64,000 nucleotides of DNA, from contig NC_015914.1 in assembly GCF_000222485.1 (NCBI RefSeq), positions 3,261,001 through 3,325,000 on the forward strand, read 5' to 3'. Source of the DNA: Cyclobacterium marinum DSM 745. Lineage in GTDB: Bacteria > Bacteroidota > Bacteroidia > Cytophagales > Cyclobacteriaceae. A program made the translations under genes and the position numbers. Below are positions 1 to 64,000 of the stretch, one piece after another; the first letter of the stretch is position 1; each line of letters begins with the position of its first letter. The notes beneath the pieces are model-generated. The model was not told the origin of the DNA, made no database searches, and worked only from the letters and a program-made list of their open reading frames with translations.

Positions 1-2
1 CT

Positions 3-941
3 CCTGTATCCATGTTGTTGCAACCAAGGGATTACCTGAATAGCTTTTTGTTGTATGGGTTGATTCTTGCTGCGATTGTTGGTGTGGTGATTGCCAATCC
101 TACCATAGTAATGGATACGGAAGTACATATAAATAGTGAAAATCTAGGTTACTTATTTCCGGTGCTGTTTGTCACCATAGCTTGTGGTGCGATTAGCGGT
201 TTCCATTCATTGGTTGCTTCAGGGACAACTTCCAAGCAATTAGATAAAGAGAGCGATGCCAAGGTCGTTGGGTATGGGGGAATGTTAATAGAGTCCTTTT
301 TGGCTATCATTTCCGTAGGTGCAGTAATTGTGTTAAACCGCTCAGATTATATGTCAAGATTAGGTGAAGAGGGTCCGGTCCCCCTGTTCGCAGATGGGCT
401 TGGTGCGATCATTTCCTCTTTGGGTATTTCGGAGTCTTTTGCCATAGGCTTTGTGGCACTGACAGTTTCAGCTTTTGCACTTACCACTTTAGATACCTGT
501 ACAAGGCTGGCAAGGTTTACCCTTCAAGAATACTTTGAAGATGTGGAACAGCCGATTGGTAAAAAGTTATCACAAAATAGATACCTCTCAACTGGCGTGG
601 TTGTCATATTGTCTGTACTATTGCTGGGGAGTGGTGGATTCACCACTTTATGGCCAATTTTTGGTTCGGCCAATCAACTTTTGGCAGCCCTCGCATTATT
701 GACGATTTCTGTTTGGTTGATCAAAAAGGATATCAACCCCACCTTTGTGACCATTCCCATGTTCTTTATGTTTACCGTCACCTTGACTTCCTTGGGTTTA
801 TTTGCTTGGCAAAACTTTCAGAAAGATGCTTATGTGTTATCAATCATTGCAGCCATTTTATTCGTTCTTTCCTTTGCCTTGATCTTTCTTGCCCGAAAAA
901 GTCTGGTTAAAGAGGTTAATTCCAAAGAATTGGTAAATTAA
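3..941 (+). CDS. cstA: Carbon starvation protein CstA, C-terminal part (partial at window start)
   Basis: The reading frame is already open at the first bases, so the gene begins outside the window. Family knowledge: CstA proteins are large inner-membrane transporters linked to peptide or pyruvate uptake during starvation. What is visible is a run of about eight hydrophobic segments, an early LLQPRDYLNS motif typical of the family, and the FGSANQLLAALALL segment seen near the end of CstA proteins. It ends in a short charged tail. A hairpin at 945-989 follows at once. The identification is confident; the substrate cannot be told from this fragment. Confidence 0.88.
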   Translation, partial: PVSMLLQPRDYLNSFLLYGLILAAIVGVVIANPTIVMDTEVHINSENLGYLFPVLFVTIACGAISGFHSLVASGTTSKQLDKESDAKVVGYGGMLIESFLAIISVGAVIVLNRSDYMSRLGEEGPVPLFADGLGAIISSLGISESFAIGFVALTVSAFALTTLDTCTRLARFTLQEYFEDVEQPIGKKLSQNRYLSTGVVVILSVLLLGSGGFTTLWPIFGSANQLLAALALLTISVWLIKKDINPTFVTIPMFFMFTVTLTSLGLFAWQNFQKDAYVLSIIAAILFVLSFALIFLARKSLVKEVNSKELVN

Positions 942-944
942 AAA

Positions 945-989
945 AAGCAACTTCGGTAGGCCATTGAGTCAATCCTACCGGAGTTGCTT
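945..989. terminator. Hairpin terminator between cstA and the barrel gene
   Basis: The arms at 945-960 and 974-989 are 16 bp with one G-T type mismatch, around a 13-nt loop. The left side is preceded by A-rich sequence, so on the minus strand the hairpin is followed by a T run. It therefore suits termination of the minus-strand barrel gene best and may also stop cstA, since the two genes converge here. Confidence 0.7.
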
Positions 990-1014
990 ATCGCAATAGT
1001 TGGCTGAAAAATTT

Positions 1015-1599
1015 TTAGAATAAATTTATTCCGAGAGAAAGCATGATTTGATTTTGCCTTTGGTCAGTAGGGATTTCTCCAAAATTATTTACAGAATTGG
1101 TCAGGGCACCTTCATATTTCAAATCCAATAATAGGTTCCCAATATCCAAGCCTATGCCTGCTTGGTATCCAAATGTAAAATCCTCTGTTGGGGGAATAAT
1201 GCTTTGGGTAGAAGAACCATCACTGGCTTTTACTTTTCCATCAAGCATATAACTGGCTACAGGCCCTGCCTGAATTCGGAAGGTATTGCCTAATTTCACC
1301 CCAACCATTAAAGGCACATCCAGCCTGTCAAAGTCGGAATCGTATTTAAAGGTATTGTTTTGAAAGGAGCCTCCGGTATTGGTATAGAGAACTTCCGGTT
1401 GCAAATAAATGACAGGAAGATTTATTCTAGCAAAAACTCCCACATGGTAGCCCATCTGAGAATCTTCTCCTTTAAACCCGTCGGAAACTTGAACATCACC
1501 TTGTGAAAGGCCAATCTTAGGACCTACAGACAAAATCTGAGCATTAAGCTGTGTAATGCCTAATCCTGTAAAGAATAGAATAATTAATACTTTTTTCAT
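1015..1599 (-). CDS. Outer-membrane beta-barrel protein (PorT-like / OMP_b-brl family)
   Basis: A 194-residue exported protein. Residues 1-20 form a signal peptide ending in LNAQ. The rest alternates polar and hydrophobic residues as in transmembrane beta-strands: it opens with LSVGPKIGLSQGD and closes with a strand ending in phenylalanine (LSLGINLF), the usual last-strand signature of outer-membrane barrels. Length fits the small PorT-like barrels common in Bacteroidota. It converges with cstA across a shared hairpin and has no operon partner. The specific function is unknown; the PorT name refers to the fold class and not to a shown role in secretion. Confidence 0.75.
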   Translation of the reverse strand: MKKVLIILFFTGLGITQLNAQILSVGPKIGLSQGDVQVSDGFKGEDSQMGYHVGVFARINLPVIYLQPEVLYTNTGGSFQNNTFKYDSDFDRLDVPLMVGVKLGNTFRIQAGPVASYMLDGKVKASDGSSTQSIIPPTEDFTFGYQAGIGLDIGNLLLDLKYEGALTNSVNNFGEIPTDQRQNQIMLSLGINLF

Positions 1600-2035
1600 T
1601 AGTTTGGCTTTAAATTAAATAATAGTGCTTTCATTTGACCCGAACCATGCAATGAGGACATTATTATATTGAGTGGCCATAGGTCTATTTTAGGCAGTAA
1701 TCCGTTAAAAAATGAGCTGCTAAGATAGGCTATAAACCCCAAAATGATAAAACCTTGTTTAGTAATACAAGCCCAAACAAAAGGTCTATCAATTGGTGAT
1801 TCTGAACTCAAATAATTTGTCCATTGCTTAATTTTGGGTTCAATAAATTAATAACCAATTCTGTGCCGAATTAGTATAGGTTGGGTAAATTAATTTTAAC
1901 AAATTTTAAGAATTGTGCTTGCTAAAAATTAATCCTTATTTAAGGATAATAACAACTGCATTTTATACGTTATTTTATTCGGTCTATTTTTCAAATAGCT
2001 GATTAGTAGTAAATTGTGTGGTTTTTGAATTCGCT

Positions 2036-2812
2036 ATGAGAAATTTTACTTTTAATTCCATTTGTTTCCTTTGCTTGACTTTCAGTTTTTATTCATGTAT
2101 AGAGGAAACGGATGGTGTCAATGAAGAACTGTACATGGGGGTATCTGCCGCAAGGTGGGATGTAGGGAAGTCTGCCAACTTTTTGTTGGCAGCAGATCAG
2201 TTTCCGGCTTTGGAACTGGAATTGGTTTATATGGAAGGGTATGAGCCTTCGGATAAAATGCTTGAATCGCTTGTTGAATTTTTAGAGAAATATACATTCA
2301 AGCCTGAAGGTATTCACTTGTTGTTAAAAGAAATTCCTGCTATGAATAAGGAGACTTATACTACAGAGGAAATTGCGACAATCGAAAATGATTACCGTGA
2401 AAGTTACAACGAGGGGAATACGATATCAGTATTTCTTTTGGTGGTGGATGGTGATTTTGAGAAAAATGAGGAGGATTCATTTACCATAGGTGCTGCCTAT
2501 AGAAATACAAGTCTGGTGCTATTTGGAAGTCAAATTGAAAAAAATTCAGGGGGGATAAGAAGGCCCAGTAAAAGCAATCTGGAAACTACCGTTGTTTTAC
2601 ATGAGATGGGACATTTGTTGGGCTTGGTAAATGTTGGCAGTGAAATGGTAGAACCACATGAGGATGAATCGTACGATCATCACTGCGACAATGAAGACTG
2701 TCTCATGTATTGGGCTATTGAGACGAATAGCTTTTTTAATTATATGCAAGATGCCGTCCCTTCACTTGACAGCAATTGTGAGCAAGATCTCAGGGCAAAT
2801 GGTGGTAAATAA
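2036..2812 (+). CDS. Putative zinc metalloprotease lipoprotein
   Basis: I chose the ATG at 2036 over the upstream GTG at 2018 because it starts directly with the basic and hydrophobic signal sequence; the cysteine at residue 21 (FYSC) is a weak lipobox. Residues 189-193 carry the zincin signature HEMGH, followed by LLGLVN, so the frame resembles HExxHxxG of metzincins. About 20 residues on is a cluster of His, Asp and Cys (HED, HHCDNEDC) leading into LMYW, which could supply the third metal ligand and a Met-turn. Inferred: a surface or periplasmic zinc protease. Bacteroidota homologues are often called membrane metalloprotease. It stands alone between minus-strand genes. Confidence 0.65.
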   Translation: MRNFTFNSICFLCLTFSFYSCIEETDGVNEELYMGVSAARWDVGKSANFLLAADQFPALELELVYMEGYEPSDKMLESLVEFLEKYTFKPEGIHLLLKEIPAMNKETYTTEEIATIENDYRESYNEGNTISVFLLVVDGDFEKNEEDSFTIGAAYRNTSLVLFGSQIEKNSGGIRRPSKSNLETTVVLHEMGHLLGLVNVGSEMVEPHEDESYDHHCDNEDCLMYWAIETNSFFNYMQDAVPSLDSNCEQDLRANGGK

Positions 2813-2922
2813 ACGCTTTGTAAAGGCTTAGTGATTAGCTGCTTATAAAATTAGGTTTGCTTTGCTTTTTAAAGATGTAGCTTAATTACAAGTGAATAAT
2901 AAGACAGCGTTTTAGGTAGGGT

Positions 2923-3177
2923 TTAATCTTTTACTTCCTCATAGTCAATATAGTCACCTCCGGAAATAGTGCTGGAAGAACCGTTTTTTCCATTTTTAGG
3001 TATAAAATCTACATTCACATTGCCATCTTTGGGTTTGTTTCTTTTTCTTGTCTCTTCTCTTTGAGCCTCCTTTACCTGATCTGCAAATTTTTTCAGTTTA
3101 CTGTTCAGGAAAAATTTAAATAAGCTTGAGAAAACCCATCCTAAGGCGATAAAGAAAATTATTATTTTTAAAATCAT
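2923..3177 (-). CDS. DUF4834 family small membrane protein
   Basis: An 84-residue protein starting at the ATG at 3177; a longer frame to 3222 exists but its extra residues do not look like a membrane-protein start. Residues 1-20 (MILKIIIFFIALGWVFSSLF) form one transmembrane helix. A basic, lysine- and arginine-rich segment follows, then an acidic tail ending DYIDYEEVKD. This is the layout of DUF4834, a Bacteroidota family of unknown function. It sits downstream of carB on the same strand but beyond a terminator, so it is probably transcribed separately. Confidence 0.6.
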   Translation of the reverse strand: MILKIIIFFIALGWVFSSLFKFFLNSKLKKFADQVKEAQREETRKRNKPKDGNVNVDFIPKNGKNGSSSTISGGDYIDYEEVKD

Positions 3178-3326
3178 GATTAACAATTTTGAAAGCTCAC
3201 TAATTCTGTTCAAACACAACAAAGTGCTTAATCCATTAACGGAAAATCACCACTTAGCATTCAATATTAATGGAAAAAAAATACAAAAACCAATCTAAAC
3301 TGTTGTAAAGGAGATGGAATAAAGAT

Positions 3327-3351
3327 ACCCGACTTGAAATCCAAGCCGGGT
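3327..3351 (-). terminator. Rho-independent terminator after carB
   Basis: The arms ACCCGACTTG and CAAGCCGGGT flank a short loop with one G-T type mismatch. It lies 20 nt past the carB stop on the minus strand, with T-rich sequence following in that direction. Confidence 0.65.
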
Positions 3352-3371
3352 AAGTTTTTGATTTAGGTCTT

Positions 3372-6191
3372 TTATCTACTCAAATAAAGGTTTCTTTCTG
3401 CAAATATTTTTAGAAAATAATCGTCCATCAAGTCATCTATAAAATAGATGGCCTCACCTGTAGATTTCATTTCAGGCCCCAATTCCTTATTTACATTCGG
3501 GAATTTGTGGAAAGAGAAAACAGGCTCTTTGATTGCATAACCTTTTTTCACTGGAGCGAAATTAAAGTCAGTGACTTTCTTCTCACCTAACATCACTTTG
3601 GTCGCATAATTTACGTAAGGCTCTTGGTAGGCTTTACATATAAAAGGTACCGTACGGGATGCTCTAGGGTTGGCTTCAATCACATACACTTTGTCATCTT
3701 TAATGGCAAACTGAATGTTTATCAATCCCTTTGTTTCTAGGGCCACTGCTATCTTCTCAGTGATTGTTTCGATTTGTCGAATCACCAGGTCTCCAAGATT
3801 ATAGGGTGGCAATACTGCATAAGAATCTCCTGAGTGAATACCCGCAGGTTCTATGTGTTGCATGATACCAATGATATAAACATTTTCTCCATCACAAATG
3901 GCATCTGCTTCTGCTTCAATGGCACCTTCGAGAAAGTGGTCAAGCAATATTTCATTGTTTGGAATGTCGCGAAGAACGGTTACTACATGCTCTTCGAGTT
4001 CCTTTTCATTGATAACAATTTTCATTCCCTGTCCACCCAAGACATAAGATGGTCTTACCAATAACGGAAAGCCGATGGTTTTGCAAAGTTCAAGGGCTTC
4101 GTCTGTACTATGTACAGTTCCAAATTCAGGATAAGGGACGTTGTTTTCTTTCAAAAGCTGGGAGAACCTGCCTCTGTCTTCTGCGAGGTCTAGTGCTCTG
4201 TAACTAGTGCCGAGAATTGGAATATTGTATTTGTCCATTTTCTCTGCGAGTTTAAGTGCAGTTTGTCCTCCAAGTTGAACGATCACTCCCGCAGGTTTTT
4301 CATGCAGGATGATTTCATAGATATGTTCCCAGAATACAGGTTCAAAATACAATTTATCCGCAATGTCAAAATCTGTAGAAACTGTTTCAGGGTTACAATT
4401 GATCATGATGGTTTCATAGCCACATTCCTTAGCAGCCAAGACCCCATGGACACAAGAGTAATCAAACTCAATTCCCTGACCAACCCTGTTGGGCCCGGAT
4501 CCAAGGACCACTATTTTTTTTCTTTCAGAAACAATGGATTCGTTTTCATCTCCAAAGGAGGAGTAAAAATAAGGGGTTTGTGCTTCAAATTCTGCTGCAC
4601 AGGTGTCTACGAGTTTAAACACTCGTTTAATTCCCATTTCATCTCTTCTCTTATTGAAAACTTCGCTTTCCAAGCATCCCAATAAGTGGGCAATTTGTCG
4701 GTCGGCATAGCCTTTATGTTTGGCCGTTTGCATGAGTTCTTTACTGATGCTCTCCAGCGTTTCTTTGGCAAGGGTGTTGTCCAGGTGTACCAATTCCTCG
4801 ATCTGCTTCAAAAACCATTTGTCAATTTTTGTCAGATCTTGAATGGTTCTGAATGAAATGCCTAATTTGAATGCATCATAAATATGGAAAAGTCTGTTCC
4901 AACTTGGGTTGGCCAAGCTGTACAGAATTTCTTCTTGATTTCTAAGCTCTTTGCCATCAGCACCAAGGCCATTTCGCTTGATCTCTAAAGATTGACAGGC
5001 TTTTTGCAAAGCCTCTTGGAAGTTTCTGCCTATACCCATAACTTCCCCAACAGCTTTCATGGAAAGTCCTAGTTTTCTGTCAGAGCCTTTGAATTTGTCA
5101 AAATTCCATCTAGGTATTTTAACTATAACATAATCAATGGCAGGCTCAAAGAAGGCTGACGTACTGCCGGTAATGGAATTTTTTAATTCGTCAAGGTTGT
5201 AGCCTACAGCTAGCTTTGCTGCTACTTTGGCAATCGGATAACCTGTAGCTTTGGAGGCCAGGGCAGATGATCTTGATACCCTTGGATTGATTTCTATACC
5301 TATGATGGTTTGGTTGTCAGGGCTTACAGAGAACTGTACGTTACATCCCCCGGCAAAATTACCGATGCCATTCATCATGCGGATGGCCATGTTTCTCATT
5401 TTTTGAAAAACAGGATCAGGCAAAGTCATGGCAGGTGCCACAGTGATGGAGTCACCGGTGTGGACGCCCATTGGGTCAAAGTTCTCTATGGAACAAATGA
5501 CCACCATATTGCCAAGATTATCTCTGAGAACTTCTAATTCGTACTCTTTCCATCCAAGAATACTTTGTTCAATCAATACTTCATGTGTAGGTGAGGCTTG
5601 AAGTCCTGCACTTAATGCTTTTTCAAAATTTTCAGGGCTATCTACAAATCCACCGCCTGACCCACCAAGGGTGTAGGATGGTCTAATTACCAGTGGAAAC
5701 CCAATTTCTTGTGCGATTTCTTTGCCCTGTAAAAAAGAAGTAGCCGTACGTCCGACACATACACCAACTCCCAACTCTTCCAGTAAAACCTTAAATTTTT
5801 CTCGGTTTTCAGCTGTTTCTATGGCATCAATGTCCACACCTATCATGCGGGTGTTGAACTTTTCCCATATCCCCGCTTTGTCGCAATCAATGGCCAGGTT
5901 AAGGGCGGTTTGTCCTCCCATGGTGGGGAGTACACAGTCAATGTCCGGATGCTCTGTTAAAATCTTTACAATTGATTTTTTCTCAAGTGGCAAAAGGTAT
6001 ACATTGTCTGCAGTCACCGGATCGGTCATAATGGTTGCAGGATTGGAATTGATAAGGGTAACTTTAATTCCTTCCTCCCTCAATGATCGGGAAGCTTGAG
6101 ATCCTGCATAATCAAATTCACAAGCCTGCCCGATTACAATAGGGCCGCTTCCGATTATAAGTACATGTTTGATGCTACTGTCTTTTGGCAT
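3372..6191 (-). CDS. carB: Carbamoyl-phosphate synthase large subunit, short form without the allosteric domain
   Basis: Makes carbamoyl phosphate from bicarbonate, ammonia and two ATP for pyrimidine and arginine synthesis, normally with the glutaminase CarA, which is not in this window. Residues 1-400 and about 550-930 are the two homologous ATP-grasp halves: IGSGPIVIGQACEFDYAG opens the first and VLGSGPNRVGQGIEFDYSC the second, with RPSYTLGGSGGG and RPSYVLGGQGM phosphate loops and EINPRVSRSS / EANPRASRTV metal-binding segments. The protein stops at residue 939, just where the E. coli protein (about 1073 residues) enters its MGS-like regulatory domain. I believe this short form is common in the lineage. 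The gene is divergent from the AT-rich patch. Confidence 0.95.
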   Translation of the reverse strand: MPKDSSIKHVLIIGSGPIVIGQACEFDYAGSQASRSLREEGIKVTLINSNPATIMTDPVTADNVYLLPLEKKSIVKILTEHPDIDCVLPTMGGQTALNLAIDCDKAGIWEKFNTRMIGVDIDAIETAENREKFKVLLEELGVGVCVGRTATSFLQGKEIAQEIGFPLVIRPSYTLGGSGGGFVDSPENFEKALSAGLQASPTHEVLIEQSILGWKEYELEVLRDNLGNMVVICSIENFDPMGVHTGDSITVAPAMTLPDPVFQKMRNMAIRMMNGIGNFAGGCNVQFSVSPDNQTIIGIEINPRVSRSSALASKATGYPIAKVAAKLAVGYNLDELKNSITGSTSAFFEPAIDYVIVKIPRWNFDKFKGSDRKLGLSMKAVGEVMGIGRNFQEALQKACQSLEIKRNGLGADGKELRNQEEILYSLANPSWNRLFHIYDAFKLGISFRTIQDLTKIDKWFLKQIEELVHLDNTLAKETLESISKELMQTAKHKGYADRQIAHLLGCLESEVFNKRRDEMGIKRVFKLVDTCAAEFEAQTPYFYSSFGDENESIVSERKKIVVLGSGPNRVGQGIEFDYSCVHGVLAAKECGYETIMINCNPETVSTDFDIADKLYFEPVFWEHIYEIILHEKPAGVIVQLGGQTALKLAEKMDKYNIPILGTSYRALDLAEDRGRFSQLLKENNVPYPEFGTVHSTDEALELCKTIGFPLLVRPSYVLGGQGMKIVINEKELEEHVVTVLRDIPNNEILLDHFLEGAIEAEADAICDGENVYIIGIMQHIEPAGIHSGDSYAVLPPYNLGDLVIRQIETITEKIAVALETKGLINIQFAIKDDKVYVIEANPRASRTVPFICKAYQEPYVNYATKVMLGEKKVTDFNFAPVKKGYAIKEPVFSFHKFPNVNKELGPEMKSTGEAIYFIDDLMDDYFLKIFAERNLYLSR

Positions 6192-6233
6192 GCTTGATGA
6201 TTTTTGAAATAGTTTACTATTGGCTAAATTGGG

Positions 6234-6242
6234 GCAAAATTA
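6234..6242 (-). promoter_or_regulatory. Bacteroidota-type -7 element upstream of carB
   Basis: On the minus strand the sequence reads TAATTTTGC, an exact match to TAnnTTTGC, about 43 nt before the carB ATG. No clear TTG is seen at the expected -33 distance, so only the -7 half is supported. Confidence 0.4.
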
Positions 6243-6374
6243 ATCAAATTTATTGAACATCCACATGAATTCTTGTTTTTACGCAGTTCAATTCACAACT
6301 AATATTTTTTGCTTGTACCCAATAGAAGCAATCGCCTTAATGTGGCTTTTCAATACTTCCGCCAAATCAAGCGT

Positions 6375-6508
6375 TTATTATTAATTATTAATTATCAAAT
6401 GTTAATTAACAACTACCACATTAACCATTAACAATTATTGAATTAACCATTACCCCATTTACCAATTAACAATTATTCAATTAACAATTAACCATTAATC
6501 ATTTAACC
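6375..6508. repeat. Degenerate AT-rich direct repeats (AATTAACAATTATTC / AATTAACCATTA units)
   Basis: About 130 bp built from overlapping variants of ATTAATTATTAATTAT, AATTAACAATTATT and AATTAACCATTA in the space between carB and a small lipoprotein gene. A shorter copy with the same units is at 8033-8072. The unit length is not constant, so this is a degenerate low-complexity array and not a clean tandem repeat. No coding potential is evident. Confidence 0.7.
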
Positions 6509-6592
6509 AAGTGTTTAGGCGAACCATTAAGGTGCTTTCTCATAGCTTTTTGTAGCATTTACACCGTTGCTTACGTCTTAAAGGAATAAGAC

Positions 6593-6657
6593 GAAAGGAT
6601 TAGGGAATTAAAAATAAAAACTAAATGTTTAAATGTGTTTTTAATCCTTTCTTTTTT
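6593..6657 (+). other. Long hairpin followed by a T run
   Basis: The 10-bp arms GAAAGGATTA (6593-6602) and TAATCCTTTC (6642-6651) are perfect complements around an AT-rich loop and are followed by six T residues. It resembles a terminator, yet no plus-strand gene lies upstream, and it sits 35 nt before the lipoprotein start. It could be a leader structure or debris of the repeat patch. A shorter 7-bp hairpin (CGTCTTA / TAAGACG) lies just upstream. Confidence 0.35.
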
Positions 6658-6691
6658 GCTTGGATGAGGTAGCAATTAAAACTTGATTATA

Positions 6692-7135
6692 ATGAAGAAA
6701 GTAGTAGTTTTTAAAAATAGATGGATGGTTTTGGTAGGCATGGTTTTTCTTTTACCGGTTCTCGGCGGATGCCGGGATAACGATGAACCACCTGTTTTTC
6801 AGGCCGAAGGGTACATCATTGGCTACCATCCTTGCGTTGGCGATGCTACAGTAATGACAAGTAAAGGAGAGGGCAAAGGATACCTGGTGGCTACCATAGG
6901 TGCCAACCCCGATACCCTGATGCTGTTTGGGGTACCAACCGACATGTTTGATGTTCCACTGGAATGGTACAGTTCTTTGCCAGAAGAGAGTCGTGAAATG
7001 TTCAAAATGAAATTTTCCTATCAGATATCGGAGGAAAACATCGGTTCACGATACCATTGTATTGGTTATTTTCCAGGGCATATATTGCGCTATCTGGATC
7101 CAGAATATAAAGTCTTGAAGGCAGAAAAAATATAA
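6692..7135 (+). CDS. Small lipoprotein of unknown function
   Basis: A 147-residue protein; the ATG at 6692 starts the basic signal sequence, so I prefer it to the TTG at 6683. The hydrophobic segment ends in PVLGGC, a good lipobox, so the mature protein should be lipid-anchored. Beyond this I recognise no family. The mature part has a few cysteines and ends in a lysine-rich tail. The next gene downstream, 20 nt away on the same strand, is a broken subtilase, so this lipoprotein may be the surviving member of a former protease-partner pair. That pairing is inference. Confidence 0.6.
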   Translation: MKKVVVFKNRWMVLVGMVFLLPVLGGCRDNDEPPVFQAEGYIIGYHPCVGDATVMTSKGEGKGYLVATIGANPDTLMLFGVPTDMFDVPLEWYSSLPEESREMFKMKFSYQISEENIGSRYHCIGYFPGHILRYLDPEYKVLKAEKI

Positions 7136-7155
7136 TCATAAAACAATAATCTAAA

Positions 7156-7825
7156 ATGAAAATGAAGCGTTTTGTCATACCCGTCCTGTTTTTGTTTTTT
7201 GTTCTTGGGATCATTTTCCCTACTTAATAAAGAACAAAAATATTACTATGCCTTTGAAGAAAAAATCCCGCTTTACACCGTTGAAAACCACTATGTACTC
7301 AGGTATGATACAATACCGGCAAAAGAGCCGGAATCATTAAAACTTAAAGGAATGTCTCCTGAAATTTCCCTTTTTTGGAAGGATGAAAAGACTGCTATTG
7401 TGGATTTAACCAATAAAGGTTCGTCAGTTGACATAATCGACTATCTTAAGGGTTTTGAAAACTTGTATTCCATCCAACCTTTGTTTAAACTCAAAGAAGG
7501 TTTGGAAATGCCTGTTACGGATGAATTGGTAATAGGATTTTCACAAATCAAGGAGGAAGAGATCAGAGATTTACACAAACTTTTAGAGGTGACAATATTG
7601 GAAACCAATAGCGTGTTCCAGCATTTGAGAGTACCCAGAGGAGCTGATGCTCTCAAAATTGCTAACCAGTACCAGAAAGCGGATTGGTGGAATTTGCACA
7701 TCCGAATTTCCTCCTATTTGCAGAGCCTTTTCAGGGTGTACCTAATGAACCTTACTTTAAATAACCAGTTTTATCTTCGCAATACTGGTCAGGTTTTTAA
7801 TCCTGTAGAAAACCATGCGGGGTAA
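7156..7825 (+). pseudogene. Broken N-terminal fragment of a subtilase (S8-type) protease
   Basis: An exported-protein start (MKMKRFVIPVLFLFFVLG) in frame 1 from 7156 runs into stops at about 7225. The body then continues in frame 2 as a protease propeptide-like region (QKYYYAFEEKI ... ETNSVFQHLRVPRG). Around 7687 it jumps to frame 1, where VEFAHPNFLLFAEPF and GVPNEPYF can be read, and at about 7756 it returns to frame 2 for NNQFYLRNTGQ. That order (VEFAHPNF, P-x-D/E-P-x-F, QFYLRNTGQ) is the junction between propeptide and catalytic domain in Bacteroidota subtilases. No Asp/His/Ser catalytic core follows, so the gene is frameshifted several times and truncated. Confidence 0.7.
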
Positions 7826-8095
7826 GCATAGCACTTACCGAAACCCCTTTAGTTCCCGGCATTACAAATGCCTCGTTTGCGTAAACAATCAGACACCTGG
7901 GATGTAGTTGTAAACAACACCCAGTTCGGGGTAAAACGCAAAGCAAACAAGTCCCTTCAAACCATACCCTATCAGGCGAATTTGAAAGGTATAAAAGCTC
8001 AGTACAGGGTGAAGCATGCCAATCTCCCTCCTAATAATTAACAATTAACAATTATTCAATTAACCATTATGTCCCCCTTATGAAAGCGATAATAC
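7826..8095. other. Non-coding decayed stretch with a short copy of the AT-rich repeat
   Basis: No convincing gene. A 57-codon frame at 7868-8041 and other short frames are present but show no family signature, signal sequence or neighbour support. At 8033-8072 the sequence repeats the AATTAACAATTATTCAATTA units of 6375-6508, so the two arrays bracket the lipoprotein and broken protease. Confidence 0.5.
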
Positions 8096-8289
8096 CTGAA
8101 ATCGGGTGTCTTTTACCGTTGCTTCCTATTTGATGAGGATGATATTTCAACTATTTTTGGGATAAATCCGAACAATACAATAGACTATTTGAATACATGG
8201 CAAAACCGATTCAAAATAAATCGCTATTTGGAGATTTTCTTGAGGGTTTCCCTGCTTATTACGATTCCTGTGGTATAGACCGGGTTTAA
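8096..8289 (+). pseudogene. Possible remnant of an unidentified gene
   Basis: Frame 2 reads LKSGVFYRCFLFDEDDIS and on to IDYLNTWQ before turning implausible; frame 1 then gives NKSLFGDFLEGFPAYYDSCG and a stop at 8287-8289. Joining the two by a single-base shift near 8200 gives a protein-like ending. I do not recognise the family, and no intact start is visible. It may be a frameshifted remnant in the same decaying patch. Confidence 0.28.
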
Positions 8290-8329
8290 ATTTTATAAAG
8301 TAAACAGCTTATTGGTAAAAGAAAGCGTT

Positions 8330-8929
8330 ATGAGAAATGTTAAAACCGGAGACTATGGTGCAGCAGTAGCAAAAATTGATGCCGCCAACGCAGAAGATCC
8401 AAACCTTGAAGAAGTAAAAGGAGAGAAAGTACCCAAAGAACTGTTGTATGGGAAGCGGATGGCCGACATGATGGAAGAAACTTACCCGGAAGCAAATGAA
8501 GTATTAAAGCTAGCTGCGAGAAGTCAGCATATTCGGCGTTGGGAAATTCCAAGGGATTCCTATCCTATGGACCGAAAAGGCTATTTGCTATGGAGAACCA
8601 ACCTCAAGGGGTTTCATGCCAATCTTGCCAAGGAAATCTTGGAAAGCAGCGGTTATGACGCTTCCGCATTACAAAAAATTGATGATTTAATTAATAAACG
8701 CAGATTGAAATCAGACCCTGAGACGCAGGCGCTGGAGGATGTGGTATGTCTGGTGTTTTTAAAATACTATTTTGATGACTTCATTGCGAAGCACGAAAAT
8801 GAGGAAGAAAAACTCATTGACATCCTACAGAAAACCTGGAAAAAGATGTCTCCAAAAGGCCATGAAAAAGCCTTGTCTTTAAACCACTCAGAGCGAGCAT
8901 TGGCTTTGATTAACAAGGCTTTGGCTTAG
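8330..8929 (+). CDS. DUF4202 family protein
   Basis: A 199-residue soluble protein; the ATG at 8330 is preferred to the TTG at 8312 because MRNVKTGDYGAAVAKIDAANAEDPN begins as this family does. Recognisable DUF4202 blocks are PKELLYGKRMADMM, LAARSQHIRRWEIPRDSYP and MDRKGYLLWRTNLKGFHA, followed by VVCLVFLKYYFDDFIAKH. The conserved His and Arg in QHIRRW look like an active or binding site, but the activity of the family is not known to me. There is no signal peptide. It is convergent with the isomerase gene, with only 3 nt between the two stops. Confidence 0.8.
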   Translation: MRNVKTGDYGAAVAKIDAANAEDPNLEEVKGEKVPKELLYGKRMADMMEETYPEANEVLKLAARSQHIRRWEIPRDSYPMDRKGYLLWRTNLKGFHANLAKEILESSGYDASALQKIDDLINKRRLKSDPETQALEDVVCLVFLKYYFDDFIAKHENEEEKLIDILQKTWKKMSPKGHEKALSLNHSERALALINKALA

Positions 8930-8932
8930 GCT

Positions 8933-9880
8933 TTATTTGTATTTTGCTGTTTTATAAACTTTTACATCTTTAGCGATAGCAGAAAGTATGGCTTCTTTAC
9001 TCATGGTTGGGTGCTTGTGGCCATGCTCAGCTCCCCCTAAGTCGTATTCACAATGTAGGATTTTAGGAAGACTGCCCATGAATCCTGGGTGCTCTTGTAA
9101 AAGTTCGAATTTCACATTTCCTTCTCCATAGGGAACATTGATAGGCCTGTCACCTTTGTCATCAACATTCCCCCAGACATAATCCTTTAGATCAAAACTT
9201 CTTATTTGATCACTGATCATGTGGAAAACATTTTCATATGATTGATAGCCTTCTACAGAGGCATGACGCAAATCAAACTGCACCCCTATATGATCAGGGT
9301 TGATATCTTTCAATAAATGGTAAATTTCCCAAACAGAACCTCCAATACGCCTTCCGGCATGGTTCTGATAATGGCCCGTTACCCCATGTTTCTCGTGCAA
9401 CTCAGCCAATTGCTTCATGGAAGCATTGAGGGATTTTAATTCCTTGATGATATTTTTGGTGGTAAATGGAAGATAGCCCATGCGGTAATCGGTGATTCCT
9501 TCGCCGGAAATGGTCCTAAGGAATTCATCCATATCAGCCATTTGATTGAGGTTCATTTCAGTGGTTAGTACCGGCCGCTTTAAGCCCAAAGTTTCACTCT
9601 TTCTGACAATTATGGGCAGCTTTTGCTTTATTTCACCCGTATTAAAAAAACCATTTTTCCTTACAGGTAAATCAACTCCGTCAAAGCCTAAAGATTTGAC
9701 CGTTTCAGGCACCTGCTCCAAAGGAAGCCATTGAAGGGCTTTTGTGAATAGGTAAAAAGGTGATGGAGCTGCTGCTTTCTTTGAGTCCGGCAATAGATTT
9801 TTTAAAAAGCCTAGTTGAGGAGTTAATATACCTGTTCCTGCTACAGTCATTATTTTCTTTACGGAAGATCTTCTGTTCAT
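8933..9880 (-). CDS. Exported sugar phosphate isomerase/epimerase-like protein (xylose isomerase-type TIM barrel)
   Basis: A 315-residue protein. The N-terminus MNRRSSVKKIMTVAGTGIL has twin arginines before a short hydrophobic stretch, so Tat export is plausible. The body fits the AP endonuclease 2 / xylose isomerase-like TIM barrel: LPLEQVPETVKSLGFDGVDLPV opens it, GVTGHYQNHAG and IGVQFDLRHAS are inner-strand segments with candidate metal ligands, and ILHCEYDLGG with the nearby HGHKH supplies further acidic and His residues. Substrate unknown. It lies 78 nt downstream of the YiiX gene on the same strand and could be the last member of that operon. Confidence 0.7.
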   Translation of the reverse strand: MNRRSSVKKIMTVAGTGILTPQLGFLKNLLPDSKKAAAPSPFYLFTKALQWLPLEQVPETVKSLGFDGVDLPVRKNGFFNTGEIKQKLPIIVRKSETLGLKRPVLTTEMNLNQMADMDEFLRTISGEGITDYRMGYLPFTTKNIIKELKSLNASMKQLAELHEKHGVTGHYQNHAGRRIGGSVWEIYHLLKDINPDHIGVQFDLRHASVEGYQSYENVFHMISDQIRSFDLKDYVWGNVDDKGDRPINVPYGEGNVKFELLQEHPGFMGSLPKILHCEYDLGGAEHGHKHPTMSKEAILSAIAKDVKVYKTAKYK

Positions 9881-9958
9881 TTGGGGCTTATTTGAATGTG
9901 TGATTATTTAGACAAGGTACTATTTTGCCCTCATTGTATCAATAATTTTTTCTTTAAC

Positions 9959-10624
9959 TTATGGCTTTTTAAAATCATGGATCATTTCTAAAGCAGGAGA
10001 AAGGCTCATGCCACCGGGATTTAGCCCCGGCTCACCTTCAGGTATTGATAAATTCAATGCTTCAAAATACTTTTCCCACACAGGGAATACTTGACCTGTG
10101 TCAGGATCCTTAAAGGTCATGGGTGGGGTTGCAAAAATCGGTTCGCCTCCATTTGCCTCCTTAAAAGAAAAATGGATCAACTCTGAACAATAATAGGCAT
10201 CATTTGCCAGATCAAAGGCATTGTCATAAGGCTTTCCGATCAGGGTTTTTCCATATCGAATGGCTTCCGGGATTAGCTGCTGGTATTCGGGCTTCAACCG
10301 ACCAATATGTACCTTTGGGACTTCCTTGGCATTGGTGTGACGGTATAAAAATTCTTTTAAAGGGGTGACTATAACCCCCTGGCTGTTGGCTTCCAGGACC
10401 TTCCACTCACCTTTAGTGCCGATCAAAATCCCATTGTGAGAAAAGGAGTGCCCTTCATACCCGGAGGTCACTTTTTTGATAGCTTCACAAAAATCACCAC
10501 AATCTCCATTTTGAAATAAAATATCCCCTTCTTTCCAATCTTCCCATGGTTCTTGACCAAATGCGCTTAAAAAACAGAAGTGAAAGAGGATTAGTAGTCC
10601 TGTTCTTAGTTTTTTGATTTTCAT
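9959..10624 (-). CDS. YiiX-like permuted papain-fold (NlpC/P60 superfamily) hydrolase
   Basis: A 221-residue exported protein with a signal peptide (residues 1-23, ending in SAFGQ). The YiiX/YaeF group is a circularly permuted NlpC/P60-type cysteine hydrolase. The expected features are present: GDILFQNGDCGDFCEAI near the start, HSFSHNGILI with the likely catalytic His63, EANSQGV with Glu78, and YYCSELIHFSF with the likely nucleophile Cys146. Substrate unknown; amidase or lipid-linked roles are proposed for the family. The start overlaps the stop of the upstream small membrane gene as ATGA, so the two are probably translated together. Confidence 0.75.
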   Translation of the reverse strand: MKIKKLRTGLLILFHFCFLSAFGQEPWEDWKEGDILFQNGDCGDFCEAIKKVTSGYEGHSFSHNGILIGTKGEWKVLEANSQGVIVTPLKEFLYRHTNAKEVPKVHIGRLKPEYQQLIPEAIRYGKTLIGKPYDNAFDLANDAYYCSELIHFSFKEANGGEPIFATPPMTFKDPDTGQVFPVWEKYFEALNLSIPEGEPGLNPGGMSLSPALEMIHDFKKP

Positions 10625-10908
10625 ACCAGCATGAAAAAGAGCAAGGATACGGCCAAAATTAAGGTCATCTTTTTGGCTTTTTCTTTTTGTGGAGCACTTA
10701 TTTTTTTTCTGCGAAGGACCAGCACAGCAAGGCTTAAGCCCAGCAACTGCAGGCCTATGGCCAGGCCGGCAAACCAGCCCGCGTAAGCAATGGTAGGCTG
10801 TAACAATGCCTTAACCACCAAGGGTGTCAATCCAAAAAGTATGCCCGCCATTCCGGACTGGAAGGATAGCTTTAACAAGTCTTCAGCTCCTTTTTGATTT
10901 AAGTTCAT
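10621..10908 (-). CDS. Small three-helix membrane protein of unknown function
   Basis: A 95-residue protein with three hydrophobic segments: about 17-35 (GMAGILFGLTPLVVKALL), 40-62 and 78-94, with a basic loop RRKKISAPQKEKAKK between the second and third. No family recognised. Its start overlaps the stop of the PolX-like gene (ATGA at 10905-10908), and its stop overlaps the start of the YiiX gene, so it sits as the middle gene of a tightly coupled trio. That coupling is the best reason to call it real. Confidence 0.6.
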   Translation of the reverse strand: MNLNQKGAEDLLKLSFQSGMAGILFGLTPLVVKALLQPTIAYAGWFAGLAIGLQLLGLSLAVLVLRRKKISAPQKEKAKKMTLILAVSLLFFMLV

Positions 10909-12608
10909 TGTTTTTTTCTTTTCCTGTCCTCAAAATAGTTGGCCAATTCTTCTCTGCTCTTTGTGTTTAGGGTCATCGCTTTGGTCAATCCTCCTTTTCT
11001 ACCGACAATAACGCCAAATTTCATATGGGCTACACCGGCTTTTTCATGCGCATCCGGGTTGATAGAGAGAAGCACTCCTTTGTCCATGGCATACCTGACC
11101 CATCGCCAATCAAGGTCTAATCTCCATGGGTTGGCATTAATTTCTATGACCACATCATGCACTGCACAGGCATCAATAACCGCACGATGATCGATGGGGT
11201 AACCCTCTCTTCGTAATAGAAGCCTACCTGTGGGGTGACCTAAAATCGTGGTAAAGGGGTTTTCAATGGCTTTGAGTAAGCGTGCAGTAGCCTTGTTGAT
11301 ATCCATACTCAAGCCGGAATGAACAGAAGCCACCACATAATCAAACGTGGCCAATACCTCATCTGAATAATCCAGGCTCCCGTCTGTGAGGATGTCGCTT
11401 TCTATTCCCTTAAAAACGCGAAAAGGTTTCAATGATTCATTGATACTATCAATTTCTTGGTGTTGCTTGTAAATGCGGTCTTCATCCAGTCCATTGGCAT
11501 AAAAAGCTGAGCGACTATGATCAGCAATGCCGAAATATTCGTAGCCCTCTGATTGGCAAAATGCTGACATTTCCAGCAGTGTATTTTTCCCATCACTGTA
11601 AGTGGAGTGGTTGTGTAATGGGCCTTTTAGGTCTTCGAGGGTCAGTAGTTCATCCAAAGTATTTGTTTTTACCCAGTCAAGTTCCCCGGTACCTTCCCTC
11701 AATGGTGCAGGGATATAAGGAAGGCCTGCAGCTTCATAAGCCAGCTCCTCGGTTTCAAATTTCCCCTTGTAAAACAATTCTCCAAGTGGCAGCCCATTTT
11801 CCGTAGGATTTAATAAGTGGGCTTTGGAAGCAGATTTTAAAAGTTTTTGTTTAATAAAATCCTTAGTTGGCACAATGGTGATAAGCAGATGAATTTCCGG
11901 TTCCTCCAGTTGTCCTTCCCAGCGGTAGGGACTCATTTTGGACTTGTTTTGCTTTATCCCATTGACTTTATTTATTCTAGCAAGGCTTTCTTTTGGATCA
12001 TCCGATCCAATTAGAAATGTCAGGCCTTCTATTATTTCTGCTTCCATTTCAAAACTCCCCACCATGGCAACTTTGTCTTTAGCAAGACTTTCAGTAAGTC
12101 TATTAAAAAGGGCTTTGGCTGTTTGTTCGATATCTGCATACAACCATTTTCCTTGGTTGGAAGCTTTGTATTCAAGGGCTTGAATAATGCTGTCCTGGGT
12201 TTTTTGTCCAAAGCCTTTGATTTTGGCTACCTGTCCCGATTGGCAGGCTTCCATTAATTCATGGGTGGAGGTGATGTTAAGTTCTTTCCACAGTGTTTTT
12301 ATTTTTTTAGGACCGAGCCCTTTAATTTCCAGAATTTCCAGGATTCCTTTAGGCGTTTGTTCCAGAAGTTTATCCAAAAGCTCATGGCTACCGGCCTCTT
12401 GAATAGAGAGAATGGCCTCTGCGATTCCTTTACCTATAGCGGGGAATTTCTGAAGTTCGTCCAGGTTTAGGTTAGCCAGTGGCTTGCCTTCTCTTTCAAT
12501 ACTGTTAATGGCAGATTGATATCCCCTGATTTTAAATGCATTTTCTCCATGCAATTCCATCAATTGCAAGGTTAATTTAAGGGTCTTGACAATTTGTTTA
12601 TTATCCAA
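10905..12608 (-). CDS. polX: PolX-like protein: helix-hairpin-helix, degenerate family X polymerase core, intact PHP phosphoesterase
   Basis: 567 residues, the usual length of bacterial PolX. Residues 1-145 carry three helix-hairpin-helix motifs (FPAIGKGIAEAI, IKGLGPKKIKTLW, IKGFGQKTQDSI) that grip DNA. The polymerase core has lost its active site: where active PolX proteins have GSxRR...DxD, this one has GSFEM and EGLT (residues 184-197), and the region of the third aspartate reads PEIHLLITI. The C-terminal PHP domain (about 328-560) looks complete: HNHSTYSDG, ADHS, GIESD, SVHSG, GHPTG and NPDAHE supply the metal ligands. Predicted: a DNA-binding exonuclease or phosphoesterase, not a gap-filling polymerase. 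First gene of an overlapping operon. Confidence 0.85.
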   Translation of the reverse strand: MDNKQIVKTLKLTLQLMELHGENAFKIRGYQSAINSIEREGKPLANLNLDELQKFPAIGKGIAEAILSIQEAGSHELLDKLLEQTPKGILEILEIKGLGPKKIKTLWKELNITSTHELMEACQSGQVAKIKGFGQKTQDSIIQALEYKASNQGKWLYADIEQTAKALFNRLTESLAKDKVAMVGSFEMEAEIIEGLTFLIGSDDPKESLARINKVNGIKQNKSKMSPYRWEGQLEEPEIHLLITIVPTKDFIKQKLLKSASKAHLLNPTENGLPLGELFYKGKFETEELAYEAAGLPYIPAPLREGTGELDWVKTNTLDELLTLEDLKGPLHNHSTYSDGKNTLLEMSAFCQSEGYEYFGIADHSRSAFYANGLDEDRIYKQHQEIDSINESLKPFRVFKGIESDILTDGSLDYSDEVLATFDYVVASVHSGLSMDINKATARLLKAIENPFTTILGHPTGRLLLRREGYPIDHRAVIDACAVHDVVIEINANPWRLDLDWRWVRYAMDKGVLLSINPDAHEKAGVAHMKFGVIVGRKGGLTKAMTLNTKSREELANYFEDRKRKKQ

Positions 12609-12926
12609 GGTGTTTTTAGATCTGTTGAGTACCCGACAAATGTCCTAAATAATTGTTTCAAAATAAAATCATAAGTCTTATCTTATGGAGTAAATCAAAG
12701 GATCAATGGAGATAGTTGATCAACCGTTACTGCCAACATGCCCTTTTGTTGACTGCTTATTAAAAAATGATTTGCACATTGGCTAATTTAGGTTTGCCAT
12801 TATAAGTTGGAAAGCTGCAAAATTTCACTTAACCGGTGCCAGAAGAATGGAATTGATGTCAAATATTGGAACAATTAACAGGAGGGCAAAGTTTGGTAAG
12901 TGATCAGCAAATAAAACCCTAGAGGA
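12609..12926. other. Intergenic region with divergent promoters, no gene seen
   Basis: 318 bp between two divergent genes with no plausible coding frame. At 12789-12797 the plus strand reads TAGGTTTGC, matching TAnnTTTGC, about 130 nt before the ATG of the secreted-protein gene, with a TTG only 14 nt upstream rather than 19-21. It is a candidate promoter element; no operator was recognised. Confidence 0.4.
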
Positions 12927-14516
12927 ATGTTAAAACGAACCCTATTAACCACTGTAGTCTACTTGCTTTTACTGGGAATAACAATTGGGCAAGTTCAATT
13001 TACGCAAAGGTTTGAGGTAGAATCTCACTGGGCAGACGACGACTTTTATGTATTGCCTACCGAAAGAGGAGTTGTGGGATTTCGAATGAAAGCTGAAAAT
13101 GCTTACGGAAGAAAAGATCGGTTTCAATATTTTACCGCAGACTTTCAGTTGAGTGCAGAAAAGCCACTTGAAAGAGAGTTGGATGATTTCTATGAATTGG
13201 TGGGCTTTGATCTTGATAGGGACTTATTGTATGTATTGTTCAATAAAGGATCTCAATACGATGATGAAAAAGCTATTTTTGAAATAGATATTGATAGCCG
13301 AAAGCTTAAGGAGCTTGAGCTTACCAGTATTTTAGAAATGGAACTTCAGGATTTTTTGGTTTTTAACAAAAAGGCTGTTTTTATGGGAAAGTACGATTAC
13401 CGCCCTGTGATCCAGATATTCGATATTGATACTGAGGAAGTGGTAACGGTGCCCGGTCTTTTTGAAAAGGATGCGAGGATTTTACAAATGAGGAAGGATC
13501 CAGAGTTGAATGTATTTGATGTGGTGATGACAAGAAGGGATGCCTTCAAAAATAAAATAGTTTCCATATTGACCTACGACACAGATGGCAACAAGCTTAG
13601 GGAAGTGAAAATTGATGACTTGGGCGATCCATCTATGGAGATTGTTGAAGGACTATTGACTTCCTCAAACAATTATAAGCAGGCCTTGATTGGGCCCTAT
13701 GGCTTAAAGAAAAAAGAGGCCTATCAAGGTTTGTATTTTACGAAAATCAATGAATTTGGTGAGTATACCAATAGCTTTTATGATATTACTGATTTTGAAA
13801 ATTTTTACAATTACCTCCCGGAAAAAGCCCGTGAAAAGAGATGGAAACGCATTGAAAGAAGAGCTGAAAAGGGCAAAAATAACCCTATCAGAAATGTGTT
13901 AGTTACAAGAGAAATTCAATCCTCTAATGGGTTGTACTTGGTTTACAATGATCATTTTATTTCATCTTCATCAAGGTATGCCCCAAGGGATGGGGTGTAC
14001 GTTAGTAATTTTTACCGATTGAACCCCATGATGGGAGGATATGGAGGTTTTTACAATCCTTTATGGCTAGACCCCAGGTTTAGAGGATCTCAGACAATTG
14101 ATCAATATAAGTTTTTGTCTGCGCAATTTATTTTACTTAATGCAGATGGGGAAATCCTTTGGGAAAATGCCGTAAACTTGGATAACGCAAGTAAAGCTGA
14201 CCCGATGAAATATGGAGAATTGGTATTTGATGGGGACAATTTATTTTACATGTACCTTGAGGAAGAAAAATTGATGCTTAGCCAGATAAAGGAGGGAGAA
14301 GTCATAATGGAAAATGAACCCTTTGAAATTGAACTAGTCAATGAAAATGAAAGAATAGCGGAGACAAGAGAGAAAAGTTTGCAGCTAATTTGGTGGTATG
14401 ACAATTATTATCTTTTAAGTGGCAAGCAAAGGATAAGGTTCCAGAGAGAAGATGGCAGAGAAAAAAGTAGGGAAGTCAATTTTTTTACTAAAATAAAAGT
14501 GGATGATTTTATATAG
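12927..14516 (+). CDS. Secreted protein of unknown function
   Basis: A 529-residue protein with a signal peptide ending around residue 22 (LLLLGITIGQ). I recognise no named domain. The mature part is rich in short beta-type segments with repeated aromatic and acidic residues (FEIDIDSRKL, QIFDIDTEEV, YDTDGNKLREV), which could be an irregular beta-propeller; that is inference. A Gly/Pro/Tyr-rich stretch near residues 365-385 (NPMMGGYGGFYNPLW) breaks the pattern. It is followed 50 nt later by pyrR, which has its own promoter element, so the two are likely separate units. Confidence 0.6.
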   Translation: MLKRTLLTTVVYLLLLGITIGQVQFTQRFEVESHWADDDFYVLPTERGVVGFRMKAENAYGRKDRFQYFTADFQLSAEKPLERELDDFYELVGFDLDRDLLYVLFNKGSQYDDEKAIFEIDIDSRKLKELELTSILEMELQDFLVFNKKAVFMGKYDYRPVIQIFDIDTEEVVTVPGLFEKDARILQMRKDPELNVFDVVMTRRDAFKNKIVSILTYDTDGNKLREVKIDDLGDPSMEIVEGLLTSSNNYKQALIGPYGLKKKEAYQGLYFTKINEFGEYTNSFYDITDFENFYNYLPEKAREKRWKRIERRAEKGKNNPIRNVLVTREIQSSNGLYLVYNDHFISSSSRYAPRDGVYVSNFYRLNPMMGGYGGFYNPLWLDPRFRGSQTIDQYKFLSAQFILLNADGEILWENAVNLDNASKADPMKYGELVFDGDNLFYMYLEEEKLMLSQIKEGEVIMENEPFEIELVNENERIAETREKSLQLIWWYDNYYLLSGKQRIRFQREDGREKSREVNFFTKIKVDDFI

Positions 14517-14543
14517 AGCCATTAAGCCCCAATAAATAATTTA

Positions 14544-14552
14544 TATATTTGC
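14544..14552 (+). promoter_or_regulatory. -7 promoter element of pyrR-pyrB
   Basis: TATATTTGC is an exact TAnnTTTGC match 14 nt before the pyrR ATG. The transcript would start only a few bases before the ATG, leaving no space for a PyrR-binding attenuator in the leader. A clear -33 TTG is not seen. Confidence 0.5.
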
Positions 14553-14566
14553 CTCAAATTTTAATC

Positions 14567-15118
14567 ATGCAAAAAAGACTTGTTCTTGACCAAACCCAAA
14601 TATCACTTACCATCAGTAGGTTTTGTCATCAATTGATAGAAAACCATGATGATTTTGATAATACGGTTCTTTTAGGTCTTCAACCACGAGGAGCATTGGT
14701 GCTGGATAAAATCATCCAGCGCATGCAGGAAATCCAAAATATTTCTTTAAAATATGGGTATTTGGATGCCACCTTTCATCGAGATGATTTTAGAAGGAGA
14801 GACCTTCCCTTAAGGGCAAATGAAACTAAAATTGATTTTTTAATCGAAAATAAAAAAGTTGTTTTAGTGGACGATGTACTCTACAAGGGCCGGTCTGTTA
14901 GGGCAGCAATGGATGCAATGATAGCTTTTGGCAGACCTCAAAAGGTGGAATTGATGGTGCTTATTGACCGTAAATTTACCAGAGATTTCCCTATTCAGCC
15001 GGATTACTGCGGGCGACAGGTCAATACCTTGGAAAGCCAGTATGTAAGCGTTGAGTGGCAAAATAAGGGTTTTGAAAAGGATGCCATTTGGATCACTGAA
15101 AAAGAAAGTAACGAATAG
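14567..15118 (+). CDS. pyrR: PyrR-type phosphoribosyltransferase
   Basis: PyrR proteins have uracil phosphoribosyltransferase activity, and in Firmicutes they bind pyrimidine leader RNA. 183 residues, starting at the ATG at 14567 (MQKRLVLDQTQ); the TTG at 14549 lies inside the promoter element. The PRPP-binding signature VVLVDDVLYKGRSVRAAMDAM is at about residues 98-118, with LLGLQPRGALVLDKI and YLDATFHRDDFRRRD as further family blocks. It lies 2 nt before pyrB, so the pair is an operon. Because the leader is so short, RNA attenuation in cis seems impossible; an enzyme role or DNA/RNA binding elsewhere must be considered. Confidence 0.9.
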   Translation: MQKRLVLDQTQISLTISRFCHQLIENHDDFDNTVLLGLQPRGALVLDKIIQRMQEIQNISLKYGYLDATFHRDDFRRRDLPLRANETKIDFLIENKKVVLVDDVLYKGRSVRAAMDAMIAFGRPQKVELMVLIDRKFTRDFPIQPDYCGRQVNTLESQYVSVEWQNKGFEKDAIWITEKESNE

Positions 15119-15120
15119 CA

Positions 15121-16044
15121 ATGGAGCAGCTTAGTACCAGACATTTATTGGGCATAAAAGACCTGAGCCCTGCAGATATTCAATTGATTTTTGAAACAGC
15201 GGATAATTTCAAAGACATATTGAACAGGCCAATAAAAAAAGTCCCATCTCTAAGAGATATAACCATTGCCAACGTTTTTTTTGAAAATTCTACAAGGACA
15301 AAGCTTTCCTTTGAGTTGGCGGAGAAAAGACTTTCAGCCGATGTAGTCAACTTTGCATCAGCAAGTAGTTCTGTAAAAAAAGGAGAAACGCTGATAGATA
15401 CGGTCAATAATATTTTGGCCATGAAAGTAGACATGGTCGTTATGAGGCATTCCAGTCCCGGAGCGCCTCATTTTTTATCCAAGCACATTGGCGCCAATAT
15501 CGTCAATGCCGGGGATGGAACCCATGAGCACCCCACCCAAGCTTTGTTAGACTCTTTTTCTATCAGAGAAAAACTCGGGGATGTAGCTGGTAAAAAAGTA
15601 GCCATTATTGGAGATATTTTGCATTCAAGGGTAGCTTTATCCAATATTTTCTGCCTTCAAAAGCTTGGGGCAGAAGTAATGGTTTGCGGACCGGTGACTT
15701 TATTGCCCAAATACATTGCAGATTTAGGTGTGAAGGTGGAACATGATGTGTTCAAGGCTTTGCAATGGTGTGATGTAGCCAATGTGCTCAGAATTCAATT
15801 GGAAAGGCAGCAAATTAAATATTTCCCTTCCCTTAGAGAATACTCCCTTTTTTATGGGATCAATAGGGAATTGTTAAACAGGCTAGATAAAGAAATTGTA
15901 ATCATGCACCCTGGCCCTATCAATAGAGGCGTAGAATTGAATTCTGATGTTGCAGATTCAGAACATGCCATTATCCTACAACAAGTAGAAAATGGCGTGG
16001 CCATTAGAATGGCGGTACTGTATTTGCTTGCAGGTGTGAAATGA
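15121..16044 (+). CDS. pyrB: Aspartate carbamoyltransferase catalytic subunit
   Basis: Condenses carbamoyl phosphate with aspartate, the committed step of pyrimidine synthesis. 307 residues, normal length. The carbamoyl phosphate site FFENSTRTKLSF is at residues 53-64, with SSSVKKGETLIDT (mobile lysine loop), GDGTHEHPTQALLD and MHPGPINRGVE, the family's aspartate-binding block. No pyrI regulatory-subunit gene adjoins it. It follows pyrR by 2 nt and is 59 nt from the next gene. It uses the product of the carB enzyme encoded 9 kb away. Confidence 0.96.
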   Translation: MEQLSTRHLLGIKDLSPADIQLIFETADNFKDILNRPIKKVPSLRDITIANVFFENSTRTKLSFELAEKRLSADVVNFASASSSVKKGETLIDTVNNILAMKVDMVVMRHSSPGAPHFLSKHIGANIVNAGDGTHEHPTQALLDSFSIREKLGDVAGKKVAIIGDILHSRVALSNIFCLQKLGAEVMVCGPVTLLPKYIADLGVKVEHDVFKALQWCDVANVLRIQLERQQIKYFPSLREYSLFYGINRELLNRLDKEIVIMHPGPINRGVELNSDVADSEHAIILQQVENGVAIRMAVLYLLAGVK

Positions 16045-16102
16045 TGGCTCAATTGGCAGCCTCCTTTTATCTATCATTTTAAAAAGTTTTAAAAATAAGT
16101 CC

Positions 16103-17470
16103 ATGATATACAATTCAATTGTTGAAACGATCGGAAATACCCCATTAGTTAGATTAAACAATTTAAATAAGGGGATAGAAGGAGAAATTCTGGTTAAAGT
16201 AGAATACTTTAATCCCGGCAATTCCATGAAAGATAGAATGGCTGTTAAAATGGTGGAAGATGCAGAAAAGGCCGGCATTTTAAAGCCGGGAGGTACCATC
16301 ATTGAAGGTACCAGTGGCAATACCGGAATGGGACTGGCTCTTGCAGCCATATCAAAAGGGTATAAATGCATTTTCACGATGGCTGACAAGCAGTCCAAAG
16401 AAAAAATCGATATTTTAAAGGCTGTAGGGGCAGAGGTTATCGTCTGTCCTACCAATGTTGCCCCTGACGACCCAAGGTCATATTACGCAGTAGCTCAAAA
16501 ACTAAATAAAGACATCCCCAATTCCTTTTATCCCAACCAATACGATAATCCTTCTAATTGGAAAGCGCATTATGAGACTACAGGACCTGAGATTTGGCGC
16601 GATACAGAAGGTGAAATCACTCATTTTGCCGCAGGTGTAGGTACCGGTGGATCCATGTCAGGGACGGCCAAGTTTTTAAAAGAACAATCAGAGAGCCTAA
16701 TTTCTGTGGGGATTGATACTTATGGGTCAGTTTTTAAAAAATACAAGGAAACAGGAGAGTTTGATGACAATGAGATCTATCCTTACCTAACAGAAGGTAT
16801 AGGAGAGGATATTTTGCCAAAAAACGTTAATTTTTCAGTGATTGACCACTTTATTAAAGTTACAGATAAGGATGCGGCAGTTATGACTCGGAGATTGGCC
16901 AAAGAAGAGGGGCTTTTTGTGGGTTGGTCTTGTGGATCGGCAGTGCATGGTGCTTTGGAATATGCCAAAGAAAATCTCAAAAAGGGGGATCGAATGGTGA
17001 TCTTACTTCCAGATCATGGAACTCGTTATCTAGGTAAAGTTTACAATGATGATTGGATGCGAAACCATGGGTTTCTGGAAGACAAAGCCTACGGCACAGC
17101 CAGAGACATCGTTTCATCTAGGAAGGATGGCTATCAGCTGGTGGTGGTGGAAAAAACAACCAAGATCAAAGAAGCCATTGCTATCATGAACGAGAAAAGT
17201 GTTTCTCAAATTCCAGTGATGGAAGGGGAGCATGTGATAGGAAGCCTTACAGACAATAAGCTATTGCTTAAGATCATTGAGAATCCTGAACTTAAAGATG
17301 CCAACGTTTCCGAAGTAATGGAAGATTCCATGCAATTTGTTGCATTAGACAGCACCTTAGACGTTTTGTCCTCTATGGTAGAGAGGGAAAAAGCAGTTTT
17401 AGTAAGAGACGATAATCATCGGGTACATATCGTTACCAAACACGATATTTTGGCAGCAATCACAAAATAG
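16103..17470 (+). CDS. Cystathionine beta-synthase (PLP enzyme with C-terminal CBS domain pair)
   Basis: 455 residues. The PLP fold starts with IVETIGNTPLVRLNNL; Lys43 in NPGNSMKDRMA is the Schiff-base lysine, and GTSGNTGMGLA at about 69-79 holds the cofactor phosphate. GTGGSMSGTAKFL is the second glycine loop. Residues from about 340 form two CBS modules (VEKTTKIKEAIAIMNE ... VALDSTLDVLSSM), which in this family bind regulators such as S-adenosylmethionine. It lacks the heme domain of animal enzymes, as other bacterial forms do. It could also act as a cysteine synthase; the CBS pair and length favour cystathionine beta-synthase. Confidence 0.85.
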   Translation: MIYNSIVETIGNTPLVRLNNLNKGIEGEILVKVEYFNPGNSMKDRMAVKMVEDAEKAGILKPGGTIIEGTSGNTGMGLALAAISKGYKCIFTMADKQSKEKIDILKAVGAEVIVCPTNVAPDDPRSYYAVAQKLNKDIPNSFYPNQYDNPSNWKAHYETTGPEIWRDTEGEITHFAAGVGTGGSMSGTAKFLKEQSESLISVGIDTYGSVFKKYKETGEFDDNEIYPYLTEGIGEDILPKNVNFSVIDHFIKVTDKDAAVMTRRLAKEEGLFVGWSCGSAVHGALEYAKENLKKGDRMVILLPDHGTRYLGKVYNDDWMRNHGFLEDKAYGTARDIVSSRKDGYQLVVVEKTTKIKEAIAIMNEKSVSQIPVMEGEHVIGSLTDNKLLLKIIENPELKDANVSEVMEDSMQFVALDSTLDVLSSMVEREKAVLVRDDNHRVHIVTKHDILAAITK

Positions 17471-17505
17471 AATTCCAAGAAAAGTAATAGAATAGCAGAC
17501 TTATT

Positions 17506-18141
17506 ATGGACAAAAAGCATTTGGACCTGATCTTAGAAAGAGATTTTGATTTTGATATCAGGGAAGCCTTAGAAAGTGGCTGGGAAACGTATAAAAAAGT
17601 GGCTATTTATTCTATCTCCTTTACCCTTTTGATCATTTCTCTTCAGTTTTTGTTTATGTATTACGCGGAGAATTTTCTTTTCGTGTATTCTTTTTTTCTT
17701 GCCGGGCCTCTTTTTGCAGGGTTTTATTTAGTAGCCAATAAAATTAGCCATGGAGAGCAAGTGATTTACCCTGATTTCTTTAAAGGGTTTAATTATTACT
17801 TGCCTGTGGTTTTGGTTTGGATAGTTGGTCAAGTAATCACCGTTTTAGGTATTTTTGCCTTGGTACTTCCAGGTATTTATCTTATGGTTGGATATATGTT
17901 TGGCGTATTAATCACCATCTTTTCTGGGTTGGATTTTTGGAATTCTCTTGAATACAGTAGAAAGATCATTCACAAAAAATGGACTAAGTTTTTCCTTTTT
18001 GGTTTGGTCTTGGCACTGATGAATTTATTGGGAGGCTTGCTATTTGGAATTGGTTTGGTAGTAACCATACCTTTAACCTACTATGCCATTTATCATGTTT
18101 TTGAGAGCTTAAATCTTGGTCTTCCCATTGAGGAAGAATAG
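17506..18141 (+). CDS. Multi-pass inner-membrane protein of unknown function
   Basis: A 211-residue protein with a soluble N-terminus of about 30 residues (acidic, DFDFDIREALESGWETYKK) and five or six hydrophobic helices. The pattern, with LPGIYLMVGYMFG in the middle and a short acidic tail, resembles small Bacteroidota integral-membrane proteins that lack a characterised function. It follows the cystathionine synthase gene by 35 nt on the same strand and may be co-transcribed with it. No catalytic motif seen. Confidence 0.65.
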   Translation: MDKKHLDLILERDFDFDIREALESGWETYKKVAIYSISFTLLIISLQFLFMYYAENFLFVYSFFLAGPLFAGFYLVANKISHGEQVIYPDFFKGFNYYLPVVLVWIVGQVITVLGIFALVLPGIYLMVGYMFGVLITIFSGLDFWNSLEYSRKIIHKKWTKFFLFGLVLALMNLLGGLLFGIGLVVTIPLTYYAIYHVFESLNLGLPIEEE

Positions 18142-18285
18142 GGTTTTATCTATCGAGAGGTTGTTTTTAAGGCCGATCGTCAACTTTTTTTAAAAAGCCC
18201 TTCATTTTCAAAGGTTTAAAGGCGTACTTTGTACTTAAGTTTAAATTATTCAATAGAACTGATTTGTTGCTATGAATTCTTTTAA

Positions 18286-18463
18286 CCCGGATTAAGAAAT
18301 AGGAATTCCTGAGCTTTCTCAGGAAGTGGTGTAATCGAAAGAAAATCAGGCTGTTTGCAGGTTTTAGCATAGCATCGCTAAAGTGAAATTCAAAACGGCA
18401 ATCAAGAAGGTTGATTTTAAAGAGGTTACAGCATGTGATAGAAGGCCTATTGCATATTTCGGG
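18286..18463. mobile_element. Miniature inverted-repeat element, copy A (178 bp, TTAA-flanked)
   Basis: The ends are imperfect inverted repeats: the left reads CCCGGATTAAGAAATAGG, and the right, reverse-complemented, reads CCCGAAATATGCAATAGG. TTAA lies directly left (18282-18285) and one base beyond the right end (18465-18468). The interior (for example AATCGAAAGAAAATCAGG followed by CTGTTTG) matches a second copy at 47667-49245 at about the same length, and has a hairpin TCCTGAG/CTCAGGA near its left end. There is no gene inside. The TTAA flanks suggest mobilisation by a TTAA-specific (IS1380/piggyBac-like) transposase; that is inference. It ends 20 nt before the hybrid kinase start. Confidence 0.7.
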
Positions 18464-18483
18464 TTTAAAAACCAACCTTGATT

Positions 18484-21036
18484 ATGAGATTCAATGCAAG
18501 AATAATGGTAATCCTCGGTTTTTTCCTGGGGATTTGTTTAATAGTAGGAGTAGGGGCAATTACCTATTTTAGTGTGACCAAACTATTGGCCTCCGTGGAA
18601 TCCCTGTCTGAGCCTAACGAAAAACTGAGAAACCTTAACCAACTATTGGCTGACATCTACCAACTGGACAAGTCAAGAAGTGTATTTGTGGAGGAGGATA
18701 CCAGCCATAATCTGGATTATTACAATCAGATACAAAATGAAATAAAAAAACTTGAAGCCATAGTTACGGATTCTACAGAATTAAAAAAGCTGAAAGGGAT
18801 CAGCTATAGTGTAAATGAGTTGATGGTGGTTTATAAAGGTTTGGAAGATGTAAAGAGGAGTCTTTACAACAGGAATTTCAGCAATGAGGCCTTGTACAAT
18901 ATAGAAAGAAAAATTAAAAGAAAAGAAGAACTAAGCCGATTACAGAACTTAGGAAAAATAAGGATTGGAATAGACCCTTCTGCCCTTAAAGAACAAAACC
19001 AAAGTACAGATAAACCGCCCAAATCGTTAAACAAAGAGGTGACTTCTTCCGGGACTTTGGCAGGAGATGGAAAAGAGGACATGGATAAGATCAAGGGGAC
19101 ATTGAGGCTGAATCTAAATCGCTTCAACCCTGTAGACGATGACATGCCCGTAAATTCAGATTCCATCATTTATACTGTTAGGCAAATGGTATTGGATATC
19201 AATAATGAAGAGCAATACCTTCGGTCCAGATTAAGTGAGTTGGAACAAGAACTCAATGAAAAGAATAGGGAGCTGATCATGAATATTCAAAGTGTGGTTA
19301 CCTCTCTACAAAATGAATCGCTTTTAAGATCTAAAGCAGAAAATGATTCAGCGTATGAGTTAACTTATAAACTTTCAATATTACTTGGGGTATTGATAGC
19401 TGTTGGTGTGGTGGGGTCTTCAGGCTTTATTTATAGTATTATCCGAGAAATTAAAAAGGCGGAAGCTTACCAAGAAAAATTGGCTGAGGCAAAAAGAAGA
19501 TCAGATAACTTAGCCAAAACCAAGCAAGATTTCTTAGCCAGTATGAGCCATGAAATACGGAACCCCCTTCATGTAATTCAAGGTTATAATGAAGCTTTGC
19601 TTAAAACAAATTTGGGTGAAGCACAGACTGAATATGTAAGAATGATACAGTTTGCTTCAGGAACGCTGTTAGGGATAGTAAACGATATTCTTGACTTTTC
19701 GAAATTGGAAGCAGGTAAAATTAAAATAGAAAAAGCGATCATTGATCCGGATTCATTTTTTAAAGATATACATTCTTTTTTCAAGCAAAAGGCTATAGAT
19801 AACGGACTCTCCTTAGAGTTCTCGGTTCTTCTCCCCAAAAATAAATACCTTCTTGGAGATGATTTAAGAATCAATCAGATCATGAATAACTTGCTTTCTA
19901 ATGCAGTGAAATTCACGGAAAAAGGAGAGGTTTCTGTAAGGGTTTTCATGGATACTACTGATAATTTGGTGCTAGAAGTATCAGATACAGGAATGGGAAT
20001 GGAGGAAAGTCTGCAAGCAAATTTGTTTAAGGAGTTCAGCCAGGGAGATGCTACCATTTCCAGAAAGTATGGGGGCACCGGTTTGGGACTGGCCATCGTA
20101 AAAAAACTTGTAGACCTTCAAAAAGGTAAAATAGCTGTAGCAAGCAAGACCGGAGTAGGTACCAAGATTACGGTTTCAATTCCAGCCACTCTTCTTGATA
20201 AAAAAGAGGAAAATATTGTTCCTGAAGTGGACTCCACTGTGGTGGGGAATTTGAAGGTGCTTTTGGTGGATGATGACGAAATGGGGTTAAAGTTTACCAA
20301 CCTGTTATTCAATGGCCTTGGGGCGGAGGTCGTTGCCTATACCGGAGGGATTGAATTTATGAATAATTTTGTGGAGGAGGATTTTGATCTGGTGTTGCTA
20401 GACATTCAAATGCCGGAAATAGACGGTTATCAGGTATTTAAAGCTTTGAGATCTAGAGAAAAATACAGACAGGTACCCATTGTGGCCATGACAGCTAATG
20501 TTTTCACAAAAGATAGAGAAAGCATGATCAATGAAGGGTTTAATGGTGTTTTGTTGAAGCCTTTTAACGAAGCTGAACTTGTTAAAATCATTGTTGATTT
20601 TGTAAAACCACAAAAAGAGGATGTACTGCTTTCATCCTCGGAAAGATTAAGCCCAAGCCCTTCTGGTGAAACTGAAGATGACTTCACTACCTCTGATTAT
20701 AACCTAGTTGATATCAGGAAATTTTGTATGGGTGATGAGGCATTGTTTAAGGAGGTAGTTGAGGGTTTTTATACCCAAACAGGCTTGGATTTAATCATGA
20801 TGAACAAAGCTTGTGATGAAGAGGACTATGAGACGATCCGGTCCATTGCACACCAACTTTCCAGTCGATTGGGGCAAATCCAATTTAAATTCAAAGATCT
20901 TGCTAAAGAGATTGAGGTAGATCTAAAAAGGAATAAAACCCAAGATATTCAAGAAAAGGTGTGGGCCTTGACTGAAAAAATCAATACCCTACTAGAAGAT
21001 TTAGCGGTTAAATTCGGCTACGAATTGGTTGATTAA
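18484..21036 (+). CDS. Hybrid sensor histidine kinase with receiver and Hpt domains
   Basis: 850 residues from the ATG at 18484 (the TTG at 18478 is less likely). Two transmembrane helices (about 7-30 and 297-319) enclose a mostly helical extracytoplasmic sensor of about 265 residues with no named domain. Then HisKA with SMSHEIRNPLH (His356), ATPase motifs NNLLSNAVKF, DTGMGM and GGTGLGLAIV, a receiver domain (DDD near 597, phospho-acceptor Asp640 in LLDIQMPE, KPF), and a C-terminal Hpt with IAHQLSSRLG (His790). This is a full intramolecular phosphorelay, which would need a separate response regulator. The convergent NtrC-type gene is the obvious candidate. Its upstream region is largely the miniature element. 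Confidence 0.92.
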   Translation: MRFNARIMVILGFFLGICLIVGVGAITYFSVTKLLASVESLSEPNEKLRNLNQLLADIYQLDKSRSVFVEEDTSHNLDYYNQIQNEIKKLEAIVTDSTELKKLKGISYSVNELMVVYKGLEDVKRSLYNRNFSNEALYNIERKIKRKEELSRLQNLGKIRIGIDPSALKEQNQSTDKPPKSLNKEVTSSGTLAGDGKEDMDKIKGTLRLNLNRFNPVDDDMPVNSDSIIYTVRQMVLDINNEEQYLRSRLSELEQELNEKNRELIMNIQSVVTSLQNESLLRSKAENDSAYELTYKLSILLGVLIAVGVVGSSGFIYSIIREIKKAEAYQEKLAEAKRRSDNLAKTKQDFLASMSHEIRNPLHVIQGYNEALLKTNLGEAQTEYVRMIQFASGTLLGIVNDILDFSKLEAGKIKIEKAIIDPDSFFKDIHSFFKQKAIDNGLSLEFSVLLPKNKYLLGDDLRINQIMNNLLSNAVKFTEKGEVSVRVFMDTTDNLVLEVSDTGMGMEESLQANLFKEFSQGDATISRKYGGTGLGLAIVKKLVDLQKGKIAVASKTGVGTKITVSIPATLLDKKEENIVPEVDSTVVGNLKVLLVDDDEMGLKFTNLLFNGLGAEVVAYTGGIEFMNNFVEEDFDLVLLDIQMPEIDGYQVFKALRSREKYRQVPIVAMTANVFTKDRESMINEGFNGVLLKPFNEAELVKIIVDFVKPQKEDVLLSSSERLSPSPSGETEDDFTTSDYNLVDIRKFCMGDEALFKEVVEGFYTQTGLDLIMMNKACDEEDYETIRSIAHQLSSRLGQIQFKFKDLAKEIEVDLKRNKTQDIQEKVWALTEKINTLLEDLAVKFGYELVD

Positions 21037-22400
21037 TCCAAGCCGTATTTTTCTAGTTTATTGTACAGCGTTTTCCTATCCATGTTCAATACTTTTGCCG
21101 TTTTAGATTTGTTAAACCGCATTTCCTCCAAAGTTTTTATGATAAGTGATTTTTCCTGATCTTCAAATGAGCTTTTTAGATCCTTGGCAGAGCTTATGTC
21201 TATGGGTTGAAAAGGTTCGTGATCAAGGAGTTCTGATGGGATTACTTTGGGTTGAATTTGGCCTTCTCCTGTTAATAATACGGCTCTTCTGATAATGTTT
21301 TTAAGTTCACGAAGGTTGCCGGGCCAGTGGTACTCCTTGAAAATCTTCACTACTTCAGGACTAAATCCCGTTACATTTTTTTCAAGTGTGGCATTGCTTT
21401 TTATCAAAAAAAGATTGGAAAAAAACATCAAGTCTTCTCGCCTTTCTCTCAGCGGTTGGGCTCTTAAGCTGAATTCGTTTAACCTGTGAAAAAGATCTTC
21501 CCTAAACAGTCCTTGTCTGGAAAGGTCTTGCAAATCTTCATTGGTCGCTGCAATTATTCTAACATCCACAGAGATGTCTTTATTGCCACCTATCTTTCTG
21601 ATCTTGCGTTCTTGAATGGCTCTAAGTAGCTTGATTTGAATCTCATAACCTAAATTCCCGATTTCATCCAGAAAGATTGTTCCTCCATTAGCATTTTCAA
21701 AATGCCCGGTTTTGTGATCTATGGCTCCGGTGAAAGCTCCCTTAACATGGCCAAAAAGTTCACTTCCGGCAAGTTCCTTGGACAAGGCTCCACAGTCCAC
21801 AGCTACAAAAGGACCCTTGGCTCGTTTGGATTGTTGGTGGACTCGCTTTGAGATATATTCTTTTCCTGTACCACTTTCTCCCAATACTATTATGCTCAAG
21901 TCAGTAGGAGCTACCAAGCCAATGTGTTCTTCAATTTGCAAGGCCTCTTTGCTCTTTCCAATTTGGTAATCAAGTTCAGAAAGTTTATTAGCAGTCTGTT
22001 CTTTTTGTTTTGCTTGTGGAGAAGGTTTCCTGTGCTTGCTTTCGTTTTTTAAAGCCTGCTGTACAGTGAGAAGTAATTCGTCCGGCTGAATAGGCTTAGT
22101 GATGTACTCAAAAGCTCCCATTTTCATGGATTTGACGGCCGTTCTAATGTCAGAATAATTTGTAATTAAAATTACCGGAAATGTCGGTTGATCATTGAGA
22201 ACTTGGTCAAGTATTTCCATGCCTGTACCATCCGGCAAGCGGTAATCAGTGATGATTAAATCAACTTGATGCTTTTCAAAATAGCTCAGGCCTTCCGACA
22301 CTTTTGTGCTATTCATTACCTCATATCCATTTTTCTCTAAAAATTTGCTAATTATTTTAGAGTAGGTTAGGTCATCCTCAATTAAAAGAATTTTTGACAT
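21033..22400 (-). CDS. Sigma-54-dependent response regulator (NtrC family)
   Basis: 455 residues. The receiver domain at 1-120 has acidic residues DD at 9-10, phospho-acceptor Asp52 in ITDYRLPDGTG and Lys in TKPI. The AAA+ domain has Walker A GESGTGKE, the sigma-54 contact loop GAFTGA, Walker B GGTIFLDEIG and a second-half arginine cluster. The C-terminal Fis-type helix-turn-helix reads NKSKTAKVLNMDRKTLYNKL. It should activate sigma-54 promoters when phosphorylated. The gene converges with the hybrid kinase and the two overlap by 4 nt at their stops. No sigma-54 promoter was confidently located in the window, so its targets are unknown. Confidence 0.93.
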   Translation of the reverse strand: MSKILLIEDDLTYSKIISKFLEKNGYEVMNSTKVSEGLSYFEKHQVDLIITDYRLPDGTGMEILDQVLNDQPTFPVILITNYSDIRTAVKSMKMGAFEYITKPIQPDELLLTVQQALKNESKHRKPSPQAKQKEQTANKLSELDYQIGKSKEALQIEEHIGLVAPTDLSIIVLGESGTGKEYISKRVHQQSKRAKGPFVAVDCGALSKELAGSELFGHVKGAFTGAIDHKTGHFENANGGTIFLDEIGNLGYEIQIKLLRAIQERKIRKIGGNKDISVDVRIIAATNEDLQDLSRQGLFREDLFHRLNEFSLRAQPLRERREDLMFFSNLFLIKSNATLEKNVTGFSPEVVKIFKEYHWPGNLRELKNIIRRAVLLTGEGQIQPKVIPSELLDHEPFQPIDISSAKDLKSSFEDQEKSLIIKTLEEMRFNKSKTAKVLNMDRKTLYNKLEKYGLD

Positions 22401-22437
22401 ATAAAATTAATACCCATTAGATTTTAAATATAAAGGA

Positions 22438-22465
22438 AAAGCACCGATTTCACAATCAGTGCTTT
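22438..22465 (-). terminator. Hairpin terminator after the 124-residue protein gene
   Basis: Arms of 12 bp (22438-22449 and 22454-22465) with one mismatch and a 4-nt loop; on the minus strand TTTTCCTTTATA follows. It stops the gene ending at 22499 and separates it from the regulator gene. Confidence 0.65.
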
Positions 22466-22498
22466 CAGGTAAACGTTGGCTTAGCTGTTTTTATATTT

Positions 22499-22873
22499 TT
22501 ATTGTGAAACAATGATTCCATTCTTGTCATAGAGCACCATTATATTAAAATAATCGGCATCTTTAAAACATACATCATAGAAATCATCATTATTATGTGA
22601 GAATTTTGTTACTGTTCGAATTTCTAGATCATTAATTAAACTGTCAGTCTGAATAACCCTTTGGATATTCAGGGGTAAATCGGTAGCTGCAATACGTGTA
22701 GAGTCTGTGTACCAACTACTTGTTGTGTTATATACGGAAGATTCAATTGGATGGTTGCCTTTATTGACCCTAAATATTTCATGGCTAGTCCATTGCAAAT
22801 TATATAGTAAGGTGAATACGAATGAAATGAACAATGTACCAACTCCCAGCCCAACAATTATTTCACGTCTCAT
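22499..22873 (-). CDS. Small membrane-anchored protein of unknown function
   Basis: A 124-residue protein. An N-terminal hydrophobic helix (GLGVGTLFISFVFTLLYNL, residues 8-26) after MRRE would leave it anchored in the inner membrane with most of the chain outside. The remainder is polar, with two internal cysteine- or aspartate-rich turns (DVCFKDADYFN). No family recognised. It is flanked by its own terminator and is upstream of the NtrC-type regulator on the same strand, but the hairpin argues against co-transcription. Confidence 0.55.
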   Translation of the reverse strand: MRREIIVGLGVGTLFISFVFTLLYNLQWTSHEIFRVNKGNHPIESSVYNTTSSWYTDSTRIAATDLPLNIQRVIQTDSLINDLEIRTVTKFSHNNDDFYDVCFKDADYFNIMVLYDKNGIIVSQ

Positions 22874-22997
22874 GATCGAAAGATTAATGTTTATAAAAGT
22901 AGCATTTACTGTGCCAACCTTAAATCAGTCGAATAGTGTAGATTTTAAAGGGAAATATTGGGTAGAATGTACCCATACTGCTGACCGCGAACAACCC

Positions 22998-23028
22998 TTG
23001 TGGGAAATAAAAAACTTTACTAACTTTG
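22998..23028 (+). promoter_or_regulatory. Promoter of Bacteroidota type (TTG-N20-TAACTTTG)
   Basis: TTG at 22998-23000 and TAACTTTG at 23021-23028 are separated by 20 nt, the favoured spacing. The predicted start is near 23034-23037, about 137 nt before murI, with a terminator in between. Confidence 0.5.
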
Positions 23029-23035
23029 TTAGGCT

Positions 23036-23136
23036 TGCCATGAAGGTTTTGATCTTTATGGTGGACAAAATGTTTTAAATTAATTTAACCCTTCGCTTGC
23101 ATTTCCCCGGATGCGTGAATCCGGGGAATTTATTTT
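23036..23136 (+). ncRNA. Candidate small transcript between a promoter and a terminator
   Basis: The promoter at 22998-23028 and the strong terminator at 23103-23136 define a transcript of about 100 nt containing only a 12-codon frame (23040-23078, MKVLIFMVDKMF). It could be a small RNA, a tiny-peptide gene, or a leader that ends transcription ahead of murI. I recognise no known RNA family. The support is only the two signals and their spacing. Confidence 0.33.
23103..23136 (+). terminator. Strong rho-independent terminator
   Basis: Perfect 10-bp GC-rich arms TTCCCCGGAT and ATCCGGGGAA around a 6-nt loop, then TTTATTTTTC. It lies upstream of murI and no plus-strand gene precedes it within 1.5 kb, since the hybrid kinase ends at 21036 and two minus-strand genes intervene. 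Confidence 0.8.
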
Positions 23137-23172
23137 TCTAAAATAAAATAGCAATTAAATTTCTAAGTAATT

Positions 23173-23988
23173 ATGGCCATCGTTGCGCAATCGCCCATAG
23201 GGATTTTTGACAGTGGAATAGGAGGGTTGACTGTAGCCAAGGAAGTAAAAAAAATGCTTCCCAATGAGCAGATCGTGTATTTTGGTGATACAGCGCATTT
23301 GCCTTATGGAGATAAAAGTACAGCAGCAATACAAGCTTACTCTGTGAAAATTGCGGATGCATTACTTAAGGAAAACTGCAAAATGATTCTTATTGCTTGC
23401 AATTCAGCCTCTGCAGCTGCCTTTGACTTAGTAAAAGCCTATGTGGCATCTAAGGCATTGGTTGTGAATGTTATTGATCCAGTCGTTCAATTTCTTGGTA
23501 AGAATCATAAAGATGAAAATGTAGGTTTGATTGGTACCAAGCAAACAGTAAGCTCCGGCGTTTATTTACAAAAAGTAAATAGCCTTGGAAAAGGAATAAA
23601 AATAAAATCATTGGCCACCCCTTTGCTTGCTCCAATGATTGAAGAGGGCTTTCATTTACAAAATATAAGTAAAGATATTATTGCTTCTTATTTAAATCGG
23701 TCTGAATTAAAGGGAATTCAAACATTGGTTTTGGGTTGCACCCATTATCCGTTGATCAAGCATCAAATAATTGAATTTTATAATGGAAAGGTTCAAATAA
23801 TAGACGCTTCAGAAACCGTGGCAAAGTCGGTAGAAAATTTACTCCGGAAGAACAAGCTTTTAGCCGAGCAGAATTCCGGGCAAAAAGACAAGTTTTTAGT
23901 CTCTGATTATACAGTTTCTTTTGAAGAAACTACCAAGCTTTTCTTTGGTAAACAGATAAAGCTTCAAAAATTTCCTTTATGGGAATAG
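23173..23988 (+). CDS. murI: Glutamate racemase
   Basis: Converts L- to D-glutamate for peptidoglycan synthesis in the cytoplasm. 271 residues, usual length. SPIGIFDSGIGGLTVA at 7-22 carries the substrate-binding Asp-Ser pair; PYGDKS follows, and the two catalytic cysteines are Cys76 in IACNSASA and Cys189 in LGCTHYPLI. It stands alone, with a terminator 40 nt upstream and purF starting 145 nt downstream with its own promoter element. Confidence 0.95.
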   Translation: MAIVAQSPIGIFDSGIGGLTVAKEVKKMLPNEQIVYFGDTAHLPYGDKSTAAIQAYSVKIADALLKENCKMILIACNSASAAAFDLVKAYVASKALVVNVIDPVVQFLGKNHKDENVGLIGTKQTVSSGVYLQKVNSLGKGIKIKSLATPLLAPMIEEGFHLQNISKDIIASYLNRSELKGIQTLVLGCTHYPLIKHQIIEFYNGKVQIIDASETVAKSVENLLRKNKLLAEQNSGQKDKFLVSDYTVSFEETTKLFFGKQIKLQKFPLWE

Positions 23989-24097
23989 GTGTTTTTTGAA
24001 ATTTGTTTTGTTTTGAAGGTTGGAGTAAAATTTTTAATCTAATTTATACTCGGTCTAAGTTTGAGTAGTTTGGGGAACTAATTCTTAAAAAAAGACG

Positions 24098-24105
24098 TAA
24101 CTTTG
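24098..24105 (+). promoter_or_regulatory. -7 promoter element of purF
   Basis: TAACTTTG lies 28 nt before the purF ATG. A TTTG about 25 nt upstream could serve as the -33 box, though the spacing is long. Confidence 0.4.
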
Positions 24106-24132
24106 GTTCATATTTTACTCCTTTAGAACATT

Positions 24133-26019
24133 ATGAGTGACCAGATCAAACACGAGTGTGGGATTGCAATGATTCGGCTTAGAAAGCCATTGCAATATTA
24201 TATTGATAAATACAATACCCCGTTTTATGCTGCCAATAGGTTGTATGTATTGATGCAGAAACAAATCAACCGTGGTCAGGATGGCGCAGGATTGGCAAAT
24301 ATTAAAATTAATACCCCACCCGGTACAAGATACATCAGCCGATACAGGTCAGTAGAATCTGAGGCAGTTACCAAGATTTTTCAGAAAATCAATAAGAAGT
24401 ACAAGAAGGCCAAAAAATTAGGAACTCCGGCAGATTTGATGGATGCTGAATGGGTGAAAAATAATGCAGCTTTTTCAGGAGAAGTTTGGTTGGGACACCT
24501 TAGGTATGGTACCCACGGGCAAAATAGCATTGAAACTTGCCATCCATTTTTGAAGCAAAACAATTGGAGAAGTAGAAATTTGGTCATGGCCGGAAATTTT
24601 AACATGACCAATGTGGAGGAACTTTTTGATATACTGGTAAATCTAGGGCAGCATCCCAAGGAAAAAACAGATACCGTAACGGTAATGGAGAAAATTGGTC
24701 ATTTCCTTGACGAAGAAAATCAGAGGATTTTTGATAAATATAAAGACAAATTTTCTAATGTAGAGGTTACAGAGGTGATCGAACAGGAACTCGATGTTGC
24801 AAGAATATTGAGGAGAAGTTGCCGAGACTTTGACGGAGGCTATGCCATGGCAGGTCTGATTGGAAATGGTGCAGGATTTGTAGTAAGAGATCCTATTGGT
24901 ATTCGGCCGGCTTATTACTATGCAGATGATGAAATTGTAGTAGTAGCCTCCGAAAAACCACCTATCAAAACGGCTTTTGATATTGATTATAAACAAATTA
25001 AGGAAATTCAACCCGGCAACGCGCTCATTTTTAATAAGGATGGATCTTATGGTGAGTTTGAAATCATTCCGCCAAAAGAAAAAAAGTCTTGTAGTTTCGA
25101 GAGAATTTATTTCTCAAGAGGAACAGACCCTGATATCTACAAAGAGCGAAAAAATCTAGGAAGGGCTTTGGTCCCTCAAATTTTGAAAGCCATTGATTTT
25201 GATCTCAAGAATACCGTTTTTTCTTATATTCCTAATACGGCAGAAACTGCCTATTATGGAATGATAGAAGGTCTTGAAGATTATCTTAGTGCCAAAAGAA
25301 AAGAAATTCTTATAGAAGGTAAACCGCACCTAGATGATTTGGGTGAGTTATTAAACTTTAGACCTAGGGTTGAAAAACTTGTCAGCAAAGATGTCAAATT
25401 ACGAACATTTATCACCAATGACTCCGATAGAGATGTAATGGTGTCAAATGTATATGACACCACCTATGAGGTAATCCGATCAGGAATAGATACCATTGTT
25501 TTAATTGATGACAGTATAGTAAGAGGAACCACCATAGAAAAAAGTGTACTCACTACTCTGGATAAGCTTGAACCAAAGCGCATCATCATAGTTTCTTCTG
25601 CCCCTCAGATAAGATTTCCTGATTGCTATGGCATTGACATGTCTAGAATGAAGGACTTTATTGCCTTTAGGGCAGCCGTTCAATTGATTGAAGACAATGG
25701 TGGTATGGACAATCTTTTGGAAAGGGTTTATGACAAATGTAAAGCTTATCCTGAGTCGGAAGAAAATTATGTAAAGGAGATTTATGCACCATTTACAGAT
25801 CAAGAAATCTCTGATAAAATAGCTTCAATTATTACTTCAGAAAATATCAAGGCTGGCGTTCATGTGATTTATCAAACGGTAGATAATCTCCATTCATCCT
25901 GCCCTGCTCACAGTGGAGACTGGTATTTTACAGGAAATTTCCCAACTAAGGGGGGGATTCGTGTGGTAAAAAAGGCCTTCGTAAATTATATGGAAGGAAA
26001 AGAAGAACGGGCATATTAA
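24133..26019 (+). CDS. purF: Amidophosphoribosyltransferase, long form
   Basis: Transfers glutamine nitrogen to PRPP, the first step of purine synthesis. 628 residues, against roughly 470-510 in well-studied enzymes. Cys9 (MSDQIKHECGIA) is the glutaminase nucleophile; the preceding eight residues look like a propeptide to be removed, as in the Bacillus enzyme. RGQDGAG, GHLRYGTHG and NFNMTN are the glutaminase blocks, the last with Asn in place of the more usual motif. TIVLIDDSIVRGTT is the PRPP site and SAPQIRFPDCYGIDM a further family block. Extra length is spread across insertions near residues 60-110 and 370-410 and a C-terminal extension. Four late cysteines could ligate a cluster, but this is unproven. 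Confidence 0.85.
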   Translation: MSDQIKHECGIAMIRLRKPLQYYIDKYNTPFYAANRLYVLMQKQINRGQDGAGLANIKINTPPGTRYISRYRSVESEAVTKIFQKINKKYKKAKKLGTPADLMDAEWVKNNAAFSGEVWLGHLRYGTHGQNSIETCHPFLKQNNWRSRNLVMAGNFNMTNVEELFDILVNLGQHPKEKTDTVTVMEKIGHFLDEENQRIFDKYKDKFSNVEVTEVIEQELDVARILRRSCRDFDGGYAMAGLIGNGAGFVVRDPIGIRPAYYYADDEIVVVASEKPPIKTAFDIDYKQIKEIQPGNALIFNKDGSYGEFEIIPPKEKKSCSFERIYFSRGTDPDIYKERKNLGRALVPQILKAIDFDLKNTVFSYIPNTAETAYYGMIEGLEDYLSAKRKEILIEGKPHLDDLGELLNFRPRVEKLVSKDVKLRTFITNDSDRDVMVSNVYDTTYEVIRSGIDTIVLIDDSIVRGTTIEKSVLTTLDKLEPKRIIIVSSAPQIRFPDCYGIDMSRMKDFIAFRAAVQLIEDNGGMDNLLERVYDKCKAYPESEENYVKEIYAPFTDQEISDKIASIITSENIKAGVHVIYQTVDNLHSSCPAHSGDWYFTGNFPTKGGIRVVKKAFVNYMEGKEERAY

Positions 26020-26031
26020 ACCAAGGTATAA

Positions 26032-27084
26032 ATGATTGATGTTGCTTTATTAAAAGAAATTTGTGAACTGCCGGGAGCTCCCGGATTTGAGAAAAAAATC
26101 AGAGATTTTATCCTAGAAAAAGCCAAAGGTTTAGTAGATGAAATAGCTGTAGATAATTTAGGAAATGTCATCGCAATAAAGAAGGGGCAGAGAAACCCTG
26201 AAGGGAAGAAGGTAATGGTGGCTGCTCACATGGATGAGATAGGCTTTATTGTCACCCATATAGATGACAATGGATTTTTAAGGTTTCATACGCTTGGCGG
26301 TTTTGATCCGAAAACTCTCACAGCCCAGCGGGTTATCGTTCATGGGAAAGAGAAGGATATCATGGGCGTGATGGGTACGAAGCCAATTCATGTGATGACT
26401 CAGGAGGAAAAAAACAAACTGCCTAAAATTTCAGATTATTTCATTGATTTGGGAATGGATAAGGAAGAGGTTGAGAAGTGGATTGAAGTAGGTGATCCCA
26501 TTACCCGAGAACGTGAGTTGGTGGAGATGGGGAACTGCGTCAACTGTAAATCTATCGATAACAGAATCGCAGTTTTTATTTTGTTGGAAGCCTTAAGGGT
26601 TTTGGAAGCTCCCGCTTATGATGTGTATGCCACTTTTACGGTGCAGGAAGAAGTTGGTATACGTGGTGCGCAGGTTTCGGCACATCATATTGATCCTGAT
26701 TTCGGAATCGCCCTGGATACCACAATTGCTTTTGATCTTCCGGGGGCAGCAGCTCATGAGAAAATCACCGAACTGGGTAAAGGTACTGCCATTAAAATTA
26801 TGGATGCCTCAGCCATATGTGATTATAGAATGGTTGCTTTCATGAAAAAGACAGCTGCCAAAAATAACATTCCTTTTCAAACAGAAATTTTAACAGCAGG
26901 AGGAACGGATACTGCCGGAGTGCAGCGAATGGGGAGAAAAGGAGCCATTGCAGGTGCCATCTCTATCCCTACAAGGCATTTGCACCAAGTTATAGAAATG
27001 GCCAACAAAGAAGATGTTCAATCAAGTATTCAACTTCTTAAGGCGACTCTGGAAGAAATAGATAGTTTTGATTGGGCCCATTAA
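26032..27084 (+). CDS. M42 family metallo-aminopeptidase
   Basis: 350 residues, typical for the M42 (PepA / tetrahedral aminopeptidase) family of cobalt- or zinc-dependent cytosolic peptidases. Visible motifs in order: ELPGAPGFEKKIRDF, VAAHMDEIGFIVTHI (metal His and catalytic Asp), SIDNRIAVFILLEAL (bridging Asp), FTVQEEVGIRGA (catalytic Glu-Glu), FGIALDTT and PTRHLHQVIE (metal His). It starts 12 nt after purF and may be read through from it. A terminator follows at 27162. Confidence 0.9.
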   Translation: MIDVALLKEICELPGAPGFEKKIRDFILEKAKGLVDEIAVDNLGNVIAIKKGQRNPEGKKVMVAAHMDEIGFIVTHIDDNGFLRFHTLGGFDPKTLTAQRVIVHGKEKDIMGVMGTKPIHVMTQEEKNKLPKISDYFIDLGMDKEEVEKWIEVGDPITRERELVEMGNCVNCKSIDNRIAVFILLEALRVLEAPAYDVYATFTVQEEVGIRGAQVSAHHIDPDFGIALDTTIAFDLPGAAAHEKITELGKGTAIKIMDASAICDYRMVAFMKKTAAKNNIPFQTEILTAGGTDTAGVQRMGRKGAIAGAISIPTRHLHQVIEMANKEDVQSSIQLLKATLEEIDSFDWAH

Positions 27085-27161
27085 ATTCCTACTCATTCAA
27101 CTCCGCATCGGGCTATTGAGTTAATTTTGTAATACTTTTAGTAGGAAGAGCTGATATTTAG

Positions 27162-27194
27162 AATTGTCCCGTGTTTTAGAGATACGGGACAATT
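27162..27194 (+). terminator. Rho-independent terminator after the M42 peptidase gene
   Basis: Perfect 11-bp arms AATTGTCCCGT and ACGGGACAATT around an 11-nt loop, followed by TTATTTTA. It stands between convergent genes and could work on both strands. Confidence 0.8.
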
Positions 27195-27250
27195 TTATTT
27201 TAGAATTAAAAAAAAACGTGGTGGTTTTTGACAATTGTTATGAATTGAAT

Positions 27251-27700
27251 TTAGGATTTTACTTTCTTTTTAGCGGCCTTTTTTGCCAAGTATCTTTTTA
27301 AATCATCGTAGCCCAAGTGTTCGTGGTTACTGATCGAAAAGGAGTATTTGTCCATAAAAACCAGAATTAGCTGTTTAAAGACTTTCTTATTGGCAACCAC
27401 TTCCTCTTCTTGCCAGGCCAGAAGATCTGCCATATTGTATTTTTTTCGCTGCCCTTTTAGCGGGAGCCAGATTTCAATCTTGTCTTTTCCTGCAGCTAAA
27501 AACTTGTACCCGGCCATCATTTTTACCAAGATAAGCAATAACACTATGGTGATGAGGGTACATCCAATCAAGTAAAATAGGAAAGGGAATTCACGGGACT
27601 GGTTAAAGTCATACAATAAATAACTTAAGCCAATAAATAATAGAAGGACCACAATCCCCAAGGACATGTAGGTGCTTTTTTTTGGTTTACAACTTACCAT
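27251..27700 (-). CDS. Two-helix membrane protein of unknown function
   Basis: 149 residues: two hydrophobic helices (about 13-30 and 41-61) separated by a short polar turn, then a soluble region with the beta-rich, tryptophan-containing segment DKIEIWLPLKGQRKKYNMADLLAW, which could be a PH-like fold, and a very basic tail (LAKKAAKKKVKS). No family named. Its start overlaps the end of the upstream ACP phosphodiesterase-like gene by 14 nt, so the two are probably co-translated. Confidence 0.6.
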   Translation of the reverse strand: MVSCKPKKSTYMSLGIVVLLLFIGLSYLLYDFNQSREFPFLFYLIGCTLITIVLLLILVKMMAGYKFLAAGKDKIEIWLPLKGQRKKYNMADLLAWQEEEVVANKKVFKQLILVFMDKYSFSISNHEHLGYDDLKRYLAKKAAKKKVKS

Positions 27701-28292
27701 CTCTATTTTGTAATTGTTTCAATTTGTTTTTTGAGAAATCAATTAATTCCGAAAAAAAATATTCGAAATAGGATTCGAAAACAGCATGGTTTTCTTCAAG
27801 AAATTGGGGCGCTAATTCCATTTTGGAATCAAAAGATGTCCGGTATGAAAGCCCCGTAAAAGACCGCTGTATACCGGTCTTTGTGCCATAGGCTGTTAAC
27901 CAGTTTTCTTTCTTCATGTACTTAAATGGCAACAGGAACTTTTGGGGAAGAATTGAACTGTTTGCTTCCAGTAAATCGTAAACTGACCGAGAGAAATCCT
28001 CTAAAGGTATTGCACTGTATTTGCTCCAATGTAAGGCTAAGAAGTAATCGAAGTACATGTCTGTTATTACAGAAGAATATCTTGAAAATTCAGGCTTTAA
28101 AATTTCTTGGGCTTCCTTAACGAGCTTATGTTTGTCTGTGAAACTGTCGATTTCTCTATGTAGCATAATTCCTGTGACAATTTCTCTTTCAAATTGTTCA
28201 TCAATTTTTCCTCTAACAAAATCCCCAATAAAATTACCGATTAAAACTTTGGGCTGGTCAAAGGATAAGTAAGCATGTGCTAAGAAATTCAT
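27687..28292 (-). CDS. Acyl carrier protein phosphodiesterase-like protein (DUF479 / AcpH family)
   Basis: 201 residues; I start it at the ATG at 28292 because MNFLAHAYLSFDQP is the conserved family start, while the upstream in-frame extension to 28403 would cross into the divergent helicase gene. AcpH enzymes remove the phosphopantetheine arm of acyl carrier protein using an HD-type metal site. Motifs: NFIGDFVRGK, GIMLHREIDSFTDKH (HxxID, metal binding) and ITDMYFDYFLALHW (D with downstream His). Paired with a small membrane protein gene downstream. Confidence 0.82.
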   Translation of the reverse strand: MNFLAHAYLSFDQPKVLIGNFIGDFVRGKIDEQFEREIVTGIMLHREIDSFTDKHKLVKEAQEILKPEFSRYSSVITDMYFDYFLALHWSKYSAIPLEDFSRSVYDLLEANSSILPQKFLLPFKYMKKENWLTAYGTKTGIQRSFTGLSYRTSFDSKMELAPQFLEENHAVFESYFEYFFSELIDFSKNKLKQLQNRDGKL

Positions 28293-28368
28293 GCGATTAA
28301 AAAAGGAATGATTGTCTAAATTTAGGAATGATTTACTTAACCTTGAATCTTCAAACATTAAATAACAA

Positions 28369-30294
28369 ATGACAAATATAGCGGAAGAATTATTATATAC
28401 CACAAAACTTTTACGAATGGAATGGGGTGAAGACCTCGCTCAATTCCGAAGTTTGACTTTTAGAAAATCGATTAAGGACAAGGTACAGGCAGGGGTTTGT
28501 TGGTATCCGGTGCAGCTGAATAAGATTAAATGGACTTTTTCAGATCAGTTGGTGATTGAAGTTTCAGTCAAAGAAGCTTTATCAAACCATGGGTTTCATT
28601 CAGGTAAATCCATTAGTTTGTTTTCCAATGCGGAGGAAAATGACATTCAAACCACCTTTCTAAATGGTGTAGTAAACAATGTAAAAGGTAATGTGATGAC
28701 CTTAAGTTTAAATACAGAGCGCCTTCCGGATTGGGTTGGTGAAGGGGGGATCGGGGTTAATCTGATGTTTGATGACACCACCTATAAGGTGATGACAAGT
28801 GCCATGGAGTCAGTTACTGCATCTGAAAACAATAGGTTGGCCCATTTGAAGGAGGTGATTTTGGGACATAAAAAACCTTATTTTTTGGCTCGGGAAACGG
28901 GCAGTGCTGGGCTATTGAATGCAGGGCAAAATAAGGCGTTGGAATTGATTGAGCAAGCCAAGGACCTGGCCATAGTACATGGGCCTCCAGGTACGGGTAA
29001 AACCACAACCCTTATACAAGCCATAGTTTCCGCCACCCAAATTTATGACCAGGTGTTGGTATGTGCCCCTAGTAATGCAGCGGTTGATTTATTAGTGGAA
29101 AGAATGGGGGATGAGAACCTGGAGGTGCTGCGTATAGGTCATCCGGCAAGAATTGATGATAAAATTATTCAGCGAACCTTAGATGCGAAAATTCTGGCGC
29201 ACCCCTCCTATAAAGCATATAAAAAATTACGTAAGGAAGCAGAAGAATACCGAAGGAAAGCCAATAAATTTAAACGCAATTTTGGTCATGCTGAAAGAGA
29301 AAAGCGGAAAATGCATTATAATGAGGCAGGAAAATGTCAAGCAGAAGCAAGGCAGTTGTATGATTACATGACCCACTCCATTCTTGATTCCTGCCAAGTG
29401 ATCGCCTGCACCTTGGTGGGGGCGGCTTCTAATTTACTCAAAGGAAAAACTTTTCAAGTAGTATTTCTTGATGAAGCAGCCCAAGGATTGGAGCCGGCAA
29501 CTTGGATTCCGATAATGAAAGCACAAAAGGTGGTATTTGCCGGAGACCATTGTCAACTACCTCCTACAATCAAATCCAGAGAAGCAGCCAAAGGGCTTCA
29601 AAACACTCTCTTTGAAAAAGCCATTACCAATCAACCTGAAGCAGCTCAGATTTTATCTGTTCAATATAGGATGGCAGAGGCAATTATGGGGTTCTCTAAT
29701 ATCGCTTTTTATAACAATAAGCTAATAGCAGCAGCCAATACGCAAAAACATTATTTAGCGGAAGGTGAAGCCACTTTGGCCTTTATCGATACCGCAGGTA
29801 GTGGTTTTTTGGAATTTAAAGACAGGGAAACCCTTAGCATCAGTAATAAAGAAGAAGCCTTTATGTTGCTTACTTTATTAAAGGACTTATTGAAAAGAAT
29901 AGGGAAGAATAATAGTGAAAACCAAGCATGGCAAGTAGGGTTGATTGCTCCCTATAGTGCACAGGTGAGGTTGTTAAAGGAAATGGTAGCCATGGATTCA
30001 GAGTGGATATTCCTCAAACAATTGGATCAAAATTTAACCATTAGTACGGTGGATGGTTTTCAAGGACAAGAGCGAGACATTATTCTCATAAGCCTTACCC
30101 GTTCAAATGAGCAAGGTGAAATAGGTTTTCTAGCTGATACAAGGAGAATGAATGTTGCACTGACACGAGCAAAAAGGAAATTAATTGTTTTAGGTGACAG
30201 TGCAACCATAGGGAACAATGGTTTTTACCAATCTTTTTTAGATTTTGTACATGCGAAAGGCGCATACCATAGCGTGTATGAATTTATGGAGTAA
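28369..30294 (+). CDS. Superfamily 1 DNA/RNA helicase (IGHMBP2/Upf1-like)
   Basis: 641 residues. An N-terminal beta-rich region (about 1-190) is followed by Walker A VHGPPGTGKTTTLIQ, motif Ib-like APSNAAVDLLVERM, motif II VVFLDEAAQ (DEAA), motif III FAGDHCQLPPTI, motif IV-type QYRMAEAIMGFSN, motif V TVDGFQGQERDIILISLTRS and motif VI NVALTRAKRKLIVLGD. This is the Upf1-like SF1B organisation; bacterial members are probably 5'-to-3' helicases of unknown pathway. Divergent from the AcpH-like gene with 76 bp between the starts, so promoters must lie in that short gap. Confidence 0.9.
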   Translation: MTNIAEELLYTTKLLRMEWGEDLAQFRSLTFRKSIKDKVQAGVCWYPVQLNKIKWTFSDQLVIEVSVKEALSNHGFHSGKSISLFSNAEENDIQTTFLNGVVNNVKGNVMTLSLNTERLPDWVGEGGIGVNLMFDDTTYKVMTSAMESVTASENNRLAHLKEVILGHKKPYFLARETGSAGLLNAGQNKALELIEQAKDLAIVHGPPGTGKTTTLIQAIVSATQIYDQVLVCAPSNAAVDLLVERMGDENLEVLRIGHPARIDDKIIQRTLDAKILAHPSYKAYKKLRKEAEEYRRKANKFKRNFGHAEREKRKMHYNEAGKCQAEARQLYDYMTHSILDSCQVIACTLVGAASNLLKGKTFQVVFLDEAAQGLEPATWIPIMKAQKVVFAGDHCQLPPTIKSREAAKGLQNTLFEKAITNQPEAAQILSVQYRMAEAIMGFSNIAFYNNKLIAAANTQKHYLAEGEATLAFIDTAGSGFLEFKDRETLSISNKEEAFMLLTLLKDLLKRIGKNNSENQAWQVGLIAPYSAQVRLLKEMVAMDSEWIFLKQLDQNLTISTVDGFQGQERDIILISLTRSNEQGEIGFLADTRRMNVALTRAKRKLIVLGDSATIGNNGFYQSFLDFVHAKGAYHSVYEFME

Positions 30295-30303
30295 TAATCT
30301 CTA

Positions 30304-30843
30304 TTATCCTAGTTTTGGTTCATAACCACTCATATAGGCATGGTTCAACATGGCTAGGGTGTCTCCGAAACTTGACGCCGCATTCATAATTTCTTCAGGT
30401 ATTTTGTGTCCATTTAATTTACTTAAAAGGATTCCATAAAGCGTATTGATAAAAATCTGGATTTCATGCTCTGGGATCTCTTGTTGGCTATCAGTGATTA
30501 ATTGTAGCAAGTGGGGTTGGGTTTTGCGATAAACAGCCATGTATTCGGCTTCTTCTTTCAAAAGTTGCCAATGAATTTTAGCTAGGCGATCAACCAATTT
30601 TTGGGTTCTTTGTAGATGCCCTTTTTTCTGGATCCCTTCGTGCTTCATTGCCTGTATCATACTTGAAAGCCATACTCTTGTTTCCTCCTTATCCTCTTCT
30701 TGAACATTTTTATGTCCCAATACATACTCATTGACCTCATTCATTTCAAATTGGTAAGCCCTAAGTAAGTCTTCCATTCGGTACAAATACAATATGTATT
30801 CGATAATATTCTCTTTTTTCTTTTTGTCAGCGATTGATTTCAT
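30304..30843 (-). CDS. DUF4924 family protein
   Basis: 179 residues, predicted all-helical and soluble, with no signal peptide. Opens MKSIADKKKKENIIEYILYLYRMEDLLRAYQF and contains VWLSSMIQAMKHEG and LLKLINDS-like helical repeats; this arrangement matches DUF4924, a Bacteroidota family of unknown function. It lies 11 nt downstream of the DUF922 gene on the same strand, forming a two-gene unit, and is convergent with the helicase gene (9 nt apart). Confidence 0.7.
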   Translation of the reverse strand: MKSIADKKKKENIIEYILYLYRMEDLLRAYQFEMNEVNEYVLGHKNVQEEDKEETRVWLSSMIQAMKHEGIQKKGHLQRTQKLVDRLAKIHWQLLKEEAEYMAVYRKTQPHLLQLITDSQQEIPEHEIQIFINTLYGILLSKLNGHKIPEEIMNAASSFGDTLAMLNHAYMSGYEPKLG

Positions 30844-30854
30844 GTGTTTGTCAA

Positions 30855-31454
30855 CTATTCTTGTTGTAAGGACTGAAGCTCAGATGCAATAAAACGATCC
30901 CACCGAGCCTGCATTTCAGGATTGTATGGCTTGGTAGCCTGAGCGTCATATTGTTCATCCATTCTTTTCCAATCTTTAAAATTCTCTTTAATAATCCTAT
31001 TTAACTGAGTTCGGTGGTTTTTTTCTTCAAACTTATAATTGTTTACAGCATTAAGAATTCGATGGCCGATAATCTGTGCGATAAGGTAATGCCCATTTTC
31101 ATGATGAAGTACTCGTTGTTTTGTTTGTGCGTCCCGAGTTGTGAAAAATTCATTTTTAACTTGACTCAATTCTTTATGAAGATTTATTTTAACCTCAATA
31201 TCCAGACTAACGTGATCCCCTCTTTTTTTGATGTTTAATATATCAATCTCACAAGTACTTTGTGTGATGGCATTGATTGTGGACCTATTTCCTATTAAAT
31301 TTACTTTTTTGAAGTCATTCCAATTGAGTGGACGATTGGGGTTTATGGAAACCACTCCACCTTTTATTGCCCGGTATTTCTCCGGAGGTTCATTTGTTGA
31401 AAGCAGTAGTGGCCAAAGGATATACAGAAGAAAATAAAGTTTCATTTGAAGCAT
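30855..31454 (-). CDS. DUF922 family predicted zinc protease
   Basis: 199 residues, or 196 if the second Met (31445) is used. A short hydrophobic N-terminus (MKLYFLLYILWPLLLS) should target it across the inner membrane. The body has RPLNWNDFKKV (typical DUF922 opening with the conserved Trp), and VLHHENGHYLIAQIIGHRI holds the HExxH-related motif HHENGHY, with a second His 8 residues later. Predicted: a periplasmic metal-dependent protease; activity not shown for this protein. Operon with DUF4924 downstream. Confidence 0.65.
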   Translation of the reverse strand: MLQMKLYFLLYILWPLLLSTNEPPEKYRAIKGGVVSINPNRPLNWNDFKKVNLIGNRSTINAITQSTCEIDILNIKKRGDHVSLDIEVKINLHKELSQVKNEFFTTRDAQTKQRVLHHENGHYLIAQIIGHRILNAVNNYKFEEKNHRTQLNRIIKENFKDWKRMDEQYDAQATKPYNPEMQARWDRFIASELQSLQQE

Positions 31455-31576
31455 TATATTCAGTTATTTTCGAATTTAAGCATTATCCCATTCGCTTGAA
31501 AGTATTCTCTTTCAAGCCTCAGGTGTTAAACTTCTAATTTATATGGACAAAACATATTAAAACACTAACTATTTAC

Positions 31577-31585
31577 TACTTTTGC
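31577..31585 (+). promoter_or_regulatory. -7 promoter element of lepA, close to the start codon
   Basis: TACTTTTGC matches TAnnTTTGC and ends only 7 nt before the ATG at 31593. Transcription would start at or just before the ATG, so the message is almost leaderless, or the second ATG at 31599 is the true start. Confidence 0.45.
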
Positions 31586-31592
31586 ACTTAGT

Positions 31593-33386
31593 ATGAACAT
31601 GGATAAAATAAGAAATTTCTGTATAATTGCCCATATTGATCATGGCAAAAGTACGCTAGCAGACCGACTTTTACAATTCACTAATACAGTGACAGAGCGG
31701 GAAATGCAAGACCAGCTATTGGATAATATGGATTTAGAAAGGGAGCGGGGGATTACGATTAAATCGCATGCCATCCAAATGAATTTCCCTTATAAAGGTG
31801 AAGAGTATACCTTGAACCTTATCGATACACCCGGTCATGTGGATTTTTCCTATGAAGTGTCAAGGTCTATAGCTGCTTGTGAAGGTGCTCTATTGATCGT
31901 TGATGCCTCTCAAGGTATAGAAGCGCAAACTATATCTAATCTTTATTTGGCCATTGGTCATGATTTGGAAATTATTCCGGTTTTAAATAAAATCGATCTT
32001 CCGGGTGCTCAACCTGAGGTAGTGGCTGAGGAAGTAATGGAAATGATCGGCTGTGACAGGGAGGATATTGTTTTGGCATCCGGCAAAGAAGGGATAGGCA
32101 TTGAGGATATATTAAATGCTGTTGTAGAAAGAGTTCCTGCGCCTAAAGGGGAAGTTGAAGCTCCTTTACAGGCCATGATATTTGATTCTGTTTACAATCC
32201 TTTTCGAGGTGTAGAGGTGCTCTTTAGAATTTTTAATGGGACTATTAATAAAGGTGACAAAATTAAGTTTGTCAATACCGGTAGAGAATATGAGGCGGAT
32301 GAGATCGGTATATTGGGTATCCAACAAAAACCACAAAATGAATTACAAGCCGGGAATGTAGGCTATTTGATTTCAGGAATTAAGGTGGCCAAGGAGGTAA
32401 AAGTAGGAGATACCATCACCCATGTTAAAAGACCTTGTAGTAATACTGTCCAAGGATTTGAGAATGTTAAGCCAATGGTTTTTGCCGGTATTTATCCGGT
32501 AGAAACAACGGATTTTGAAGAGCTAAGAGCTTCTATGGAGAAATTACAGCTCAACGATGCTTCTTTAGTTTGGGAGCCGGAAACATCGGCTGCTTTAGGA
32601 TTTGGTTTTAGGTGTGGATTCCTTGGAATGCTTCACATGGAAATCATACAGGAGAGATTGGAGAGGGAGTTTGACATGACGGTTATTACCACGGTACCAT
32701 CCGTGCAGTTTAGGGCATTAATGAATGATGAAACATATGCGGTAGTCAATGCGCCTTCGGATATGCCGGAACCAAACCTTTTCAAGCATATAGAGGAGCC
32801 TTTCGTTAAAGCTTCCATCATTACTGCTTCTGATTATGTAGGACCGGTGATTCAATTGTGTATGGAGAAAAGAGGTCAAATAAAAAACCAAGTTTATTTG
32901 ACCTCAGATCGAGTGGAATTGACCTTTGATATGCCTTTGGTAGAAATCGTTTTTGACTTTTTTGATAAGCTTAAAACCATTTCCAGAGGTTATGCCTCTT
33001 TGGATTATGAATTGATAGGGTTTAAGCAATCCAATATGGTCAGGCTGGATGTTATGCTAAACGGTGAGCCTGTTGATGCCCTTTCGGCAATTGTCCATAG
33101 AGACAAAGCCTATGAATGGGGCAAGCGACTTTGTGAAAAGTTAAAGGAATTGGTGCCAAGACAAATGTTTGAAATTGCCATACAAGCGGCAATAGGAACA
33201 AAGGTAATTGCCAGAGAAACGGTAAAAGCCTTGCGAAAGAATGTACTGGCTAAATGTTATGGAGGAGATATTTCTAGGAAGAGAAAGCTTCTCGATAAAC
33301 AAAAGAAAGGTAAGAAAAGAATGCGTCAGGTAGGGAATGTGGAAGTTCCTCAGGAGGCGTTTATGGCGGTGCTTAAACTGGATTAA
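31593..33386 (+). CDS. lepA: Elongation factor 4 (LepA)
   Basis: A ribosome-associated GTPase that back-translocates or remodels stalled ribosomes. 597 residues, standard length. G1 [14 protein letters not shown], switch I region [14 protein letters not shown]3 [13 protein letters not shown]4 NKIDLPGA and G5 SGKEGIG are all present. The C-terminal LepA-specific domain ends in [20 protein letters not shown] sequence and [11 protein letters not shown]. Start at 31593 or 31599 (MNMDKIRN). It is followed 86 nt later by folD on the same strand. Confidence 0.96.
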
Positions 33387-33471
33387 GCCCGAAAGTGTCA
33401 TTAAAACAAGTTATAATAGGGTAACCAACAGTTATCAAATATTTTAGGAGATTTTGTAAGAAAAGATACCT

Positions 33472-34371
33472 ATGCAAGAAAAAGAAGGATTAGTAAGGAT
33501 TGATGGTAAAAAAACTGCTGCGACGATTAAAGATGAAATAGCTGCGGAAGTAGTTTTACTTAAGAAAAATAATAAAAAAACACCTCACCTGGCTGCGATT
33601 TTAGTAGGAAACGATGGGGCCAGCCAAACTTATGTAGGGGCAAAAGTGAAGGCTTGTGAAAAAGTTGGTTTTGGTTCTACCTTAGTACGTTTGGAAGAAA
33701 CTGTTTCAGAGGAAGAGCTGCTGAATGAGGTAGAGAAAATTAATGACAATCCGGACATTGATGGCTTAATTGTGCAACTGCCTTTGCCGGATCACATTTC
33801 AGTAGAAAAGGTTACGGCTAAGATAAAACCTGAAAAAGATGTGGATGGCTTTACTCCTGCAAATGTTGGTAGAATGACCTTGGGATGGCCGGCTTATATT
33901 GCAGCTACTCCTTACGGAATTGTGGAGTTATTGAAAAGATATGAAATTGAGACTTCCGGAAAGCATTGTGTAGTGATTGGCAGAAGCCATATTGTAGGTT
34001 CTCCAATGAGTATATTGATGGCCAGAAATGCCTATCCGGGTAACTGTACTGTTACCATTACTCACAGTAGGACACAGAACTTGAAAGATATTGCACGTAG
34101 TGCAGATATACTGATTGTAGCGATTGGGAGAGAAGGTTTTGTTACCGGTGACATGGTCAAAGAAGGTGCCGTAGTGATTGATGTAGGCATACACCGAATC
34201 CCCGATGCTAGTAAAAAGACTGGTTTTCGATTGGTTGGTGATGTCAACTTTGAAGAGGCAGCAGCCAAAGCTTCAGCCATCACTCCTGTACCGGGAGGAG
34301 TAGGTCCGATGACCATTGCTTCCTTATTGTACAATACCTTACTGGCAGCCAAAGGGGAAGTTTACCAGTAG
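33472..34371 (+). CDS. folD: Bifunctional methylenetetrahydrofolate dehydrogenase / methenyl-THF cyclohydrolase
   Basis: Interconverts one-carbon folates that feed purine and methionine synthesis. 299 residues. Catalytic Tyr and Lys lie in [13 protein letters not shown], the second site in [12 protein letters not shown], and the cofactor site in [24 protein letters not shown] is the C-terminal family block. PEKDVDGF links the two domains. The lepA-folD-queE-OmpA genes lie in one direction with gaps of 86, 54 and 6 nt. Confidence 0.96.
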
Positions 34372-34393
34372 GGGATTTTAATTAATATAAACA

Positions 34394-34428
34394 AAGCGGT
34401 TCAATTACCCGCTAGACCAAAAATTATG
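34394..34428 (+). promoter_or_regulatory. Candidate preQ1-I riboswitch overlapping the queE start
   Basis: A 5-bp stem AGCGG (34395-34399) / CCGCT (34409-34413) encloses a loop TTCAATTAC that begins with the conserved GGTTC run and leads to CCC. An 8-nt A-rich linker AGACCAAA follows. Then AATT (34422-34425) can pair with loop AATT (34403-34406), forming an H-type pseudoknot directly beside the ATG at 34426. This matches the preQ1-I class layout (P1, C-containing loop, A-rich L3, P2 at the translation start). The second loop is shorter than in Bacillus. QueE makes a precursor of preQ1, so feedback control is sensible. Confidence 0.5.
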
Positions 34429-35055
34429 AAAGACAATAAAAAGACGCTTTCCAATGGGCAATATTTACCATTGATGGAAGCTTTCTATACCATACAAGGT
34501 GAGGGGATGTTCTCCGGACAACCTGCCTATTTTATACGCTTGGGTGGATGTGATGTCGGATGTGTATGGTGTGATGTGAAGGATTCATGGGATAAAGAAA
34601 GATGGCCAAAAGTGGCCATTGAAGATATTGTGGCAGAAGCAGCTTCTTATCCCGCCCGACTAGTAGTTATCACTGGAGGAGAACCTCTAATGCATGATTT
34701 AGCTCCTTTGACCCATCTGTTAAAAGAAGAGGGTTTTCAAATAAACATGGAAACATCAGGGGCCCATCCTTTTAGTGGGACGATTGACTGGACTTGTCTT
34801 TCACCTAAGAAATTTAAGCAGCCATTGCCCGAAGTTTATGCGCATGCAGACGAGTTAAAAGTAGTAGTTTACAATAAAAGTGATTTTGAATTTGCGCTAA
34901 AACATGCCAAATTGGTCAATGAGAAATGTCATTTACTCTTGCAACCGGAATGGTCAAAGGCAGGTAAAATGACAAATTTGATCATTGATTTTGTGAAGGA
35001 AAATCCAGCATGGAGGGTTTCTCTTCAGACCCATAAATACATGGAAATACCCTAA
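34426..35055 (+). CDS. queE: 7-carboxy-7-deazaguanine synthase (QueE)
   Basis: A radical SAM enzyme converting carboxy-tetrahydropterin to 7-carboxy-7-deazaguanine on the way to preQ1 and queuosine in tRNA. 209 residues. The cluster-binding cysteines are Cys42, Cys46 and Cys49 in GGCDVGCVWCD (Cx3Cx2C), after the substrate block YTIQGEG. VVITGGEPLMHD is the SAM-binding GGE motif. QueD is encoded 16 kb downstream; queC and queF are not in the window. The ATG lies in the pseudoknot of the proposed riboswitch. Confidence 0.95.
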   Translation: MKDNKKTLSNGQYLPLMEAFYTIQGEGMFSGQPAYFIRLGGCDVGCVWCDVKDSWDKERWPKVAIEDIVAEAASYPARLVVITGGEPLMHDLAPLTHLLKEEGFQINMETSGAHPFSGTIDWTCLSPKKFKQPLPEVYAHADELKVVVYNKSDFEFALKHAKLVNEKCHLLLQPEWSKAGKMTNLIIDFVKENPAWRVSLQTHKYMEIP

Positions 35056-35061
35056 GATAAG

Positions 35062-36981
35062 ATGCTAAGAAAATCCCTTATTCTCATATCGTTTGTAAGT
35101 TTATGTTTTCAAGCAATGGGGCAGGAATTTTCTATAATTGACAAAAAAGCCATTAAGTACTTTGAAGAAGGAAATGCTTTTCTGCAAAGAAAACAGCTTC
35201 CTGAAGCCGGGGAAAAGTACAAAGCAGCCTACGAAAGGAGTACTGATTTCTATGAAGCCTACCTTAAACATGCGCAGGTTTTGTTAAGCAGTGGGATGCC
35301 TGAGGAAGCGCTTAGTGTTACAAGAAAAGGGCAATCAAGGCTTCCGATTAAAGCAAATGATTTTTTTAAAGGCAAATTGGCCTGGATTGAAACCCAGATT
35401 TACTTGGCTCAAGGTAGATTTCAATTGGCCTTGGATACTTTTGATGCCACGCACCAATTTTTGGCTGAAGACTTTTTAGAGTCAGCAGACTATTTAGAGA
35501 AGTTACAACAGTTTAAAATCATTGCGGAAGGTATAAAAAACCCGATTAGCATTAGTAAAAAGCGACTTTCCGGTCCATTAAATCAATTCAAACTTCAATA
35601 TTTTCCGGTACTCACGGCAGATGGTAAGCGTTTGTTCTTTACCAAAAGGGATGGCATGTCGGCCAAACAAGATGAAGACATCTATTTTTCAGACCATAAT
35701 GGCGACACTTGGTCTAGTCCGGAGTCAATTTCCGAATTAATCAACACCAGATACAATGAGGGTACCTGTACAATTTCCGCGGATGGAAACCTCTTGATAT
35801 TTACTTCCTGCAATACGCCGGCGTCCCATGGGAGTTGTGATTTGTACATCACCGCAAGGGTAGATGGGCAATGGCAAAGTCCTGTGAATATGGGGAGGAA
35901 TGTAAACACCAGATTTTGGGAATCACAGCCTTCCTTGTCAGCAGATGGGAGTTTGTTGTTTTTTTCATCCAATAGGCCTGAAGGGGAAGGAGGGATTGAT
36001 ATTTGGGTTTCTGAGCGACTTGAGGATGGCACTTGGTCTAAAGCAAAAAACTTGGGCCCCAATGTTAATACCCAAAAGGATGAGGTTTCTCCTTTTATAT
36101 TTTTTAACAATACCGTTTTATTTTTTGCTTCTGATGGACATCCGGGATTTGGGGCTAAAGATATTTTTAGAAGTTCCATTGGGCGAACAGGTTTTGGAAA
36201 GCCTTCTAATATGGGCTTTCCAATCAATGACCAAAAAGACCAGCTGGCATTATTTATTACAGCCCAGAAAGATTTTGCCTATTACACAGAAAACAGCTAT
36301 TACCAAGGGAAGGTGGACAGCTCTTTCCTTTATCGATTTGAATTCCCAAAGGAAATAGATTTAGGTCATGAACTGGTGGTCACCCGAGGGAAAGTGATCA
36401 ATGAGGAAACCGGTGAGGCAGTAGAGGCAATTCTTTCACTAGTGGATCTTGAAAGGGACAGTACCCTATACAGTTTTAAATCAGATGGTAAAGATGGGGC
36501 ATTTACCATGATTTATCCGGAGAAAGAAAAAACAGGACTCTACGTAGAAAAGGAGGGGTACATGCCTAAAATTTATAATGTTGACAGAGATAGCTTAAGG
36601 AATAAAGTGGGCTTTCAGATTTTATTGGAACCCATAGCTTCCGGGAAACACTTCATCTTTGAGAATGTTTTCTTCGATTTTGACAAGTCAATTTTAAAGA
36701 AAGCATCAATTAGCTCTCTAAAAAAACTGAAAAAGTTTTTACTTGCCCATCCCGGAGTCAACCTTTTAATTGTAGGGCACACTGATAATATTGGGGATTT
36801 GGAATACAATTCAGAATTAAGCTTACGAAGGGCAAGAAGTGTAAAAGAATATTTGCTACAAGAAGGGATCTCGGAGGCAAGGCTGAAAATTGAAGGAAGG
36901 GGATCAGCAGCGCCCATTCAGCCAAATGACACAGAAGAAAATAGGGCACTTAATCGAAGGATAGAAGTTTTTATCTTGTAA
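35062..36981 (+). CDS. OmpA-family protein with TPR, PD40 propeller and carboxypeptidase-regulatory-like domains (PorE-like layout)
   Basis: 639 residues. Signal peptide 1-20 (ends AMGQ) with no lipobox. Residues about 28-140 are TPR-like helices. Residues about 180-440 hold PD40 repeats such as FPVLTADGKRLFFTKRDG, CTISADGNLLIFTS, QPSLSADGSLLFFSSNRP and SPFIFFNNTVLFFASDG, predicting a beta-propeller. Residues about 455-525 (RGKVINEETGEAVEAILSLVD) are a carboxypeptidase-regulatory-like domain. The C-terminus has FFDFDKSILKKAS, LLIVGHTDNIGDLEYN and RRIEVFIL, the OmpA peptidoglycan-binding signature. This is the order described for PorE of the type IX system, but many paralogues exist and PorE itself is a lipoprotein, so the specific role is open. 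Confidence 0.8.
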   Translation: MLRKSLILISFVSLCFQAMGQEFSIIDKKAIKYFEEGNAFLQRKQLPEAGEKYKAAYERSTDFYEAYLKHAQVLLSSGMPEEALSVTRKGQSRLPIKANDFFKGKLAWIETQIYLAQGRFQLALDTFDATHQFLAEDFLESADYLEKLQQFKIIAEGIKNPISISKKRLSGPLNQFKLQYFPVLTADGKRLFFTKRDGMSAKQDEDIYFSDHNGDTWSSPESISELINTRYNEGTCTISADGNLLIFTSCNTPASHGSCDLYITARVDGQWQSPVNMGRNVNTRFWESQPSLSADGSLLFFSSNRPEGEGGIDIWVSERLEDGTWSKAKNLGPNVNTQKDEVSPFIFFNNTVLFFASDGHPGFGAKDIFRSSIGRTGFGKPSNMGFPINDQKDQLALFITAQKDFAYYTENSYYQGKVDSSFLYRFEFPKEIDLGHELVVTRGKVINEETGEAVEAILSLVDLERDSTLYSFKSDGKDGAFTMIYPEKEKTGLYVEKEGYMPKIYNVDRDSLRNKVGFQILLEPIASGKHFIFENVFFDFDKSILKKASISSLKKLKKFLLAHPGVNLLIVGHTDNIGDLEYNSELSLRRARSVKEYLLQEGISEARLKIEGRGSAAPIQPNDTEENRALNRRIEVFIL

Positions 36982-37137
36982 AAGAAATTAAGCGGGAATT
37001 TTTTTTAAACTGTATCTTGATTACATTGTTAATATTTGACGATCATAAGTCTAACCTCGATTTTACCTAAGGAATCTGATTGGAAAATTCAAGGAATTTG
37101 TATAAAATTGATTGATTGTTTATTTCAACTTTACAAT

Positions 37138-40113
37138 ATGAGGAAAGCGATACTAATAGTTATTACCCTTCTTTCCGTTAATTTTTTGGTGCATGCACAA
37201 ACCAGAACTATTCGTGGAACGGTGGTATCTATCGAAGATGGATTGCCTATTCCCGGAGTTACCGTTCAGGTAAAAGATGCGGGGAATGGAACGGTTACTG
37301 ACATTGATGGGAACTACCAAATTTCAATTGATGGCAATGAAAATGTGCTAGTGTTTCGATTTGTGGGGATGGAGTTCCAAGAAGAGCCTGTTGGTAATAG
37401 AAGTACAATTGATGTCAGCCTAAGGCCGGAAGTTACTTCTCTAGCGGAGGTGGTGGTTACTTCCTATGGAGACCAAACCAGGAGAGAAGTGACAGGAGCC
37501 ATAGCTTCTGTTAAGGGAGAAATTTTTCAGAACCTTCCCATGCAATCTTTCGATAGAGCCATGCAGGGTAGGGTAGCCGGTGTGCAAGTTACTTCCAATT
37601 CCGGGCAGCCGGGAGGAACGCTAACAGTTCAAGTGAGGGGAGTAGGCTCGATTAATGCCGGGACAGAGCCACTATATATTGTTGATGGAGTTCAAATCGC
37701 ATCCGGAGGGCTCTCGGGAGAGGGAAGTCAAAATGCATTGTCTTCCATCAATCCGAGCGATATTGAATCCATTGAGGTTTTTAAAGATGCTGCAGCTGCA
37801 GCCATTTATGGCGCCCAGGCAGCCAATGGGGTAGTTTTAATCACTACAAAAAAAGGTAAATTAGGAAAAACCAGGGTTCGGTTTTCAGCCCAAGAAGGAA
37901 TTGTCCAACCCATTGGATTTTATGATGTGATGAATGCCTCCGAGCTAGCATCCATTAAGCGTCAGGCCTATATAAATGCAGGACTAAACTATAGAACAGT
38001 AGAGAGTATTTTTGGCAGCCCAAGTGATGCAGATTTACAAAACTCTGATTGGATAGATGCTTTGTATAGGGATGGCAGGATGAGTGTATACGATATTTCT
38101 TTGAGTGGGGGAGATGAACGTACCAAGTTTTTTCTTTCAGGTTCACATACTTATCACCAAGGGCAAATCATTCAATCGGATTATACCAGAACTACCGGTA
38201 GGATGAACTTGTCACACAAGGTCAATGAAAGGTTTACCATTGGTGCTAATTTTTCTCTTGCCAAACAGGTGACCAATGGATCGATTGATAGAGGGAATTA
38301 TGTCAACAGCCCCTTTGTGGCAGGTTATGCTGCAAGACCTAATGTGCCTATTTATAATGAGGATGGGACCTATGCAGAATATCCTTCCGAACATCTTTTT
38401 GGATACAATATTGTGCAAGGGGTCAATGAGGAACTTAAGCGAGCCACAAGTTACCAGTCAGTGTCTAACTTAAATATGAACTATAAAATATTACCATGGC
38501 TAGGATTTACAGGGTTTGCCGGTTTGGACTTTTCAGACAATAGGGATGAAAACAACAGGCCTTCTACTATACCGGTATTTGCCAGTTATGGAGGGTCCTC
38601 TTATTTTGCAGACCGTAGAATTGTTAACTCAAATGCCAATGCCAACTTTAATGTCAATAAAAAGATTTTTGATGTACATACCATCAGTGGAATCCTAGGA
38701 TATGAGTATAAAAAAGAAACCCAAGAAACCAATTCTGCAATAGGCCGAGGATTTCCCAATCCTGTTTTGAGGTATTTGCAAAATGCAGCTGTGCCTTACG
38801 ATGTAAGTGGATTCTACACAGAATACATAAGGTCAGGATTTTTCGGTCAAGCAAAATACGATTATGACGACAAGTACAATTTCGACCTTACCATAAGGCG
38901 AGATGGTTCTTCTAGGTTTGGAAGCAATGCAAGGTGGGGAACTTTTGGAGCGGTATCTGCAGGTTGGAGGATTTCTTCTGAGCCTTTTATGAGGAATACT
39001 GATTGGGTGGATAACCTAAGATTAAGGACTTCTTTTGGGGTGACAGGCAATTCAAGTATTGGCAATTTTGAATCCAGAACTTTGCTTAGTACCGCAGGAC
39101 AATACCTTGGTGGAGGGGCTTTAAGTTTTGTCCAATTGGGAAATGACTTGTTAACATGGGAAGAATCAGTATCTACCAATATTGGAGTTGATGCTACCTT
39201 ATTTAATGGAAGGATAATTGTAACCTTGGATGCTTGGAGAAAAGATTCTCGGAAGTTGCTTTTTGATACGCGATTGCCTTTGGATTCAGGCTTTGGTAGC
39301 ATCACAAGAAATGCAGGAAAACTACGTAATCAAGGGATAGATTTTGATATTCAGACCACCAATTTGATCATTGGGAAATTTAGCTGGTCCACCGGTTTCA
39401 ATACGTCCATATTCTCCAATGAATTGTTAGAATTATATGAAGGTCTTGATAGGATAGGGAATGACCTGATAGTAGGAAAACCCATTTCATTTTTATTTGG
39501 ATATGAGTATGCAGGAGTAAACCCTGCAAATGGTTCTCCCATGTACTATGATGAAAATGGTGAATATACATACTTGGTTACAGATGATGACATGAAGTAC
39601 CTAGGGAGTACAATGCCATGGACTTATGGAGGGCTATCAAATACTTTGAAATATGGACCGGTGAGTCTGGAAGTATTTTTCCAATATCAATATGGAAATT
39701 TGGCTTTCAATCAAGATTTATACAACCTGGCACAAGCTGGATCTATAGGACAGGATAATCAAACGAGGGATCAGTTGTATTTTTGGCGGGAGCCGGGACA
39801 GATAACCAATGTACCTATCCCTTATGAAGGAGGGCGTATACCCGGTCATTCAGGCTATCAACAGACCTCTACCAGACTTATTTCTGACGGTAGCTATATC
39901 CGACTGAAGCAAGTGACTTTGAATTATAACTTACCAAAAACTTTATTGAACAAAGTTAAAATTGAAGAACTAAATGTTTTTGTTCAAGGAATAAATTTGT
40001 GGACACTTACAAAATACAATGGCCTAGATCCGGAGGTAAATTCACTGGGGACCACCTATGGAACTTATCCTAGCTCTAAACAAATGACGGCAGGTATCAA
40101 CTTAACCTTTTGA
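37138..40113 (+). CDS. SusC/RagA-type TonB-dependent outer-membrane transporter
   Basis: 991 residues from the ATG at 37138; a longer frame reaches 37036 but the signal peptide MRKAILIVITLLSVNFLVHAQ begins here. It has an N-terminal carboxypeptidase-like domain (TIRGTVVSIEDGLPIPGVTV), a TonB-box region EVVVTSYG, a plug domain with PLYIVDGVQIASG and VLITTKKG, and a large barrel ending in GINLTF. Together with SusD it imports large oligomeric nutrients. Followed by susD 7 nt later, and the downstream subtilase points to peptide cargo (RagA-like) rather than glycan. Confidence 0.95.
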   Translation: MRKAILIVITLLSVNFLVHAQTRTIRGTVVSIEDGLPIPGVTVQVKDAGNGTVTDIDGNYQISIDGNENVLVFRFVGMEFQEEPVGNRSTIDVSLRPEVTSLAEVVVTSYGDQTRREVTGAIASVKGEIFQNLPMQSFDRAMQGRVAGVQVTSNSGQPGGTLTVQVRGVGSINAGTEPLYIVDGVQIASGGLSGEGSQNALSSINPSDIESIEVFKDAAAAAIYGAQAANGVVLITTKKGKLGKTRVRFSAQEGIVQPIGFYDVMNASELASIKRQAYINAGLNYRTVESIFGSPSDADLQNSDWIDALYRDGRMSVYDISLSGGDERTKFFLSGSHTYHQGQIIQSDYTRTTGRMNLSHKVNERFTIGANFSLAKQVTNGSIDRGNYVNSPFVAGYAARPNVPIYNEDGTYAEYPSEHLFGYNIVQGVNEELKRATSYQSVSNLNMNYKILPWLGFTGFAGLDFSDNRDENNRPSTIPVFASYGGSSYFADRRIVNSNANANFNVNKKIFDVHTISGILGYEYKKETQETNSAIGRGFPNPVLRYLQNAAVPYDVSGFYTEYIRSGFFGQAKYDYDDKYNFDLTIRRDGSSRFGSNARWGTFGAVSAGWRISSEPFMRNTDWVDNLRLRTSFGVTGNSSIGNFESRTLLSTAGQYLGGGALSFVQLGNDLLTWEESVSTNIGVDATLFNGRIIVTLDAWRKDSRKLLFDTRLPLDSGFGSITRNAGKLRNQGIDFDIQTTNLIIGKFSWSTGFNTSIFSNELLELYEGLDRIGNDLIVGKPISFLFGYEYAGVNPANGSPMYYDENGEYTYLVTDDDMKYLGSTMPWTYGGLSNTLKYGPVSLEVFFQYQYGNLAFNQDLYNLAQAGSIGQDNQTRDQLYFWREPGQITNVPIPYEGGRIPGHSGYQQTSTRLISDGSYIRLKQVTLNYNLPKTLLNKVKIEELNVFVQGINLWTLTKYNGLDPEVNSLGTTYGTYPSSKQMTAGINLTF

Positions 40114-40120
40114 AATTGAG

Positions 40121-41563
40121 ATGATAGATAGGATGATAAATAAAATAGTTTATTCGGGTGTAGCATTTCTTTTGGTTGCCTGTACTGATTTGACTACCAA
40201 CCCTAGGCAAAGTCTTACGCCGGAAGTTGCATTGAATGACGTATCCGGTTACCAGTCTGTTGCCAATTCCATGTACAATAGAGCTACAAGTTTCGGATAT
40301 TATGGCCAAACCATGATGATCGCACCTGAAATATTGGCGGACAATTTAAAAACAATCGCCAATACTGGAAGGTACCAAGGAGAGGAGGCCAATAGTGATA
40401 GAGACCATATCAATATTTGGGGACTGGCTGTCTATGGAGGAATAAATGATGCCAACCTAATTATCGAAGGGATTGATGATGAAGAGGTTTCAGGAGATGA
40501 AGATGTAAAGTCATTTATTAAGGCAGAGGCCTATTTTATGCGGGCACTTTTTTACTTTGACCTGTGCAGGGTTTATGGGTACGAGCCGGGTAAAGAGGTA
40601 AGTGGATTCAATTTGGGACCTATCATGAGATTAACCCCAACTTTAGTAGCCTCAGCCGCCAATGAGTACCTTTCAAGGTCTACAGTAGAAGAAGTATACG
40701 AACAAATAGAAAGCGACCTTTTGGCAGCTATTCCCTTGGTGGGATACGCCCCTATCGGTTCTGATGGGGTATATTATGCCAATACAGGAGCAGCTTTAAC
40801 CCTCCTTGCACGACTTTACTTATACTGGGGCAAAATGGCAGAAGCAGAGGAGGCTGCATCTTATGCGATGGAAATTATGGGCTTACTTACCAATGGTGAA
40901 GGTTTGCTGGAAGCAGACCAGTACGTCCAAGGTTTTTCCAGAGCTCCGCATCCTGAATCTTTGTTTGAACTAGAGTTAAGACTTGTAGACTGGTCGGATG
41001 GAGACGGGGTCAATAATTCCTTAAACTCCCTTGTCGCTGACAATGAACCTGCTGCACAGTTTATTATTGGGGCATCCGATGATTTGATGGCTGCCTATGA
41101 AGAGGGAGATGTTCGAAAAAACTGCTGGTCAGCTACCACAAGGGAGGGCGTAGAAGGAGATGTATATGCCAGTAGGAAATGGACTGGTTATAAGGGAGAT
41201 TTTTTGGAAAACCTACCTATTTTAAGGGCCTCAGAACTCTATTTAATCAGGGCAGAGGCAAGGTATGAAACCAATCCTTCCGGTGCTCGTGCAGATATAA
41301 ATGCCCTGCGTTCCAGGCGAGGGCTAGGTGCGATTGATAACCTTTTATCCGGAGAGGCATTGCTCAACCGTATTTTATTGGAAAGAAGGTTGGAATTTGC
41401 TCTTGAAGGACATCGCTGGTTTGACCTGAAAAGAAATGGGAAGGATATCCCCAAACATGATGGATTTCTGGATGTGCCCTACACCGATTACCGTATTTTG
41501 TCGAATATTCCTTTGGATGAAATCACATTGAATGAAAAACTAGAACAAAACCCCGGCTACTAA
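40121..41563 (+). CDS. SusD/RagB-type nutrient-binding lipoprotein
   Basis: 480 residues, or 476 from the ATG at 40133, which may be the better start because MINKIVYSGVAFLLVAC has a clean lipobox (LVAC). The family fold is TPR-rich; typical blocks are AEAYFMRALFYFDLCRVYG, NTGAALTLLARLYLYWG and LIRAEARYETN, with an ending EGHRWFDLKRNGKDIP. It forms the lid over the SusC barrel on the cell surface. Sits 7 nt after susC, with its stop overlapping the next start as TAATG, showing a coupled operon. Confidence 0.94.
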   Translation: MIDRMINKIVYSGVAFLLVACTDLTTNPRQSLTPEVALNDVSGYQSVANSMYNRATSFGYYGQTMMIAPEILADNLKTIANTGRYQGEEANSDRDHINIWGLAVYGGINDANLIIEGIDDEEVSGDEDVKSFIKAEAYFMRALFYFDLCRVYGYEPGKEVSGFNLGPIMRLTPTLVASAANEYLSRSTVEEVYEQIESDLLAAIPLVGYAPIGSDGVYYANTGAALTLLARLYLYWGKMAEAEEAASYAMEIMGLLTNGEGLLEADQYVQGFSRAPHPESLFELELRLVDWSDGDGVNNSLNSLVADNEPAAQFIIGASDDLMAAYEEGDVRKNCWSATTREGVEGDVYASRKWTGYKGDFLENLPILRASELYLIRAEARYETNPSGARADINALRSRRGLGAIDNLLSGEALLNRILLERRLEFALEGHRWFDLKRNGKDIPKHDGFLDVPYTDYRILSNIPLDEITLNEKLEQNPGY

Positions 41564-42387
41564 TGAAAAAAGATAGACAGTATAAGGTGTTAGCATGGGT
41601 GTTGTTCCTTGGTTTGATGGCAGGAAATATTTCTTGCATGGAAGACTCAGGGTTTGGTATCCTGTGGGAGGGAATGGAAGTTGAATTTGACGAAGCGTCT
41701 TTGCCCAATAATACCATTCAGAAAATCGTTACCAAATCTAGTGACAATCAGGTGGACCAAGAGCATGTACGCATTAACTTGGTGGGTGCTCAAGTCAATA
41801 CTCCAATTGAAGTGGAACTAGGCGTGGACCCCATATCTACCGCAATAGAAGGTGTACATTACAATATGGAGACAAATAAAGTTACCATACCAGCCAATAG
41901 TAGTTTTGTGGATGTTCCGATAGAAATTCTTACCGGAAATTTGGCAAGTGATGAACTGCCGGATCTTGTGTTGACCATCATTGATGCCGGAGAAACTAAA
42001 ATAAGTACCAATTACCACCAACTGACGATAGCAATTAGACTTTCATGTCCTTCTGAACTTGCCGGGGTTTATACTTCGGTTACAGTAGGTTCTTTTGGAA
42101 CAGTAAACTATCAAGTAACCATTACAGAATTAGAGCCATTTACCTATAGGATATCAGACATCACGGGTGGTGTATATTCAGAACTATACGGAGAGAATGA
42201 TAATCCTGCAGTATTTTCTGAATTGTGTGGAGAAATTACCATGACAGAGCAAGCGGATAATGTATTTGATAGAGCAGTATTCACAGGCTCCGGTACAGTA
42301 AATGCCGATGGAACCATTAGGATTAGTTGGGAAAATGAGGTGGCCGAGTTGAGTGGCATTACCACCCTAACCCCTTCGGGAAATTGA
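41563..42387 (+). CDS. Lipoprotein of the SusCD locus (Calx-beta/DUF1735-like)
   Basis: 274 residues. Signal peptide with lipobox ISC at about residue 26. Residues about 50-160 read like a Calx-beta-type or DUF1735-like beta-sandwich: VRINLVGAQVNTPIEVELGVD, AIEGVHYNMETNKVTIPAN and LTIIDAGETKISTNY resemble the strand pattern of such domains in SusCD loci. The C-terminal part is a second beta-rich region with two cysteines. Inferred to be a surface accessory that helps capture or present substrate. Translationally coupled to susD; 241 bp lie before the subtilase gene. Confidence 0.7.
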   Translation: MKKDRQYKVLAWVLFLGLMAGNISCMEDSGFGILWEGMEVEFDEASLPNNTIQKIVTKSSDNQVDQEHVRINLVGAQVNTPIEVELGVDPISTAIEGVHYNMETNKVTIPANSSFVDVPIEILTGNLASDELPDLVLTIIDAGETKISTNYHQLTIAIRLSCPSELAGVYTSVTVGSFGTVNYQVTITELEPFTYRISDITGGVYSELYGENDNPAVFSELCGEITMTEQADNVFDRAVFTGSGTVNADGTIRISWENEVAELSGITTLTPSGN

Positions 42388-42628
42388 TAGTGATGACAAT
42401 TGCATAGAAAATTCTTTGTGAGAAAAACAGGCAAAGGATAAGAGAAGAATTGATCTTTGGGATAGAACAAGGCGTCGAGCCATAGGCTTGGCTATAAGAA
42501 TGAAGGTGTGTTTAACCCGGTATTGTCCAAAATGGAAGGGTGGGAAATAATTGATGAAATACTGCTTAAAACAGTAAAGGGATTAAGGTTTTGTAAAATC
42601 TTGTGACCGATCAAACAAAGCAAATCGG

Positions 42629-45600
42629 ATGAGAAAAAGTATCGTTTTAGTCATTTTTCTTTTATTAACATGGGAGTCCTATGGACAAAACCCGGCATTC
42701 TCTAATGAGGGAATGCAAAAGGTTCGATCCGATGTTTTTCAAAAATTACAAGAAAGTGTGGGCAAGCATAGCCTTACCAACGAAGAAAAGAGGCGCATTT
42801 CAACGACCATGGGTATCCCACTACGGATCAATTTGGCCAATAATCAATCTGCCACATTCCAATATTTAGATGAATCCTCCCATCCGGTGTACTTCACTAC
42901 CTTCAATCTTAAGGCTGCCAAAGCCACAGAAACTGATGCTTTACAAGAGGGGGGAAGCTTGAATTTGGGGCTCACCGGTCGTGACATGATTGTAGGTATT
43001 TATGATCAAACTCGACCTAAATCCAATCACAATGAGTTTGGGAATAGGGTAAGCCAGTTGGATGGTTCCACTGAGGAAATAAGTAATCATGCAACCCACG
43101 TCACAGGAACCATTTTGGCTGCAGGAAACAATGCAAATGCTAAAGGTATGGCAACGGAGGCCACAGGTTGGGCATTCAACTGGGATGCTGATATATCTAA
43201 AATGACCCAAAACAGCTATGACCCTGAGCTTAATCCCGGTGGACACTTGGTTTCTAACCACTCTTATGGAAACCTTATAGGTTGGTATAGAGATAGTAAT
43301 CAGAATTGGAGTTGGGCCGGAAATGAGGGGGTGAGTAGCCAAGAAGATTATCGTTTCGGATACTATTCTTCAAAATCAAGGCAGATAGATGAGTTGACTT
43401 TTGCCAAGCCCTACTATACGATTGTTTGGGCTGCTGGAAATGATCGTTCAGATGTAGGAGACGGTTCCAAACCTTCTGATGGGCCAGAAGATACGATAGG
43501 ACCGGAGGGAGTGGCCAAAAACAATATTACCGTGGGTGCAGTCAGTTTACTTCAGGACTATAACACCCCTTCTGATGTTTTTATGAGCAGTTTCTCTAGT
43601 TGGGGGCCTGTTGATGATGGCCGTATTAAACCTGACTTTGTGGGCATGGGAGTAAATGTTTTTAGTTCTGCTATTTCTAACGACGGAAATGGGGACAGCT
43701 ATGCCACTTTGAGTGGGACTTCAATGGCCTCCCCAAATGTTACCGGAACCTTAATGCTATTGCAGGAATTGTACCACCAGAGAAATTCCGGAAGATACAT
43801 GCGTTCAGCCACCTTAAAAGCCCTTGCCATTCACACCACCAAAGAAGCAGGAATTGATCCCGGGCCCGACTATATGTTTGGTTGGGGGTTATTAGATGCT
43901 AAGGCCGCTGCCGATATTATTATCAATGAAGATGGTAGCTCTAAAGTGATCAGAGAATTGCAATTGGAAGACAATGGGGACTATCAAATTGAATTTATTT
44001 CAAATGGTGTGGACCCGATTAAGGTAACCATTGCATGGACAGATCCAGCAGGCTCCCCTGCGCCAGTGCAGCTAAATCCCGGAAATCTAATGCTGGTAAA
44101 TGACCTGGACATGAGAATTGTGGATGAAAGTGGAACGGTTTATTACCCTTGGTCATTGAATCCCGCACAAGGTTCCGGTGCGGTGGCCACAAGAAATGGA
44201 GACAATTATAGAGACAATGTAGAACAGATAGTAATTGATAATCCAAGTCCTCAGAAATATACTTTACAGGTTAATCACAAAGGTAGCCTTGTCAATGGGC
44301 AACAAGACTTTAGTATGATTTTTTCTGCAGGTGTCACAGATGGACAATCCAGTACCTTGTACTGGATTGGAGAGAATGATGATTGGGAAGATCCCGAAAA
44401 TTGGTCCCTAACCTCGAATGGTCCAAGTGCAGGTAGAATCCCCGATGAAGGTACTCGAGTTGTGATTGACCAACCCAATATTGGTGAAAGGATACAGTTG
44501 AGTACAGAGGCTAAGGTATTTAGTTTTAACGTTTTTGGCGATGAGCGCTTTATTTTGGATCTAAACCAACAAAATTTAATTGTTGTAAATGGATTCCGTT
44601 CGGGAAACCAAAATATGGAAATCAATAATGGAAATATACTTTTGGACGGAGTTGATGAAAAAGAAAGTATTGTAGATTTCGGCCAAGTTACTTTTACGGA
44701 AGTAGACTTACAGTTCAATTCGGGAAGATGGCAGGTATTGGCCTTACCTGAGTTGGGCACGTTAAGTATTAATTCTGCTGAAGTTGAATTTCTTGTCGAC
44801 AGTATCTTTGTAGAGAATTTAAGTTTGCTTGAAGGAGCTGATATAAGTGGAAGTTTGAATACAATTGAATTTAGTAATCAGTTGATGGTAGAGGAAAATG
44901 CAATGGTAACCCAACCCCTAGATTTCCTTTTCTCTGGTACAAATGGAATTTATGAGGATCTGCAAAAATTACAAGACATCAACTTAACCAATAATGGGAC
45001 GAATTTGGTTATCCTTGCGTCGGGTGATATTGAAAACTTGGTTCTTTCAGGACATACTGAAATAGAATCACTAACAACTGTTGTTAATAGTCTCGTTTTG
45101 GAACCCGATGCCTTATTAACTTTACAAGATGGATCCACCTTGTCAATTGTAGAAAAGATTAGTCATGCGCCTAACCCCGGAGGAAATGCACTAATTAACG
45201 CCAAAGGAAAGGCATCCCTTATTCATGATGTGTATACCAAATATTGTTTTGAAGGTTTAAACGTAGAGAATGTTGATTTATTAGGAGAGGCAGTCATTAA
45301 CCTGGACCCACAGTCTTCAGTGGTTAATGCCGACAATTGGAGTAATATTTCCTGTGAAGATGTTATTTTCGTAAACTTTGATGTTCGCTTCAATTGTGCC
45401 GGAGGGATTACCGAATTTATTAACTTAAGTGAGGGGAATATTAGCACATTGAATTGGAGTTTTGCAGGTCTTGGAACCTCAAACCTTGAAAACCCTACCT
45501 TTGTATTTAACTTCTCCAGAACTTATCAAGTAACCCTTGAGGCGGCAGGTCCTTCCGGAGTAAAGGCATTTCAAAGAAGCATATCAGTATCTTCCAATAC

Positions 45601-46075
45601 CTTGGACAGGCCAATTATAGTTGTGAATGGTTCTCAATTAAGTTCTCAACTCCCTGCATCATCTTATCAATGGTATAGGAATGGTGTGCCAATTACAGGA
45701 GCCACTTCCAGGTCTTATATAGCCATTGATGAAGGAACCTATCAAGTAGCTGTAATAGACAATCAATGCAACAGGATTTCCGACGTGGTTGTCATTTCAG
45801 GGGCCGGTGACCTAAACCCTAATACTAAAGCCGGATATAGTATAGGTCCTAACCCCGTATCTGATAGGCTCTCCCTTTTTATCAATAACGACTTCATAGG
45901 GGAATTAAAAATAAGCTTATTTGATGTTACAGGGAAAAGAAAATTGGAGGAAACCTTTGTCAAACAAGAACAGGCCATTGAATATCTGATGGATTTTAAT
46001 CTCCCTTCCGGGCTGTATTTGTTACAAATTCAGGCAGGTAGGGAATTGCTTTCTTTTAAGGTATTACGAGAATAG
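42629..46075 (+). CDS. Secreted subtilase (S8) with a type A T9SS sorting domain
   Basis: 1148 residues. Signal peptide 1-20. The catalytic triad is Asp126 (VGIYDQTRP), His154 (NHATHVTG) and Ser365 (SGTSMASP), with oxyanion Asn271 (WAAGND). Residues about 440-560 form a beta-sandwich that often follows S8 domains. A beta-helix or jelly-roll region then runs to about 900. Next are a PKD-like segment with LSEGNISTLNWSFAGLG and an Ig-like segment. The last 80 residues (YSIGPNPVSDRLSL ... SGLYLLQIQAGR ... FKVLRE) are a type A T9SS sorting signal. So it is exported through the outer membrane and probably anchored. Likely supplies peptides to the SusCD pair upstream. Confidence 0.92.
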   Translation: MRKSIVLVIFLLLTWESYGQNPAFSNEGMQKVRSDVFQKLQESVGKHSLTNEEKRRISTTMGIPLRINLANNQSATFQYLDESSHPVYFTTFNLKAAKATETDALQEGGSLNLGLTGRDMIVGIYDQTRPKSNHNEFGNRVSQLDGSTEEISNHATHVTGTILAAGNNANAKGMATEATGWAFNWDADISKMTQNSYDPELNPGGHLVSNHSYGNLIGWYRDSNQNWSWAGNEGVSSQEDYRFGYYSSKSRQIDELTFAKPYYTIVWAAGNDRSDVGDGSKPSDGPEDTIGPEGVAKNNITVGAVSLLQDYNTPSDVFMSSFSSWGPVDDGRIKPDFVGMGVNVFSSAISNDGNGDSYATLSGTSMASPNVTGTLMLLQELYHQRNSGRYMRSATLKALAIHTTKEAGIDPGPDYMFGWGLLDAKAAADIIINEDGSSKVIRELQLEDNGDYQIEFISNGVDPIKVTIAWTDPAGSPAPVQLNPGNLMLVNDLDMRIVDESGTVYYPWSLNPAQGSGAVATRNGDNYRDNVEQIVIDNPSPQKYTLQVNHKGSLVNGQQDFSMIFSAGVTDGQSSTLYWIGENDDWEDPENWSLTSNGPSAGRIPDEGTRVVIDQPNIGERIQLSTEAKVFSFNVFGDERFILDLNQQNLIVVNGFRSGNQNMEINNGNILLDGVDEKESIVDFGQVTFTEVDLQFNSGRWQVLALPELGTLSINSAEVEFLVDSIFVENLSLLEGADISGSLNTIEFSNQLMVEENAMVTQPLDFLFSGTNGIYEDLQKLQDINLTNNGTNLVILASGDIENLVLSGHTEIESLTTVVNSLVLEPDALLTLQDGSTLSIVEKISHAPNPGGNALINAKGKASLIHDVYTKYCFEGLNVENVDLLGEAVINLDPQSSVVNADNWSNISCEDVIFVNFDVRFNCAGGITEFINLSEGNISTLNWSFAGLGTSNLENPTFVFNFSRTYQVTLEAAGPSGVKAFQRSISVSSNTLDRPIIVVNGSQLSSQLPASSYQWYRNGVPITGATSRSYIAIDEGTYQVAVIDNQCNRISDVVVISGAGDLNPNTKAGYSIGPNPVSDRLSLFINNDFIGELKISLFDVTGKRKLEETFVKQEQAIEYLMDFNLPSGLYLLQIQAGRELLSFKVLRE

Positions 46076-46125
46076 GTTGTTTGATCTTCCAATTAATTCC
46101 GCCAAATATTCCTGAGAACTTAATA

Positions 46126-46179
46126 AAAGCCCCCTAAATTCCTTTGTCTAATTCATGCCAGAAATATTTAGGGGGCTTT
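46126..46179. terminator. Bidirectional terminator between the subtilase and lipoprotein genes
   Basis: Perfect 14-bp arms AAAGCCCCCTAAAT (46126-46139) and ATTTAGGGGGCTTT (46166-46179), followed by TGTTT on the plus strand and preceded by TAATA on the other. It stands between convergent genes and can end both. Confidence 0.85.
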
Positions 46180-46228
46180 GTTTAATTAAATCCGGAAAAT
46201 GCCACAGAAAATCAATTGGGTGCTGCAA

Positions 46229-47641
46229 TCACTGATTATAGTATTCTTTTAAATCCTCGTCTACATTTTTCCAAACGGTTTTGGAAAAGAAAGTATTAAT
46301 TGAAGCTGCCCATCCTGTACCTTCACCTTTGGTTGAAACCACCACTTTTCCATCTACCAATTCCACCGTTCTAGTCACTTTGCCGGGGTGAAGGAGATGA
46401 GACCTTTCAAACCCATAATTATCAACTTGATTGGCCATGGTGTAGTTGGTAACAGAATTTTCAAAGTAATTAATTTTGGAGATGACCGGGTTGGTAGGAG
46501 TAAGGATCTCCACCCAAGTTAATTTACAATCTTCTACAGGTGAATTGTCAGGGGTAGGGGCAATAAAATTGGACTGTTGAAGCATGGCATTAAAAACACT
46601 TGAAACAGTACAATCAGGATTTGTATTAGGGTCACAGATTACTGTGGACAGTTCATCCCCTTCTTTCGGGTAAATGTGATAGTTTTCGTGTGAAGGGTCA
46701 TATACATCTTGCAACTGACCGTTATCACATACTGTATTAGCCGGGGGATTAGGATTTCCTCCCTCAGGGCAGTTTACATCAAAAAACCATAAAGTTCCAC
46801 CCTCTAAACATCCCGAAACATAAATGCTTATCTCTCTACTTATTTGAGGGTCATAAGGAATAGAAAAGGAACCACCTGAACTTACAAATCCATCAGCAGG
46901 GGAGGCCTCCCTGCATAATTTAAATGGTGGTGCCTGCCCACCCTCCAATAGAACAGGGCTTGTACTGGCCACCCATTCTCCATTATACCTGATATCCATT
47001 CTATCCTTTTGGGTATACATGAAATAGGAAATGTTTACGACTCCGGGAAAATCCCCCATGTCATAGGTTTTTACTGTGATTCCATCTTGGCCATTTACCC
47101 TGGGAAATGATTGGCCATTTCCACATCTATTTTCGGAATCTACTATGGAAACATTAATGGATTGTTTCTCACTGACGTTATTGTTTTGGTCATAGATACT
47201 GTAAGAGACTACAAAATCACCTTTTTGAATAAAACTGGGAATACCTATGGCTACCGCAAAACTATTGTCGGCAGGGTCTACAAGCTCCACAGGAGCATTC
47301 CAATGTTCTTGGGCACCGGCTACTTCAATATAAATTCCTTTCAATTGATCATTTGAGTCAAAAGCAAAGGGTAAAAAAAGGAAGTTGTCGTTGGTGATCA
47401 GTGCAGAAGAGATAGAAACAGTTATTTTTATTTGATCCGGATTTTTTGCGGAAGGCATATTCCCCTCCTCAAGCTCACCGTAAATTATAAGTTCTTTGTT
47501 TAATTCGTTGGGTTGCGTACTCGGGTCTATGGGCTGTTTCACCGGTAGCCTGGAATCTAGTTCTACATCCTCTTCAGGTGAACAAGCAAGGATTAAAAGT
47601 CCTATAAATGCTGTGAGTATAACTTTTATTTTAGCTTTCAT
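46229..47641 (-). CDS. Secreted lipoprotein with beta-rich domains, function unknown
   Basis: 470 residues. A good lipobox (LLILAC) at residue 20 is followed by an acidic, Pro-rich linker. Residues about 60-170 suggest an Ig-like or fibronectin-like domain (SISSALITNDNFLFLPFAFDS). Residues about 185-295 are a beta-sandwich with several cysteines (CREASP, SGCLEGG, VNCPEGG). The last part has a CDNGQLQDVYDP segment and a polar tail with little known similarity. No catalytic motif. Convergent with the subtilase operon and separate from it. Confidence 0.6.
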   Translation of the reverse strand: MKAKIKVILTAFIGLLILACSPEEDVELDSRLPVKQPIDPSTQPNELNKELIIYGELEEGNMPSAKNPDQIKITVSISSALITNDNFLFLPFAFDSNDQLKGIYIEVAGAQEHWNAPVELVDPADNSFAVAIGIPSFIQKGDFVVSYSIYDQNNNVSEKQSINVSIVDSENRCGNGQSFPRVNGQDGITVKTYDMGDFPGVVNISYFMYTQKDRMDIRYNGEWVASTSPVLLEGGQAPPFKLCREASPADGFVSSGGSFSIPYDPQISREISIYVSGCLEGGTLWFFDVNCPEGGNPNPPANTVCDNGQLQDVYDPSHENYHIYPKEGDELSTVICDPNTNPDCTVSSVFNAMLQQSNFIAPTPDNSPVEDCKLTWVEILTPTNPVISKINYFENSVTNYTMANQVDNYGFERSHLLHPGKVTRTVELVDGKVVVSTKGEGTGWAASINTFFSKTVWKNVDEDLKEYYNQ

Positions 47642-47832
47642 TTTTAGAAAATATTAGGGTTGTTAAATCCGAATTATATTATAGGATTTCCCGTGTTTAC
47701 GAGAAAAGTTGCAATCGAAAGAAAATCAGGCTGTTTGTAGCTTTTGGCATAGCACCGCTATGGTGAAAATGAAAATGGCAACGAAGTGGCTGATTTTGAA
47801 GCGATTTCAGCACGGAGTAGATGCTCTATTGC

Positions 47833-47842
47833 ATAATTCGGG
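47833..47842. repeat. Target-site duplication, left copy (ATAATTCGGG)
   Basis: Identical to 49236-49245. Ten bases fits the 8-13 bp range of IS4-family duplications, and the duplicated bases are the right tip of miniature element B. Confidence 0.9.
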
Positions 47843-47861
47843 CAATGTCGTTTAGTTAAGG
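47843..47861 (+). repeat. IS left terminal inverted repeat
   Basis: 19 bp, perfect complement of 49217-49235. Confidence 0.95.
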
Positions 47862-48040
47862 AAATTTTATTATTTTTAGGAAAGAAAAGGGAGCGTAGTT
47901 TTTTTGAAAATAATCTAACAACAATCAAGTCCTTTTCCTTTTCGAAGGACTTTTTAAAACTATTAAAAAACAATATAGAAAATGGATTAACACGCGATAG
48001 GTTCCGTACGACTAACACAGCGTTTGTTCGTCAGCGGTGT

Positions 48041-49222
48041 TTGGGTTTTACAGATCTTATCTACTTCATGTTGGGCCTGGGTAAATCGAGTGTTCAGCAA
48101 GAACTTGATAATTTTTTTTCCGACAAATCGGTCAGCTATTCCAAAGGAGCATTCAGTCAGCAACGATCCAAACTAAACCCCAAGGTGTTTACATGGCTCA
48201 ATGAACAACAATGTTCTTTTTATTATAAAAAAGCCAGCCATATTCGTAAATGGAAAGGTTTTCGGCTTATAGGTATCGACGGCAGTACTTTGCAGCTTCC
48301 TTACAGCAAAGAATTGGCAAAAGGTTTTGGCCATTTCGAAACCCGGACTGAAAACGGGAGAAAAGTAGTGTTAGCCCGTGTTTCCCAAGCCTACGATGTA
48401 CTCAACCAAATCAGTATAGATGCCAAGATCAAACATTACAGGACAAGTGAACTTGCTCTGTGTGAAAGTCATCTTCCCTGTCTAGGGCAGGGCGACCTGC
48501 TTATAATGGATAGGGCTTATGCGGCCTTTTGGCTCATGTCCACATTGGTTCAGCAACAGAAATCCTTTGTCATCAGGGTAAAGGCAAACAGATGGAAACA
48601 TGCAAAAGCATTTTTAGCATCTACCCAAAAACAGCAGATCATAGAGGTGTCCCCTTCCAAAGAGGCCTTAAACAGGTGTAGGGAAAGGAATATTCCTACT
48701 GAGGCACTCAAATTAAGGCTCGTACGGGTACCGATTGCATCAGGAGAAGACCATATATTGATAACCAACCTAGTTGACCATAGGAAGTGCCCTGTCAAGG
48801 AAATACGTGAGCTATACAGGAAAAGATGGCCTGTTGAAGAGTCTTTCAAGCTACTCAAAACCAGGGCGGAACTTGAAAACCTGAGCGGAAAGACGGCCAG
48901 GGCCGTTCTCCAGGATTTTAATAGAATCATTCTCAGGGCCAACTTGAGCAACATCCTCAGTAAAACACTTACCAAAAAAGGGATTGACTACTGTAATAAA
49001 AAACGGAAAAACACTTATCAGATCAACAGAACCCAAGCGTATCGTAAAACCAAATCTATAATTGATCAACTCAAACAAGGAATGGACAAAATCATTGGAA
49101 AAATATCTGATTATGCTTTCAAACTGTTGCTTCAACTTGAAATAGTACGGCCCAACAGGTCAGTTCCTAGAATAAAAAGGTATACTGCCAGACCCAGTAA
49201 TTTTATAACTTATAAACCTTAA
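48041..49222 (+). CDS. IS4-family DDE transposase
   Basis: 393 residues from a TTG at 48041. The catalytic Asp residues are in LIGIDGSTLQLP and LLIMDRAYAAF, and the Glu in YRKRWPVEESFKLLK, which fits the IS4 signature Y-x2-R-x3-E-x6-K exactly. The same frame is open upstream back to the IS end and reads protein-like (LTRDRFRTTNTAFVRQR directly before this start), but it has no ATG, GTG or TTG, so either an unusual start such as ATT near 47864 is used or the N-terminus has lost its start. The gene's stop lies within the right terminal repeat. Confidence 0.9.
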   Translation: MGFTDLIYFMLGLGKSSVQQELDNFFSDKSVSYSKGAFSQQRSKLNPKVFTWLNEQQCSFYYKKASHIRKWKGFRLIGIDGSTLQLPYSKELAKGFGHFETRTENGRKVVLARVSQAYDVLNQISIDAKIKHYRTSELALCESHLPCLGQGDLLIMDRAYAAFWLMSTLVQQQKSFVIRVKANRWKHAKAFLASTQKQQIIEVSPSKEALNRCRERNIPTEALKLRLVRVPIASGEDHILITNLVDHRKCPVKEIRELYRKRWPVEESFKLLKTRAELENLSGKTARAVLQDFNRIILRANLSNILSKTLTKKGIDYCNKKRKNTYQINRTQAYRKTKSIIDQLKQGMDKIIGKISDYAFKLLLQLEIVRPNRSVPRIKRYTARPSNFITYKP

Positions 49223-49235
49223 CTAAACGACATTG
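49217..49235 (-). repeat. IS right terminal inverted repeat
   Basis: 19 bp, perfect complement of 47843-47861; overlaps the transposase stop codon. Confidence 0.95.
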
Positions 49236-49245
49236 ATAATTCGGG
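49236..49245. repeat. Target-site duplication, right copy
   Basis: ATAATTCGGG, identical to 47833-47842, followed by TTAA that would be the outer flank of the miniature element. Confidence 0.9.
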
Positions 49246-49254
49246 TTAAAGTAA

Positions 49255-50037
49255 TTACAGATTAAGTAGGCCAAATCTTAAGGAAACTAGCGCAGAGGTG
49301 TCTGATAATTTTCCATAGGTTGTTTCAGCATAGGCCCCGCTTTTTAATAGAGAAAACCTCAATTCGATATCTTTGCTTAACGCAATGCCTGCAGAGGCGA
49401 AATAGCCGAAGTAGGGAGAAATTGGCGCTGTTGCTGAATCGTTTTCAGCGATGGTTGTTTTTACAGGATAATTTTCATTTGACTCTCCATTGATTTCAAC
49501 CCGTTGATTGATAGTCGTAGTTGTTTTAGAGGTTGTTCCCATACCACTGCCCAACTGAAAACCTGCTCCTAAAGAGAATAATCTACTGACCTTATACTGT
49601 AAAGAAAAGGGGGCTTCTAGGGTAGTCAGTTTGTACTTCTCCGTGTAGGATGCGAATTGATCAAATTGGTATTCTGGGTCCTTATCTGCTCCGTTTATCT
49701 CTATGGTGTAACCTCGCATAGTGAAGTTTATCCCTGTGCCAAAAGATATTTTCTTATTGAAAGTATAATTTGCAAATATCCCAAGGATCGGGTTGTATTG
49801 ATAAGGTAGCTTACCTTTCACCCTAAAGTTGTCACTTCCTGTACCTTCAAAGGTGGAAATCATATTTTCTAACCCGTTTTTCGCCCCTCCTGAGGGTGAG
49901 TTGGCCGAATAGCCTAACTGAAAGCCAATCGACAAAGGTTTCTGTAAAACCCTTGTCAATGTATCTTGGGCTGAACTATTGAAGTTCAGAAATAGATAGA
50001 TAATTGTGCTGATCGCTATAGTTCTTTTTTTACACAT
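49255..50037 (-). CDS. Outer-membrane beta-barrel protein (OMP_b-brl family)
   Basis: 260 residues. Signal peptide 1-24 (ends NSSAQ). The mature part is a series of amphipathic strands: SIGFQLGYSANSPSGG, LGIFANYTFNKKISFGTGI, FSLQYKVSRLFSLGAGFQLG and YFGYFASAGIALSKDIELRF, ending in LVSLRFGLLNL, typical of a small porin-like barrel. Function unknown. The stop lies only 10 nt from the right end of the interrupted miniature element, so transposition stopped just short of the coding region. Confidence 0.75.
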   Translation of the reverse strand: MCKKRTIAISTIIYLFLNFNSSAQDTLTRVLQKPLSIGFQLGYSANSPSGGAKNGLENMISTFEGTGSDNFRVKGKLPYQYNPILGIFANYTFNKKISFGTGINFTMRGYTIEINGADKDPEYQFDQFASYTEKYKLTTLEAPFSLQYKVSRLFSLGAGFQLGSGMGTTSKTTTTINQRVEINGESNENYPVKTTIAENDSATAPISPYFGYFASAGIALSKDIELRFSLLKSGAYAETTYGKLSDTSALVSLRFGLLNL

Positions 50038-50757
50038 AGTGATTTTGTTTGGAATGATTGATGATTGTTTTATCCTTTACCAAGCTCTATTTTTTGTAGG
50101 GGGATTTAATTGGAGGATTGACGAAAATTGGTTTTGGGAAAAGCCAATTGCTTTTCAGGTTTCTGAGAACAGTATGTTGTCCTCAAACAAAGTGAAAAGG
50201 GCCCATCGTATATTGCTTATTCCATATTTTCGCTCTAATTATCAATGAATTTTAAAGCAAAACATTAAGTCGGTTTTAATAATGTTTGGTGTTTTTACTA
50301 AGAGTTTGTGCATAGGGTAACAGGGTTAAATTGGAACATTGGTTGTCTGAGTAGGAGGTAGGTTGAATTTCAAGATTTATTATTTTTAAATCTAATACCG
50401 TTTATTTTTAGCGCTTCAGAAAATTTTTTTCGTGAACATGGATGGATAAGGCGTGAAAGTGTATCATCAATTCATAATCTTCCTTCCATAATAACTTTAT
50501 ATAAAAGGTAGTGGAATGCTTTGATGATGGATTTTAAATCGTTCCACTTCCTACCCTTTTACTGTAGAAACTGATCAACAAAGCCATATGAGTATAAGGT
50601 AAAGTAATGCCTTATTCGCCGGTATTTTTCTCCTAGAGAAAAGAGTTTTGTTGAGAAGGCTGGGGTTAATGAACAGAAGAAATGGGTATCCAAATAACAA
50701 AGCAGTGATATTTGTATCTTTTTTATGTAACTTTGTGGGCTCAATTGAAAAGAAAAA
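50038..50757. other. 720-bp intergenic stretch, no gene supported
   Basis: AT-rich region between divergent genes. Short frames exist on both strands but none has a start, composition or similarity that convinces. An imperfect inverted repeat (AAAAGGTAG and CCTACCCTTTT, about 50505-50563) and a hairpin AATTGGTTTT/AAAAGCCAATT near 50130-50155 are present. A -7 element at 50728-50735 serves queD. Confidence 0.5.
50728..50735 (+). promoter_or_regulatory. -7 promoter element of queD
   Basis: TAACTTTG lies 22 nt before the queD ATG. The only TTG nearby is too close (13 nt), so the -33 half is not assigned. Confidence 0.4.
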
Positions 50758-51177
50758 ATGGTACACGTATGTCGGAAAGAGCATTTTAATGCGGCCCATA
50801 AATTATGGAATCCGAAATGGTCTGAAGAAAAGAATAAATCGGTATTTGGTCCTTGTTCCAATGCAAATTGGCATGGACATAATTTTGAACTGATTGTCAC
50901 GATCAAAGGGAGACCTGATGAGGATACTGGTTTTGTGGTAGACCTAAAGCAGCTGAGCAACCTGATCCGAAAGGAAGTAATAGATAAAGTAGATCATAAA
51001 AACCTTAATGTAGACGTCCCTTTTATGGAAGGGAAAATGGCAAGCTGTGAGAATTTGGTCATGGAATTTTGGAAAATTCTTCAGCCGCAAGTGGATAAAA
51101 TGGTTAAGGATGGAGGGCTTTATAAGCTCACCTTGTATGAAACGCCGAGGAATTTTGTAGAATATTATGGGGAGTAG
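50758..51177 (+). CDS. queD: 6-carboxytetrahydropterin synthase (QueD / PTPS family)
   Basis: Forms carboxytetrahydropterin from dihydroneopterin triphosphate for queuosine synthesis. 139 residues. Zinc ligands: His14 in FNAAHKLWNP, then His-Gly-His in CSNANWHGHN. The catalytic cysteine precedes HGH by five residues, a spacing closer to pyruvoyl-tetrahydropterin synthases than to E. coli QueD. VDHKNLN and LYETPRNFVEYYGE give the catalytic His/Glu blocks. Presence of queE in the window supports QueD over a biopterin role. It starts at ATG 50758 and is followed by lpxB. Confidence 0.85.
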   Translation: MVHVCRKEHFNAAHKLWNPKWSEEKNKSVFGPCSNANWHGHNFELIVTIKGRPDEDTGFVVDLKQLSNLIRKEVIDKVDHKNLNVDVPFMEGKMASCENLVMEFWKILQPQVDKMVKDGGLYKLTLYETPRNFVEYYGE

Positions 51178-51206
51178 TTGCCTAACCCCTATTAAATGAA
51201 CTGCCA

Positions 51207-52313
51207 TTGAAGTATTACATAATTGCCGGAGAGAGATCAGGAGACCTGCATGGGGCTAATCTTCTACTTGCTTTGAAAGAAAAAGATCCTGAAGCCCAGT
51301 TTAGGGGAATGGGAGGCGAATACATGGAGGACGCAGGTTGTACCCTTTTTGCCCATTATAAGGAGATGGCTTTAATGGGCTTTGTGGAGGTATTGATTCA
51401 TTTTAGAAGGGTTTTTAAGTATTTATCTGCAGTTAAAAAAGATTTATTGGCCTACCAGCCGGATGCATTGATTTTGGTGGATTTCGCCGGTTTTAATATG
51501 AAAATGGCCACCTTCGCTACTAAAAAGAATATAAAAGTTCATTATTATATTTCACCAAAGGTTTGGGCTTGGAATCAAAAGAGAGCTTATGGCATAAAGA
51601 AAAATGTAGACAAGTTGTATACCATTTTACCATTTGAGCCTGAGTTTTTTAGAAAATTTGATTGGGAGGTGGATTATGTAGGCAATCCACTTTTAGATGA
51701 GATCAATAAGTTCAAGCCTGATTTGGATTTTTTAAGTCGGTATAATTTGGGAACTAAGCCTTTGATTGCCCTTCTTCCCGGAAGTAGAAAGCAAGAGGTA
51801 GACAAGATGTTGACCACCATGATTGCCTTAAAAAACAATTTTCAAAATGTAGATTGGGTAATTGCCGGTGTTAGAAACTTGCCCTCAGAAAGCTATGAAT
51901 TGGCTATTGATGCAGGAATTCAGGTGGTTTATGATAAAACCTATGATATCTTGCTGAATGCCAGGGCAGCAGTAGTTACTTCCGGAACGGCCACCCTCGA
52001 AACGGCACTTTTTAATGTGCCTCAGGTAGTGGTATACAAGACAAGTCGTATTTCCTATGCCATAGGAATGCAATTAATTAAAGTTGCTTTTGCTTCTTTG
52101 GTAAACTTGATTGTGGACAGAGAGGTTGTAAAAGAATTGATTCAAGGTGCCTATGAACCGGAATCTGTAAATGCAGAACTTCGAAGTATCTTAGAAGATG
52201 GGGCTAAACGTGAAAAGGTGTTGGAAGGCTATTTAGAATTGAAAAAACTATTGGGCAATAAAAAAGCCTCACAGGAAACTGCAAGGCTTATTTATGAAAG
52301 TATATCAGCTTAA
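51207..52313 (+). CDS. lpxB: Lipid A disaccharide synthase
   Basis: Joins UDP-diacylglucosamine and lipid X in lipid A synthesis at the inner membrane. 368 residues. [16 protein letters not shown] is the family start; [15 protein letters not shown] and [10 protein letters not shown] are conserved glycosyltransferase blocks, with [22 protein letters not shown] near the end. I accept a TTG start at 51207 because no ATG in frame lies near and the family sequence begins there ([13 protein letters not shown]). It lies 29 nt after queD. The end overlaps the clpX stop by 4 nt, tail to tail. Confidence 0.93.
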
Positions 52314-53533
52314 GCTACCAGGAGCTTTTTAAACTTAGATTTCTCAAATTGTGTACGGGCGTATTCTTCGTCAATCACCAAGCTATGCTCACCTTCCTCA
52401 GATGGGAGTTCATACATGGCATCGGTGATAATTGCCTCACAAATTGACCTCAGTCCTCTAGCCCCGAGATTAAACTCCACTGCCTTTTCCACGATAAAGT
52501 CAATCCCTGACTCTTCAAATATTAAGGAAACATTCTCCATTGCCAAAAGCTTAACATATTGTTTGGTTAAGGCATTTTTTGGTTCTGTAAGAATTAATTT
52601 CAAGGAATCTTTGTCCAATGGATCCAAGTGCGTTAACACAGGAAGCCTTCCTATCAATTCAGGAATTAGACCAAAGGCTTTCAAATCTTGGGCAGTTACA
52701 TATTGCAATAAATTGGTCCGGTCGATCTCATCAGCATTTGTCTTTTTACTGAAGCCCAAAGGCTGGGTGTTCAAGCGTCCGGCAATATGTCTACCGATGC
52801 CGTCAAAAGCCCCACCACAAATAAACAAAATGTTTTCTGTGTTTACTGAGATCATTTTTTGGTCAGGATGCTTTCTCCCCCCTTGAGGTGGAACATTTAC
52901 CGTAGTACCTTCCAGTAATTTAAGCATTGCCTGTTGCACACCTTCTCCACTTACATCTCTGGTGATGGATGGATTGTCTGATTTCCTGGCAATTTTATCA
53001 AGCTCATCTATATAAACAATTCCACGCTCAGCAGCTTCCACATTGTAATCCGCCGCTTGGAGCAAACGAGTAAGAATGCTTTCTACATCTTCACCTACAT
53101 AGCCTGCCTCCGTCAAAACAGTAGCATCAGCGATGCAAAAAGGAACTTCGAGTGTTTTGGCGAGTGTCTTGGCCAAGTAAGTTTTACCTGTCCCCGTATC
53201 GCCCACCATTATAATATTGGATTTTTCAATCTTGACATCATCCGATTCCTGCTTTTGCCCCAATCTTTTGTAATGATTGTAAACCGCCACAGTCAAGACT
53301 TTTTTAGCCTCTTGTTGTCCAATAACGTATTGATCCAAATAGGCAGTAAGTTCTTTTGGTTTCTTTAATTTGAACTTAGGTTGTTTAGCATCCTTTTTCG
53401 TCTTGTCCTCTTCCCCTAATATCTGGAAGGCTTGTTCTATACAGAAATTACAGATATGCGCAGAAATGCCTGAAACCATTAGGTCCACATCTTTCTTATT
53501 CCTCCCACAAAATGAACATGTTACTTGCGCCAT
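52310..53533 (-). CDS. clpX: ATP-dependent Clp protease ATP-binding subunit ClpX
   Basis: AAA+ unfoldase that feeds substrates to ClpP. 407 residues. N-terminal zinc-binding domain [15 protein letters not shown] with the second pair CNFC; Walker [16 protein letters not shown]; Walker [15 protein letters not shown]; pore and sensor loops in [14 protein letters not shown] and [10 protein letters not shown]. The IGF-like loop that docks on ClpP is not checked residue by residue. It follows clpP by 7 nt in the classic tig-clpP-clpX order. Confidence 0.96.
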
Positions 53534-53540
53534 TCAGTTT

Positions 53541-54212
53541 TTATTTTACTTTTTTCGTCAAAACTTCATCAATTAAGCCGTATTCTTTGGCAGCTGATGC
53601 TCTCATCCAGTAATCTCTGTCTGAGTCAATTTCAATTTGTTCGATGCTTTTTCCACTATGCTGGGCAAGAATCTCGTAAAGCTCTTGTCTCAATTCTAAA
53701 ATTTGCCTAACAGAGATCTCCATATCTTTGGATTGACCTTGCATCCCTCCTGAAGGCTGGTGGATCATTACCCTTGCATGGGGTAGTGCTGCACGTTTGC
53801 CTGCCGCACCGCCTGCCAGTAATACTGCTCCCATGGAGGCTGCTAATCCGGTACATATGGTTCCCACTTCCGGACTAATGTATTGCATGGTGTCATAAAT
53901 CCCTAAACCTGCATATACTGATCCCCCAGGGCTATTGACATACAGCAAGATGTCTTTCTTTGCATCAACAGACTCCAAAAATAACAATTGCGCAGTAATA
54001 ATATTCGCAATATTGTCATCTACTCCTGTTCCAAGAAAAATAATCCTATCCATTATTAGTCTGGAAAACACATCTATTTCTCTGAAATTGGTAGGCCTTT
54101 CTTCAATGACTGCTCGGGTCATGTTTTCCACAGAGTGGATATATTGGTCAAAAGTATTGCCACTGATTCCTTGGCCTTTGACTGCGAATTTTCTGAATTC
54201 CTCTCTATTCAT
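53541..54212 (-). CDS. clpP: ATP-dependent Clp protease proteolytic subunit
   Basis: Serine protease forming a 14-mer chamber. 223 residues. Catalytic Ser126 in [11 protein letters not shown], His151 in [11 protein letters not shown] and the Asp in DRDYWM complete the triad. [17 protein letters not shown] is the conserved head region. Precedes clpX by 7 nt. A terminator lies between this gene and tig. Confidence 0.96.
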
Positions 54213-54250
54213 TTTTACTTTTCTCTAAGATTAATATTACAAAAATAAAA

Positions 54251-54272
54251 AAAGCCCTTAGATAAGGACTTT
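54251..54272 (-). terminator. Terminator between tig and clpP
   Basis: Arms AAAGCCCTTA and TAAGGACTTT (one mismatch) with a 2-nt loop, followed on the minus strand by a long T-rich run. Termination may be partial. Confidence 0.6.
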
Positions 54273-54295
54273 TTATGAACAAAAAATTTTAGGAA

Positions 54296-55624
54296 TTAGT
54301 TTTCGAGAAGTTCTTTAAACTTTTCTACACCGATTTTCTCTTCTTTCAATTTGACTTTGTCCTTCACAAAATCGAGGACTTTTTCATTTTGTACCGAAGT
54401 CATCATTTGCATGTAATTCTTACCTTCATTGCCTTGAAGGTAGTTTTGTAAGAACATGTCCATATTGTCTTCTAGTTGGGCACCCATACCGGATGAGGCC
54501 AACTGCTCCCTTATCATTTCCTTGGTTTTTTCAATGACATCTTCATGCTCCGCTTTGATGTCATTGTCTTTTGAGATCTTATTCGAAATCAAAGACCATG
54601 TCAATTGTTTGGTATATGCTGGGAATTCCTTGGCAACATCCTCTTCAGTGACCTTGCCATCATTGGCTTTAATTAACCACTCTTTTAAGAATGCCTCAGG
54701 AAGATCAAGCTTGTGATTGGAAATCAAAGCGTCTTTGATCTGCTCCTCATTGAATACCTTAATTTCTTTTTGGTAATTTTCAGTGAGAATTGTTTTAACC
54801 TTTTCTAAAAATTCTTCCTCTGAAGAAACTTGGTCAGGACCGAAAACTTTATCAAACAATTCCTGATCTAAGGTTGCTTCCTCAGTTCTGTTAATGTTTT
54901 GAACAGTGAAAGTGAAATCACCTTTAAGGTTTTCAGCAGCTTCCTTACTAATGTTTAAGGCCTCAGCAATATCCCCTTTGATTGCTTTTGAAGGATCAAA
55001 AGAAATACTTTCTTCTTTTTTAACTCCTAAAAACTTTTTCACAGACCTGCCGTCCAAACTACTCAAAGGTAGTGAAAGGGTTTCTTCATAAGAGCCATCA
55101 TCCGCTTTAAGGTCTCCGTAAAGAAAATCATTTTCTTCACTTACCTCCGGATTGGTCATCTTACCATATTGCTTCTTGATGTTATCAATGGCTTCATTGA
55201 CTTCCTTGTCTGAAAGTGTGATCTCATAAACCTTAGCATCCAGATCTTGGTCAAGGTTTAATTCAATATTTTCTACGAAACCAATTTTATATTCAAACTC
55301 AAAATCTTTCTGCTTCTTCCAGTCGATATTTTTACCATCTTCTTCAGAAGGTAAAGGGTCTCCAAGGACTTCAAAATCCTGCTCTTTTAAAAAATCATTT
55401 AAGGATTTTGACAAAATGGAATTAATCTCTTCCACCAAAACAGATGTGCCATAAAGGTTTTTTACCATTGTAAATGGTGCCTTTCCGGGCCTGAACCCTT
55501 TGATGTTCGCCTTTTTTGCGTAATCTTTTATTTTGGCATCAACTGTTTGTTGATAATCTGCTTCCCCAAGTTTGATTTTCACTGAGGCTTCATTGGCAGC
55601 ATGCTTGTCTATTGTAATTTCCAA
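54296..55624 (-). CDS. tig: Trigger factor
   Basis: Ribosome-bound chaperone. 442 residues, normal length. The ribosome-docking signature GFRPGKAPF is at residues 43-51 of the N-terminal domain. The middle domain, which is an FKBP-type prolyl isomerase in E. coli, is hard to align here (FLYGDLKADDGSYEETLSLPL) and may be degenerate. The C-terminal helical arms run from about 270 to the end. Order tRNA-Leu, tig, clpP, clpX on the same strand, with a terminator before clpP. Confidence 0.9.
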   Translation of the reverse strand: MEITIDKHAANEASVKIKLGEADYQQTVDAKIKDYAKKANIKGFRPGKAPFTMVKNLYGTSVLVEEINSILSKSLNDFLKEQDFEVLGDPLPSEEDGKNIDWKKQKDFEFEYKIGFVENIELNLDQDLDAKVYEITLSDKEVNEAIDNIKKQYGKMTNPEVSEENDFLYGDLKADDGSYEETLSLPLSSLDGRSVKKFLGVKKEESISFDPSKAIKGDIAEALNISKEAAENLKGDFTFTVQNINRTEEATLDQELFDKVFGPDQVSSEEEFLEKVKTILTENYQKEIKVFNEEQIKDALISNHKLDLPEAFLKEWLIKANDGKVTEEDVAKEFPAYTKQLTWSLISNKISKDNDIKAEHEDVIEKTKEMIREQLASSGMGAQLEDNMDMFLQNYLQGNEGKNYMQMMTSVQNEKVLDFVKDKVKLKEEKIGVEKFKELLEN

Positions 55625-55715
55625 GGGATCTGAATTTAATGTTTACCAATAACAAAAACCCTCCATCCTGACTTACCTTAAAGGTAGCTATCAAGATCGA
55701 GGGATTTAAAGGGTG

Positions 55716-55797
55716 TGCGGATGGAGGGACTCGAACCCCCATGCCTCGCGGCGCTAGATCCTAAGTCTAGTGCGTCTACCAATTTCGCCACATCCGC
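55716..55797 (-). tRNA. tRNA-Leu (anticodon TAG)
   Basis: On the minus strand the acceptor arms GCGGATG and CATCCGC pair perfectly. The anticodon arm CTAGA-CTTAGGA-TCTAG places TAG as the anticodon; a short variable arm follows and the T arm contains GGTTCGAGTCC. 82 nt; the CCA end is not encoded. Long variable arm and D-arm GGCGAAATTGGTAGACGC support leucine identity. Confidence 0.95.
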
Positions 55798-55878
55798 AAA
55801 TAAATAATTTCAGCTTGTCTACTTTTATTACCTTTTGTAATAACCGGGGAAATAAATCCCATAGTCCCAGCCTATCTC

Positions 55879-55900
55879 GCCAACAAGAGTTTTTGTTGGC
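55879..55900. other. Hairpin in the tRNA-Leu upstream region
   Basis: Perfect 8-bp arms GCCAACAA and TTGTTGGC with a 6-nt loop, then TTGTTTTTT on the plus strand. On that strand it would be a terminator, though no plus-strand gene precedes it; on the minus strand it lies in the tRNA leader. Confidence 0.5.
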
Positions 55901-55918
55901 TTGTTTTTTAATGTGGAT

Positions 55919-55949
55919 GCAAAGGTAATAATCAATTTTAAAGATTCAA
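55919..55949 (-). promoter_or_regulatory. Strong promoter for tRNA-Leu (TTG-N19-TACCTTTGC)
   Basis: On the minus strand TTG (55947-55949) and TACCTTTGC (55919-55927) are separated by 19 nt, both halves exact. The transcript would run about 115 nt before the tRNA. It may also continue into tig, 91 nt beyond the tRNA. Confidence 0.65.
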
Positions 55950-56028
55950 TACTTTGGGTAAAAAAAAATTAAAATTTTACTTAAGATTTTGATTCCTTAG
56001 TCTAGAATAATTTTATAACTTGTATCGT

Positions 56029-58248
56029 ATGATCAAAGTTGATATAGAAGAAGAGCGCAAACAGATTCTCAAACGTTACCGGAAACTTTTGAGATTGGCA
56101 AAACCATTGCTTAAGCCCGGTGATGCCAAATTAATCAAGAAAGCTTTCAATGTAGCCAGCGAAGCTCATAAAGAAATGCGCCGTAAATCGGGAGAACCCT
56201 ATATTTATCACCCTTTAGAGGTTGCTCTTATTTGTGTGGAAGAGATCGGCCTGGGGACGACCAGTATCATTGCCGCCCTACTCCATGATGTGGTAGAGGA
56301 TACCGACATGGAATTGGAAGACATCGAAAGAGAATTTGGTGTTAAGGTTGCTCAAATTATAGATGGGCTTACCAAAATAGCAGGAGTTTTTGATTATGGT
56401 TCCTCTCAGCAAGCAGAGAACTTCAGAAAAATGCTGCTTACCCTATCTGATGATGTGCGGGTAATCCTCATTAAGTTAGCAGATAGGCTTAACAATATGA
56501 GAACCCTAGATTCCATGCCAAGGCACAAACAACTTAAAATTGGCTCGGAGACAAAGTACCTTTACGCGCCTTTGGCACATCGCCTTGGACTTTATTCCAT
56601 TAAATCGGAGCTTGAGGATTTGTACCTCAAGTTTATGGACAAAGAGGATTACGATTTTATCACCAAAAAAATAAATGATACCAGGGTTTCCAGAAATAAA
56701 TTCATCAAAACATTTATAGCTCCGATTGAAAAAGAACTTAAAGAACAAGGCTTTAAATTTGTGATAAAGGGGAGGCCTAAATCTGTTTATTCCATTTACA
56801 ATAAAATGAAAAAGCAGAACATCCCTTTTGAAGAGGTGTTTGATTTGTTCGCCATCAGGATCATTATAGACACCTCCTACGAAAATGAAAAAGCCGCTTG
56901 TTGGCAGGTTTATTCTATTGTTACAGACTTTTATCGGCCAAACCCCAATAGGCTTCGGGATTGGATTAGTACGCCTAGAGCCAATGGTTATGAGTCATTA
57001 CATACTACAGCCATGAGCCAAACAGGGCAGTGGGTAGAAGTCCAAATACGTACCCAACGCATGGATGACATTGCCGAAAGAGGTTATGCTGCTCACTGGA
57101 AGTACAAAGAAAAAGAAAATGCCCCTGAGAAAGCCGCCGGCAGTTTGGATGAATGGATTACCCAAGTAAGAACCTTACTGGAAAACAATGACGGTTCGGC
57201 CATAGAGTTTATGGATGATTTTAGGGGAAATCTTTTTCATGATGAAGTATTCGTGTTTACCCCAAAGGGAGACCTTAAAGTGCTGCCTTTTGATGCCACA
57301 GCTTTGGATTTTGCTTTCGAAATACACACTGAAGTTGGAGCCAAGTGTATTGGGGCCAAGGTCAACCAGAAGTTGGTTTCCTTGGGGCATAAATTGAAAA
57401 ATGGTGACCAAGTTGAGATACTTACCTCCAATAAACAAAAGCCAAGTGAAGATTGGTTAAAGTCTGTCGTAACATCGAGAGCCAAGGCCAAAATTAAAGA
57501 CGCTCTAAAGGAAGAGAAAAAAGGTTATATGCTGGATGGAAAGGAAATCGTCCAGCGAAAGCTAAAGCAAATGAAGCTCGACTTCACCTCCGAGACGGTG
57601 GAACAGTTGCGGGCATTTTTTGAAACCAAGACAACTACTGAATTTTATTACAAAGTTGGTAAAGGAATCATTGATGCAACGGCAATCAAAAGTTTCAAAG
57701 ATTTTAAACAGCAAAAAAAATCCAAGAAGGGGCCTCAGTTGAATTTTACTGATGAGAAATCCTTTACTAAAGAAATCAAAAACTTAAAAGGACCGGAACA
57801 TGATCAGCTACTGATTGGAGAAGACATGGATGTGGTGGATTATGTTTTAGCGAAATGCTGTAACCCTATTCCCGGAGATGCCGTTTTTGGTTTTGTTACT
57901 GTGAATGAAGGAATAAAAATTCATAGGACAGCCTGCCCCAATGCATTGGAATTAATGTCCAATCACGGCAATAGGGTGATCAAAGCAAGATGGACCAGTC
58001 AGCAGCAAATTGCCTTTTTGGCGGGGCTAAAAATAATAGGTACCGATAGGGTAGGACTCATCAGTGATCTCACCAAAGTGATTTCCAATGAATTAAAAGT
58101 AAATATGCGCTCCATAACCGTTGATTCTGATCGAGGAATCTTTGAAGGTAGCATTAAGTTATACGTTGACAGTACCAACCATCTAGAGAAGCTAATTGAT
58201 AATTTATCCAAGGTATCGGGAGTTCTTAAGGTTTCAAGGTTTGATTAG
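56029..58248 (+). CDS. rel: Rel/SpoT-type bifunctional (p)ppGpp synthetase/hydrolase
   Basis: Makes and degrades the alarmone (p)ppGpp in the stringent response. 739 residues from the ATG at 56029 (TTG at 56020 is less likely). The HD hydrolase domain looks active: HPLEVALICVEE, LLHDVVEDTDM and KLADRLNNMRTLD. The synthetase domain has KGRPKSVYSIYNKM, FDLFAIRIIID, YESLHT and VQIRTQRMDDIAERGYAAHW. A TGS domain (VFVFTPKGDLKVLP) and a C-terminal ACT domain follow. With both sites intact, it should be the bifunctional enzyme. Fur follows 58 nt later with its own promoter element. Confidence 0.94.
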   Translation: MIKVDIEEERKQILKRYRKLLRLAKPLLKPGDAKLIKKAFNVASEAHKEMRRKSGEPYIYHPLEVALICVEEIGLGTTSIIAALLHDVVEDTDMELEDIEREFGVKVAQIIDGLTKIAGVFDYGSSQQAENFRKMLLTLSDDVRVILIKLADRLNNMRTLDSMPRHKQLKIGSETKYLYAPLAHRLGLYSIKSELEDLYLKFMDKEDYDFITKKINDTRVSRNKFIKTFIAPIEKELKEQGFKFVIKGRPKSVYSIYNKMKKQNIPFEEVFDLFAIRIIIDTSYENEKAACWQVYSIVTDFYRPNPNRLRDWISTPRANGYESLHTTAMSQTGQWVEVQIRTQRMDDIAERGYAAHWKYKEKENAPEKAAGSLDEWITQVRTLLENNDGSAIEFMDDFRGNLFHDEVFVFTPKGDLKVLPFDATALDFAFEIHTEVGAKCIGAKVNQKLVSLGHKLKNGDQVEILTSNKQKPSEDWLKSVVTSRAKAKIKDALKEEKKGYMLDGKEIVQRKLKQMKLDFTSETVEQLRAFFETKTTTEFYYKVGKGIIDATAIKSFKDFKQQKKSKKGPQLNFTDEKSFTKEIKNLKGPEHDQLLIGEDMDVVDYVLAKCCNPIPGDAVFGFVTVNEGIKIHRTACPNALELMSNHGNRVIKARWTSQQQIAFLAGLKIIGTDRVGLISDLTKVISNELKVNMRSITVDSDRGIFEGSIKLYVDSTNHLEKLIDNLSKVSGVLKVSRFD

Positions 58249-58282
58249 AAGAGTTAAACCATCCGTTTTTAAATAAGAACAG

Positions 58283-58290
58283 TATATTTG
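58283..58290 (+). promoter_or_regulatory. -7 promoter element of the Fur-STAS pair
   Basis: TATATTTG lies 16 nt before the ATG, an exact TAnnTTTG match. No clear -33 TTG. Confidence 0.4.
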
Positions 58291-58306
58291 TAAAAAAAAT
58301 AAAAGT

Positions 58307-58795
58307 ATGGCTTCAGTAGAAAATCTTTACGAAAAGGTAAAGAAAATATTCACCGCCTATTTGGAAAACAAAAAGCTGAGAAAAACACCGGAAAGGTATG
58401 CGATCTTAGAAGAGATATATAGCCGAGGAGGGCACTTTGATGTGGAAGGCTTGTATATAAGTATGAAAAATAAAAACTACCGAGTAAGTCGTGCTACGGT
58501 TTATAATACCTTAGACTTGTTGGTAGAATGTGATCTTGTTACCAAGCATCAGTTTGGTAAGAACTTGGCTCAGTACGAGAAATCCTATGGATACAAGCAA
58601 CATGATCACCTGATCTGTACAGAATGCCATCAAGTGAAGGAATTTTGTGATCCTCGGATTCAAAACATCCAGAATACAGTAGGGGAGGTGTTGAATTTTA
58701 ATATAATTCATCATTCTTTATTGCTTTACGGAAATTGTACCGATGAGAATTGTGAGCATAGAGTAGGTGCTACGGAAGGCAAAGCAAAAAAATAA
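58307..58795 (+). CDS. Fur-family metal- or peroxide-responsive transcription regulator
   Basis: 162 residues. N-terminal winged helix ([14 protein letters not shown] ... [14 protein letters not shown] with the recognition helix). The dimer domain holds [15 protein letters not shown] and a C-terminal structural zinc site: Cys104, Cys107, Cys144 and Cys149. His99, His101 and His135-136 may form a regulatory metal site. Whether it senses iron, zinc or peroxide cannot be read from the sequence. Followed 10 nt later by the STAS gene, suggesting an operon; the role of the pairing is unknown. Confidence 0.88.
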
Positions 58796-58805
58796 ATAAT
58801 AATTC

Positions 58806-59150
58806 ATGAAAGCAGAATTTCAATCCCAGATAGAAAATAATTCTTTGGTATTAAAAATAAAAGGTGATTTGATCGGAGATGATTCAGGTCCCCGAATGGT
58901 TGGCTTGGTGTCGGATGGCTTGCAAGACGGAGTGAAAAACTGCATCATTGACCTTAGTGAAGTCAGGTATATTAGCTCTAGTGGAATTGGAGTGTTAATT
59001 ACAGTATTGACCAAAATGAGAAATGCAGATGGGGAAGTATTTTTGGCCTCACCTTCCGAGCATGTTAAAAAGCTACTAATAATTACCAAACTCAATAATA
59101 TATTTAATGTGTCTGACACGCTTGAGGAGGCGTTAGCGCAAGTAAAATAA
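58806..59150 (+). CDS. STAS-domain protein (anti-sigma factor antagonist type)
   Basis: 114 residues, a single STAS domain. LSEVRYISSSGIGVLITVLTKM contains the serine that, in SpoIIAA-type proteins, is phosphorylated by an anti-sigma kinase. No kinase or sigma factor gene lies nearby, so the partner is elsewhere. In an operon with the Fur-type gene, 10 nt apart. It may switch a sigma factor or serve in a stress response; this is inference. Confidence 0.82.
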   Translation: MKAEFQSQIENNSLVLKIKGDLIGDDSGPRMVGLVSDGLQDGVKNCIIDLSEVRYISSSGIGVLITVLTKMRNADGEVFLASPSEHVKKLLIITKLNNIFNVSDTLEEALAQVK

Positions 59151-59247
59151 TTCAAAAGCCATTTTTATTGAATAAAATATAGCTTGGAAGTTGTAAATTT
59201 TTACAAACATGACAATCTTCACGGCTTGTTTTGATAGAAGGCAGTAA

Positions 59248-60537
<1,290 letters not shown>

Positions 60538-60561
60538 TAGAATTCATACACTTATAATATT

Positions 60562-60598
60562 AAGGCTTCTTCCTAACTATCAGGAAGAAGCCTTTTTT
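60562..60598 (+). terminator. Strong rho-independent terminator after purA
   Basis: Perfect 13-bp arms AAGGCTTCTTCCT and AGGAAGAAGCCTT around a 7-nt loop, followed by TTTT and further T-rich sequence. Confidence 0.88.
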
Positions 60599-61047
60599 AT
60601 TTATTTTTTAATTGTCTATCTTAAGTTCCGAATGATGTCTTGTTGTATAAAGAAATCTTGAGTTGAATATATTAAATGTGAAAGAAGGCATAAATAGTGG
60701 ATTACTGTTGTAGGTAATAACGATTTCCCAATTTCAAAAATTAATATAAGTGTATTCAATATATTATTAGGGTGTTATGGTAATCCCACTTAAATAAGAG
60801 ATCAATACAAAACATACTCAAACTTAAGCAGAGAAAACCTTCTAGTCCAGGTTGTTCTTTTAGAAGTTATTGGATTGGCAGATAAAACTGAGGTCATTAA
60901 TATACCGGAAGTGTATTTCTAATCAACCCTTTCATTTGGTTTTCAAGAATCTGGAGGTTTGGAGAGTTGCATGTGGTATGTTTTAACTCCTGCATACTTT
61001 GAGAGTATTCTTTTTTATTTTATAAAAGCAATACGGTTGCTAAACAT
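60599..61047. other. Intergenic region upstream of the T9SS type B gene, no gene seen
   Basis: About 450 bp, AT-rich, with no supported frame and no structured RNA recognised. A near-match to the -7 element (CATACTTTG, one base short) lies about 50 nt before the next start. Confidence 0.4.
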
Positions 61048-63369
61048 ATGAAGGTATCTATAGGTCTTTCTTTAATTGTAATGATGCTTTCCTTTAGCGT
61101 AAGAGCGCAACAAGGCTTTCCTTATTGCGAATCTTTTCAGGAGGGGACTGAACGAGATGAGACTATTCTGGGAGGTAATGCAATCATACAAGATGGAGTA
61201 TTAAGGCTAACTAATGCAGTGATGGATCAGAAGGGGTATGTGTATATTGATATTCCATTTTCCTCTAGCTTTGGGGTTAAAGCTTCCTTTGAATATTTTA
61301 GCTATGGAGGAACAGGAGCAGATGGTATGACCGTTTTCCTATTTGATGGGGGAAATCCCTCTTTTTCCCCCGGAGCATTTGGTGGGTCCCTAGGCTATGC
61401 CATGAATGCCGATAGTCCCGGTTTGACACAGGCTTATTTAGGGGTTGGATTTGATAGTTTTGGGAACTTTGGTAATAATTCTGAAAATAAAACCGGAGGT
61501 TTTTCCTCAGGGATAAATCAGCTGCATCCAAATGCTATAGTGGTTAGGGGTCCGGGAAATGGTTACAATGGATATCATTTTATTACAGGTGTTAAGGTAA
61601 ATGAGGGAGGGGCTTACGGTTTGCCGGAGGATCAGCAGTTTTCAATCAGTTCAGGAGGCCCTGGCACGCGGCGGGTGGAAGAACCCGAAGAAACAGGATA
61701 CCGAAAGGTGATTTTTAAGCTAAGGCCCAAGAATGGAGGTATAGGGTATTTTTTGGATGTAGAAATGATTTTTACTACTGAAAATGGTAACCCACGCCAA
61801 ATAACGCTGATAGATAATGTAGATTATCCCTATCCTTCACCTAAAACTTTGAAAATAGGTTTTGCAGGTTCCACCGGTGGAGAAACAAATATTCATGAAA
61901 TTAGGAATTTGCTGGTAGAAGTGGCCGACCAAGATAATTTAAAAAAACCGACAACAAGTAATATAGAAAATGTTGGGGTGTGTATGGGACAGGAAAATTT
62001 TCTTGAAATACCTGAAGTGAATTATACCTTACCCAATATAGATTCCCGAGTTAGCTGTCTGCAGTTTTTTGAGTCCATGGATGAAATTATGGAAATAGAG
62101 ACAGACCCTTGCCTTTCCGGTAGGTGCCATACCGATGATGCCGTTTTGATCACGCAAGAAGGAACTTTTAAATATTCAGGGTCGGGTACACAATTTTCTT
62201 TTGTTCCCAACCCTGATTTTACTGGAAATAGAATACAGGTATTTTATACCGTCACAGATAATTATGGGAAAACGTCTAATGGAAGTACTCTTTTACTGGA
62301 TGTAATGGACAAGCCTGAACCGATAAGTATAATGGTCAACCAACTTCCGCTATTAAGTAAGGACGCTTGCCCTGAGGAAGAGATTGAATTAAGCATTTTT
62401 TCCTTAGGTGAAAACGAACACTACGAATGGTTTAAAGATGGACTAAAAATAGAAGCGGAATCATCATCAAGCTTGTTAGTCCAAGAATCGGGAGTTTTTC
62501 ATGCCCGAGCCATTTCATCGGACGGCTGTCCACTGATTACTGAAAACATTACAATCAACTATCCTGCCTATCCTGATCTTGAAGTTCTTAGTCCCATCTA
62601 TGGTTGTCAGCCCAATTTGTTCCCTGATATTAGAGGATTTATAGCCGATTATGATACCCTACAGTTTGATTACCAACTTAAGAATGATTCAGGAGAGAAA
62701 TTTATAAATGAGGACATGCTTACCTTAACAGAGGAGGGTGTGTATGATTTAAGTGTGAAGCCTAAATCTTTAGAATGTTGGTCATCACCCACTACCATAA
62801 GGGTGATATTACCGGAAGAGGCTTTGGAAGCTTCTTTTGATTATGTATTGAATAGTACCGGTAAAAAAGAAGAATCAGCAGATGGAATATTGGCAATAGA
62901 TCCTATTAGGTTTATGGATTTGTCTGCAGGTAATCCTCAACGGTGGTTTTGGGATTTTGGGGATGGAAACACCAGTGAGCAACGGTCACCGGTACATGTA
63001 TATGGAGATAAAGGGGAGTTTCTTGTCTCTCTTCGGGTTGAGAACGGGCCTGATTGTGCCGCTAGTTTTGAGTTTCCAATAATTATTCGGCGAACCTACA
63101 GGGTAATGTTTCCCACGGGCTTCACTCCTTCAAGATCGGAGGATAAATTTTTTATGCCTAAAATGAAGGGAATAGAAAGTATGGAATTGAAGATATTCAA
63201 CACTTGGGGCGAATTCCTTATAGAAATCACTGACCTGAACAGTCCGGGTTGGGATGGGGCGATTAATGGGACGCCACTGCCACCGGGGACTTACGTTTAT
63301 CGCGGTGACTTTAAAACCAACAAAGGGGAGCTTGTAAGCAGATCCGGGAAATTTCTTCTGATAAGATAA
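61048..63369 (+). CDS. Secreted lectin-like protein with PKD and T9SS type B (CHU_C) sorting domain
   Basis: 773 residues. Signal peptide 1-20 (ends VRAQ). Residues about 25-290 form a legume-lectin-like sandwich: FEYFSYGGTGADGMTVFLFD and AYLGVGFDSFGNFGNN are the acidic and Gly-rich metal-binding blocks of that fold, followed by PYPSPKTLKIGFAGSTGG. Then mixed Ig-like segments with cysteines, a PKD domain (WFWDFGDGNTSEQRSPVHVY), and the CHU_C sorting domain (FTPSRSEDKFFMP ... ELKIFNTWGEFL ... GWDGAINGTPLPPGTYVY). Its stop overlaps the start of the PorP/SprF gene by 1 nt, the common genetic pairing for type B cargo. Confidence 0.88.
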   Translation: MKVSIGLSLIVMMLSFSVRAQQGFPYCESFQEGTERDETILGGNAIIQDGVLRLTNAVMDQKGYVYIDIPFSSSFGVKASFEYFSYGGTGADGMTVFLFDGGNPSFSPGAFGGSLGYAMNADSPGLTQAYLGVGFDSFGNFGNNSENKTGGFSSGINQLHPNAIVVRGPGNGYNGYHFITGVKVNEGGAYGLPEDQQFSISSGGPGTRRVEEPEETGYRKVIFKLRPKNGGIGYFLDVEMIFTTENGNPRQITLIDNVDYPYPSPKTLKIGFAGSTGGETNIHEIRNLLVEVADQDNLKKPTTSNIENVGVCMGQENFLEIPEVNYTLPNIDSRVSCLQFFESMDEIMEIETDPCLSGRCHTDDAVLITQEGTFKYSGSGTQFSFVPNPDFTGNRIQVFYTVTDNYGKTSNGSTLLLDVMDKPEPISIMVNQLPLLSKDACPEEEIELSIFSLGENEHYEWFKDGLKIEAESSSSLLVQESGVFHARAISSDGCPLITENITINYPAYPDLEVLSPIYGCQPNLFPDIRGFIADYDTLQFDYQLKNDSGEKFINEDMLTLTEEGVYDLSVKPKSLECWSSPTTIRVILPEEALEASFDYVLNSTGKKEESADGILAIDPIRFMDLSAGNPQRWFWDFGDGNTSEQRSPVHVYGDKGEFLVSLRVENGPDCAASFEFPIIIRRTYRVMFPTGFTPSRSEDKFFMPKMKGIESMELKIFNTWGEFLIEITDLNSPGWDGAINGTPLPPGTYVYRGDFKTNKGELVSRSGKFLLIR

Positions 63370-64000
63370 TGGAAAAGAAAATCATTGGCTTTGTTTTTTT
63401 ATTGGGATTGCTAGTGGTGCAGGCTTTTGGGCAAGACATGCAGTTTTCACAATTTTATGCAGCGCCTATCCATTTGAACCCTGCATTTACAGGGAGTACC
63501 GAATGGACGAGGGTAGGTGTAAATTACAGAAACCAATGGCCCGGGCTGGATAGAAGTTTCAATGCGTTTTCGGCTTACTTTGATCATTTCATAGATCACA
63601 AGAATAGCGGGATAGGGGTAATAGCAAATGGTGTACGAGACTCTTTTTCTCAAGTTCAAAATATGGAGATTGGTATAACATATGCTTACAGGGTCAAATT
63701 GGGAGAATACAGTTACCTGCATTCCGGGCTTCAGGCAAGTTTTGTTCACCGTAATGTAAATGTGGAAAGTATAATTCTAGGTACGCAAATTGATATTGAC
63801 AGGGGGATAGTGGTTGGCGATGGCGTAAGTTGGGTGGAGGATGTAAGTCAACGGAGCCATGAAGACATCAATACAGGTCTGTATTATTACGACAAAAAGT
63901 TTTGGCTAGGGTTGTCGGCCCATCATTTAACCCGCCCTTATATTTCCTATCTTCAGTTGGAAAATCAACGGCTACCGATACGCTATGGGATACATGGGGG
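63369..64000 (+). CDS. PorP/SprF family T9SS outer-membrane protein (partial at window end)
   Basis: The frame from ATG 63369 stays open to the end of the window (210 codons), so it continues outside. MEKKIIGFVFLLGLLVVQAFGQ is a signal peptide; DMQFSQFYAAPIHLNPAFTGS is the near-invariant start of mature PorP/SprF proteins, followed by VGVNYRNQWPGLD and SAYFDHFIDHKNSGIGVIAN. These barrel proteins help secrete or attach partner type B proteins; in Flavobacterium SprF serves SprB. Overlaps the T9SS type B gene by one base (TAATG). Confidence 0.92.
   Translation, partial: MEKKIIGFVFLLGLLVVQAFGQDMQFSQFYAAPIHLNPAFTGSTEWTRVGVNYRNQWPGLDRSFNAFSAYFDHFIDHKNSGIGVIANGVRDSFSQVQNMEIGITYAYRVKLGEYSYLHSGLQASFVHRNVNVESIILGTQIDIDRGIVVGDGVSWVEDVSQRSHEDINTGLYYYDKKFWLGLSAHHLTRPYISYLQLENQRLPIRYGIHG

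Follow-up and report, generated by a model that had tools for sequence, protein, structure and literature searches.

A probable type III-like preQ1 class I riboswitch acting without a Shine-Dalgarno site on queE in Cyclobacterium marinum and its relatives

Introduction

Type III of the class I preQ1 riboswitches, reportedly defined by McCown in 2014, is the described system with which we compare a small RNA element at queE, which serves the synthesis of queuosine, a tRNA base. In the Escherichia coli yhhQ leader (PDB 8FZA), residues U7, C8, U11, A13 and C14 make ligand or ceiling contacts in the crystal structure, and the type III loop is described as very tight, with fewer nucleotides than in types I and II (PMC10622847). 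Type III has been described as almost confined to Pseudomonadota, and types I and II are reported from Bacteroidota too. The preQ1 classes II and III are approximately two to three times larger and adopt other folds, according to a 2024 review (PMC11625349). The same review sees a future challenge in riboswitches of mRNAs that lack a Shine-Dalgarno site, whose existence it predicts, and states that searches lose power where this site is missing (PMC11625349). Here, we describe a motif in front of queE in the Cyclobacteriaceae, which probably represents such a riboswitch.

Results

The window, that is the whole stretch of DNA analysed here, comprises 64,000 nt of Cyclobacterium marinum DSM 745 (Bacteroidota, order Cytophagales, family Cyclobacteriaceae; NC_015914.1, 3,261,001-3,325,000), and positions below refer to it; counts for the genus refer to Cyclobacterium genomes. 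The best solved relatives of its QueE homologue are 7-carboxy-7-deazaguanine synthases (6nhl, 1.2e-38; 4njg, 1.8e-28), and the protein scores under all five NCBIfam QueE equivalog cut-offs. The folD-queE gap (34372-34425, 54 nt) contains, running on into the start codon, AGCGG-TTCAATTAC-CCGCT-AGACCAAAA-ATT-ATG. A stem, a loop, an A-rich linker and a pairing between loop and tail, which a sequence-only reading had described in this gap, are all present and form a 31-nt motif (34395-34425). Its stem has 5 bp and its loop 9 nt; an A-rich tail follows, and a pseudoknot of 3 bp reaches up to the queE ATG:

33472..34371, + strand: folD, the upstream gene, on the same strand as queE
34395..34399, + strand: P1, 5' strand AGCGG, pairs with 34409-34413
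34400..34408, + strand: 9-nt loop TTCAATTAC (RNA: UUCAAUUAC)
34403..34405, + strand: P2, 5' strand AAU, pairs with 34423-34425
34408, + strand: candidate cytosine for ligand specificity, equivalent to E. coli C14 (register set by eye against E. coli)
34409..34413, + strand: P1, 3' strand CCGCU
34414..34422, + strand: A-rich linker L3, including A-6 (34420) and the A27 equivalent (34422)
34423..34425, + strand: P2, 3' strand AUU, directly before ATG; 34423 is A-3
34426..35055, + strand: queE homologue, 209 aa, 7-carboxy-7-deazaguanine synthase as judged from solved relatives

The A-run spans 34419-34423 and is followed by TT and the ATG at 34426. That the loop is shorter than in Bacillus, as had been remarked, agrees with the very tight loop given as a type III trait in the structural work (PMC10622847).

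The Rfam model RF00522, with which the motif was to be checked, yielded nothing at E<=10 in the leader region; genome-wide, it gave 17 sub-threshold matches, none of them at the motif, and no match in the 20 of the 28 Cyclobacteriaceae loci that were scanned. The E. coli yhhQ leader (L130 5177-5220), an aptamer with a crystal structure (PMC10622847), was likewise unmatched, even at E<=10. The silence of RF00522 is therefore not evidence against the motif, and an Rfam match was dropped as a membership test, being uninformative after this control. As the model is blind to the E. coli leader, type III members of the preQ1-I riboswitches are probably under-annotated. Rfam scans of the window also gave no match to preQ1 classes II and III.

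The motif is found directly before queE in 12/12 Cyclobacterium genomes. The proposed layout, queE as the target gene and a site near the start codon all hold. Over the 66 pairs of these 12 same-genus genomes, mean ungapped identity is 93.6% within the 31-nt motif, as compared to 41.8% over the 25 nt that precede it and 51.6% over the 25 nt that follow the ATG. In the best 80 named queE loci, from 576 relatives found, 23 carry the motif, with Cyclobacterium, Belliella, Litoribacter, Anditalea, Lunatimonas, Aquiflexum and Nitritalea among the carriers and a GCAG form in ten Roseivirga-labelled loci, one Marivirga MAG and one Cytophagia MAG; the other 57 are without it by a pattern requiring a GCRG stem. 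Two models, R1 (built from 26 sequences) and R2, were both trained on Cyclobacteriaceae motif sequences. Over 291 genomes of the order, R1 gave 29 matches, 28 of which lie in the Cyclobacteriaceae and have queE directly downstream (28/28 in the family, 28/29 overall); the one remaining match (L129) lies outside the family, in a locus without queE. Fourteen of the 42 family genomes in this draw gave no R1 match: three have no queE, one (G102) has the motif and ten have queE without it. The motif is thus present in 29/39 queE-bearing Cyclobacteriaceae genomes of the draw and missing from 10/39.

With R2, 39 of 395 genomes of the phylum had a match at E<=0.1, including six family genomes with queE adjacent in each. 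Outside the family, 24 loci were read from the best 30 of the 39 (best score 29.5 bits) and none pairs the motif with a que gene; one locus (L161) has queE- and queD-like genes nearby, and the motif layout is absent from it. The spread outside the family by R2 was taken as chance, there being no motif beside a que gene among the loci read, as was a weak second R2 match in the window, which lies inside an ORF (8648-8682, 22.5 bits). Viral contigs gave 0 matches to one exact motif pattern.

Conserved pairing in the queE upstream regions of relatives, which the sequence-only reading had put forward as a check, was indeed found, with some compensation in both P1 and P2. The 62 loci provide 41 distinct variants, all of which (41/41) have standard pairs at P1 positions 2-5. 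Pair 4 is GC in 31 and AU in 10, and pair 1 is standard in 37/41 and GC once. The loop has 9 nt in 36/41 variants, on which the P2 counts are based, and 10 nt in five. All three P2 positions are paired in 36/36, with the register set per clade by pairing and so not blind: the GCAG clade was counted in its own register, one nt different, chosen because it pairs. Position 9 is AU in 22, GU in eight and CG in six variants, position 10 is AU in all 36, and position 11 is UA in 30 and AU in six. In alignment A2 (MAFFT), which leaves the GCAG clade one nt out of P2 register so that its P2 is counted as partly unpaired or gapped, 97.4% of cells are paired, as compared to at most 53.4% when slid. A possible fourth pair, 8-31, is C-G in four, G-C in five, U-A in four and U-G in one variant, and not standard in 22/36. 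A 4-bp AATT/AATT pairing had been proposed; it is present in the window, but just three pairs (34403-34405/34423-34425) are kept in relatives, and in the remaining pair (34406/34422) the loop position is T, C or A. The sequences are related, and the covariation reflects few independent events, perhaps a single one for each changed pair. Overall, the element forms an H-type pseudoknot with P1, P2 and an A-rich L3, as in class I, and covariation is modest.

The cytosine before the 3' strand of P1 is present in 41/41 variants, where the search pattern required a C, and is also invariant in A1, pattern choice aside. The loop ends are UU and AC in the window, and some variants have UC, UG, UA or GC/UC. 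In 5/41 variants (L122, L125-L128), U7 is replaced by C or G and C8 by G, with the AAU/AUU pairing kept, and A13 is changed in a few variants; all three bases matter in E. coli. In these five and in L183 (C/G at 7, G at 8), a fourth P2 pair, G-C, is possible, and L183 also carries U for A13.

The distance from the end of the A-run to an ATG is 2-6 nt in 56 distinct leader contexts. An A is found at -3 in 35/63 and at -6 in 49/63 matches (not deduplicated). A TAnnTTTG box, which we take to be the Bacteroidota -7 element, lies no more than 90 nt before the motif in 30/63 loci, and folD is upstream in 34/63. Leaving out L071, a locus too short for the filter, the 63 loci comprise 33 with folD alone, 29 with the box alone, one with both and none with neither. 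Since folD-led and box-led loci both carry the motif, it stays with queE across two gene arrangements.

By Pfam profile, QueF was detected in 0/12 Cyclobacterium genomes and in 0/29 motif-bearing genomes; it was present in 2/42 Cyclobacteriaceae genomes (G255, G279), both without the motif. QueC matches occur in 42/45 family genomes, 40 of them over the cut-off, and except in G130 they are weak (<=32.4 bits) and lie in longer frames; the match in G000 was rejected as it is argG. G130 has a 185-aa QueC-like ORF, the only QueC-like gene among the motif-bearing genomes tested. This ORF overlaps a 343-aa ORF without a Pfam or NCBIfam family (L138 1288-2866); a reading of this second gene as TGT-like was dropped, as the scans assigned it no family. 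TGT is present in 17/17 Cyclobacteriaceae genomes tested. The genome of the window has a YhhQ-family transporter and two genes of the PTPS/QueD family. Neither of these two reaches the QueD cut-off; one lies at 50758-51177 of the window and the other beside FolE elsewhere. With QueF absent and QueC nearly absent, the known route to preQ1 is not available in motif-bearing genomes. These absences are by Pfam profile, and replacement enzymes are possible: either the last steps to preQ1 are carried out by enzymes of an unrecognised kind, or a different 7-deazaguanine serves as the ligand.

Discussion

The two helices P1 and P2, the conservation of loop and tail, the association of the motif with queE and its fixed place at the start codon emerge from the comparison of related sequences, which on this level supports the interpretation as a preQ1-I riboswitch. 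We consider it likely that the motif is a type III-like class I preQ1 riboswitch, an H-type pseudoknot, which turns off queE translation without a Shine-Dalgarno site. An abundant 7-deazaguanine, most likely preQ1 and possibly preQ0, would pair with cytosine 34408 of the loop, between P1 and P2, and lock the pseudoknot, whereby the A-run, including A-3 and A-6, would be buried next to the AUG. The buried start region would block initiation and queE would be off, the direction of the response to preQ1 being inferred. Initiation is probably what the motif acts on, as the A-run is too close to the ATG for a terminator to fit in between. A study of Flavobacterium johnsoniae found initiation to be promoted by A-3, by A-6 and by a start region free of structure (PMC6847099). 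The motif would bury AAUU where E. coli buries the Shine-Dalgarno sequence AAGG, which would suit ribosomes that do not read Shine-Dalgarno sites.

Could this be a chance hairpin next to the A-rich start region that is usual in this phylum? The folding energy, calculated without pseudoknots, is ordinary (z -0.83), and A-rich start regions are common in one Bacteroidota member that has been studied (PMC6847099). This reading is already contradicted by the loop conservation, the gene specificity and the covariation, and by a descriptor (five Watson-Crick pairs, a TT.....AC loop, a tail of four or more A residues and a 3-bp P2), composed after the motif was seen, which matches once in the window and not at all in 100 first-order random windows; we regard it as extremely improbable. 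A protein-binding RNA or DNA site, such as an operator or the target of a translational repressor, with the inverted repeat as recognition element, would explain why AGCGG/CCGCT is found at a constant place, and the riboswitch ligand is itself a candidate. The pseudoknot pairing of P2 is, however, kept and compensated, and the TAnnTTTG box, where present, lies upstream of the motif and places it inside the transcript, making a protein site rather improbable.

The same aptamer fold could also serve another ligand, with feedback sensing of CDG, the QueE product, or of a further 7-deazaguanine. The missing CDG to preQ1 route, with full-length QueC lacking apart from the QueC-like ORF of G130, and the changes at loop positions 7 and 8 in some variants would fit this. 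Yet the bases contacting preQ1 in E. coli are kept in most variants, and preQ1 salvage is possible with a YhhQ-family precursor transporter and TGT present; we therefore judge another ligand unlikely, though less so than a protein site.

Returning to the type III-like preQ1 riboswitch, one might tentatively speculate, at somewhat less than even confidence, that a Shine-Dalgarno-independent class I preQ1-type switch on queE, in a family without recognisable QueF and, with one exception, QueC, marks either unrecognised enzymes leading from CDG to preQ1 or a ligand change to CDG or another 7-deazaguanine. Such a ligand change, if true, would be a new riboswitch specificity. The motif also draws attention to a gap in queuosine synthesis, as far as it is known, in the Cyclobacteriaceae, in which queE and TGT persist and QueF and QueC are mostly missing. 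Our searches of the open PMC literature brought up neither the motif nor any preQ1-I riboswitch that works without a Shine-Dalgarno site; Bacteroidota members may already be included in the published type III alignment. At 31 nt, the queE motif is a concrete candidate for a Shine-Dalgarno-free switch and small enough for synthesis, ITC and crystallography.

With preQ1 classes II and III, the motif would share translation control and preQ1 as ligand. Types I and II of class I (RF00522) have in common with it the H-type pseudoknot, the specificity cytosine and an A-rich L3, whereas their loop is longer and RF00522 does not match the motif. The closest likeness is to E. coli type III. The yhhQ leader reads UUGGG-UUCCCUCAC-CCCAA-UGGUUAAUC-AAAAA-GG-UACAAU-AUG and a Cyclobacterium relative (L013) AGCGG-UUCAAUUAC-CCGCU-UAAUC-AAAAA-UU-AUG; this match rests on an alignment by eye, because R2, a model of the motif, fails to recover the E. 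coli leader. Both have a 9-nt loop UUC-NNU-NAC with 6/9 bases identical, and among these six are U7, C8, U11, A13 and C14, the bases with assigned ligand or ceiling contacts in the E. coli structure (PMC10622847). They also share a 5-bp P1 with G-C at the loop, UU following P1 and AC preceding the P1 3' strand, an A-rich L3 with AAAAA and a 3-bp P2 just before the start site. The gene downstream is queE here and yhhQ there, in Bacteroidota and Pseudomonadota, respectively. The type III trait of a pyrimidine-rich loop pairing with an AAGG Shine-Dalgarno sequence is not found in the queE motif, and we therefore call it type III-like rather than filing it as type III. P2 consists of A-U pairs here and of C-G pairs in E. 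coli, and AAUU, paired with AAU or GAU, stands in place of AAGG. Loop positions 9-10 change from CC to AA, matched by a change of the tail from GG to UU, which suggests how paired changes can direct an aptamer of proven design to AAUU instead of AAGG.
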